This document shows, piece after piece, positions 1-37,482 of a DNA stretch of 37,482 bases. Both the position numbers and the translations under genes were made by a program. Under the pieces are notes generated by a model. The model saw nothing but the letters and a program-made list of their open reading frames with translations, did not search any database and was not told the origin of the DNA. Each line of letters opens with the position of its first letter. Position 1 is the stretch's first letter. Source of the DNA: a virus; the IMG/VR virus record IMGVR_UViG_3300006929_000042, positions 1 to 37,482 of that record; one strand, given 5' to 3'.

Positions 1-2
1 GA

Positions 3-1562
3 AGCTACGCTGGGTACAACATCAACACAGGAAGCGATAATGTTAACATAGGAAAATCTGCTGGCAATGCTTTCAATAGTTCTAATACAATAGCTATTGG
101 TAGTCTTGCATTAGGTTCAATTACTAATGCGGCCGCTGATGGAACTGTTGCTATTGGCTACCAAAGTTTAAAAGACTTGACAGCTAGTCCGGGAGGTACT
201 GTTGTAGGGTATCAATCTGGAAAAAATGTTACAACCTCAGATTATAGCACAGCTCTTGGATATAATACATTAGGTGGAAACTCAAGCACAGCATTATATG
301 GCAATGATAATACTGCTCTCGGTGCAAATGCTGGTAGAGATATGGAAGGATCGGCTGAAGGAAATGTTTTAGTAGGTAAAGATGCTGGAATGGCTTTAAC
401 AACAGGAAATTTCAATATTCTTATTGGAAGAGATGCTGGACAAGCTTTATTGGATGAGACACATAACACAGCAATAGGAACAGATGCACTTGCTAACTCA
501 AGTTTAGTAGACCAAACAGTTATTGTAGGTTCACAAGCTGGAATGGGAGCAATGACTGCTGCCGCTGATGGTACTGTGGCGGTAGGTTATGGAGCTGGAA
601 AATCAATTACTTCAGGTGGCGGAAATACTTTGATTGGATTTGAGGCTATGGAAGATATTACCACAGGCACTCAAAATACTGTCATTGGCTATCAAGCGTT
701 AGCCAATGCACAAACTGCTGTAACTAACGTTACTGCACTTGGTTATCAAGTAGGATTAAGATTAGGAGATGATGGTGCATCTGACCATTCCGATGCTAAT
801 ATAATGATTGGTTCTTATACTATGGCTGGAGGTCACGATACAGTAGCAAATAATATAGCAAATCATAATATTGCTATTGGCAATAATGCATTAGGTGGGG
901 GAACTGGAACAAGTACCGCAATCACAATGGCTGGCAATACAGTAATCGGACACGATGCATCTAAGGTTGCGACAAATGGTGCTGATAATACTATAATCGG
1001 TAAAGATGCCGCAATATCAATGACCACAGGGTATTTTAATACCATAATTGGTAAAGGTGCAAATCCATCAGCAGTTGGTGGAACAAATCAAATAGTTATA
1101 GGTAGAGCTACAACAGGAACTGGTGATAATGAAATTGCACTTGGGCCTACAAATATTTCTGCAATCAAAGCACAAGTTACAAGCATAACTGCATATTCTT
1201 CAGATGAAAGGACTAAAAAGAACGTAGAAGACTATGATTTAAAAGGTGTTGATTTTATAAAAGAATTAAACCTTAAAACATATGTCTACAAAAACCCAGC
1301 AGATTTTCCAGATGAAATAAGAGATAGTAAATGGGATGAAGATGGAGTCGAAAGATTAGAAGACCCAACAGAAACACAAGTTGGATTAATTGCACAAGAG
1401 GTTGAATCAGCACTTGCAAAACATGGTGTTGGAAATACAGAAACTTATGCGCCTACTCAAGATAGCGGTATTAAAACTTTAACGTATGGAAATCTTATCT
1501 TTCCTTTGATTAAAGCTGTGCAAGAATTATCTGCTAGGGTAGAAGAATTTGAAAAGAAATAA
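3..1562 (+). CDS. Tail fibre/spike with C-terminal peptidase S74 chaperone (5' end cut by window)
   Basis: The frame is open from base 3, so the true start is outside the window; a TTG at 177 is internal. About 390 residues of Gly/Ala-rich repeats (recurring units such as NTVIGYQAL and VAVGYGAGKSIT) resemble the beta-roll head of YadA-like trimeric adhesins. The end (about 1197-1562) is an intramolecular chaperone of endosialidase (peptidase S74) domain: Ser-Ser-Asp-Glu-Arg-x-Lys-Lys at 1197-1220, then a Gly-Leu-Ile-Ala-Gln-Glu-Val segment and a helical C-terminus ending in a coiled coil. In this family the domain trimerises the fibre and then cleaves itself off at the conserved Ser-Asp site. 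It is likely a receptor-binding fibre or spike on the virion, expressed late. Domain identity is clear; the receptor is unknown. Confidence 0.9.
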   Translation, partial: SYAGYNINTGSDNVNIGKSAGNAFNSSNTIAIGSLALGSITNAAADGTVAIGYQSLKDLTASPGGTVVGYQSGKNVTTSDYSTALGYNTLGGNSSTALYGNDNTALGANAGRDMEGSAEGNVLVGKDAGMALTTGNFNILIGRDAGQALLDETHNTAIGTDALANSSLVDQTVIVGSQAGMGAMTAAADGTVAVGYGAGKSITSGGGNTLIGFEAMEDITTGTQNTVIGYQALANAQTAVTNVTALGYQVGLRLGDDGASDHSDANIMIGSYTMAGGHDTVANNIANHNIAIGNNALGGGTGTSTAITMAGNTVIGHDASKVATNGADNTIIGKDAAISMTTGYFNTIIGKGANPSAVGGTNQIVIGRATTGTGDNEIALGPTNISAIKAQVTSITAYSSDERTKKNVEDYDLKGVDFIKELNLKTYVYKNPADFPDEIRDSKWDEDGVERLEDPTETQVGLIAQEVESALAKHGVGNTETYAPTQDSGIKTLTYGNLIFPLIKAVQELSARVEEFEKK

Positions 1563-1584
1563 TTAACTAAACAAGGAGTCAATA

Positions 1585-1812
1585 ATGGCTAAAAACGAAA
1601 AAGAAAAGCCAGTTATTAATCTTGATGGTGTAGAGTATATCATTGAGGACTTAACTGACGAACAGAAAATGATGGTAAATCATATAAACGACATACAAAA
1701 CAAACAAGCATCTAATGGTTTTATTGCAGACCAACTTAGAGTAGGTCACGATGCATTTGTTAGAATGTTGAAAGAATCATTAGAATCTGAAGAAGAGGTC
1801 AAAGAAGACTAA
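1585..1812 (+). CDS. Small conserved phage protein, unknown function
   Basis: 75 residues, acidic and helical, starting at an ATG preceded by AAGGAG at a good distance. The pattern of a short beta-strand (INLDGVEYIIEDL) followed by a long helix resembles small proteins found beside fibre genes in marine phages (similar to the DUF6447 type, a tentative comparison). No membrane segment and no catalytic motif. The stop overlaps the next ATG (TAATG), so the two are translationally coupled. Confidence 0.7.
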   Translation: MAKNEKEKPVINLDGVEYIIEDLTDEQKMMVNHINDIQNKQASNGFIADQLRVGHDAFVRMLKESLESEEEVKED

Positions 1813-2102
1813 TGCTTATAAGGAAAAGTTCTCAGGGTCATTATCTGCGCCTTTACAGGAATACAACTCCCGGTGCTAAAAGAACAAAGACTTACCCAGA
1901 TGGTACGATTGAGACCCTGACTTATCCTTCAAGATATACATACTTTTTAGTATTAGATGGAGAAGTTATTCAACGAAGTAATAGTTGGGCAACTATTGAA
2001 CAAGCATATGTAGATGAGTGTGAATCTAGACATGGTGGAGGAACTGGTAGAATGATTGTAGGTAAACATAAATTAGAAAATAATGTAATAAAAACATTAT
2101 GA
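1812..2102 (+). CDS. Hypothetical protein, 96 aa
   Basis: Not recognised. It starts at the TAATG overlap with the upstream gene and ends in an ATGA. Basic, beta-rich protein with many Arg, Tyr and Thr residues and a Gly-rich patch (HGGGTGRM) near residue 75. No signal peptide or membrane segment. It sits between the fibre gene and the candidate lysis genes; this position does not define a role. Confidence 0.65.
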   Translation: MLIRKSSQGHYLRLYRNTTPGAKRTKTYPDGTIETLTYPSRYTYFLVLDGEVIQRSNSWATIEQAYVDECESRHGGGTGRMIVGKHKLENNVIKTL

Positions 2103-2141
2103 ACAATATAATTAAAAAAGTAAAAAATGGAGGTTTTGAAG

Positions 2142-2369
2142 TTGTTAGTACGAGTTATGGGTATCCTATTATGTATGAATATAATATCGGGATGCAGTCA
2201 AGGTTGGAAGGTAGGAGGGATACAACTCACACCACAGGATACAGTTATAAATACAGTTTTTATAGAGATAATGGATGTTGATTCAAATATGCATTATTAT
2301 CATGGAAGATTAAATACTGAATCTAATTGGTGTTGGAAACATAATCAATTTGAAGATGTGGTGAAATGA
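2142..2369 (+). CDS. Small lipoprotein, possible spanin-like lysis protein
   Basis: I prefer the TTG at 2142, because GGAGG at 2129-2133 lies 8 bases upstream; an ATG at 2127 in the same frame overlaps that ribosome site. From 2142 the protein is 75 residues and opens with a short hydrophobic signal ending in the lipobox Ile-Ile-Ser-Gly-Cys (Cys at residue 17), as in secreted lipoproteins. The mature part is about 58 residues and polar. The stop overlaps the next gene (ATGA), whose product has one membrane segment plus a coiled coil. Lipoprotein next to such a protein recalls o-spanin/i-spanin (Rz1/Rz) pairs, but the order is reversed and no endolysin is visible. Lipoprotein: likely; spanin: speculative. 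Confidence 0.6.
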   Translation: MLVRVMGILLCMNIISGCSQGWKVGGIQLTPQDTVINTVFIEIMDVDSNMHYYHGRLNTESNWCWKHNQFEDVVK

Positions 2370-2686
2370 GTGAAAAACCTAATACCGCCAGAAGTTATAG
2401 GACTACTATTCTTGACGATAACGCCATTGTTTCTATTAACCTTAAATGGCTTGCTCAAGGATGTGTTCTCGTTGCAATTTTGGTATATGGTTATTGGCAA
2501 ATTGAAAGTAGAATACAATCGTTGGAAAATCAAGTGGCTACTGCGGATGAACAAATCGAAGATTTACTTAGTAAACACATTGTTGAAGAAAGGTCTCAAA
2601 GACAAGAATTAGCTGAAAAAGTAGCCTTCTACGAAAAAGAATTAAATTTAAATCCATTTAGTTGGGGTAAAAGGAAAAAGAAATAA
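2366..2686 (+). CDS. Single-pass membrane protein with coiled coil (possible i-spanin)
   Basis: 106 residues. A polar N-terminal ~27 residues is followed by one hydrophobic segment (WLAQGCVLVAILVYGYW, about residues 29-45), then a charged coiled coil to about residue 92 and a basic tail ending in KRKKK. This is the architecture of i-spanins and some phage holin-associated proteins. It starts in ATGA with the lipoprotein stop and ends in TAATG with the next gene, which favours this frame over a competing overlapping frame at 2370-2612. Confidence 0.65.
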   Translation: MSEKPNTARSYRTTILDDNAIVSINLKWLAQGCVLVAILVYGYWQIESRIQSLENQVATADEQIEDLLSKHIVEERSQRQELAEKVAFYEKELNLNPFSWGKRKKK

Positions 2687-3003
2687 TGGACTTTATGGCT
2701 GTATATGGCGAAGCTGGCATGATTGGTGTGGTAGGCGTAATGTTTGTTTATTTAGTTATGTCATTATCTAAAAAGTCTGAATCACAACAACAAGCATTAG
2801 AAAATTTAAAAATAGAAAACAAAGGGCAATCAGAAACGTTAGAAAATATGGAAGGTATGATTATAAAATTAATTAGCAGATGGAATACATCAGATGATAA
2901 ATTAGATAGAAAGTTTGATGCTATGACAAAAGAAATAAACGACCTTGATAATCAAATATCAGAAGTTAAAGGTTCTCTTAGTAGGATAAATGGAAGGCAC
3001 TAA
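2686..3003 (+). CDS. Membrane protein with coiled coil, holin candidate
   Basis: 105 residues. One hydrophobic segment near the N-terminus (about residues 10-27, MIGVVGVMFVYLVMSL) then a long coiled coil (about 30-100). N-out single-pass proteins of this size beside lysis-like genes are sometimes holins, but the long coiled coil is also found in membrane adaptor proteins. Coupled to both neighbours by TAATG overlaps. Function not assigned. Confidence 0.6.
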   Translation: MDFMAVYGEAGMIGVVGVMFVYLVMSLSKKSESQQQALENLKIENKGQSETLENMEGMIIKLISRWNTSDDKLDRKFDAMTKEINDLDNQISEVKGSLSRINGRH

Positions 3004-3230
3004 TGCATACATTAATGGATATATATAATTCTAAATACAAACAAAAAGAACAAAAATCATCACAATCTATGGTAGTTCACGTTCCACAGATAACTTCTTT
3101 ATTAAAACATCTTGATTTATTATATTCTGTTGTATTAAAAAATCAAATGCAAGAGCAATCAGATGAACAATCGATTCAATATTACAACGCAGGTCAAGGT
3201 TCTAAATCACAATCAGATAGTGTAAACTAA
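3003..3230 (+). CDS. Hypothetical protein, 75 aa
   Basis: Not recognised. A helical middle part (VPQITSLLKHLDLLYSVVL) is followed by a Gln/Ser/Asn-rich tail. It starts and ends in TAATG overlaps, which supports it as a real member of this chain of coupled small genes. No cysteines and no clear membrane span. Confidence 0.55.
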   Translation: MHTLMDIYNSKYKQKEQKSSQSMVVHVPQITSLLKHLDLLYSVVLKNQMQEQSDEQSIQYYNAGQGSKSQSDSVN

Positions 3231-3376
3231 TGGATAGTTTAAAAGTAACTGGATTAAGTACAAGTTTAGGTGTCGTTTATTGGACTGATTTATTGTCTGG
3301 AATATTAATGTGTTTAATGTTTGCAATACAAATTTATTATTTATATTTAAAAACTAAAAAAATAAAGGAAAGTTAA
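3230..3376 (+). CDS. Very small membrane protein, 48 aa
   Basis: ATG at 3230 in TAATG with the gene before; stop TAA at 3374-3376. One strongly hydrophobic segment (about residues 21-40, ending in IYYLYL) followed by a Lys-rich cytoplasmic-type tail (KTKKIKES). The size and single span would fit a small holin or pinholin, but nothing in the sequence proves it. Confidence 0.55.
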   Translation: MDSLKVTGLSTSLGVVYWTDLLSGILMCLMFAIQIYYLYLKTKKIKES

Positions 3377-3377
3377 T

Positions 3378-3554
3378 ATGTTAATGAAAATGATAGCAGA
3401 TGAATTATTGTCTGATAAAACAGGCGAAGAGATTATAGATGAAATTAACAAAGCAGTTGATATACCTATAATTAGTGAAAAAACAGAAAAAGCAATTTTA
3501 GAAGCACTTTGGAAAATTATAAAAGGTGTTCTTCTTAAAAAGATTGGTGTATAA
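3378..3554 (+). CDS. Hypothetical protein, 58 aa
   Basis: ATG at 3378 follows AAGGAAAG in the end of the previous gene. Acidic N-terminal half (DELLSDKTGEEIIDEI) and a hydrophobic, basic amphipathic C-terminus (LWKIIKGVLLKKIGV). Similar short proteins with an amphipathic tail occur in phage structural regions. Stop overlaps the next ATG (TAATG). No function assigned. Confidence 0.5.
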   Translation: MLMKMIADELLSDKTGEEIIDEINKAVDIPIISEKTEKAILEALWKIIKGVLLKKIGV

Positions 3555-3682
3555 TGCCAACTGCTAAAAAACAAACAAAGAAACAACCTTCTGCAACAGA
3601 AAAACATATTGAGTTTATTTATAACGAATTAGAAGAATTAAGAGATAAACTTGAAAAAGTTTTAGTAAGAATGGGATTGTAA
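3554..3682 (+). CDS. Small protein with coiled coil, 42 aa
   Basis: Starts in the TAATG junction. A Lys/Gln-rich head (TAKKQTKKQ) precedes a short helix with heptad-like spacing (HIEFIYNELEELRDKLEKVL). Too short for family assignment; the coupled position between two genes supports its reality. Confidence 0.5.
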   Translation: MPTAKKQTKKQPSATEKHIEFIYNELEELRDKLEKVLVRMGL

Positions 3683-3683
3683 A

Positions 3684-3965
3684 ATGTCTAAAGGTAAGAT
3701 GCCAGCAAAAAATAAAAAGAACTTTCGGTCCACTAAATCTGGAGCAGGAATGACTCGTGCTGGTGTAGCTGCTTATAGAAGAATGAATCCCGGTTCTAAA
3801 TTAAAAACCGCTGTAACAGGAAAGGTGAAGCCTGGTAGTAAGTCTGCAAAAAGAAGAAAGTCTTATTGTAGTAGGTCTGCAGGTCAAATGAGGATGCATG
3901 GTATTAATTGCTCTAAAACACCTGACAAAAGAATATGTGCAGCTAGAAGAAGATGGAAGTGTTAA
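3684..3965 (+). CDS. Basic small phage protein (DUF6321-like)
   Basis: 93 residues and extremely basic, with four Cys. The core (NPGSKLKTAVTGKVKPGSK, then AKRRKSYCSRSAGQM, about residues 35-69) matches the pattern of DUF6321-like proteins that recur in tailed phages and some large eukaryotic viruses. Such proteins may be packaged with DNA, but no role is established here. It is the first of a run of small Lys/Arg-rich genes that lie head to tail up to 5119. Confidence 0.75.
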   Translation: MSKGKMPAKNKKNFRSTKSGAGMTRAGVAAYRRMNPGSKLKTAVTGKVKPGSKSAKRRKSYCSRSAGQMRMHGINCSKTPDKRICAARRRWKC

Positions 3966-4109
3966 ATGTCTAAAAAAGATGCGTGTTATCACAAAGTAAA
4001 AGCAAGATACAAAGTATGGCCTTCAGCTTATGCTTCTGGAGCATTGGTTAAGTGTCGTAAAGTAGGAGCTGCTAATTGGGGTAACTCAAGTAAAAAGAAA
4101 AAGAAATAA
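3966..4109 (+). CDS. Basic small protein with WPSAYASG motif, 47 aa
   Basis: ATG follows directly after the TAA of the previous gene. The motif Lys-x-Arg-Tyr-Lys-Val-Trp-Pro-Ser-Ala-Tyr-Ala-Ser-Gly, then Leu-Val-Lys-Cys-Arg-Lys, is a signature I know from short phage and large-DNA-virus proteins, often next to DUF6321-type genes. C-terminus is KKKKK. Likely a nucleic-acid-binding virion component, by composition only. Confidence 0.7.
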   Translation: MSKKDACYHKVKARYKVWPSAYASGALVKCRKVGAANWGNSSKKKKK

Positions 4110-4110
4110 T

Positions 4111-4272
4111 ATGAATAAAAAAGTAAAAGCACCTAAAGGATACCATTGGATGAAATCTGGAAGAGGTGTAAAATTAATGAAAAATCCTAGAGGTGGATAC
4201 AAATCACATAAAGGAGCTAGTTTAACTACTTCCTTTAGAGTGCAAATGGCTCCTCATGCAAAAAAGAAGTAA
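4111..4272 (+). CDS. Basic small protein, 53 aa
   Basis: Starts one base after the previous stop, ends in TAATG. Contains KGYHWMKSGRGVKLMK and NPRGGYKSHKGA, that is, Gly/Lys/Tyr-rich repeats with about a third basic residues and no acidic residue that I can see. Same style as its neighbours. Function unknown; DNA condensation in the virion is a guess. Confidence 0.6.
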   Translation: MNKKVKAPKGYHWMKSGRGVKLMKNPRGGYKSHKGASLTTSFRVQMAPHAKKK

Positions 4273-4466
4273 TGGCAAAAGAAGGTTTAAAAAAATGGTT
4301 TTCAAGAAATAAGGGCAAAGGCTGGGTTGATTGCAAAACAGGAAAACCCTGTGGGAGACGTAAAGGTGAAAGGAGAAAGGGATACCCAGCCTGTAGGCCT
4401 ACGATGTCACAATGTACATCAGCAATGAAAAAGAAAACAAGTAGTAAAAGAATTAGTTGGAAATAA
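4272..4466 (+). CDS. Cys/Lys/Arg-rich small protein, 64 aa
   Basis: Central block Gly-Trp-Val-Asp-Cys-Lys-Thr-Gly-Lys-Pro-Cys-Gly-Arg, then GYPACRPTMSQC: four Cys in a spacing that could bind a metal. I recognise this block from other aquatic phages and large DNA viruses, where it travels with WPSAYASG proteins. Its function has not been established to my knowledge. Starts and stops in TAATG junctions. Confidence 0.65.
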   Translation: MAKEGLKKWFSRNKGKGWVDCKTGKPCGRRKGERRKGYPACRPTMSQCTSAMKKKTSSKRISWK

Positions 4467-4720
4467 TGGCAGACGTAATAGGATTATCAGATGTAGCAGC
4501 TCCAGATACAGGAAGGGGTGGTTCAACAAAATTAAAAACTGGTGGTATGAGAAGGAAGTACAATATGAAAGGTAAAATGAAATGTAAAGTAGGTCAAGTC
4601 TACGATATGAAACTTAAAAGATGTGTAACAAGAAAAGCAGACCTTGACAAAGATGGTAAACTATCTGGTTACGAAAGTAAAAGGTCAGCTGCAATTCAAA
4701 AATCAATGAAAGGAAAATAA
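4466..4720 (+). CDS. Small basic protein with EF-hand-like loop
   Basis: I choose the ATG at 4466 (TAATG overlap) rather than the in-frame ATG at 4457; this gives 84 residues. After a Gly-rich head and a basic Met/Lys-rich middle (MKGKMKCKVGQVYDMK), residues 59-70 (4640-4675) form a textbook EF-hand loop: Asp-x-Asp-x-Asp-Gly-x-Leu-Ser-x-x-Glu. A single loop can bind calcium, usually as a dimer or with another half site. Likely a virion component like its neighbours. Confidence 0.65.
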   Translation: MADVIGLSDVAAPDTGRGGSTKLKTGGMRRKYNMKGKMKCKVGQVYDMKLKRCVTRKADLDKDGKLSGYESKRSAAIQKSMKGK

Positions 4721-4721
4721 A

Positions 4722-4943
4722 ATGCCAAGTCGAATGAAATGTAAAACAATGGTAGGACCGGGAAAAAAATACAAAAGTATGAAAGATTGTATGAGTTATG
4801 GTGGAAAGAAAATGAGTAAAACTCAAAAAGCTGGAACATCTTCAAAATCAGAACAAGATATGGTAGGAACTGCTGTTGGTAAATCTCAAAATGTTAGAAT
4901 GAAAAATCGTCTTAAAAAACAATCAATGTCAACTGGTTATTAA
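4722..4943 (+). CDS. Basic small protein, 73 aa
   Basis: Lys/Met/Ser-rich with two Cys near the N-terminus (MKCKTMVGPGKKYKSMKDC), then a linker and a basic C-terminus. No known domain. Its stop overlaps the next ATG (TAATG). It belongs to the run of small basic genes by composition and spacing. Confidence 0.55.
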   Translation: MPSRMKCKTMVGPGKKYKSMKDCMSYGGKKMSKTQKAGTSSKSEQDMVGTAVGKSQNVRMKNRLKKQSMSTGY

Positions 4944-5119
4944 TGGGTAAGAAAATAAGCATAGACCTTTTTTCTAATGATGTAGGATTTGGGGATACAG
5001 TAAGTAGAGCAATTAATACAGTCACTAGAGGCAAGGTAAAGGAGTGTGGAGGATGCAAAAAGCGAAAAGATATATTGAACAAGATGATTCCTTACAGGAA
5101 TTTAACGAATCGGAAGTAA
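4943..5119 (+). CDS. Small CxxC phage protein (CGGCKKR motif), 58 aa
   Basis: Starts in TAATG. It ends with the recurring phage motif Cys-Gly-Gly-Cys-Lys-Lys-Arg-x-x-x-Leu-Asn-Lys (about residues 35-47), preceded by a helix. I know this motif from the ends of many short phage proteins, without a proven function; a half zinc-binding knuckle is possible. Its last 67 bases are read in a second frame by the next gene. Confidence 0.65.
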   Translation: MGKKISIDLFSNDVGFGDTVSRAINTVTRGKVKECGGCKKRKDILNKMIPYRNLTNRK

Positions 5120-5298
5120 GTATAAGAAACGGAGGAGCCATAAGAGGTTCTGAAGGCGGTCTTAGACTAGATGTATTTGACCACGATGCAAACTCTGAAA
5201 TAGACTTTTCAGAAGACGATTGTTCACTTTGTGAATTACCTGAAAATGCTCAAAGATTAATTATAGAAGATATAGAGTACGAAGAATCTAATGCCTAA
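5053..5298 (+). CDS. Acidic small protein overlapping two neighbours, 81 aa
   Basis: The start I choose is ATG 5053, because AAAGGAG at 5038-5044 lies exactly 8 bases upstream; a GTG at 5044 is part of that ribosome site. No later start exists before the conserved part. Very acidic, in contrast to the genes before it (LDVFDHDANSEIDFSEDDC, then CSLCELPENAQRL and EDIEYEES). It overlaps the previous gene by 67 bases and the next by 8. Not recognised. Confidence 0.6.
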   Translation: MQKAKRYIEQDDSLQEFNESEVSIRNGGAIRGSEGGLRLDVFDHDANSEIDFSEDDCSLCELPENAQRLIIEDIEYEESNA

Positions 5299-8002
5299 AC
5301 AGACTCTTAAGATTGAAGGATTTCATGGAGGTATTAATACTAATGCAGACCCTAGAGATATAAGTGAAATTCAATCGCCTGATTCAATAGATGTTGCTAT
5401 TGATTCTTTAGGTAGAATAAAAACTTTAGGTTCATCCTCAGTAGATTCTGGGACTTCCCATACATTAACTATATTTCCAAATAGAGGTTTGTTTACTATG
5501 AATAGTGATAAGCAATTAGATGGCGATAATGCTAATGAGACATTATTAATTGCATATGATGACAATGATAGTGCTATAGATATAAAAGATAGTGATGGGT
5601 GGGATGCTGGTCAAATAACTAACTTTGATAGTGACCATCCTGTGTTTTATGTAGGAGATGGAAATTTAAGAGTGGGGGATGGTGAATTTGATAATGCCAT
5701 TAATAATAAATGGTTTGGATACATGAATTATGTAACATTTGAAGGATTGAATGCTGATTCTGACGATGCTGCGTATGATAGTACATCAATAGGATGGGCT
5801 CAGGCAAATCAATCTATAGAAAAACCAACTGTAGGTACTTGTTTAATATCAACTCCGTTTGCTGGTTCTGATAGCAATGGTGTTAATTCTAGTAATTCTG
5901 AATACATAGGAAATGTAGCAGATGATAGTGGAAATGACGTAGCAGATGTTTCTAGTGTAAATTTAAGAGTAGGAGTTCAACAAAATAGTTTTAGAGGTGG
6001 AAACGCAGCTTCTTATGGAGGAGCTACGAATGCGAATAAAACTGATAATACAGATATATATCCTTTATTTGGTAATCAAAATATTTATTTAGAGGGGACT
6101 AGTGGGACTGGTTCTATTTTATTACCAGACACATCTTCATTTACTCTTACTCAAGAAAAAAATATTATATTTGCAATATGGGTTCCTACTGCTAAATATG
6201 CAAATTTATCTGCTATAAAATTTATAGTTAATGAAACTGGAGTTAGTCCTAATACATCTTTAACTTGGGAATTTTCTAAAGAAGAATTTAAAGTTGATTG
6301 TTGGAATATAGTATCTTGCAATTTAACAAACATTACTGAAGGAGATGCGAGTGGAGTTGGTTTAGATGGTTGGCAATTACAAATAGATAGAAGTGGGACT
6401 GATTGTGATGTTTATTTTTCTGGACCTATTATTGCAGATAACCCCGGTCTTGAAGGTTTTCAATCTGGATTATATACATTTCATCACACATATTTATACG
6501 ATGATGAAAAACAAGAATCATTACCATTTTTATTTACAGACACAGAAACAAGTGTTGATGTTAATAAAGTAAATGTGATTGGAAGTCCTTTGTTGTTTAA
6601 TTTTGATATGTATATTAATCCTTTTAATAGTGGAGGAGGTACATATACAATTAGTAAAAGAATAACTGGTTCTAGAGTATATTACAAATTAGAAGACAAT
6701 GATAATTTTTTCTTAATAGGAGAATTAGATTTTATAAATAATGGATTTAAATTTTTACCCGAAGATGGAGAAATGTCAATTAATCTTGCTAACACAGCAG
6801 TTACAAGTGGAAACTTTTATGGTAAATCAGTAATAGCTAAAGCAATTACTCCAAGTTCTGCAAATTTAATAGATACATATAGAAGTACAAATGGATACGC
6901 AGCTAATACACAATTTATTGATGCTAAGTTTAAAACAGCAGTTCTTCATGGTAGAAGAATTTATATAGGAAATGTAAGACAACCTGCTGGTTCTGCTGGT
7001 AAAAATCATCCAGATAGAATGTTAAAAAGCGCTGTAAATAAATTTGATGTATTTCCAAATAAAACTGGAAGTATTGATGTAGCAATAAACGATGGTGAAA
7101 GTATAATCAAGTTAGAAGCATTTGCTGATAGGATTTTACAATTTAAAGAAAAAACAATGTATGTTATAAATGTATCTGAGAATGTTGAATTTCTTGAAGA
7201 TAGATATGAAAATAAAGGATGCGCATTTGATTATCATACAACAAAAACAGATTATGGTATTGCTTGGTTTAATTCGTTTGGTGTTTACTTTTTTGATGGA
7301 AAACAAGTTTTAAATCTTTTAGAAAAAGATGGAATAAGATTAATAAGTGAATCTGATTGGGAAGCATTTATTACTGATGGTGAAGATGGAAGTTCTGATG
7401 ACCCAGATATGTCTTCTGCTCATATAGCATACATACCAAAGAAAAGACAATTATTAATTAAAAATGAAAATACAGATGTTTTTATATATGATTTTGTATT
7501 AAGAGCTTGGATGAAAGGTTCTTCTAAAATACCTGTTACAGATAATATGACAAACTTCGTATTAGATGGGAATCAAGATTTATTGTATTTAACTAACAAC
7601 GATTCAGATAGGGTAACTTGGAATCCAGAAGTAGCTTCAAGCGCAGCATTTGTTTACCGAACTAAAGATATTGATTTTGGGCAACCTTCTGTTAGAAAAA
7701 AGATTTATAAAGTATATATTACATATAAAACAAATGCGACAACTAATGTTCAAGTAAAATATGCAACAAATGGAAATACTACATTTGATAAATTATTTGC
7801 AAATGGAACTAATTTTTCCAGTAATGAAATATCTAATACTGGAGCAGGCCAATGGGTGCAGGCTGAATTAAAACCAAATACTTCTACTGAAGCAAACAAT
7901 ATATATTCATTTGCTATTAAATTTACAACAGACGGCACAGTCCCATCTACATTTGAAATTAACGATATAACAATTGTATATAGATTAAAGAATATTAAAT
8001 AA
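5291..8002 (+). CDS. Large tail/stabilisation structural protein, 903 aa
   Basis: Opens with IEGFHGGINTNADPRDI, the typical start of a family of large podovirus-like virion proteins (often called stabilisation or tail proteins in crAss-like and marine phages). It is beta-rich throughout. Residues about 590-700 hold repeat-like beta-propeller style blades (FADRILQFKEKTMYVIN, YGIAWFNSFGVYFFDG). No signal peptide or catalytic motif. It likely forms part of the tail or fits between portal and fibre. It precedes two fibre-like genes with TAATG coupling. General class: fairly sure; exact place in the tail: unknown. Confidence 0.7.
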   Translation: MPKQTLKIEGFHGGINTNADPRDISEIQSPDSIDVAIDSLGRIKTLGSSSVDSGTSHTLTIFPNRGLFTMNSDKQLDGDNANETLLIAYDDNDSAIDIKDSDGWDAGQITNFDSDHPVFYVGDGNLRVGDGEFDNAINNKWFGYMNYVTFEGLNADSDDAAYDSTSIGWAQANQSIEKPTVGTCLISTPFAGSDSNGVNSSNSEYIGNVADDSGNDVADVSSVNLRVGVQQNSFRGGNAASYGGATNANKTDNTDIYPLFGNQNIYLEGTSGTGSILLPDTSSFTLTQEKNIIFAIWVPTAKYANLSAIKFIVNETGVSPNTSLTWEFSKEEFKVDCWNIVSCNLTNITEGDASGVGLDGWQLQIDRSGTDCDVYFSGPIIADNPGLEGFQSGLYTFHHTYLYDDEKQESLPFLFTDTETSVDVNKVNVIGSPLLFNFDMYINPFNSGGGTYTISKRITGSRVYYKLEDNDNFFLIGELDFINNGFKFLPEDGEMSINLANTAVTSGNFYGKSVIAKAITPSSANLIDTYRSTNGYAANTQFIDAKFKTAVLHGRRIYIGNVRQPAGSAGKNHPDRMLKSAVNKFDVFPNKTGSIDVAINDGESIIKLEAFADRILQFKEKTMYVINVSENVEFLEDRYENKGCAFDYHTTKTDYGIAWFNSFGVYFFDGKQVLNLLEKDGIRLISESDWEAFITDGEDGSSDDPDMSSAHIAYIPKKRQLLIKNENTDVFIYDFVLRAWMKGSSKIPVTDNMTNFVLDGNQDLLYLTNNDSDRVTWNPEVASSAAFVYRTKDIDFGQPSVRKKIYKVYITYKTNATTNVQVKYATNGNTTFDKLFANGTNFSSNEISNTGAGQWVQAELKPNTSTEANNIYSFAIKFTTDGTVPSTFEINDITIVYRLKNIK

Positions 8003-8919
8003 TGCCATTAACTAGAGAAGAAAGAAAATTATTACATCAAAAAGGTAAGCAACCTACTTTTGGTTTAAACGAACCAGATTCTAGAGAAGGTTATGATGGA
8101 GACATATCTTTTAGGCAAGTTGAAAATTCTGGTACAGTTCAATATGTTAAACGCAATGGTGACTGGTTAGCAATGTCTTCTTCTGGAACTATGCCATCAA
8201 CCAGAGGTTCTGCATCATCTTCGTCAACTGGTTTTGGAGTAACGGTACATAGTGATTTAAGCAGCTTGGGGACTGATGACCATCCTCAATATCTTCTTAT
8301 TAATGGTTCAAGAGAAATGTCAGGTGATTTAAGTTTGGCAGGTGGAGATGGGGCTTTAACATTTACAGCTGATAATAGTTCTATAAAAATACCAGATGAC
8401 AAAGCAGCTAGTCTTGTTGTAGAAGAAGCTGATACTGCATATTTAACATTTGTCACTACTAATGGCGGTGAAAAAATAACAATTGGTAAAAAATTAGAAG
8501 CTGGTTCTGTAGAAATAGAAGGGACTGCATTTGATATAAATGGTGGAGCAATAGATGGAACTGCTATAGGTGCAAATTCTCATAGCACTATAAAAGGCAC
8601 TACAATAGATGCAACAACAGACTTTACAATAGGTGGATTAGTTATTACTGATGGTGCTATTGACGATACTGGTACTTTAGTTATAGATGGAGCAACAGGA
8701 GTTAATATACAAGAAGGTGGAGTAAGCATTATACAAGTAGATACAGATAGAAAAATTCTTTTTAATTCATATGCTCAATCTTTATATCAACAATATGGAT
8801 TTCATAATAAAATAGATAAATATCATCAAACAAGTGGAAGAGGCGATATGCAACAAAATTATTCAATATTGTCAATTCATGGCGAATCTACTTCATTTAA
8901 TACAAGTTATGGGAGTTAA
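8002..8919 (+). CDS. Fibre-like structural protein with DDHPQY motif, 305 aa
   Basis: Starts in TAATG with the gene before. Residues about 75-100 carry the recurring phage fibre motif His-Ser-Asp-Leu-Ser-Ser-Leu-Gly-Thr-Asp-Asp-His-Pro-Gln-Tyr-Leu, followed by a Gly/Thr/Asp-rich beta-helix-like region with short repeats (IDGTAIG, GTTIDATTDF, LVITDGAIDDTG). Likely an elongated fibre or fibre-attachment protein of the tail. Confidence 0.7.
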   Translation: MPLTREERKLLHQKGKQPTFGLNEPDSREGYDGDISFRQVENSGTVQYVKRNGDWLAMSSSGTMPSTRGSASSSSTGFGVTVHSDLSSLGTDDHPQYLLINGSREMSGDLSLAGGDGALTFTADNSSIKIPDDKAASLVVEEADTAYLTFVTTNGGEKITIGKKLEAGSVEIEGTAFDINGGAIDGTAIGANSHSTIKGTTIDATTDFTIGGLVITDGAIDDTGTLVIDGATGVNIQEGGVSIIQVDTDRKILFNSYAQSLYQQYGFHNKIDKYHQTSGRGDMQQNYSILSIHGESTSFNTSYGS

Positions 8920-8921
8920 TT

Positions 8922-9956
8922 ATGGGTGGTTATTTATCAACTCCTATTTCAATTAAAAAATATATAAAGATTCCCCCAAGAAAATTAATATCTGGATTTT
9001 TGCATATTAACGTTGTTAATCATAGTGACAATGATGACGCTTCTGAAACTGGTAAATTTGTTGATGGTTATGAATACTACAGGAGTCAATTAGCAGCTGG
9101 GAGTTTACACGCAAACAAACATAATGCTGACCCTTGGCGGGCTCAAACAATATCAAACTTTGCAGATGTTTCTAGGTCTAATAAATTTTTAAATTTTGGA
9201 GATTATGATTGTTTATTATTTTGGGTAGCTGGAGGAATGACATTACAAGAACCTTTATTTACTGGTTCAGCTAAATCTACATCTTTTTTAAATGATGGTG
9301 GATATGCAAATACAACAAGTGGTAAATGGTTTGAAGGGATAGATGATTATTGTCAAAACTTTATTAAATATGATTTAGTATCAAGAATTAATAATGGATA
9401 TGGTCATGCGGCTTTAAATAGTAGTGAAGCTTATAAAGGAACATTGGCTATAACAAAAAATGAATTTAGGTCTGATGAGTTAGGAATAAGTGGTCACGAT
9501 TCTACAGTAACTCCTCCTAATTACACTGCTACTGGAGGAACAAATCCAAATAGTCATGGCGGTAATTTTCAAAAACATATTGTAAGCACAGGTTCTTATT
9601 CTAATAGTGGAGATGGTGATATTAATTTATCTAATGGAAATGCGAATACTTTTTTCCCACCTGTACAAAGCGTTGAAGTTTATGGTACTCATAGATTAAA
9701 TATTGTATCTCAAACAGGGACTACTCCTTCTGGTTCTACTGAGTTATTTAGTATTTCTACTGCTGGTGGATTTCATCATACCGATTTTTGGAATTTAGTT
9801 ATTGATATAAAAATGAGAGGATACGATGATACTTCGCCTAGTTCCGACCCATCTCAAGCAGATAAAGAATGGTTTAAAAGTAGAACAAATGTATCTTTTC
9901 AACCTTTTGGAGAAACTGCTAATTTTTCAATATCAGATACAGAACATACATCATAA
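8922..9956 (+). CDS. Structural protein, probable tail/receptor component, 344 aa
   Basis: GGGAG at 8911-8915 serves as ribosome site for ATG 8922. Gly/Ser/Asn/Tyr-rich, beta-type composition with many aromatic residues, no signal peptide and no recognised catalytic motif. Between a fibre-like gene and the virion helical genes, so likely a late structural protein. It ends in TAATG with only a 17-codon frame (9956-10009), which I do not call. Confidence 0.55.
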   Translation: MGGYLSTPISIKKYIKIPPRKLISGFLHINVVNHSDNDDASETGKFVDGYEYYRSQLAAGSLHANKHNADPWRAQTISNFADVSRSNKFLNFGDYDCLLFWVAGGMTLQEPLFTGSAKSTSFLNDGGYANTTSGKWFEGIDDYCQNFIKYDLVSRINNGYGHAALNSSEAYKGTLAITKNEFRSDELGISGHDSTVTPPNYTATGGTNPNSHGGNFQKHIVSTGSYSNSGDGDINLSNGNANTFFPPVQSVEVYGTHRLNIVSQTGTTPSGSTELFSISTAGGFHHTDFWNLVIDIKMRGYDDTSPSSDPSQADKEWFKSRTNVSFQPFGETANFSISDTEHTS

Positions 9957-10014
9957 TGCTATTGGATAAAATAAATATGTTAATTAAATTAAAGAGTAAA
10001 AGTATATAATCAAT
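9957..10014 (+). other. AT-rich intergenic gap
   Basis: 58 bases between the structural block and the ejection-type block. It contains a 17-codon reading frame from the TAATG at 9956 to 10009, too short to support. No hairpin or strong ribosome site is visible before the ATG at 10015. Confidence 0.4.
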
Positions 10015-10827
10015 ATGGCTACATCATCTCAAATAAAATCAGCAATAAGAAGTAGGGGAACAGCTCAAAGAGAAATAACTCAACAACTTGCTGGTGTTTC
10101 TGAGCAATTATTAAAAGCAGAAGAATCTGCAAGACTTAATGAATTTAAAGCTAAAGAAGAAGGAAGAGGATTCGATACTGCATTTAAAGGGTTTGAAACT
10201 ATATCTATATTAAGTGAAGATTTAAAACAAAAAAAACAAATTGAAAAAGATATAGAAACATTTAAAACTTCTTTAGGTGAAGATGTAAGCGAATTTAGAA
10301 TTGATAAATCAGATATTTCTTTAATGGATGTATTTAAACAAAAAAATACTTTAACTGAATTTTTATCTCAAGAAGATAAATACTTTTTAGGTAATAAAGA
10401 ATTAGGAAGTAAATATGACGTAGCTGCTAAAGGACAACAAATAGAATCTTTATCTTTAGTTAAAAATTTATTAGAATCTACAGATTCTCCTTTATTAAAA
10501 AGTTCTGAAATTAATTTAGAAACTCCTAAATCTCCTTCTATTAATAAAAAAGTTCCTATGTCAGAAAGAATATATAATGAAAAAGGTGGATTGGAATCTC
10601 CAAAAAAAGTTAAACCAAAATCAACAAAATCATTAACAAATGATATTTTTGAAAATATTGTTATTTCAGATAAAAAAGCTGATGAAATGGGTTTTAATAT
10701 ACCAGACATAACTGATGAAGATTCAAGTTTAATTTCATTTTTAGGAGACCCAGATCTTTCTATTGAAGATTTTAAAAAATTTGCTGATTTAGGTTTTCCA
10801 TTATCGTATTACGGACAAGCGGAGTAA
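10015..10827 (+). CDS. Helical virion-type protein, 270 aa
   Basis: Not recognised. The first ~100 residues are Gln/Glu/Lys-rich helix (AQREITQQLAGVSEQLLKAEESARL), the C-terminal half is Ser/Lys-rich and probably disordered with an acidic end. It is the first gene of the block 10015-23774, whose members are helical, lack signal peptides and grow in size; such blocks encode internal virion or ejection proteins in podoviruses. Role inferred from position and composition only. Confidence 0.55.
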   Translation: MATSSQIKSAIRSRGTAQREITQQLAGVSEQLLKAEESARLNEFKAKEEGRGFDTAFKGFETISILSEDLKQKKQIEKDIETFKTSLGEDVSEFRIDKSDISLMDVFKQKNTLTEFLSQEDKYFLGNKELGSKYDVAAKGQQIESLSLVKNLLESTDSPLLKSSEINLETPKSPSINKKVPMSERIYNEKGGLESPKKVKPKSTKSLTNDIFENIVISDKKADEMGFNIPDITDEDSSLISFLGDPDLSIEDFKKFADLGFPLSYYGQAE

Positions 10828-10830
10828 TTT

Positions 10831-11328
10831 ATGTATGTAGAAGCAGCAATGGCAGCTTTAAGTGTTGCACAAGATATAGGAAACACTAATAGAGTTAGAA
10901 GAGAAGGTAGAAGGCAAAGTGCATTTCTTAGCGATGCTTTAAAAGATTTAGGATTAGCTGAAAAATCATTACAAGAATCATTAGGTGGTAGTTTAGCTTT
11001 ATCTACATTAGAATCGCAAAGAGCATTAAAATCTGTATCTGATTCTGGTCAAAAAACAATACAACAAATTGGGAAAAGACAAGACCAAATTAATCAAGCA
11101 ACTGGATTTGCTAATGTTGGAATGGATGATGATATGATAAAAGATGTAAGAAAACAATTTCAAACAAAGAGAGAAGATGTAGATATTGCACTTACTAAAA
11201 GTTTAAGTGATGTATTATCTCAATTTGAACAACAAAAGTTTGAAATGAAATCTCAACGTCAACAATTAGAAATGCAGAAAAGAATGGCAAACGAACAAGC
11301 TAACACTAAATATTTTGGAATACTTTAA
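10831..11328 (+). CDS. Probable internal virion/ejection protein, 165 aa
   Basis: GGAG (10822-10825) precedes ATG 10831. Short hydrophobic/Ala-rich N-terminus (MYVEAAMAALSVAQDIG), then almost continuous Gln/Lys/Glu-rich helix. Size and make-up resemble small ejection proteins of podoviruses such as T7 gp14-type proteins (analogy, not demonstrated homology). Position just upstream of two helical genes and the giant virion gene supports it. Confidence 0.6.
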   Translation: MYVEAAMAALSVAQDIGNTNRVRREGRRQSAFLSDALKDLGLAEKSLQESLGGSLALSTLESQRALKSVSDSGQKTIQQIGKRQDQINQATGFANVGMDDDMIKDVRKQFQTKREDVDIALTKSLSDVLSQFEQQKFEMKSQRQQLEMQKRMANEQANTKYFGIL

Positions 11329-11330
11329 TA

Positions 11331-12260
11331 ATGTCTAGGGCTTTAGATTCAATTAATAGTTTATTAAAATATAAACAATCAAGAGAACAACAAAAGATTG
11401 ATAGGTCTTTAGCTATGCTAGACTTAGGAACAAGATTAAGGCAACAAGAATTTAGCAGAGAAGAACAAATTCAAAGAATGGGAATTGCTCAAAGTCAAGA
11501 ACAAGATAGAATAGAAAGAGAAAGAGACGCTAACGAATTAAGAGATTTACAAAGAAATGAATTATATAGCCCAGAAGCAATTAAAAGAAGAGAACAAAAA
11601 CAAATTGCAGATTTAAAAATTAGTCAAGAACAATTAAATACTATAATAAATACAAAATCAGAACAAAATGTAGAAAAAGTTTTTTCATCTATTAGTCGAA
11701 TAGAAGACGAACAAGATTTAAAATTTGTTTCTAGAATAAAAACAAATGAAATAATTCCTTCTCCTGTTTTTAATTATATAGAAAACTTTTGGGATGGAAG
11801 CGAAACAGACCTTAAAACAAAAATAAAAGAAATAGCAAAAAAATCAGATAAAGAAGATGAGGTAGATGATTTTTATGACAAAACAAATAGTCAAGCTATT
11901 GTAAATTCTTTAATACAAGCTCAGGTTAATTCATCTGCTACAGGTCGAGCAAATTATGATAATTTTTTAAATGTTTTTCAAGGATTAGATAAAAGTTACT
12001 TTGGTAATCAAATCCCTTTTATGGAATCTTTTCAAAATCCTATTAAAAAACATAATGAAAATAAAGCATTTTATTCAAATCAAGAAAATAGAATTGAAAT
12101 GTCAAATGCTATAAGAAAATCTACTAGAAATCAAATTGGAAAAGAATTTGATGAATTATTAAAAGATATATCAACAACTCAAAATATAGATTATGTACCT
12201 TACGATATAAAACAAATATTATTAGAAGAAGGTTTTTCTCCAGAAGATTTAGGATTATAA
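11331..12260 (+). CDS. Probable internal virion protein with long coiled coil, 309 aa
   Basis: Residues about 1-125 are a continuous Arg/Glu/Gln-rich coiled coil (SREQQKIDRSLAMLDLG, QSQEQDRIERERDANEL); the rest is mixed helical. No membrane segment, no enzyme motif. It lies between the 165-residue protein and the giant gene with gaps of only a few bases, so it is probably co-packaged with them. Confidence 0.55.
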   Translation: MSRALDSINSLLKYKQSREQQKIDRSLAMLDLGTRLRQQEFSREEQIQRMGIAQSQEQDRIERERDANELRDLQRNELYSPEAIKRREQKQIADLKISQEQLNTIINTKSEQNVEKVFSSISRIEDEQDLKFVSRIKTNEIIPSPVFNYIENFWDGSETDLKTKIKEIAKKSDKEDEVDDFYDKTNSQAIVNSLIQAQVNSSATGRANYDNFLNVFQGLDKSYFGNQIPFMESFQNPIKKHNENKAFYSNQENRIEMSNAIRKSTRNQIGKEFDELLKDISTTQNIDYVPYDIKQILLEEGFSPEDLGL

Positions 12261-12264
12261 TAAT

Positions 12265-15200
12265 ATGCCAATGTCAAAAGCAGCTTTAGAAAGAGCTAGA
12301 CAATTAATAAAAGAACGAAATGCAAATCAATTAGACCCAATTCAATCTTTAAATGTTTATGGAATATCTGAAAAAGAAAAAGAAAAAGAATTAACGGCTA
12401 GAGAAAGATTTGAACAACAAAGAGAAGAAGAAAGAAAAACAATAACAAATTTTCAATCTAATTTTTCTGAACCTAAAAATATACCATCTGAACAAAATTT
12501 AGGAATACTTAAAAACGTAGGTGAATCTTTATATAAAGGCGCCGCTGCTGGTACATATGAATTTGCAGAATCATTTACTTTTGGAGTTCCCGGTTTAATA
12601 GAAGCTGGTATAAAAGATGTTGGTATTCAAAAAACAATTAGGGATTATCAAGAAGAAGATTTATTTGCTAAAGTATTAGGTGGAGTTGGAACTGGTGTTG
12701 GCTATTTAGTTGGAGCTCCAGTTAAATTAACTTCAAAAATTTTAGGAAAAGGAGCATCTGTATTAGCTTCTAATTTACTTGGTAAGCAAACAACTAGGTC
12801 AGCAGTTAGTGCAATAACAAAATCAGCTGATAAAGCATCTAAACTTTCAAAAAGCGTTAAAAAAGAACTTAGTGATGAAGTAAGTAAAGTAGTTACAAAA
12901 ACTGCTTCTTCGGTAGGTATAAAAACTTCTACAGCTAGTAATACATTTGCTCAATCATTTGCAAAAAATATAAATACAAGAATACAATCGTTATTAAAGT
13001 CTGGTCAAATAAATTCTGCTCAAGCAAAAGCAATGAGAGAAATGGCTACTGTAGTAGGAAGTAAGGGTGTTCCTGTTAATACATTGCAAACTATAGCAAA
13101 AGCAAAATATGGACAAGGTTATGCTGGGAGATTTATGAGTGAGTTTCTTGAAGATGCTTTTGTATTTTCATTTGCAGATGGATTAATGAGTGTTAGTAGG
13201 CAAGGACAACAAGTATTAAGAGGAGAATCAGATAGTATAAAAACTGGATTTAATCCATTTGACGAAAGTTTTTTAGAAGTAGGTAGCGTTGCTAGAGAAA
13301 TGGTATTTGGATTTGCCGCTGGTACAGCTGTAAATGCTACAGCAGCTTTTTTTCAACCATTAAATAAATTTATGAAATCTAAAGTTGATTTTTTTCAAGG
13401 AGTGAGAGGTCTTTTAGGTAAAAATGATTACAAGGGTAAAGATTTAAAGTATTTAACTAAACAATTAATTCATTATGGAGAACAAAATAGATATAACAAT
13501 TTTTCTACAAAAATGATATTTACAAAAAATGGAATAAAAGATAATGTAGATTTATATAAATTTGCTAAAGCAAATGATAAATTATCTGAAACTAGATTAA
13601 AAGATTTACTTAGACAGGAACTTGGAGATGATGCAGAAAAAGAAGCAATAAAATGGTTAATGTCTACAAGAAAAAAATATGCTAAAGAAATAATAAAAGA
13701 ATCAACTAAAGAAGGGTTTCAAAATTATAGAATTTTATTTCCTAGAATGATGGCTACTGGAGCAGCTATGTCAGGAACTCAAATGCTTCAGACTTATATA
13801 GATGAAGATACATTAAATTTAAATGCTACTGATTATATAGCAAGTTTTATTATTGGTGGTTTTACAATGAGAAGGGGAAATTTTGGTAGAATAGATATTG
13901 ATACTAAAATAAATAAATTAAGACATGGATTAGAAGGTTTAGGAATTAAGTCTGAAAATACATTTTATTCGTCTACTCTGTCTGGAGGAAATGAAAGATT
14001 TGGAGTTGGTTTATTAAGAGATAACGAAGAATTAACAAGTTATTTAAAAGAAGAAGGCATTGTAAGCGATGAAGACGAAACTATAACAAATTATGAATTT
14101 AAAAATGATGAAAAATCATTTTATAATTTTGACACAGCAGAACCTACGGACCCCTACGCAAATAGAATGAATGTTTTATCTGGATTAATGGAAGCTGATT
14201 ATGAATATTCTAGAACATTAGACCAGATTACAGATAAACAAGCTTCTAAAATTATGAATCTTTTAGAAAAACAAGGTTTTAAAACTGTCGAAGATTTTAA
14301 TTCAGTATTAGAAGACCGAGTTGATGAAGCAACTCAAGGAATGGAAGAGTCTTTATCGGGGGTATTAAAAAATATTAACAGAGCTAATCATGAAGATATT
14401 GTTATAAAAGAAAATAAAAAAGGAATTACAATTCCAGCTAATGTTAAAATTAGTAATGAACTTTTTAAAAAAGCATCTGATGGCGAATTTAAAGAATGGT
14501 TATCTGGAAAAGAAGGTAATGAAGCGGAAGAAGAATTGTCTGATGCTATAAGGAGTTTGGAAACTGTAATAGCCGTAACTGAAGGATTAGGAGCCTCTTC
14601 ATTTGACCAATCTCAAAGTGTTAATAAAATTGAAAGTGTTGAAACTTTAAAATCTATATATGATATTGTAAGAAAATCTGAATCAGATATTAATCAATCT
14701 GTTTCAAATAAAGATGGAAGACTTAATTTTAAATTTACAGAATTAGAATCTTATATTGTTCCTATGATGAGGAATATAGGTAATAATAATACTAAAAAAA
14801 TAATGAGTGTATTATCTGAAAAAAATATGGATTCAAAATTAATGTCTCTTTTTCTAGATTCTGGTATGTTAATTAAAGAAGGTGACGATATAAAATTAAT
14901 TAACGATTACAAAGATATAAATACATCTGAAGATGCTAGTAAAATTGATTTAGGCAAAATACATGGCATATTAAAAGCTCTTGGTGAATTTAAAATAACA
15001 GAAACTCCCAATCCTAATGTTATAGAAAAAACTCAAATTGCTAGTTTACAAAATCAATTAAATAGTTTAGGTGTTAAAGTTGATTTATTAAATAGAAAAA
15101 ATATGGAATTTATGTATCAATTAGTTTTAAATGATATAAATAAACTTAGATTAAAAAATTCTGTAGTTGACCCAGCTGATATAGATTTTATTATTCAACA

Positions 15201-18200
15201 ATCTGGTAATCCAAATTTTAGCATACCCGGTGTATTAGATGACAAAGGAATTAGAAATTTTATTTTAAGAACTGTGTCTATTCCTAGTGATTTAAATTTA
15301 CAAAATAAATATAATAAAATATTAAATAGATTAAAAAAAGACAGTAAAGTCGTTAATATTTTAACTGAATCAATACAGTTAACTCCTGAAGATGCTTTCG
15401 TATTAAAAAATAAATTAGACAATATATATGCAAAAGATAGAAGTTCAGATAATACTAAAATAGAAGATTTGTTTAGCATTATGACTAATACAAAATTAAA
15501 TAGTGTTAAAAATCAAATGCAAGAACACATTTTAAATTTTGGAGATAATGCTAGAATAGATATTTTAAATATGTTAAATCAACAAAATATTATAAAAAGA
15601 AATGTAGATGGAAATCTAGACATTATAGAAGAAAATTTAACTATAGAAAAATTTGAATTAATAAAAGAAAATATAACTAGAGCTGGTTTACCTTCTGAAA
15701 TAGTCCAAAAAAATATAGACGAAAGAAGAGAAATAAGAAGAAAATATATTAAAGATTCTTCAGATGTTTTAAATGAAAAAAATGCATCATTAAGTATTGA
15801 CCAATTTTTCTCAAAATATAAATTTAAAGTTACATTGGATAATGGAACTATATCATATGAAAGTCATGCTAATAAAGACAACATTTCAAAAAGAAACTTT
15901 TTTAATGATTTAATATTTGAAGACAATGAAAAAGCAATTAATGGTGAGAAAGTAGATGAAGTTAAAATCATTAACGAAGAATCTATAAAAAGAATTAGTG
16001 AACAATTAGTTACAAATAAAAATGAAGAGTTTAAAGATTTATCAACAGAGAAAAAAGATAACATTATTCAAGATATTAATCAGATAGCATTTGGAACTAA
16101 AGATAGAGTTGAAATTAGAAAAATAAGTATTAGAAATAATGAATTGTCAATTGACGAAAATAAAGAATTAATGCAAAATAATCCCGTTCATCAATATTTT
16201 AATTCATTAGGGTTAGATTACGGAATATTTGATAATAGTGTAGTTTATACAGAATTTAATAGGTCTGGAAATTTAATAGAAAAAACATACAATATTCTTC
16301 AAACTGAAAATATACCAAAATTACTTAGGTCAAGAATAAAAGAAACAAGAGATAGGGTACAAAAAACTTTAGCAAATAAAAATCTTAATCCTAATGATGT
16401 ATTTTCTTCTGACCCAAATGATATAGGAATAAAAAAATTAGATGTTTATGATGGAATGGATAGTATTTTAATAAATACAATTGACCAACAAAAAATAGTT
16501 GATGATTTTTACAGATTTCATAAAGAACATATAAACAAAGTAGATACAAAAACAAAAAGAGTTTTAGATAATATTAAAAAATCATTTGACGATACTGAAA
16601 GTATTTATAAATATAAAGATGAAAAAATAGAACACGCTACTAGATTTTTAATTTTTGAAGTTGGATTTAAAAGCAAAGATAATGATTTACTTTATAGCAT
16701 ATTAAATGAAACAGACCCAACTAGAGTAGACAAATACATAAAAAGATTAAAATTAATTACTACAAAGAATTTTGTTAGACCTACAGTTGAATATTTAAAA
16801 TCTGTACAAAAAGCAAGAGAAACTCTATTGGGTAAAGAAGACAATGTTGTAAAATTAATTAATAATAGATTGGCAAAAGAAGGTCACAATGTTGTTGTGT
16901 GGGATGATGAGGGGACTGAGTCTATGTCTCAAATTATACAAGATTTAAAAAACGAATATCCCGAATATGAAAACATTGATTTAGAAAATACAATAGGAAA
17001 TGCTCATGGCCAAGTTTCTGGATTTGACAGTATAAGTTTTATTTCTAAAAATGCTATGTCAGAATACCATGCATACATGGGGCATGACCCTAACTCTACA
17101 AACCCTATAAAGCCTGTTATATCGTCTCAGGGAGAAGGAAAAACTCTTTTGTATGGTAAGACCTTATTTGTTTATTCCCCTGCTTTAAATGGGTTTTTTG
17201 ATAATAATCCAACAGTTGATATTTTACTTACAAAATCTGGAGCTAAGGCGTATGATGGAATAGATGATGGAAATAAAGATGATATTAATTTTATAAAAGG
17301 AAAAAGATATACTGATTTAAATACTGGTTCTTATTCTAATTTAATAAAAACAATTGATATTAACGCTTTAGGATTAAGACCAGAGAAAGATGCTAATTTA
17401 TTATCCGCTAGTGTATCTGATGCTGATTATAATTACATGAATACAAAAGAACATGGAGATGCTTTTGCAGAAATATCTGAAGAGTTAGATTTAAATTTAG
17501 ATGCCATGAAGGAAATAATGAGAGACCCTTATAAAATGAATGCTTTTATGAGGACTAAAATGGAAGAGGGAAAAATACCACAAGATTCACAAGAAGGTTC
17601 ATTGCAAAATTTAAGTAATTTAATGTATTATTTAAAATTAAGTGAAAATGATTCTAACATATCAGCAGACCCTACAGATTATAGTGTAAATCAAGTACAA
17701 AAATATTTAGCTAAAGAATATATAGATAATATTTTTTCAGATAGAAGAGCAATAGTAAATAGAATTTACAATGATATAGAAACTGAATCTTATAGATATG
17801 GAGGACAAGCTCCATTAATTGTTTCTGGTAAAAGCCATTTAGGCAAAGATAAAAAAACAAGATTATTACCTACTTTATTTAACAAATTAAATAATATGGT
17901 AGTAAGAGGTCAGATAATGTTACCATTTAAAGAAAAAGAAACTAAATTATCTGAACTTGGTAGTAAAAAAATAAGAATAGTTCAAAATGATAGAATATTA
18001 ACTGTGAAAGAATTTGTTGAAGAAATTACTCCGTTTATTTCAGAAGAGGATTTAAGTATAATTGGAAACATTGAAGATATGCTCTCTGTTGATGCTACTT
18101 TAGAAACTGCTCATGATTTAATAGAATCTATTCAAGAACTTACTGAAACAAGATATGAAATGGGTATTATCTCTAGACGTAATCCAAGAACAAGACCTAA

Positions 18201-20943
18201 TGATATAACATTATTAGGATTAAAAGGTTTTTTAGATGAAAGTCAAGGATTGGGAGTAGAGATTAATAGTTTTGATGTTGCTAATGTATACGAAGGTGAC
18301 TATGATGCAGATAAAGTAGATTATTTTTTCGCACACGATGATTATATGTTTGATTATATTAAAAGAAATCAATCTTATTTTGTTCAAGGTATTGACCCTT
18401 CTGATTTACAAGGTAGTCCAACATTTACATTTCAAATGGAATCAAGTTCTTCAAGAGATGCAATTCTTTCTAAAATAGGTAGTTCAATATCTTTTAAACA
18501 AGGAATAGGGATTGTACAAAAAACACCTAGAAAAATTAATTATTTACAAAATTTAGGAAGTAATGAATATTTATTTGACGAAGACCAAAGAGAGCCTTGG
18601 GATGAACATACTAGAGTTAATCCATTTACTAATGAATTAATTGGGCCGTCTTTATTATATAAAAGTGGTGAAAATGAATATGTAACTGTTGACACAGAAA
18701 CATTAGCATATTTTCAAAGAGCTGCTTTAGAAGTTCAGTATATTGTAGATGGTTCTAATAAATTGAATCCAAATATAGCAGGAGATATATATGATTGGAC
18801 AGATGGATTTTTGTTTCCTGAAAATTCAAAATCAATGTCTCCAAAACAAGCAAATGCTAAAGATTTAAAACAAATAATAGAGAATGGCCAAACTGCTAAT
18901 GGATTAAGAGTAAGAATATTTCAAAAATTTACATTAGATGAAAGTTCTAAGAAATATAAAACAACTAATAATTTAAATGATGCTGATAAGTTAATTATAA
19001 AAGAATTTTTAAATCAACAAAACAAATTATTAAATGCTTTTGGTGATAAAACTTATACTGAAGGTTCTCCTAGAAAATCTACATTTTATGATTTATATAA
19101 TGGCAGTAGAATATTTAGAGATTTTCATAGAAATGTTTATCAAGGATTAAATAAAGCGTTATTTTATAAACAAAAATTTCTTAGTTCTGGTGATAAAAAT
19201 TATTTAACAAATATATTAGATTCTGATAACAAAGCATTTGAATCTATACAATCCAATGTTCAAGATATATACGATGGAAATGGAGGTAGTTATTTAGATA
19301 GAATGGCTGTTACAATTGCTAAAAGTGAATTTATGGAAGATAAAAAGCAATACAATTTAGATATAGAAACATATACTCAAGTTGACAATTGGTTTAATTC
19401 ATTTTTAGGTGATGTTGCTGATGGTGACGGTGATTACAAAGACGTTACAAAAACAAATTTAAATAATTTCATGACTAGTATTGATGGTCAAATTGAACAA
19501 GCTGTTGATAAAAAAGCAAAAAAAGTAGTTCAAGATACAAAAAAATTCAATTCATATATATCTACTATTAAAAGACTATCTAAGAAAAAAGATTTTATTA
19601 AAAAAAGTTCTTATGGATGGAGATGGAAAAATCATAAAATAAAAGCATTAGATTATGTTATAAATAAATTTCAACAAAAAGTTAAAGATGAATATGGAAA
19701 AAATATTCAAAAAATTGACCCAAGAAAATTAGAATATAAAAAATATGTATCTATTGAAGATAGTGGAATTGTAAAATCTGTAATTCACAAACATGCTTTA
19801 GATTCTTTTTTAAAAAAACTAAGCCCTCAATACGACAATTGGACTGAAACATTGGGAGACAAAGATAGCGATGCAAGAAAAGATTTGCAATCTGTAAAAG
19901 ATTTTAACGCTAAAGTTCTTGGAGGTAATACATTATTAGATGAAATACTTCCAAATAATAAAAATACTATTCTACAAGATAAAAGAATGTTTGATTTTAT
20001 TCAACAACATAAAATTGGAATTAGTAATGTTTGGGAATTAAGACAAAAATATTTAATTAATAAAATAAATAAACATGGGATTAATTTTCTTTATGCATAT
20101 ATGGAACCAATAAGAGACAGAGATTCTATAGGTATTTTTAATAATAGACCTGTTGCTATTCCATATAAAGAATCAAAGAGGTATTCGCATGGAATACAAT
20201 TATTAACAGCAATGGCTAAGGGTGATAAAAATTTATATGCAATGTTGAAACAAGACGAATTATTTGACACTAGTTATTCTTTGCAAGCAGAATCAAATAT
20301 TCATTTAAGAGAGTTATTGCAAGCCAATGAACATTATAGAAGATTTTTTGAAAAAGATACAGAATTAATGGATTTAACTAATCCTTTAGTAGATAGATAT
20401 AAATTAATGGGTTTTGATAAGGGAATGGAAAAAAGATTAAATACAAATAATGATTTTAGTTGGTCTGCTCAATTATTAGCATCTGACCCATTATCAACTA
20501 TTAATAAATCTACAATAGAAATTTATAGAGATTTTGTTGAAAGTTATACCGATAAAACAAATGAAGATTTTATTAAATTTGTTCAAGAATTAAATGACTT
20601 AGATGAATTTTCAGCGAGAAATGATTATATTAATCCAATAAGATATATGAAAAAAAGATTAGACTTAGATGAAGGATTTAGAAAATTAAGTAAAAATAAT
20701 ATATATAATGTTGTAGGAGTTGATGGAAAACCTAGCAATCTTTTAGACAATGAAAGATACTTAGGAAATAAATTTTTTAAATTTAAACCTAAACTTGTTA
20801 AAACAAATGAAAAATTAATATCTATGTTGAAAAACATGAGAGAAATGAAAGATGAATTAAATAGAACCGTTAGAGAAAATCCTGTTAGAGATTCTGGATT
20901 TGAAACAATTAGAACATTAAAGGAGATGAGAGATTGCCTGTAA
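12265..20943 (+). CDS. Giant virion protein, candidate ejected double-psi-barrel RNA polymerase, 2892 aa
   Basis: Seen: residues 1-530 include Gly/Ala-rich hydrophobic stretches (GAAAGTYEFAESFTFG, VLGGVGTGVGYLVGAPV, VFGFAAGTAVNATAAFF) like those of phage ejection proteins. The rest is helical, Lys/Asn/Asp-rich. Residues 1971-2016 contain Arg-Arg-Asn-Pro, then Asp-Ile, Gly-x-x-Ile-Asn and Asn-x-x-x-Gly-Asp-Tyr-Asp-Ala-Asp. Known: in beta-prime subunits, eukaryotic RNA-silencing polymerases and the crAss-like phage polymerase, an Arg-x-Pro segment lies about 40 residues before the metal-binding Asp-x-Asp-Gly-Asp. Here Gly is Ala, but all three Asp (2012, 2014, 2016) are kept. Inferred: a virion-packaged RNA polymerase that enters the cell with the DNA. 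This fits the ejection cassette and the absence of any other phage polymerase gene here. Alternative: a large structural cargo protein with a chance motif. ORF certain; enzyme role probable, not proven. Confidence 0.9.
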   Translation: MPMSKAALERARQLIKERNANQLDPIQSLNVYGISEKEKEKELTARERFEQQREEERKTITNFQSNFSEPKNIPSEQNLGILKNVGESLYKGAAAGTYEFAESFTFGVPGLIEAGIKDVGIQKTIRDYQEEDLFAKVLGGVGTGVGYLVGAPVKLTSKILGKGASVLASNLLGKQTTRSAVSAITKSADKASKLSKSVKKELSDEVSKVVTKTASSVGIKTSTASNTFAQSFAKNINTRIQSLLKSGQINSAQAKAMREMATVVGSKGVPVNTLQTIAKAKYGQGYAGRFMSEFLEDAFVFSFADGLMSVSRQGQQVLRGESDSIKTGFNPFDESFLEVGSVAREMVFGFAAGTAVNATAAFFQPLNKFMKSKVDFFQGVRGLLGKNDYKGKDLKYLTKQLIHYGEQNRYNNFSTKMIFTKNGIKDNVDLYKFAKANDKLSETRLKDLLRQELGDDAEKEAIKWLMSTRKKYAKEIIKESTKEGFQNYRILFPRMMATGAAMSGTQMLQTYIDEDTLNLNATDYIASFIIGGFTMRRGNFGRIDIDTKINKLRHGLEGLGIKSENTFYSSTLSGGNERFGVGLLRDNEELTSYLKEEGIVSDEDETITNYEFKNDEKSFYNFDTAEPTDPYANRMNVLSGLMEADYEYSRTLDQITDKQASKIMNLLEKQGFKTVEDFNSVLEDRVDEATQGMEESLSGVLKNINRANHEDIVIKENKKGITIPANVKISNELFKKASDGEFKEWLSGKEGNEAEEELSDAIRSLETVIAVTEGLGASSFDQSQSVNKIESVETLKSIYDIVRKSESDINQSVSNKDGRLNFKFTELESYIVPMMRNIGNNNTKKIMSVLSEKNMDSKLMSLFLDSGMLIKEGDDIKLINDYKDINTSEDASKIDLGKIHGILKALGEFKITETPNPNVIEKTQIASLQNQLNSLGVKVDLLNRKNMEFMYQLVLNDINKLRLKNSVVDPADIDFIIQQSGNPNFSIPGVLDDKGIRNFILRTVSIPSDLNLQNKYNKILNRLKKDSKVVNILTESIQLTPEDAFVLKNKLDNIYAKDRSSDNTKIEDLFSIMTNTKLNSVKNQMQEHILNFGDNARIDILNMLNQQNIIKRNVDGNLDIIEENLTIEKFELIKENITRAGLPSEIVQKNIDERREIRRKYIKDSSDVLNEKNASLSIDQFFSKYKFKVTLDNGTISYESHANKDNISKRNFFNDLIFEDNEKAINGEKVDEVKIINEESIKRISEQLVTNKNEEFKDLSTEKKDNIIQDINQIAFGTKDRVEIRKISIRNNELSIDENKELMQNNPVHQYFNSLGLDYGIFDNSVVYTEFNRSGNLIEKTYNILQTENIPKLLRSRIKETRDRVQKTLANKNLNPNDVFSSDPNDIGIKKLDVYDGMDSILINTIDQQKIVDDFYRFHKEHINKVDTKTKRVLDNIKKSFDDTESIYKYKDEKIEHATRFLIFEVGFKSKDNDLLYSILNETDPTRVDKYIKRLKLITTKNFVRPTVEYLKSVQKARETLLGKEDNVVKLINNRLAKEGHNVVVWDDEGTESMSQIIQDLKNEYPEYENIDLENTIGNAHGQVSGFDSISFISKNAMSEYHAYMGHDPNSTNPIKPVISSQGEGKTLLYGKTLFVYSPALNGFFDNNPTVDILLTKSGAKAYDGIDDGNKDDINFIKGKRYTDLNTGSYSNLIKTIDINALGLRPEKDANLLSASVSDADYNYMNTKEHGDAFAEISEELDLNLDAMKEIMRDPYKMNAFMRTKMEEGKIPQDSQEGSLQNLSNLMYYLKLSENDSNISADPTDYSVNQVQKYLAKEYIDNIFSDRRAIVNRIYNDIETESYRYGGQAPLIVSGKSHLGKDKKTRLLPTLFNKLNNMVVRGQIMLPFKEKETKLSELGSKKIRIVQNDRILTVKEFVEEITPFISEEDLSIIGNIEDMLSVDATLETAHDLIESIQELTETRYEMGIISRRNPRTRPNDITLLGLKGFLDESQGLGVEINSFDVANVYEGDYDADKVDYFFAHDDYMFDYIKRNQSYFVQGIDPSDLQGSPTFTFQMESSSSRDAILSKIGSSISFKQGIGIVQKTPRKINYLQNLGSNEYLFDEDQREPWDEHTRVNPFTNELIGPSLLYKSGENEYVTVDTETLAYFQRAALEVQYIVDGSNKLNPNIAGDIYDWTDGFLFPENSKSMSPKQANAKDLKQIIENGQTANGLRVRIFQKFTLDESSKKYKTTNNLNDADKLIIKEFLNQQNKLLNAFGDKTYTEGSPRKSTFYDLYNGSRIFRDFHRNVYQGLNKALFYKQKFLSSGDKNYLTNILDSDNKAFESIQSNVQDIYDGNGGSYLDRMAVTIAKSEFMEDKKQYNLDIETYTQVDNWFNSFLGDVADGDGDYKDVTKTNLNNFMTSIDGQIEQAVDKKAKKVVQDTKKFNSYISTIKRLSKKKDFIKKSSYGWRWKNHKIKALDYVINKFQQKVKDEYGKNIQKIDPRKLEYKKYVSIEDSGIVKSVIHKHALDSFLKKLSPQYDNWTETLGDKDSDARKDLQSVKDFNAKVLGGNTLLDEILPNNKNTILQDKRMFDFIQQHKIGISNVWELRQKYLINKINKHGINFLYAYMEPIRDRDSIGIFNNRPVAIPYKESKRYSHGIQLLTAMAKGDKNLYAMLKQDELFDTSYSLQAESNIHLRELLQANEHYRRFFEKDTELMDLTNPLVDRYKLMGFDKGMEKRLNTNNDFSWSAQLLASDPLSTINKSTIEIYRDFVESYTDKTNEDFIKFVQELNDLDEFSARNDYINPIRYMKKRLDLDEGFRKLSKNNIYNVVGVDGKPSNLLDNERYLGNKFFKFKPKLVKTNEKLISMLKNMREMKDELNRTVRENPVRDSGFETIRTLKEMRDCL
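18175..18312 (+). other. Candidate RNA polymerase active-site region (RRNP ... DYDAD) in the giant gene
   Basis: Codons 1971-1974 (18175-18186) read Arg-Arg-Asn-Pro and codons 2012-2016 (18298-18312) read Asp-Tyr-Asp-Ala-Asp, followed by Lys-Val-Asp-Tyr-Phe-Phe-Ala-His. The spacing (about 38 residues between Pro and the first Asp) and the intervening Gly-x-x-Ile-Asn match the layout of the catalytic barrel of beta-prime-type polymerases. The Ala in place of Gly is unusual. Confidence 0.55.
20919..20936 (+). promoter_or_regulatory. Ribosome site setting a TTG start inside the giant gene
   Basis: AAAGGAG at 20919-20925 lies 8 bases before TTG 20934, while the giant gene stops at 20943. This is the best ribosome site among the large late genes and explains a 10-base overlap and a TTG start for the 946-residue protein. 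Confidence 0.75.
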
Positions 20944-23774
20944 ATTGCAATGATGTAAAAAATCCATTAACATCTAGATTGTTGGATGGGATAGACGATT
21001 GGGCTAAAAATCAAGATACAATTGATAATATTAAAATGCCTTATCAAGCTGCTATATCAATGTTTGAAGCAAGGTTTAATATACCAATAGAAGGAGCTAT
21101 GCTTTTAGGTTCTAAAAAAACTAGACAATTTTTAGGATTAGGTTCTATTGAAGCATTTAAAGTTGATTTAAGTAAATATGTTGAAAATGTAAAAAAAGGA
21201 AAATTAACAAGTTTTGAATCATTAGAAGGATTTATGACTGGTACTATTCTTGGGAAAAAAGACCCTGTTTTATCAGAAACATTAAAAGGTATTAGGGATG
21301 TTGTAAACAACGATTCTTTAAGGCAGTATAAATCAAGTAAAGAATTTTTAGATATTGTTGATAAAATAAAAGCATCTGCTGGTTTAGACACAATACTTGG
21401 AAAAAGAAAATTTAATAAAGGATTAAAAGAACATAGAAGATTGCAATTGGATTATATAAAAGCTCTTGATTCTAAAGATAGTAATTTAATAGAAGAAACA
21501 AATAATAAATTAAAAGAATTTGAAAAAGGTGGAGTAGTTAATTCTTTTGTTGATTTTATAAAAATTATTGAAAAAACAGTACCAGAAGCTATTGATTTAA
21601 AATTTCAAGATGAAAAAACACTAGCAGATAATGGAGATAAAGAAGCAATTAAAAGAGTTCAAGATTATGAATCTGGAAAAAAATTAGTAAGATTAAACGA
21701 TAAAGAAAGTAATGATTATTTTAAAAGAGTAGGTATAGACGATTCTATATTACCAGCAGTTATTGATTATAATAAATTAATGGATAATTCCTATAAAACA
21801 TTAAGATTGGGAATAGAAAAAAAAATACAAACTATAATTAAAAAAATAGAAAATAAAAAAGGTTCTAGATTTACAATTGAAAAATTAGAAGAATTAGAAA
21901 ATAATTTAAAATCAAAATTAATGCCTAGATACAGCGAAGGTTATTTTCCTCATTATACAAATGAATTAAATATAAAATTTATGGAAAACTTAATGCCACA
22001 TTTTGATAAAATGGAAACATCTCAAATTGATGGTAAACATGATTCTTTAGATATTGATGACATTATTGATAATTTAAATGATGCTATACCTTCTTTTGGA
22101 AAATCCAGAACTCAAGGAACTAATTATGATTACAATAGAAACTTTATAGACGTAGTTAGTTCTTATATACAACAAGTAAATAAATTTAATACAAATGCTT
22201 TTTTAACAAATTCTCATTTTAATTCATTGGATTTAGCTAGAAAAATGTATGGAGATACTAAAGAATCTGATTATTCTCTTAAAATTGTAAATACAATAGA
22301 AAGTTTATACGGTTCAATGAATGGAACTACAGATGTTAGTGGTGCTACCAAAGAAATAAAACAAGCATTATTGTCTTATCAATTTTTTAATAAATTAGGA
22401 TTTAGTCCTAGGTCCGCTGTAAGAAATTATACTCAGGTACTTATGAATTTTTTTACATTTGGGCCTACTGCAATGTATCAATCTTATAAATATTTAAAAG
22501 AAAATCAATTAAGATTTGATATAGATGTTTTTTTAAAAGAATCTAATTTATATATGGACACTTCCGAAGCTGCTATTGAATCTAGTATTAAAGGTAAAAG
22601 CGCAGAACAGATTAGAATTAGAAAAATGAATGACAAAGGACAAATTGAATATTCTGATGAAGAAAATTTTGTTTATAAAGGTTCAAAGATATTTTCAAGT
22701 GGAATGAGTTATTTAGCCCAGAAAAGTTCTGTTTTTCATAGAGGAGTAGAAAATGCCAATAGAAAATTCACTGCTAAAATAGCATTTGGTCAAATTAATA
22801 AAGTAATGGATGAAAGTCCAAGATTTGATAGATATATACAAAATCAAATTGATAATGGAAAATTAAAAGGTAGTGTTTTAGAAAATAAAAGAAGATATGC
22901 TAAAGCATATGCTAAAAACATGGTTATATTAAATCATTTTGATTATGAATCTTATGCTAAAGCAAAAAACATGAAAGAAGGAATAGGTCAATTTGTTTTT
23001 CAATTTCAACATTATGGTATGGAATTTTTAGAAAGAAATTATTCTATAGTTAAAGAAGCTTATTATGATAAGCAAGTTTTAAAGAAAGAAAAAACAAAAT
23101 TTTCAGAATGGTTAAAAGACGCTAAGGGTGTTCATAAAACTATGAATATGACTATGGCTTATTTTTTAGGCCCTGCTTTAATAAGTTATATAAGTGGGTA
23201 TAATCAAACATTAGTAGAACATACGGCTAAAGAAACTTTAGAAGATATTTGGATGTTGTTGTTTTCAGATTTGGATGACGAAGAAGACAGAGAAAGATTA
23301 AATACGCAATTTTACGGAAAAGGAATTGTCACTTCAAAGTTAGGGCCTACTGTTGGAACTTTAATAGATGTAGGGGTAATGACAGAATTAATCAATGCTG
23401 ACAATGAGTATATTAATAACTTAGCTTTTTCAGTTGGAGAAGCTACTGATGATGATAATTTAGATATTGCAATGCAACAAATAAAATTATTTAATCAATT
23501 TGCTGGTAGAACTGTTGATAGATGGATACCAATGTCGGTAAAAACTCCTTATGGCCCTTTTTCTGCCGCTGCTCAAGAAGTTACAGTTTTTCCTAAAAAG
23601 AAAGATGAAAGAACATTTATAAAAGATATTAAACCTTTGTTAAAAGAAATAGCTCCAGAATATTATTTTGAAAAATTAGAAAAAAAATCTAAATCAAGAA
23701 AAAAATATGGAAATTTACCATTGGGATTAAAAAATTCATTATTGCATATGGAAAAAGAGGGCAAACGTAAATAA
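20934..23774 (+). CDS. Large virion/ejection-type protein, 946 aa
   Basis: Last gene of the late unit; TTG start with strong ribosome site. N-terminal two thirds are Lys/Glu/Asp-rich helix. Around residue 340 there is RYSEGYFPHYTNEL, and around residue 487 NKLGFSPRSAVRNYTQVLM, which resembles conserved spots of large phage polyvalent/cargo proteins. A hydrophobic stretch (MTMAYFLGPALISYISGY, about residues 740-757) may contact membrane during ejection. C-terminus basic. It probably travels in the virion with the giant protein, to which it is translationally tied by overlap. No enzyme motif that I can name. Confidence 0.75.
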   Translation: MPVNCNDVKNPLTSRLLDGIDDWAKNQDTIDNIKMPYQAAISMFEARFNIPIEGAMLLGSKKTRQFLGLGSIEAFKVDLSKYVENVKKGKLTSFESLEGFMTGTILGKKDPVLSETLKGIRDVVNNDSLRQYKSSKEFLDIVDKIKASAGLDTILGKRKFNKGLKEHRRLQLDYIKALDSKDSNLIEETNNKLKEFEKGGVVNSFVDFIKIIEKTVPEAIDLKFQDEKTLADNGDKEAIKRVQDYESGKKLVRLNDKESNDYFKRVGIDDSILPAVIDYNKLMDNSYKTLRLGIEKKIQTIIKKIENKKGSRFTIEKLEELENNLKSKLMPRYSEGYFPHYTNELNIKFMENLMPHFDKMETSQIDGKHDSLDIDDIIDNLNDAIPSFGKSRTQGTNYDYNRNFIDVVSSYIQQVNKFNTNAFLTNSHFNSLDLARKMYGDTKESDYSLKIVNTIESLYGSMNGTTDVSGATKEIKQALLSYQFFNKLGFSPRSAVRNYTQVLMNFFTFGPTAMYQSYKYLKENQLRFDIDVFLKESNLYMDTSEAAIESSIKGKSAEQIRIRKMNDKGQIEYSDEENFVYKGSKIFSSGMSYLAQKSSVFHRGVENANRKFTAKIAFGQINKVMDESPRFDRYIQNQIDNGKLKGSVLENKRRYAKAYAKNMVILNHFDYESYAKAKNMKEGIGQFVFQFQHYGMEFLERNYSIVKEAYYDKQVLKKEKTKFSEWLKDAKGVHKTMNMTMAYFLGPALISYISGYNQTLVEHTAKETLEDIWMLLFSDLDDEEDRERLNTQFYGKGIVTSKLGPTVGTLIDVGVMTELINADNEYINNLAFSVGEATDDDNLDIAMQQIKLFNQFAGRTVDRWIPMSVKTPYGPFSAAAQEVTVFPKKKDERTFIKDIKPLLKEIAPEYYFEKLEKKSKSRKKYGNLPLGLKNSLLHMEKEGKRK

Positions 23775-23781
23775 TCTGCCC
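23749..23781 (-). terminator. Terminator of the minus-strand operon
   Basis: Read on the minus strand: GGGCA (23781-23777), a 13-base loop, TGCCC (23763-23759), then CTCTTTTTCC. The hairpin spans the stop codon of the plus-strand 946-residue gene, so it ends leftward transcription just as it enters the late unit. Confidence 0.65.
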
Positions 23782-23795
23782 CCTTATCCTCTAGT

Positions 23796-23834
23796 CAGCA
23801 TAAGGAGATTATGCTGTAAATCTTTCTTTTTTAC
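23796..23834 (+). terminator. Terminator of the plus-strand late unit
   Basis: Perfect 8-bp hairpin CAGCATAA (23796-23803), loop GGAGA, TTATGCTG (23809-23816), followed on the plus strand by a T-rich run (TAAATCTTTCTTTTTTAC). The right arm begins exactly at the stop codon of the converging minus-strand gene. Confidence 0.75.
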
Positions 23835-23994
23835 TCATTTTAATTAACGTTTCTAATTGTTCAGTTGCTTCTCTAAATTTTTCTAACAATTCAATAATAA
23901 AATCTGAATCATTTTTTTTTACTGCTAATTTTATAGTGTCTTTTAAACTACTACAAGTTTTAATCCATACGTCTATACTATCTTTACATTCCAT
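23809..23994 (-). CDS. Small helical protein, last gene of early operon, 61 aa
   Basis: I choose the ATG at 23994, where AAGGAG lies just upstream, over an in-frame ATG at 24024. It then overlaps the end of the RuvC-like gene by 11 bases. Helical, amphipathic (FIIELLEKFREATEQLETLI), two Cys near the start. No known family. Its stop codon is part of the plus-strand terminator hairpin. Confidence 0.6.
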   Translation of the reverse strand: MECKDSIDVWIKTCSSLKDTIKLAVKKNDSDFIIELLEKFREATEQLETLIKMSKKERFTA

Positions 23995-24472
23995 TTTCTT
24001 TCTCCTTTTCCATGTATATTCCATACATTGTTATTAATATACTATCTGCGTTCCATAGTGTAGCTTTCTTATTCTCGTCAAGATATACTGAAGCAAAATC
24101 CTTTAGAACATTCTTTCTTTCTTTCTTTTTTTTTGGTAATCCTACTCCATGATATTCTTTCCAAAAATTCATCCACTTTTGTGGTGATACTTCTACTGTC
24201 GGTATTTGCTTAGAAGCAAGTATACCAAGCCAAACTCCGTAGTTTACTCCAAACTTAAACAGAGAACTTCTACCATCATGTGGCATAGCGTGTACTTTTT
24301 CTATGTATGCTACTATATCATCTCCTTTAAAAGCACTTTTAGCCATTTCTACTATAACTGCTCTACCAGATATGCTTGGATGACATTTGTGAATATAAAG
24401 TTTTTTATTCTCTGAGTTAGTAAAAGTAATAGCCCCACTAGCGCCAGGGTCTATACCTATTATTGTTTTCAT
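23984..24472 (-). CDS. ruvC-like: RuvC-like Holliday junction resolvase
   Basis: 162 residues, close to bacterial RuvC in length. RNase H fold motifs: Ile-Ile-Gly-Ile-Asp-Pro-Gly-Ala-Ser-Gly (catalytic Asp8), Tyr-Ile-Glu-Lys-Val (Glu58) and a late Asn-Ala-Asp-Ser (Asp143). Such enzymes cut four-way junctions made by replication and recombination, and clear branches before packaging. It stands next to DnaB-type helicase and downstream of the annealase/exonuclease genes in one operon. Start ATG overlaps the previous gene's end (ATGA). Confident at the superfamily level. Confidence 0.85.
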   Translation of the reverse strand: MKTIIGIDPGASGAITFTNSENKKLYIHKCHPSISGRAVIVEMAKSAFKGDDIVAYIEKVHAMPHDGRSSLFKFGVNYGVWLGILASKQIPTVEVSPQKWMNFWKEYHGVGLPKKKKERKNVLKDFASVYLDENKKATLWNADSILITMYGIYMEKEKENGM

Positions 24473-24789
24473 TGTGCATCTCTCCTATATGAATAGTTAT
24501 GTGAACTTTTTACATATTTCTTTTTGTAAGGTTTTCTATATATTTCATACTTATCGCTAAGTATCTCTCCATCAAACTTATTTGATATTAATATAAGTAG
24601 TTCTGATTCTGAATCTACCATATTAGTATTTTTATAATGTTTACATCCTTTATCAAAAACGCTTACAGGAATCTCTTTAGGGGATGTTCCTTCAACATCT
24701 CTAAACCAATAACATTTTTCTCCGATGCCATAGTAGCATCCCCTACAAGATTTACGCAACTGTGTCTCGTTCCGCCTCTTTATGGTCAT
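24469..24789 (-). CDS. Cys-rich small protein, possible zinc-binding
   Basis: 106 residues from ATG 24789; the same frame is open to an ATG at 24846, and no candidate has a clear ribosome site, so the start is uncertain. The core Ser-Cys-x-x-Cys-Tyr-Tyr-Gly-Ile-Gly-Glu-Lys-Cys followed by Gly-Cys-Lys-His can form a small zinc site. It overlaps the end of the helicase gene by at least 38 bases. C-terminal half basic. Family not recognised. Confidence 0.55.
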   Translation of the reverse strand: MTIKRRNETQLRKSCRGCYYGIGEKCYWFRDVEGTSPKEIPVSVFDKGCKHYKNTNMVDSESELLILISNKFDGEILSDKYEIYRKPYKKKYVKSSHNYSYRRDAQ

Positions 24790-26074
24790 TGTAAAATTTG
24801 CATTTGTTACCATTGAATCCCATTGGGTAGGTTCCAATAGTACCATATCTGCTTTTAGCTACAATGACTTCACTTTTGTATCTGTTGTATTTATCACTAT
24901 CAAAGTTGTATCCATAAAATACGAACATTGCTGACTCTGCTGTTTGTTCTATTACACCAGATTCTGCATAGTCACTCATTCTAGGTCTAGGGTCGAATCG
25001 CTTTTCAATATCACGATTAAGTTGAGATACAAGAATTGCAGAACAATTGTTTTGTTTAACTGCCCATTTGTAATCTTGTACAATCTTCTCAATTTCAAAC
25101 CTTCTATCTTTGTTTGTCATTCCTACATCAATCAATTGAATGTAATCATCAATAATAACATCGGGTTTACCTTTATTGATTTCACGAATACAATCATCTA
25201 ATCCTCGTATGTCGTCAAATGCTGTAAGATTTTCATACTTATTCTTAACATATTCAGACACACTAGTAAGAGCTGGTTTCTTATCATCTGTTATTCCAGA
25301 ACGAATCATTGAGTATGTAATGTCTCTAGATTCCATGACGTACAACTTTTTCATTGTTTCTACATTACTCATCTCACGATTGAATAGCATTACATTGTAT
25401 CCTTGTTCAATCAAACCTCGCACAATGTTCAACATCAACGTAGTTTTACCATGGCCAGGTCTACCACCCAATACAGTAATTTCTTTACGAGTCATACCAC
25501 CTGCGAAGTTGTCAAGTTTACCAAGACCAAACTGTATTGTATTAGATTGTTCTTGCAATGCTACGTTAGTCTCTTCAATAATATCAGAAATGTCTCTTGC
25601 TTTGGAAGGTTGTATGTTTCTTAGTTCATCAATAAGTTTGCTATGGTTCTCAATAATTCTACCTACTTCATTGTAGTTTTCATAACTAGCATTAAGTAAG
25701 TCTTGAGCAGATTTAGCAGTCTCTCTTTGAACGTATCTTTCCCATACAATTTTAGCATAGTATTCTACTTTTACTTTACTAGGACTTTTATCCTGTAAAT
25801 CTAATATGTACAAACTATCTTTCAATCCAAACATATCTTGCATCTTATCAGATAATGTAATTGTATCAATAGGAACTTTATTATTGTACAAGTTTTTCAT
25901 ACATTGAAATATGTTCATACACTTTGTAGAATAAAGTGCTTCGTCCTCTCTTATCCAAGCCATTGCTATTTCCATTTCAATATCTCCACCTTGAAGTATG
26001 CTACCAAGCATTGCTTCTTCAGCGTCAACATTAGATGGCATAACTTTTACTTGAACGTCTTTTATATCTTTCAT
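24752..26074 (-). CDS. dnaB-like: DnaB-type replicative DNA helicase
   Basis: 440 residues, normal for DnaB. N-terminal DnaB helical domain (SNVDAEEAMLGSILQGG at 14-30) and RecA-like C-terminal domain with Walker A Gly-Gly-Arg-Pro-Gly-His-Gly-Lys-Thr-Thr (203-212), Walker B DVIIDDYIQL (305-314), a Ser-Gln-Leu-Asn-Arg motif (350-354) and an Arg-rich RFDPRPRMSDYAESG loop (359-373). It unwinds DNA at the fork as a hexamer. Excellent ribosome site (AAAGGAGG). The operon has no primase or DNA polymerase, so it probably recruits host replication proteins. Confidence 0.93.
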   Translation of the reverse strand: MKDIKDVQVKVMPSNVDAEEAMLGSILQGGDIEMEIAMAWIREDEALYSTKCMNIFQCMKNLYNNKVPIDTITLSDKMQDMFGLKDSLYILDLQDKSPSKVKVEYYAKIVWERYVQRETAKSAQDLLNASYENYNEVGRIIENHSKLIDELRNIQPSKARDISDIIEETNVALQEQSNTIQFGLGKLDNFAGGMTRKEITVLGGRPGHGKTTLMLNIVRGLIEQGYNVMLFNREMSNVETMKKLYVMESRDITYSMIRSGITDDKKPALTSVSEYVKNKYENLTAFDDIRGLDDCIREINKGKPDVIIDDYIQLIDVGMTNKDRRFEIEKIVQDYKWAVKQNNCSAILVSQLNRDIEKRFDPRPRMSDYAESGVIEQTAESAMFVFYGYNFDSDKYNRYKSEVIVAKSRYGTIGTYPMGFNGNKCKFYNDHKEAERDTVA

Positions 26075-26084
26075 CTATCCTCCT

Positions 26085-26915
26085 TTAAAATAAACTTGTC
26101 TGATTGACAGGTTCATAGTTTAATATTAAATACTCTTTTCTTTTCTTTGCTCTATGTTCATCCGTAGCGCCCATGTATTTCAAATCAATGGTCATTACAT
26201 TGTAGTTTTTGTATAACTCATACACTTCCTCTCTGTAGTCGTATGAGACCATAAATTTAGCACCTTTAGAATCTAGTTCGTCTACTTTTTCTTTCAATCT
26301 TATATGGTCTCCAGCAGTGAAGTTGTGTTGATAGTAATCACCTTTGTCTGTTGCAATAAAATATGGTGGGTCTAAGTACCAAAAATCATTGCTGTTGGGT
26401 TTGTATCTATCAACAAGAGCTCCAAAATCTAAGTTCTCAATAGTTGAACCGTTGATTTTCATTCTTGAATACTTAAACTCTTCTTCCCAATTCCTTTTCC
26501 AATCTTTTCCCATTGACATAGGAGTGTGAATCAATTTGTTGAAACTATGTCGTATGCAATAAAAATACTTTGCAGCTTGGTAAGGGTCTGGAATATCAAT
26601 AGGTTTCTTTTCTTTTATGTCGGTCCTAAAGTTTTCAAAGAGTTCTCTGGATTTAGGCATCCACTCAAGATGTTTAACAAGTTCATCTAATTCATGTATA
26701 ATACACATATATAGATTTACTATATTATTATCTTTATCGTTAAGAACATTCCATTTAACTTTTGTTTTACGAAAGAACATGGACAATCCTCCAGAGAAAA
26801 CTTCGAAGTATCTTTCATGATGGGGTATGAGAGGAACAAACTTTCTGCTCAACTCATACTTCCCACCATAATAAGGTATAACTATAGGGCAATCATACCA
26901 ATCAAGAGATGGCAA
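26085..26915 (-). CDS. dam-like: Dam-type DNA N6-adenine methyltransferase (D12 class)
   Basis: 276 residues. Pro-Tyr-Tyr-Gly-Gly-Lys (14-19) and Phe-Glu-Val-Phe-Ser-Gly-Gly (37-43) form the S-adenosylmethionine site, and Leu-Asp-Pro-Pro-Tyr (181-185) is the catalytic motif. D12-class enzymes usually methylate adenine in GATC. TTG start at 26915 with GAGG 7 bases upstream, overlapping the DUF932-like gene by 14 bases. No nuclease partner is visible, so it is an orphan methylase, likely for protection against restriction. Odd: GATC is nearly absent from the window. Confidence 0.9.
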   Translation of the reverse strand: MPSLDWYDCPIVIPYYGGKYELSRKFVPLIPHHERYFEVFSGGLSMFFRKTKVKWNVLNDKDNNIVNLYMCIIHELDELVKHLEWMPKSRELFENFRTDIKEKKPIDIPDPYQAAKYFYCIRHSFNKLIHTPMSMGKDWKRNWEEEFKYSRMKINGSTIENLDFGALVDRYKPNSNDFWYLDPPYFIATDKGDYYQHNFTAGDHIRLKEKVDELDSKGAKFMVSYDYREEVYELYKNYNVMTIDLKYMGATDEHRAKKRKEYLILNYEPVNQTSLF

Positions 26916-27708
26916 CGTCAGCCTCTTTAAGTGCTAGTTTCTTTACTTTAGGGTAAAGTCTGCCTTCAAGGTTGTGAGTTGAGACCATTTCTCTGTTCAT
27001 GTGATGCGTAAGAATGTTAGTACCTACATTTAACAAATCCCAAAACGTTTTAGGATTTTCAATAATTAGTTTATTTGTAACCAATGTATTTGCATACTCT
27101 GGAAATAACTTTATAAACTCAATTAAATGTTTTTCTTTAAACTTAGTTTCTGCAAGAATAGGAAACTCATCTTTAAATATGTTTGATGTGTTACCAATAG
27201 TTTCTTCAATGATTCTATCTAGGTCATTAAGTTCAATGTTTGTTTTAATATGTTTGTTAGTGTATTTAGATGCTACGAATCCAATTACTAATCCATTGGA
27301 GCATATTATTCTAAAAGCACCACCAAGTATGTTAAGACCAAGACTTCCATCATAACTATTAACTATATTTATTTCTGGAATTAACTCATCATCTTTAGAC
27401 ATTCTTATTTTGTTATTTGGAAATGTCCAATTCATAACAGTCTTTGAACCTTCTTTTAATACATTTACTTTAGATATTTCTCCACCCATCTTTTTAATAA
27501 GAGGATTAGCAGTTTTAATTATATCGTCATTTCTTACTAATTTATAAGAATTGGTCATACAACTAAGAACTTTGTTAGTATCTTCTCTTACTATGAATTT
27601 ATATCCTGTTGACATCTCTCTAACACTAGTGCCATTTCCTTTATTTTTATTAGTTGATTCCCAATAAGCTGGTACTTCTTTTACTGGAAATTTTGCATTT
27701 TGTAACAT
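26902..27708 (-). CDS. DUF932-like phage protein
   Basis: 268 residues. The pattern TGYKFIVREDTNKVLSCM, then EINIVNSYDGSLGLNILGG and AFRIICSNGLVIG (about residues 110-145) matches the DUF932 / phage-plasmid-like protein family, common beside phage replication and recombination genes, with no proven biochemical role. Ribosome site AAAGGAGAG before ATG. Between membrane mini-genes and the Dam-type methylase. Confidence 0.75.
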   Translation of the reverse strand: MLQNAKFPVKEVPAYWESTNKNKGNGTSVREMSTGYKFIVREDTNKVLSCMTNSYKLVRNDDIIKTANPLIKKMGGEISKVNVLKEGSKTVMNWTFPNNKIRMSKDDELIPEINIVNSYDGSLGLNILGGAFRIICSNGLVIGFVASKYTNKHIKTNIELNDLDRIIEETIGNTSNIFKDEFPILAETKFKEKHLIEFIKLFPEYANTLVTNKLIIENPKTFWDLLNVGTNILTHHMNREMVSTHNLEGRLYPKVKKLALKEADVAIS

Positions 27709-27727
27709 ATCTCTCTCCTTTGTTATG

Positions 27728-27904
27728 TTAATCTAATAAATCGTCTAAAACTTCATTTAACGTTTCGTTTATTACATCTATTTTTTTCTCTGTTCTATGT
27801 TGTCTCCACAAATAACTTAATTGTAAAGCTAACATCATAAGCATAGTAAATTCCCAATAAGGGAAATACTCTGTGCTAAACAACGCTTCCCAATAATATC
27901 TCAT
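27728..27904 (-). CDS. Small membrane protein, 58 aa
   Basis: ATG at 27904 with GGAG 6 bases upstream; stop TAA at 27728. Aromatic N-terminus (MRYYWEALFSTEYFPYW), one hydrophobic segment (FTMLMMLALQLSYLW, residues 19-33) and an acidic helical tail. Starts in ATGA overlap with the gene before. Early phage membrane proteins of this size often act on host envelope functions, but no target can be named. Confidence 0.6.
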   Translation of the reverse strand: MRYYWEALFSTEYFPYWEFTMLMMLALQLSYLWRQHRTEKKIDVINETLNEVLDDLLD

Positions 27905-28059
27905 TTACTTCTCCTTTGTTTAATTAAATTTTCTTTAATCCATTTATTACTAATGGCAATTATCATTCCTATTAATAGTATCGCTAAACACCATAATACT
28001 AATCCTAGACCTAAGACTACTAAATTAATTATCCATTCTGATATGTCAAACATTATCAT
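27901..28059 (-). CDS. Small membrane protein, 52 aa
   Basis: ATG 28059 preceded by AAAAGGAG. A long hydrophobic span (about residues 10-36, INLVVLGLGLVLWCLAILLIG) followed by a basic tail KQRRSK. Coupled by ATGA to the next small membrane gene. These two mini-genes look like a pair. Function unknown. Confidence 0.6.
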   Translation of the reverse strand: MIMFDISEWIINLVVLGLGLVLWCLAILLIGMIIAISNKWIKENLIKQRRSK

Positions 28060-28075
28060 TTTTTTCTCCTTTTAT

Positions 28076-28160
28076 AAAAGCTCCTCACATAAGGGCCACC
28101 TCGAGTATTAATACGAAAAGCATTAATCATACTTTCTATATTAATTTTTGAGGAGCTTTT
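28076..28160 (-). other. Closed-loop inverted-repeat element A (candidate structured RNA/terminator)
   Basis: A perfect 12-bp inverted repeat, AAAAGCTCCTCA (28076-28087) and TGAGGAGCTTTT (28149-28160), closes a 61-base loop with an inner ATTAAT/ATTAAT pairing. The repeat includes the last bases of the upstream gene's stop codon. The A-tract/T-tract ends look like an intrinsic terminator on either strand, but with a very long loop. Confidence 0.55.
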
Positions 28161-28530
28161 AATCTATTACTGGTGGTACAGAACCAAGTCTTCGTCTCTC
28201 ATTCTCTAGTATTTTATCGTTATTCTTGAATTGATTTTGTATTATTGCTCTTAAATATGCAAATCCTTTATTACTTTGAAATGCTCTTGTTTTATAATAT
28301 GTCTCAATGCAATGTCTGACTACGTCATCCTTGCAATTTTTGATTCCATATAAAAACTTGTAATAAGACATTCTATCGTCTTGAGGAACATTATCAATAA
28401 TTAGTTTTGCAATTTTATTTAGTGATTGTATTGTTTTCTTTTCTCTCTCTATCATTAAGTTTCTAATCTTTAAACTTATGTTTTGTCCTTTACTTAGAGG
28501 AGTGTATCCGCAAGCTGGACATTTTTTCAT
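28159..28530 (-). CDS. Small protein with N-terminal CPACGY knuckle, 123 aa
   Basis: The ATG at 28530 is chosen because AAGGAGG lies 6 bases upstream; the frame extends to 28566. It begins MKKCPACGYTPLSKGQ, a single Cys-x-x-Cys knuckle, followed by a helical basic region (KIAKLIIDNVPQDDRMSYY, HCIETYYKTRAF). A helix-turn-helix-like DNA-binding role is possible but not shown. Stop codon forms part of element A. Confidence 0.65.
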   Translation of the reverse strand: MKKCPACGYTPLSKGQNISLKIRNLMIEREKKTIQSLNKIAKLIIDNVPQDDRMSYYKFLYGIKNCKDDVVRHCIETYYKTRAFQSNKGFAYLRAIIQNQFKNNDKILENERRRLGSVPPVID

Positions 28531-28717
28531 GTTTAACCTCCTTCTGCATTTCATCGTGAATTTCATTTAATTTATTGTATGCAGGGTTATCTCTATTATC
28601 TCTCATTTCATAATGTGCGTGCAAAAACTCATCTGCAAGTTCTACACCAACTTCTTCTATCAAAGCTTCTCTATTTTCAGATTCACATAGATAACTTATC
28701 CATGACATTTTGGTCAT
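28490..28717 (-). CDS. Hypothetical acidic protein, 75 aa
   Basis: ATG 28717 chosen for AAAGGAG upstream; the open frame extends to 28780. Helical and acidic (ESENREALIEEVGVELADEF). Its end overlaps the next gene's start by 41 bases. Not recognised. Confidence 0.55.
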   Translation of the reverse strand: MTKMSWISYLCESENREALIEEVGVELADEFLHAHYEMRDNRDNPAYNKLNEIHDEMQKEVKHEKMSSLRIHSSK

Positions 28718-28931
28718 TGTTCTCTCCTTTACAATTGTTACAGATTTTTTTTTCTTTACCATAAGATACAAAGTTTTCATAGTATTGAACTATTCTTCTT
28801 TTTTTACCATTAAGTTGAGCTGAACCAACTGTTACTTCCCAACATTTTAAACACTTAATGCAATACTTTATATAAGCATCTGCTTTTCTGGCATCGTATT
28901 CACTTTGTTTGTATTTAGCAATCTTTTTCAT
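28683..28931 (-). CDS. Zinc-ribbon-like small protein, 82 aa
   Basis: Two Cys knuckles: Tyr-Cys-Ile-Lys-Cys-Leu-Lys-Cys (about residues 23-29) and Ile-Cys-Asn-Asn-Cys-Lys (about 63-67), about 35 residues apart, the spacing of a treble-clef or zinc ribbon. Basic N-terminus. Start uncertain (ATG 28931; TTG at 28949 in frame). It overlaps neighbours at both ends. Likely nucleic-acid or protein binding. Confidence 0.6.
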   Translation of the reverse strand: MKKIAKYKQSEYDARKADAYIKYCIKCLKCWEVTVGSAQLNGKKRRIVQYYENFVSYGKEKKICNNCKGENNDQNVMDKLSM

Positions 28932-29097
28932 TACCAATCTCATTTTCAATTGAATCTATTATATATTCTATTCTTCTTATTTTAGCGTGTGTCTTTACAT
29001 CTTTTGAAGATAATATATATTTAATATTTTTTAAATTGTGTTCATATGATTCTATTTTTATTCTTAGTTCTTGTTCTATTGATGTTACTTGATTCAT
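28915..29097 (-). CDS. Small coiled-coil protein, 60 aa
   Basis: ATG 29097 in ATGA with the preceding gene, with GGAGG upstream. Helical, heptad-like (IEQELRIKIESYEHNLKNI). No known family. Confidence 0.55.
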   Translation of the reverse strand: MNQVTSIEQELRIKIESYEHNLKNIKYILSSKDVKTHAKIRRIEYIIDSIENEIGNEKDC

Positions 29098-29375
29098 AAT
29101 GTTTTTACCTCCGTTGCATTTGCCCACCTATGTCTACCTAAATAAAATTGTTTATCTTCAGATTCATATTCTACACAATGAACTACTGTTGATACTTCTG
29201 TATGTTCTACTATTATTGCTGTTTGTTTATTAACTTTAACAAGTTCTCCAACAGGAACATCTTTTATATAAAGTAAACCCTTAGATGGTTTCCAGTTTAT
29301 TTTATTATTAATCGCAGACTTCGCAAGTTTGTGGATTGCTTCTAGTTTTTTCTCCCATTTTGTTATTGGTTTCAA
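29094..29375 (-). CDS. Hypothetical protein, 93 aa, TTG start
   Basis: TTG 29375 has AAGGAG nine bases upstream. Helical basic head (TKWEKKLEAIHKLAKSAINN), then a small beta-barrel-like part (GLLYIKDVPVGELVKVNKQ, TAIIVEHTEVSTVVHCVEY). Its first 68 bases overlap the gene before in another frame. Function unknown. Confidence 0.6.
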   Translation of the reverse strand: MKPITKWEKKLEAIHKLAKSAINNKINWKPSKGLLYIKDVPVGELVKVNKQTAIIVEHTEVSTVVHCVEYESEDKQFYLGRHRWANATEVKTL

Positions 29376-29559
29376 TTTTCTTCTCTCCTTCTATTATACT
29401 GTTTTTAATCTTTTCAAAATCTTTCCAAAGACTATTAAACATTTTTTCATAATACTCAATACCTAAATTAGCAGATGCTTGTTTAGCCATAACCAATGCC
29501 ATTATAGTATGAGTTATTTCAGATTGTGTTAGTTTTATTACTGCGCTTGATTCTTTCAT
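29308..29559 (-). CDS. Hypothetical protein, 83 aa
   Basis: ATG 29559 with AAGGAG upstream, first gene after element B. Helical (SEITHTIMALVMAKQASANL), C-terminal Cys-x-x-Cys in TCEVCD. The long overlap with the next gene (68 bases) is unusual but both have strong ribosome sites. Confidence 0.6.
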   Translation of the reverse strand: MKESSAVIKLTQSEITHTIMALVMAKQASANLGIEYYEKMFNSLWKDFEKIKNSIIEGEKKIETNNKMGEKTRSNPQTCEVCD

Positions 29560-29584
29560 TGTCTCTCCTTATCATTTGAGGGTG

Positions 29585-29696
29585 ATGCCGAGAGAGAGAC
29601 GAGTATATATGGAGAGTATACGGGTTGGATACACACCACCCTCGTCTCAAAATTACTTAGAATAAGTTAGTTATTCCAAACAATATCTCTTGGCAT
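29585..29696. other. Element B: multibranched, GC-richer non-coding island
   Basis: Outer helix ATGCCGAGAGA (29585-29595) with TCTCTTGGCAT (29686-29696), one G-U pair. Inside it GAGACGAG (29596-29603) pairs perfectly with CTCGTCTC (29641-29648), and within that GTATA/TATAC and GGGTTGG/CCACCC hairpins; a further ACTTA/TAAGT hairpin follows. On the plus strand the outer helix is followed by seven T. Between the SSB-like gene and the next gene's ribosome site. No reading frame. Confidence 0.55.
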
Positions 29697-29707
29697 TTTT
29701 TTACTTG

Positions 29708-30337
29708 TTAGAAAGGAACGTCATCTTCAAGTTCTTCTAGACTTATCTTTTCTCCACCTTCCCACAATGTAACTTCTTTTGCTTTTAAGACTGTTCTAGT
29801 CTCCTGTTCATGAGGAGGTAGGTCTTTAGTGTCTCTAGTTACATAAGAATGTGTTTCTAATTTAACGTAAACAGGCAATCCTATTACGTCTTCATCTTCT
29901 ACAAGAACAAGTTTCTTAATACCTCTATCGTTTTCTTCAAGTTCTATTCCTAATGATTCAAGTAACTTAAAGTATCTACTGTTCTTATTAGCAGATTCTG
30001 TAGTAGTAAATACAAAGAAACCATTATCATAGAATTTTTTCTTTGGAAGATGTGTTCCTAGTATGTATTCTTGTTCTCCATCTTTAAGAATAGGTATCTT
30101 TCTACCATTAACATCTAATCTATGCTTATATCCATCCATCTCGTACAAAGGTTGTTCAACCTCAGCAGCTTCGTCAGCTAGAGTATAAGACATATTAACA
30201 ATGATTGCTTGACCTGCTCTTGTGTTTACTTCTTTGGTCGTCAATTCAGTTATGTGAGCAGGGTATGTACCTTCTTCTACAGGAACAAATGCTACTTGCG
30301 CAGATGGGTCAAACTCAGCTTCTATTGCTTTTGCCAT
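29708..30337 (-). CDS. Single-stranded DNA-binding protein (SSB-like)
   Basis: 209 residues. Beta-rich core (VAFVPVEEGTYPAHITELT, AIIVNMSYTLADEA, GLPVYVKLETHSYVTRD) and the classic acidic SSB tail ending in Asp-Asp-Val-Pro-Phe, which recruits replication and repair partners. It resembles phage DUF669-like single-strand binding proteins. It likely coats DNA during replication and feeds the Rad52-like annealase encoded three genes upstream. Strong ribosome site AAGGAG. Confidence 0.75.
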   Translation of the reverse strand: MAKAIEAEFDPSAQVAFVPVEEGTYPAHITELTTKEVNTRAGQAIIVNMSYTLADEAAEVEQPLYEMDGYKHRLDVNGRKIPILKDGEQEYILGTHLPKKKFYDNGFFVFTTTESANKNSRYFKLLESLGIELEENDRGIKKLVLVEDEDVIGLPVYVKLETHSYVTRDTKDLPPHEQETRTVLKAKEVTLWEGGEKISLEELEDDVPF

Positions 30338-30347
30338 TACTTTCTCC

Positions 30348-30617
30348 TTATTTATTATTAGTTGTTGTGTATTTATTTACTAGTTTGTCGTATTCTGATT
30401 GAAACTTTAACATCTCTTCAGATGCTTCAAGTCCTCTACCTCCACGAAAATAAAGACTAGGTGAAACAAATGTTCCGTTCTTTGTCTTTATAAATCTCTT
30501 AGGTGCAGTGGTTTTCTTTGATACAGAATTTGTTTTCTTCAATGCTTTCTCAGCAGACTCAGAAAGAAGTCCTTCTTCTTTTAATCTGTCAAGGTCTGAT
30601 TGTTTAAGTTTACCCAT
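30348..30617 (-). CDS. Hypothetical protein, 89 aa
   Basis: Basic, low-complexity middle (NSVSKKTTAPKRFIKTKNG) flanked by helices. Lies between the annealase and SSB genes with an 8-base overlap with the gene before, so it may belong to the recombination set. Not recognised. Confidence 0.6.
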   Translation of the reverse strand: MGKLKQSDLDRLKEEGLLSESAEKALKKTNSVSKKTTAPKRFIKTKNGTFVSPSLYFRGGRGLEASEEMLKFQSEYDKLVNKYTTTNNK

Positions 30618-30903
30618 TATAGTTTCCTTTTATTTTATTTTGTATGTAAACATCCACTCTACTATTTAAATCATCTGGTTGAGGAAGTGGTTGTTCTTCT
30701 ATTGTGAAGGTATGAAATGATGGATTTATTGTTAGACGACTATTGTCTTCTGTTTTAAATATCATCATACTTTTACCATTTAAGAGTCTAGTCCCTTTAT
30801 AAACCACTCTCCTAAATTCTTTTCCGTCATTAGTTCCAATTGTATAACATTCTTCTTCATGTAAAAGTGAATGAACTTCTCCGTAATTATTTATTTTTCT
30901 CAT
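30610..30903 (-). CDS. Hypothetical protein, 97 aa
   Basis: Beta-rich small protein (CYTIGTNDGKEFRRVVYKG, SMMIFKTEDNSRLTINPSF), C-terminal helix. Its start overlaps the annealase stop by 17 bases. No family recognised. Confidence 0.6.
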   Translation of the reverse strand: MRKINNYGEVHSLLHEEECYTIGTNDGKEFRRVVYKGTRLLNGKSMMIFKTEDNSRLTINPSFHTFTIEEQPLPQPDDLNSRVDVYIQNKIKGNYNG

Positions 30904-31513
30904 TATCTATCTCTCTTTGTAGTTTATTTATTGAACCTTTGTAGTTTGCTTTGTTTAGTTCTCCTTTATTAATAAGTATATGTATGCTACTCATCTTTTC
31001 TTCACTTATTTCAGATGCAAGAACAAGTATATCATTCTTCTCTTCATCAGATAACTCCATATCCTCTATTTGATTTCTGTAAACATCATCTGCAATATTC
31101 ATATACATATTAAATGCTTTTTTAATAGCATCTGTATTGGCTGCTTTAACATCGTTACCAATATCAACAAATTCTCCGGTCCCTCTTTTAGTTTGTATTC
31201 TATGAGCAGCTACCATATCTCCTGTTCTCCAAATACCTTCATCGTACCATTTTAATCTACCATGCACTACATAAGCTGCACTACCTAACATTTCTGTTGA
31301 TATAATTTCCCAAGACCAACCTGCAAATTCTTTATCTGCAATATCTCTCATATAAGAATATTCTACATAATCCATTCCAGCCTTTTGTTTAATATAAGGT
31401 TTAGGAGTTTTTATAAAAGAAACTTTCTTATGCTTGACTGTTATTGATTTTCTTATTTCATCTGTTGCAGTAAGCATAGACTCATCTACAACAATAGGTG
31501 TATTGTTTTTCAT
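30887..31513 (-). CDS. Rad52/Sak-like single-strand annealing protein
   Basis: 208 residues. Rad52-family pattern: Phe-Ala-Gly-Trp-Ser-Trp-Glu-Ile (63-70), Tyr-Val-Val-His-Gly-Arg-Leu (81-87), Gly-Thr-Gly-Glu-Phe and the signature Lys-Ala-Ala-Asn-Thr-Asp-Ala-Ile-Lys-Lys-Ala (123-133). These proteins form rings that anneal complementary strands. Immediately downstream of a Cas4/RecB-like nuclease, the usual exonuclease-annealase pairing of phage recombination, and upstream of the SSB-like gene. The C-terminal 60 residues are helical and charged. Confidence 0.8.
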   Translation of the reverse strand: MKNNTPIVVDESMLTATDEIRKSITVKHKKVSFIKTPKPYIKQKAGMDYVEYSYMRDIADKEFAGWSWEIISTEMLGSAAYVVHGRLKWYDEGIWRTGDMVAAHRIQTKRGTGEFVDIGNDVKAANTDAIKKAFNMYMNIADDVYRNQIEDMELSDEEKNDILVLASEISEEKMSSIHILINKGELNKANYKGSINKLQREIDNEKNK

Positions 31514-31527
31514 TGTTATCCTTGTGT

Positions 31528-32259
31528 TTATTTTATTGGTGTTGGACAGATGTCACTATATTGACAATATCTACATTCCCAATCTTCAAAAGGAACTCCA
31601 TAAGATATTCCAGGCTCTAACATATCAGATTGTTCAAAATCTTCTCCATGTTCTTTTAATATTGTATTTACTTCAAGCCAATATTCTTCTGCCTGTGATA
31701 TGTAACTACTATCCACAATTTGTTCTCGCATCATAGATGTATTTTTGTTATACCATAATAGAAAAAGTTTTACTATAGTATCTTTATTATCTTCTTTGAT
31801 TGCAAGACCATAAGTACCTAATTGTAACTTATAGTTTTTGTCTGTTGTTGGTACTCTGTTGTGTTTACGACCAAACTTAGTTGTCCATTTGTAAGCAGCT
31901 ACTGTTTTGTAATCATAAATACTAAAAGTGTTACCATAGTGTGTTCCCAAATCAAACGTTCCAACTAAATTTAATCTAGGTATACTTACTTTTTTTTCAA
32001 TATGAATTTCTTCTTGAGGATTATTATCTTCGTACATAGACATTGCTTTTTCAAAATCTGAATGTACAATAGTACCAAGTCTTAATAATCTTAATGATTT
32101 ATCATCTAGTTCTTTTGAATCGTATCCAAAAAATCCATACATTTGTTTTCTAAAACAACTACCAGAAGAAGATGCATGAAATTCTTCGTCTTCTCTTTCT
32201 GCATTTCTTTCATTGTTTACATGAGCAAGGTAGTCTGTATATACTTTAATAACATCCAT
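31528..32259 (-). CDS. Cas4/RecB-like PD-(D/E)XK exonuclease with Fe-S cysteines
   Basis: 243 residues. Ser-Ser-Gly-Ser-Cys-Phe-Arg-Lys (Cys35), Gly-x-x-Val-His (62-66), Gly-Thr-Phe-Asp (Asp103), Asp-Tyr-Lys (116-118), Gln-Leu-Gly-Thr-Tyr (146-150), and C-terminal Cys229-x2-Cys232-x5-Cys238. This is the complete Cas4/AddB-type set: nuclease motifs plus four Cys for an iron-sulphur cluster. It probably resects DNA ends for the Rad52-like partner. No CRISPR array or other cas gene is present. A candidate promoter lies just upstream. Confidence 0.85.
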   Translation of the reverse strand: MDVIKVYTDYLAHVNNERNAEREDEEFHASSSGSCFRKQMYGFFGYDSKELDDKSLRLLRLGTIVHSDFEKAMSMYEDNNPQEEIHIEKKVSIPRLNLVGTFDLGTHYGNTFSIYDYKTVAAYKWTTKFGRKHNRVPTTDKNYKLQLGTYGLAIKEDNKDTIVKLFLLWYNKNTSMMREQIVDSSYISQAEEYWLEVNTILKEHGEDFEQSDMLEPGISYGVPFEDWECRYCQYSDICPTPIK

Positions 32260-32283
32260 ATATCTCTCCTTATATGTATTCTA

Positions 32284-32312
32284 AATTTAATAATATCAAT
32301 ACTTATAGTCAA
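32284..32312 (-). promoter_or_regulatory. Candidate sigma-70-type promoter before exonuclease gene
   Basis: On the minus strand TTGACT (32312-32307), 17 bases, TAAATT (32289-32284). The start would fall near 32277, just before the ribosome site of the Cas4-like gene. It would allow the recombination block to be expressed separately from the genes ahead of element C. Confidence 0.4.
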
Positions 32313-32313
32313 C

Positions 32314-32543
32314 AGATAGACGGCTAAATCAGTCACTTCGTGAAGGCCTCGTACTAGATGAAGCGTTCATTAACCGTCATATCTATCCACATATCATTAC
32401 TTTTGAGTATAAGCTGACGTACGATGTGCGCACTTACGCCAGCCTATAGTCTCATGAACCTGTTAAGTTTTTGTTTAACACTTCAGACGAAGTCTTCATC
32501 GTGTTGCTCAGATACTACGAGTATCTTTTGTCGCTAAACTGAG
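32314..32543. other. Element C: long non-coding island full of hairpins
   Basis: Fills the 294-base gap between the winged-helix and exonuclease genes. AGATAGACGG (32314-32323) pairs with CCGTCATATCT (32374-32384, one bulge), enclosing TCAC-TTC-GTGA and ATGAA-GCG-TTCAT hairpins. Then GCTGACGT/ACGCCAGC, TGTTAA/TTAACA, ACTTC-AGAC-GAAGT and GATACT-ACG-AGTATC inside CTCAG/CTGAG. GGCCTC (32345-32350) could also pair with GAGGCC (32543-32548). No reading frame and no tRNA pattern. Confidence 0.5.
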
Positions 32544-32553
32544 AGGCCCAATT

Positions 32554-33078
32554 TCATACTATCATAGGTTCTATAACATACCAAAACTTATCTCCACAAT
32601 CTTCTTCATAATAAGAATTTGGAGTTAATAACAATTGACTATTTACTTGCAATCTTATTAAATCATTCTTTGGTATTCTTTCCCAATATCCAACTCTTAA
32701 CGTTGTTTCGTTTTTACTATTTTGAGTTATTGTATGCTTGTCGTAATTGTAAACACCAAGCAACAATCTAAGTTTATTTAATTGTTCTCTGAAATAAAAG
32801 TTATCTTTAGGAACAACTGTATTAACCAAACGTTTAGTAATAGAGCATTTTACTTTATTAAAAGTTTCAATAACTCCATCTTTTTTTAAGTCATTAACTC
32901 TACCACTTACTGCATTGATTCTAAATCCTGTAAGTTCTGCAATCTCGTTATTAGATATTCCTTTTCTATGTATATCATAATGTGAACGTATAACGTACAT
33001 AATTTTATCTTTTTGTGTCTTAAGAACGCCTTCTTCATTAATCTCTTTGTATGCTTTTTTACTTGTTACTGCTATCAT
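32554..33078 (-). CDS. Winged helix-turn-helix DNA-binding protein
   Basis: 174 residues. Residues 41-72 (ISNNEIAELTGFRINAVSG, then RVNDLKKDGVIE) form a clear winged-HTH: recognition helix followed by a wing strand. The remaining part is mixed and ends hydrophobic. TAATG overlap with the small gene before it and a GAGGAGG ribosome site. Probably a phage regulator or origin-binding protein of the early operon; the target site is unknown. Confidence 0.75.
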   Translation of the reverse strand: MIAVTSKKAYKEINEEGVLKTQKDKIMYVIRSHYDIHRKGISNNEIAELTGFRINAVSGRVNDLKKDGVIETFNKVKCSITKRLVNTVVPKDNFYFREQLNKLRLLLGVYNYDKHTITQNSKNETTLRVGYWERIPKNDLIRLQVNSQLLLTPNSYYEEDCGDKFWYVIEPMIV

Positions 33079-33257
33079 TACTTTTCCTCCTCTGAGAATA
33101 TTAATTTAGTATTATGTATATTTGCTACATACTTTAACAATGCTTTGATATAATAGACATCATCTTCTTTTAATTCTTCTAATCTTCCTGTGTCCATAAA
33201 ATAATCAAAAGCATCATCTACTTCTTTTTTATTTACTTTATTCAACATTTTCAACAT
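33078..33257 (-). CDS. Small acidic protein, 59 aa
   Basis: ATG 33257, with AAGGA eight bases upstream; an in-frame ATG lies at 33248. Helical (DDAFDYFMDTGRLEELKEDD), ending EEEK. Its end doubles as the ribosome site of the winged-HTH gene, and the stop overlaps that gene's ATG. Unknown function. Confidence 0.55.
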   Translation of the reverse strand: MLKMLNKVNKKEVDDAFDYFMDTGRLEELKEDDVYYIKALLKYVANIHNTKLIFSEEEK

Positions 33258-33342
33258 CTGATTTTTCCTTATCTCCTGTTACTGTTTGATACAATCCGTA
33301 TATGTATGCGATTGCTATAATAATTCCTACTATTGTATCCAT
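33238..33342 (-). CDS. Mini membrane protein, 34 aa
   Basis: ATG 33342 with AAGGAG upstream; stop 33238. Nearly all N-terminal half is hydrophobic (TIVGIIIAIAYIYGLY), followed by a charged tail. Overlaps the next gene by 20 bases. Ribosome site and context support it despite its size. Confidence 0.5.
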   Translation of the reverse strand: MDTIVGIIIAIAYIYGLYQTVTGDKEKSDVENVE

Positions 33343-33356
33343 TGTTACTCCTTGTT

Positions 33357-33893
33357 TTAAGTTGTAGGCAATTCATAAAAATTCTTTGCCCATCTTCGTT
33401 TATGTTGATTTCTATAAGAAACTTGTGAATCTCCGTAACAATCTTTATAAACCAATCCATTATTCTTTGCTACTTTAACATCTTCAAAAGCAAATTCTCT
33501 AAGATACTCTTTACCTTTTAACTTTGAAGGTTGAGGGAAGAATATAACTTTATTATGATGATAATGTATGTTTGTTACTCCTTTGTCTAAAGGTATAGCA
33601 ACATAATCACAACTATTTGGAGTTACTTTTACACGCAATGATGTACCAAATGTTGTTTCTGAAATTCTTGTATTGTACTTTACTTGTATACTAATCCAAT
33701 TTTTCATTAACATTTTCTTACCCCATTTTTTAGGTTTACAAACAACCATATCTACACCTAAGTCTACATCTGGTCTAGTAACTATATATCCATTTGTAAG
33801 AAATAGATTAGCCACATTGTTTTCTCCAATCATACCTTGTACCATTGTTCCAACATTTAAATTAGTTGATGCTTTATATCTTTGTTTTTTCAT
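33357..33893 (-). CDS. PD-(D/E)XK restriction-like endonuclease
   Basis: 178 residues. Pattern Gly-Met-Ile-Gly-Glu-Asn (Glu24), Leu-Gly-Val-Asp-Met-Val-Val (Asp48) and Trp-Ile-Ser-Ile-Gln-Val-Lys (Gln70-x-Lys72): the fold of restriction-type and resolvase-type nucleases with Gln in the third motif. No methylase is adjacent, though the Dam-type gene is in the same operon. It may degrade host DNA or act in recombination. Basic C-terminus. AAAGGA ribosome site. Confidence 0.7.
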   Translation of the reverse strand: MKKQRYKASTNLNVGTMVQGMIGENNVANLFLTNGYIVTRPDVDLGVDMVVCKPKKWGKKMLMKNWISIQVKYNTRISETTFGTSLRVKVTPNSCDYVAIPLDKGVTNIHYHHNKVIFFPQPSKLKGKEYLREFAFEDVKVAKNNGLVYKDCYGDSQVSYRNQHKRRWAKNFYELPTT

Positions 33894-33926
33894 GATTAAA
33901 TCCTTTTGTATGTGTTAAAAAAGATA

Positions 33927-34059
33927 GGGCATTGCTATGAAGTAAGGACGATGCGGAGTCCACTTCTTACACTCTATTGTAGTTGTAGGTATAAGATAAC
34001 AATGCCCATAATTCTAGAGCCACATTTTGATTACAAGGTAGTGGCTTGCTACGATAGCA
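33927..34059. other. Element D1: non-coding structured island
   Basis: GGGCATTG (33927-33934) pairs perfectly with CAATGCCC (34000-34007). Inside, GAAGT-AA-GGAC (33939-33949) pairs with GTCC-ACTTC (33958-33966), with an alternative GTAAG/CTTAC pairing over the same bases. Then AGCCAC (34018-34023)/GTGGCT (34041-34046) and TGCTA-CGA-TAGCA (34047-34059). Read on the minus strand, the 8-bp helix is followed by TATCTTTTTT, like a terminator; read on the plus strand, the last hairpin is followed by CCTTTTT. Confidence 0.5.
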
Positions 34060-34072
34060 CCTTTTTAAAATC

Positions 34073-34182
34073 TTTGAGTGTCTTCGACCTTATCCCATCA
34101 TAAATTCGGTACATGACCCTGCGCAATGTGGGGAACCGTTTCTCGACAGTTGGTTACGCGCTACCACCAAAGTACACTCAAA
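34073..34182. other. Element D2: GC-rich non-coding structured island
   Basis: TTTGAGTGT (34073-34081) pairs perfectly with ACACTCAAA (34174-34182), enclosing 92 bases that are clearly richer in G and C than the rest. Inside: CGGTACAT (34107-34114) with ATGT (34126-34129) and ACCG (34135-34138), and TGGT (34151-34154) with ACCA (34163-34166). Directly follows the stop of the minus-strand gene at 34183. No frame, no tRNA features. Confidence 0.5.
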
Positions 34183-34458
34183 TTATTTAAGTAATTCTAT
34201 TGCTCGTTTTAAAGTTTCAGTCATTATCTCACGAGCTTCAACATCACCTCTTACATGGTCAAATGATGTTTTCATACTTTCTATAAGAGGTATCATTCTT
34301 TTAAGATTATGAACAACTTCTTCATCATACATAACTAGCACTGAACCTTCAAACTCAGAAGAGTTCTTATTGCAAGTTAAACAAATACAACCTAACTCTG
34401 GAAAATCATGCGCGTGATTAATCTCTTTGTCGCCACAAGAACATTCATGTTGTGTCAT
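34183..34458 (-). CDS. Zinc-binding small protein, 91 aa
   Basis: Cys/His-rich head: His-Glu-Cys-Ser-Cys-Gly, Asn-His-Ala-His, then Gly-Cys-Ile-Cys-Leu-Thr-Cys (about residues 4-29), followed by an acidic helical tail (EREIMTETL-like). Likely a zinc finger for protein or nucleic-acid binding. AGGAGAG ribosome site after element E. Family not recognised. Confidence 0.65.
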   Translation of the reverse strand: MTQHECSCGDKEINHAHDFPELGCICLTCNKNSSEFEGSVLVMYDEEVVHNLKRMIPLIESMKTSFDHVRGDVEAREIMTETLKRAIELLK

Positions 34459-34478
34459 AATACTCTCCTATGTTGAAA

Positions 34479-34537
34479 AATTCCCGTCTTACACCTCACC
34501 ATATGTATGACTTCAACGGCTGTTGGACGCGGGTATT
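34479..34537 (-). other. Element E: short structured island before zinc-binding gene
   Basis: AATTCCCG (34479-34486) pairs with CGGGTATT (34530-34537), one T-T mismatch, enclosing TTCAAC-GGCT-GTTGGA (34512-34527). On the minus strand it is followed by a TTTTT run, so it can act as an attenuator or terminator between two genes. Confidence 0.5.
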
Positions 34538-34539
34538 TC

Positions 34540-34677
34540 TTACTTTCCAGGCTTACGATGCTTTGGCATTATCTTTATACGACCATGATTAATCTCAATC
34601 ACAGTAACTGTTCCTTCCGTATAAACCTTACCAATTAAGTCTGGTACTCTATCTTGTAATTCTTTAATTGTAAACAT
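34540..34677 (-). CDS. Small protein, 45 aa
   Basis: ATG 34677 is preferred (AGGAG seven bases upstream) to an ATG at 34776, whose added residues would be an isolated hydrophobic run without ribosome site. MFTIKELQDRVPDLIGKVY then a beta-type stretch (GTVTVIEINHGRIKIMP) and a basic tail. Not recognised. Confidence 0.6.
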   Translation of the reverse strand: MFTIKELQDRVPDLIGKVYTEGTVTVIEINHGRIKIMPKHRKPGK

Positions 34678-34850
34678 AATTTCTCCTACAAAAGTTAATA
34701 CCCAAGTTATCGTAAAAATAGAAGTAATAATCCCTGTTGTCTGTATGTTAGACTTTCTATTATTTAGTAGATACACGTCTTATTCTTACGACACTTGAGC
34801 AGTTGCACACTCTACATCACACAGTTAAGTGTAATATAATTAAAAGTAAA
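34678..34850 (-). other. Intergenic leader after first early gene
   Basis: 173 bases without a supported gene, between the terminator at 34851-34866 and the small gene at 34677. ACACTT (34791-34796) pairs with AAGTGT (34827-34832). No convincing promoter consensus found on either strand. Confidence 0.4.
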
Positions 34851-34866
34851 GTAGGCATAAGCCTAC
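34840..34866 (-). terminator. Intrinsic terminator/attenuator after first early gene
   Basis: Minus strand: GTAGGC (34866-34861), loop TTAT, GCCTAC (34856-34851), then TTTACTTTTAATT. The left arm includes the stop codon TAG of the gene at 34863. Read-through would be needed to express the rest of the operon from the divergent promoter, or a new promoter downstream. Confidence 0.7.
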
Positions 34867-35126
34867 TCTACCTTCATACGTTTAACTGGTTGCTCTTCTT
34901 CTTTAGGTTCAATGATACCTTTATAACCACGACTCTCACAGAACTCTTGAAGACCTTTCATAGTCTCATTGTATTCTTTAACAGCATCATACTTACTAGG
35001 TATTGAAATACCAAACGTTCTATTCCATCCACGTTTGACTGGAGCATTCTCCAACGCATCAAGATACTTATTCTCAGCTCTATCAGCAACTTCAAGCACC
35101 TTCTTAGGTGTAGGTAATAAACTCAT
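34863..35126 (-). CDS. First early gene, hypothetical protein, 87 aa
   Basis: Closest gene to the divergent control region on the left. Charged, helical (SLLPTPKKVLEVADRAENKY, EYNETMKGLQEFCESRGYKG) with a Pro/Glu/Lys-rich end. ATG with AAGGAG upstream. First early genes of lytic phages often act on host functions; here nothing more can be said from sequence. It ends in its own terminator hairpin. Confidence 0.65.
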   Translation of the reverse strand: MSLLPTPKKVLEVADRAENKYLDALENAPVKRGWNRTFGISIPSKYDAVKEYNETMKGLQEFCESRGYKGIIEPKEEEQPVKRMKVE

Positions 35127-35184
35127 AATATATTCTCCTTATTATGACTAGTTAATTAATTATTAAAATAATAATCAAAATGAA

Positions 35185-35255
35185 AAATAACTAAAAAGTT
35201 ATTTAGCAAATCCCCCATATAGGGGGTATATAATGGGAAAAAGGCTACATAACAA
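35185..35255. promoter_or_regulatory. Divergent control region: operator-like palindromes and candidate leftward promoter
   Basis: Between the diverging genes. AAATAACT-AAAA-AGTTATTT (35185-35204), then CCCCCATATAGGGGG (35212-35226), in an AT-rich context with a further ATTATT/AATAAT repeat near 35160-35176. On the minus strand TTGTTA (35255-35250), 17 bases, TATATA (35232-35227) would place the transcript start over the CCCCC/GGGGG palindrome, as an operator would. No clear plus-strand promoter identified. Could also serve as origin. Confidence 0.45.
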
Positions 35256-35366
35256 AATCCTACAATTTTTTCTAATAATAACTGGGGTTTTTACTTGGAA
35301 TACTATTGACTTGTAGTTTAACTTAATGGGTGGTTGGGTCGGGATAAAATAAAGGTGTAATAAAAG

Positions 35367-35585
35367 ATGTCAGAATTAATAGAAGGATTGTCAAACCTTT
35401 CGGTATCTGAACAAGAAAAAATATTAATAAGGTTATCTAAAGACCTAGTTCCTTTAGAAATAGATGATGAGGTTTATTTAGTGCCACAAGAAGTAGGAGA
35501 ATTAGTAGATAATTTGTCCGCTCAAGTATTATTGCTAACAGAAACAACATTAAGATGGCAGAAAAAAGAAAAATTAAAAATGTAA
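35367..35585 (+). CDS. Hypothetical protein upstream of terminase, 72 aa
   Basis: ATG 35367 with AAAGGTG upstream. Acidic helical protein (ELIEGLSNLSVSEQEKILIR) ending in a basic tail. Overlaps the terminase small subunit by 31 bases. Found in the position of small accessory genes of packaging modules; not recognised. Confidence 0.6.
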   Translation: MSELIEGLSNLSVSEQEKILIRLSKDLVPLEIDDEVYLVPQEVGELVDNLSAQVLLLTETTLRWQKKEKLKM

Positions 35586-36346
35586 AACATTATGTCTACG
35601 AAGACATAGACGAGTTTAGAGAGACACATCCAAATACTGTAGTTCATCCAGATTGGCGAAAAGCTAATCAAGACGATTGGGTATATAGTGACGATGATAG
35701 AATAGTCCAATTGCTGAAAGTAAAGAACGGAGTAAGTCATCATGGGGATACTAAAAACTATAATTATGCTAAAGGGTGGGTTAGGACGGTTGTCGGAAGT
35801 TTTATTAATAAGGAATCTACCAAAATGGATACGGACTTTGATAATCATCCAAATAGGTATACATTCTCCACTAAAATAAAAAATACATCCGAGCAAATAC
35901 ATAAAAGAAAAAATGTCACTAATAAAGAAAGGCAATTTGCTACTAATGTAGTTGTAGGTATGGGAGCTGTAGAGGCATATAAAAATGCTTACAAGGAAAT
36001 AAACGACCAAAAGGCAAGAAAAAAAGCAACTGTCTTATTAAAACAGGAAAGAGTAATGGAAGAGATACAAAAATCCGTATTGGATGTCGCAAAAGGATTG
36101 GGAATAGACCATGAGTACATTCTTAATAAACTAAAGCATCTCGCTGATTATAGCGAAGATGATAACATAACATTGCAATCTGTCAAGGAACTAGGTAAGA
36201 TAGTCGGAACGTCAGGCAACAATGTCAAACAAAAAGAAGTAGGTCTTCTTGGTGTTTTTGAAGGTTTTTCACAAGAACAATTAGAAGGAGCTTCTAGAAA
36301 TCAAATATCCGAGGGAGATAATGGGGAACTCAAACACGACAATTAA
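35555..36346 (+). CDS. Terminase small subunit
   Basis: 263 residues. Residues about 120-205 have the terminase small subunit pattern: VTNKERQFATNVVVG (121-135), AVEAYKNAYKEI (138-149), then a helix with LLKQERVMEEI and ADYS near 200. These proteins bind the packaging start site and form a ring that hands DNA to the large terminase. The first ~115 residues are an extra Asp/Lys/Trp-rich domain, longer than usual. The large subunit is not in the window; it would be expected beyond the right edge. Confidence 0.75.
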   Translation: MAEKRKIKNVKHYVYEDIDEFRETHPNTVVHPDWRKANQDDWVYSDDDRIVQLLKVKNGVSHHGDTKNYNYAKGWVRTVVGSFINKESTKMDTDFDNHPNRYTFSTKIKNTSEQIHKRKNVTNKERQFATNVVVGMGAVEAYKNAYKEINDQKARKKATVLLKQERVMEEIQKSVLDVAKGLGIDHEYILNKLKHLADYSEDDNITLQSVKELGKIVGTSGNNVKQKEVGLLGVFEGFSQEQLEGASRNQISEGDNGELKHDN

Positions 36347-37394
36347 GCAAACGGTTGATGAATTTAGAAAAGACGATGATGGTAACATCATTGGATGCCC
36401 TAAGTGTGGGGCTAGAAATATAAGAAAGGATGGATTCAGTTATTATAAAGAAACTAAAAAACAACAATGGTGTTGTTATGCCTGCGGTAGAAAAACGTTA
36501 AATCCTACAATAGTAGAAGAGTCTCCATTTAAAGTTGCCGATAGAGACCCAGAGTTAATGCCAATAGAAGAGATAATAGACTTCAGAAAAAAGGCATATA
36601 GACAAAAAAAGAAATCAAAAGAAAGTAGAAAATTAATAGATATTAATATAAATGTTGACGGTCCAATAGGGATTGCTCATTTTGGAGACCCTCACGTTGA
36701 TGATGATGGTACAAATTTGTCTCAAATATTAATGTATATAGATTTAATTAATAATACAGAAGGAATGTTTGCTGGCAATTTAGGAGACATACAAAACAAC
36801 TGGATAGGAAGATTGCAAGCCTTGTATGGACAACAATCTACTTCTGCAAAAGAATCATGGAGACTTACAGAATATTTTGTAAATAAATTAAATTGGATAT
36901 ATCTAGTAGCTGGTAATCATGATGTATGGAGTGGTGATGGAGACCCTCTTGAATTTATAATGAGAGACCATAAAGGACTATATGAAAGATTCGGAGCTAG
37001 AATGAATCTAATATTCCCGAATGGTAAAGAGATAACAGTCAATGCAAGACATACATTTAAAGGTAATTCAATGTGGAATACTGCTCATGGAGTAGCAAAG
37101 GCAGCTCAGATGGGTTGGAAAGACCATATTTTAACTTGCGGGCATACTCATGTTAGTGGCTATCAAGTTTTAAAAGATGCAGCTTCTGGACTTATATCTC
37201 ATGCATTGCAAGTAGCCTCGTTTAAAATAATGGATAATTATGCTGATAAATTAGGACTAGACGATAAGAATATATTCAATTGCCCAGTTACTATTATTGA
37301 CCCTAGATATGATGACGATGATAATAGATTAATAACTACAATATTTAATCCAGAAGTTGCTTGTGAGTATTTAAAGTTTTTAAGAAAATCATGA
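36321..37394 (+). CDS. Metallophosphoesterase with N-terminal zinc ribbon
   Basis: 357 residues. Zinc ribbon: Cys26-x2-Cys29 ... Cys52-x2-Cys55, similar to transposase-type DNA-binding ribbons. Phosphoesterase motifs: Gly-Asp-Pro-His (122-125), Gly-Asp (155-156), Gly-Asn-His-Asp (198-201), His244 and Gly-His-Thr-His (274-277), the complete calcineurin-like metal site. Substrate unknown; DNA ends or nucleotides are plausible. ATG at 36321 has GGGAG close upstream and overlaps the terminase gene by 26 bases, suggesting a role with packaging. The fusion of ribbon and esterase is unusual. Confidence 0.85.
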   Translation: MGNSNTTIKQTVDEFRKDDDGNIIGCPKCGARNIRKDGFSYYKETKKQQWCCYACGRKTLNPTIVEESPFKVADRDPELMPIEEIIDFRKKAYRQKKKSKESRKLIDININVDGPIGIAHFGDPHVDDDGTNLSQILMYIDLINNTEGMFAGNLGDIQNNWIGRLQALYGQQSTSAKESWRLTEYFVNKLNWIYLVAGNHDVWSGDGDPLEFIMRDHKGLYERFGARMNLIFPNGKEITVNARHTFKGNSMWNTAHGVAKAAQMGWKDHILTCGHTHVSGYQVLKDAASGLISHALQVASFKIMDNYADKLGLDDKNIFNCPVTIIDPRYDDDDNRLITTIFNPEVACEYLKFLRKS

Positions 37395-37482
37395 ATAGAG
37401 AAAAATGGAATGATGCATTAGACGATGTTCCAGACAAAATGGAATTAGATGAAGCTATTGTATTATTAAAAAAATTAAACAA
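37391..37482 (+). CDS. Start of a gene cut by the right edge
   Basis: ATG 37391 in ATGA with the phosphoesterase gene. 30 codons visible: acidic helical head (WNDALDDVPDKMELDEAIVL). Open to the edge. Too little to name; possibly an accessory gene before the large terminase. Confidence 0.5.
   Translation, partial: MNREKWNDALDDVPDKMELDEAIVLLKKLN

Follow-up and report, generated by a model that had tools for sequence, protein, structure and literature searches.

A giant protein of an uncultured short-tailed phage with a probable two-barrel RNA polymerase core, nearest to the virion polymerases of crAss-like phages

The reference virion RNA polymerase of crAss-like phages is gp66 of phi14:2 (PDB code 6vr4; AGO48955 in KC821624), the product of a giant late gene, which holds two double-psi barrels in one chain. 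In phi-crAss001, proteins associated with the RNA polymerase have been detected in virions as cargo (PMC10172136). A packaged polymerase is also known in the short-tailed phage N4 (Schitoviridae), where gp50 is a giant chain with N-terminal, polymerase and C-terminal regions (PMC12633501); the N4 enzyme, however, has the single-subunit (T7-like) fold. Phage P23-45 encodes two single-chain two-barrel polymerases, the vRNAP gp96, which lies within a giant virion protein, and the nvRNAP gp64 (PMC10770324). Two barrels in one chain are likewise found in QDE-1 and other eukaryotic RNA-silencing polymerases.

The window analysed here is a stretch of 37,482 nucleotides from an uncultured short-tailed phage, and it contains one intact giant open reading frame (Table 1). 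The core of its product is almost certainly a two-barrel RNA polymerase, for which catalytic activity is proposed from sequence and model. Because the middle third of the protein is predicted to fold like the crAss-like virion polymerase, the phage probably delivers a transcription enzyme of its own to the cell that it infects. The polymerase core is embedded between an N-terminal region of ~1540 residues and a C-terminal region of ~570 residues, and the barrel limits given in the table are our reading of the predicted secondary-structure string.

Table 1. Features of the giant gene and its neighbours in the window
Feature	Coordinates	Strand	Description
Three upstream genes (270, 165 and 309 aa)	10015..12260	+	Order kept in close relatives
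Giant gene	12265..20943	+	2892 aa: N-terminal region, predicted two-barrel RNA polymerase core, C-terminal region; full-length homologues exist
N-terminal region, residues 1-1544	12265..16896	+	Gly/Ala-rich stretches near 133-155 and 345-365
Predicted RNA polymerase core, residues 1545-2325	16897..19239	+	AlphaFold2 pLDDT 86.6, pTM 0.86; Foldseek 6vr4 E 1.7e-5
Barrel A, first half, ~residues 1612-1664	17098..17256	+	Invariant K1616, K1632, D1652, K1661
Barrel A, second half, ~residues 1846-1890 (GGQ...RGQIMLP)	17800..17934	+	Predicted structure
Barrel B, ~residues 1963-2022	18151..18330	+	R1972-x-P1974 and DYDAD loop
DYDAD, residues 2012-2016	18298..18312	+	Three Asp invariant in 59/59 homologues; proposed Mg2+-binding triad
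Predicted helix, 38 residues (2060-2097)	18442..18555	+	3' of barrel B, AlphaFold2 model; candidate bridge helix by position
C-terminal region, residues 2326-2892	19240..20940	+	Beyond the modelled core
Partner gene, up to 946 aa	20934..23774	+	Directly downstream in 39/39 relatives tested

An earlier note on this DNA had drawn attention to an RRNP sequence followed about 38 residues later by DYDADKVD, with Gly-x-x-Ile-Asn between them, and the translation bears out all of these positions: RRNP occupies residues 1971-1974, G1997-V-E-I-N2001 lies between, and DYDADKVD spans 2012-2019. Asp makes up 7.7% of the protein, and a DxDxD pattern, expected 1.3 times by chance, is present three times (at 2012, 2386 and 2532), so that the pattern by itself is weak evidence. 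Only the copy at 2012 is conserved.

Searching viral contigs with the entire protein returned 21 homologues, and profile scans gave 51, 72, 80 and 49 loci with heavy overlap, or ~95-100 contigs overall by our tally from the tables. As the motif was among the search words in several of the scans, conservation is fairly judged from the motif-independent scan, in which only the upstream barrel served as query. The full motif pattern was present in 69 of its 72 loci, and the motif in 70 of the 70 that reach it; in one locus (L124) the motif is kept with Lys in place of the first Arg, while the available sequence of two others (L079 and L116) stops short of the motif.

Among 59 non-redundant homologues, with 24-82% identity to the window protein, D2012, Y2013, D2014, D2016 and P1974 are each present in all 59, as the earlier note had asked of the three Asp residues, and R1972 in 58, with a single Lys. 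The lysines of barrel A upstream of the motif (K1616, K1632 and K1661) are equally constant (59/59 each), and the presence of both these lysines and the R-x-P of barrel B is as expected of double-psi-barrel RNA polymerases. Invariance is found at 25 of 781 aligned positions, including K1616, P1617, K1632, T1633, D1652, K1661, P1974, D1980, G1995, D2004, E2010, G2011, D2012, Y2013, D2014 and D2016, and residues 2010-2021 form the best-conserved 12-residue window of the alignment.

The residue preceding the last Asp of the motif, position 2015, varies freely (A in 37 homologues, V in 13, I in 6, Y in 2 and F in 1), so distant homologues carry DYDID or DYDVD, and the crAss-type enzymes have DFDID or DFDVD. 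The earlier note was therefore mistaken in supposing that crAss-like polymerases keep a Gly at this place, and its reading of the Ala as an altered metal motif does not hold, since the crAss-type enzymes have Ile or Val there. Loss of function through the Ala of DYDAD was also considered and, given this free variation, rejected.

Modelling of the core with 19 close relatives gave an AlphaFold2 prediction with pLDDT 53, which was discarded, and the model described here was obtained with 59 diverse relatives. By prediction it shows two double-psi barrels arranged as in RNA polymerases, with a helical insertion preceding the second half of barrel A. The only PDB structure matched by Foldseek with E ≤ 1e-3 was 6vr4, with a TM-score of 0.31 and 11% identity; the low TM-scores mean that the two share core topology and not a close superposition. 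After it came RNA polymerase I, the polymerases of jumbo phages AR9 and PhiKZ, QDE-1 (7y7p, E 4.2e-3), and bacterial beta' or eukaryotic largest-subunit (Rpb1) chains. This agrees with the resemblance to a catalytic double-psi barrel around residue 2012 that had been suggested from the letters. Among viral models the top matches were unnamed proteins (best E 5e-40, TM 0.77), with crAss-like phage proteins among those that came after.

The relationship to the crAss-type polymerases is also detectable between profiles. An initial hhalign comparison with 42 homologues was suggestive only (P 0.01), and comparisons with single crAss sequences were mostly insignificant. A crAss-type profile was built from 13 core sequences, taken around DFDID/DFDVD in members of Crassvirales and in Flavobacterium phage Fpv1. 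Against this profile the raw alignment gave P 1.7e-4, and match columns gave P 1.9e-5 with a probability of 77.7% over 292 columns and a score of 58.2. The reversed profile scored 21.8, and the maximum of 120 match-column shuffles was 25.0; in an earlier control one of 60 whole-column shuffles had scored an aberrant 138, the cause of which is unexplained, and the control was repeated on match columns. In this collinear alignment DYDAD falls on DFDID and R-x-P on R-x-P; GQIMLP, from the second half of barrel A, is paired with the 'eiP' segment of the crAss enzymes, and K1661 with their VKVG. When the alignment is made global, the block at D1588-S1589, further upstream, pairs with the crAss DAQ block.

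The Flavobacterium phage Fpv1 (L152, KU599877) encodes a structural protein of ~4400 residues with DYDIDK and a tblastn match to the phi14:2 polymerase (E 6e-22), and as Fpv1 is not classed in Crassvirales, polymerases of the crAss type already occur outside that order as annotated. Public records label several crassvirus polymerases (among L142-L153) as 'DNA helicase', 'exonuclease V', 'nuclear pore complex protein-like' or 'DUF1768 protein'.

Direct searches gave no RNA polymerase match in Pfam or NCBIfam for the whole protein, in PHROGs for the protein and its core homologues, in the PDB by hmmsearch with three profiles, in INPHARED and PLSDB by tblastn, or among GTDB genome contigs. Neither the giant protein nor its N-terminal region matched any Pfam or NCBIfam family, tape-measure families included, and a scan with the first barrel of distant members yielded no additional branch. 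No published description of this polymerase family was found in a search that lay mostly within literature outside subscription. In our reading the homologues make up an undescribed family of probable virion RNA polymerases, with two barrels in a single chain, that apparently lies outside Crassvirales. Enzymes of this kind are already known; what looks new is the family itself and its apparent occurrence beyond that order.

In comparison with phi14:2 gp66, its best fold match, the protein has the same D-[FY]-D-x-D motif with a fourth residue other than Gly, and the same R-x-P ~40 residues upstream, but identity is only ~11-13%, the chain is longer (2892 versus 2180 residues) and has a longer N-terminal region, and the loop reads DYDAD instead of DFDID. 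It resembles N4 gp50 in the three-part layout of a giant chain in a short-tailed phage, but the single-subunit family of the N4 enzyme (PF00940) has no match here. Like gp96 and gp64 of P23-45, it is a single chain with two predicted barrels; the gp96 polymerase, however, stands at the N-terminus of a tail tape measure, whereas here the core spans residues 1545-2325 and a tape measure is not recognised, and the P23-45 enzymes are absent from the 50 best Foldseek matches of the core. The fold match to QDE-1 is weaker than that to phi14:2, and the Pfam family of eukaryotic RNA-silencing polymerases (RdRP) did not match the giant protein up to E 1.

The gene lies, as the earlier note described, in a cassette of virion-type genes; this cassette is on the plus strand, and the giant gene closes it, beside tail-type genes. 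The three genes upstream have no family match and are candidates for virion or ejection proteins, while the partner gene, also without a family match, is a candidate for a co-ejected protein. On the minus strand lie genes for DnaB, a D12 methyltransferase and a PDDEXK nuclease, together with a weak match of the Rad52 type. The T7-like polymerase family PF00940, which the earlier note had not seen in the window, is indeed missing from all 24 contigs searched (the window and 23 relatives), the T7 positive control giving E 1e-109. A near-complete relative (50,339 bases) encodes a terminase, a portal and a capsid protein, and again no PF00940 polymerase. Its terminase is related to that of N4, the best listed matches, at 23-25% identity, being to N4-like phages, cobavirus and further phages that are not crAss-like, and the phage is thus not obviously crAss-like, by this marker only; portal and capsid proteins of the relatives have few or no matches. 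The genome also differs in size from those of crAss phages (~50 kb versus ~100 kb).

In the early region, only words resembling ribosome-binding sites, and no shared promoter-like word, were found in the intergenic gaps. One non-coding gap between early genes (29560-29707, minus strand) folds better than shuffled sequences (z -3.1), is ~75-96% identical in relatives once copies of the same phage are excluded, and contains an invariant GAGGGTG / CACCCTC arm pair; it has no Rfam match and is a candidate phage RNA element. Two more non-coding gaps, 32260-32553 and 33894-34182 (minus strand), are likewise predicted to be strongly structured (z -4.1 and -2.8) and are barely conserved among the loci compared.

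Given a polymerase, its packaging and ejection are very likely, as judged from the position of the gene, the partner gene, the absence of a T7-like polymerase and the analogy with the packaged enzymes. The best explanation as a whole, which we consider likely, is a DNA-dependent two-barrel RNA polymerase nearest to the crAss-like virion enzymes that is made late, packaged, ejected and transcribes the early genes. The main rival, a two-barrel polymerase made in the cell for middle or late transcription in the manner of P23-45 gp64, would fit the fold equally well, the fold evidence being silent on packaging, and non-virion two-barrel polymerases of phages are known (PMC10770324). It is nevertheless improbable, since the gene belongs to a late virion cassette beside tail-type genes and a conserved partner, the core shares its chain with ~2100 other residues, as the cores of packaged enzymes do, and the early genes are on the opposite strand.

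Archaeal PolD uses the same double-psi barrels for DNA synthesis. A role of the fold in primer or DNA synthesis, or a catalytically dead, structural protein, would be compatible with the lack of a recognised DNA polymerase in the window and in the near-complete relative, and the computational tests applied are blind to chemistry. We regard this reading as very improbable, because the invariant triad and lysines argue against a dead enzyme, the nearest fold is an RNA polymerase and the late position of the gene is ill-suited to a replicase. A DnaB helicase and recombination-type genes are present in the window, although no DNA polymerase was recognised there or among the minority of replication-side reading frames scanned in the relatives. 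A last alternative is that the motif arose by chance in a large ejection protein of the ordinary sort, lacking a polymerase domain. The 1.3 DxDxD patterns expected by chance and the silence of the sequence libraries might suggest this, but it is hardly credible against the invariant set of catalytic-type residues, the fold match to 6vr4 and a profile score far above shuffles.

The favoured scheme of an ejected polymerase builds on what was computed, namely homology, invariant catalytic-type residues, predicted fold and gene order, from which we infer catalytic activity, packaging, ejection and the genes transcribed. The giant protein would be made late and packaged as a cargo protein of the head, to be ejected together with the DNA or ahead of it. 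The N-terminal region may help to form or bind a conduit through the envelope; the ejection-like, Gly/Ala-rich character ascribed to it by the earlier note is fair but weak, as Gly and Ala make up 23% of residues 101-200, but the hydrophobic stretches at ~133-155 and 345-365 are moderate, below typical membrane helices. In the cell, D2012, D2014 and D2016 would hold Mg2+, with the lysines of barrel A at the active site, and the ejected core would transcribe the early minus-strand genes.

It is also possible, and we suggest it tentatively, that in non-crAss podoviruses with N4-like terminases a two-barrel polymerase fills the slot that the T7-like enzyme has in the giant ejection protein of N4. 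If true, the ejected-polymerase strategy would have arisen two or more times, on different polymerase folds, or one polymerase module would have been exchanged for another within a common ejection scaffold. Single-chain two-barrel RNA polymerases connect the cellular multisubunit enzymes to the RNA-silencing polymerases and few families of them are known; the present one, which occurs in many uncultured phages, would give work on the origin of these enzymes a new and deep branch to draw on. From it follows the prediction that infection by these podoviruses begins without the host RNA polymerase.
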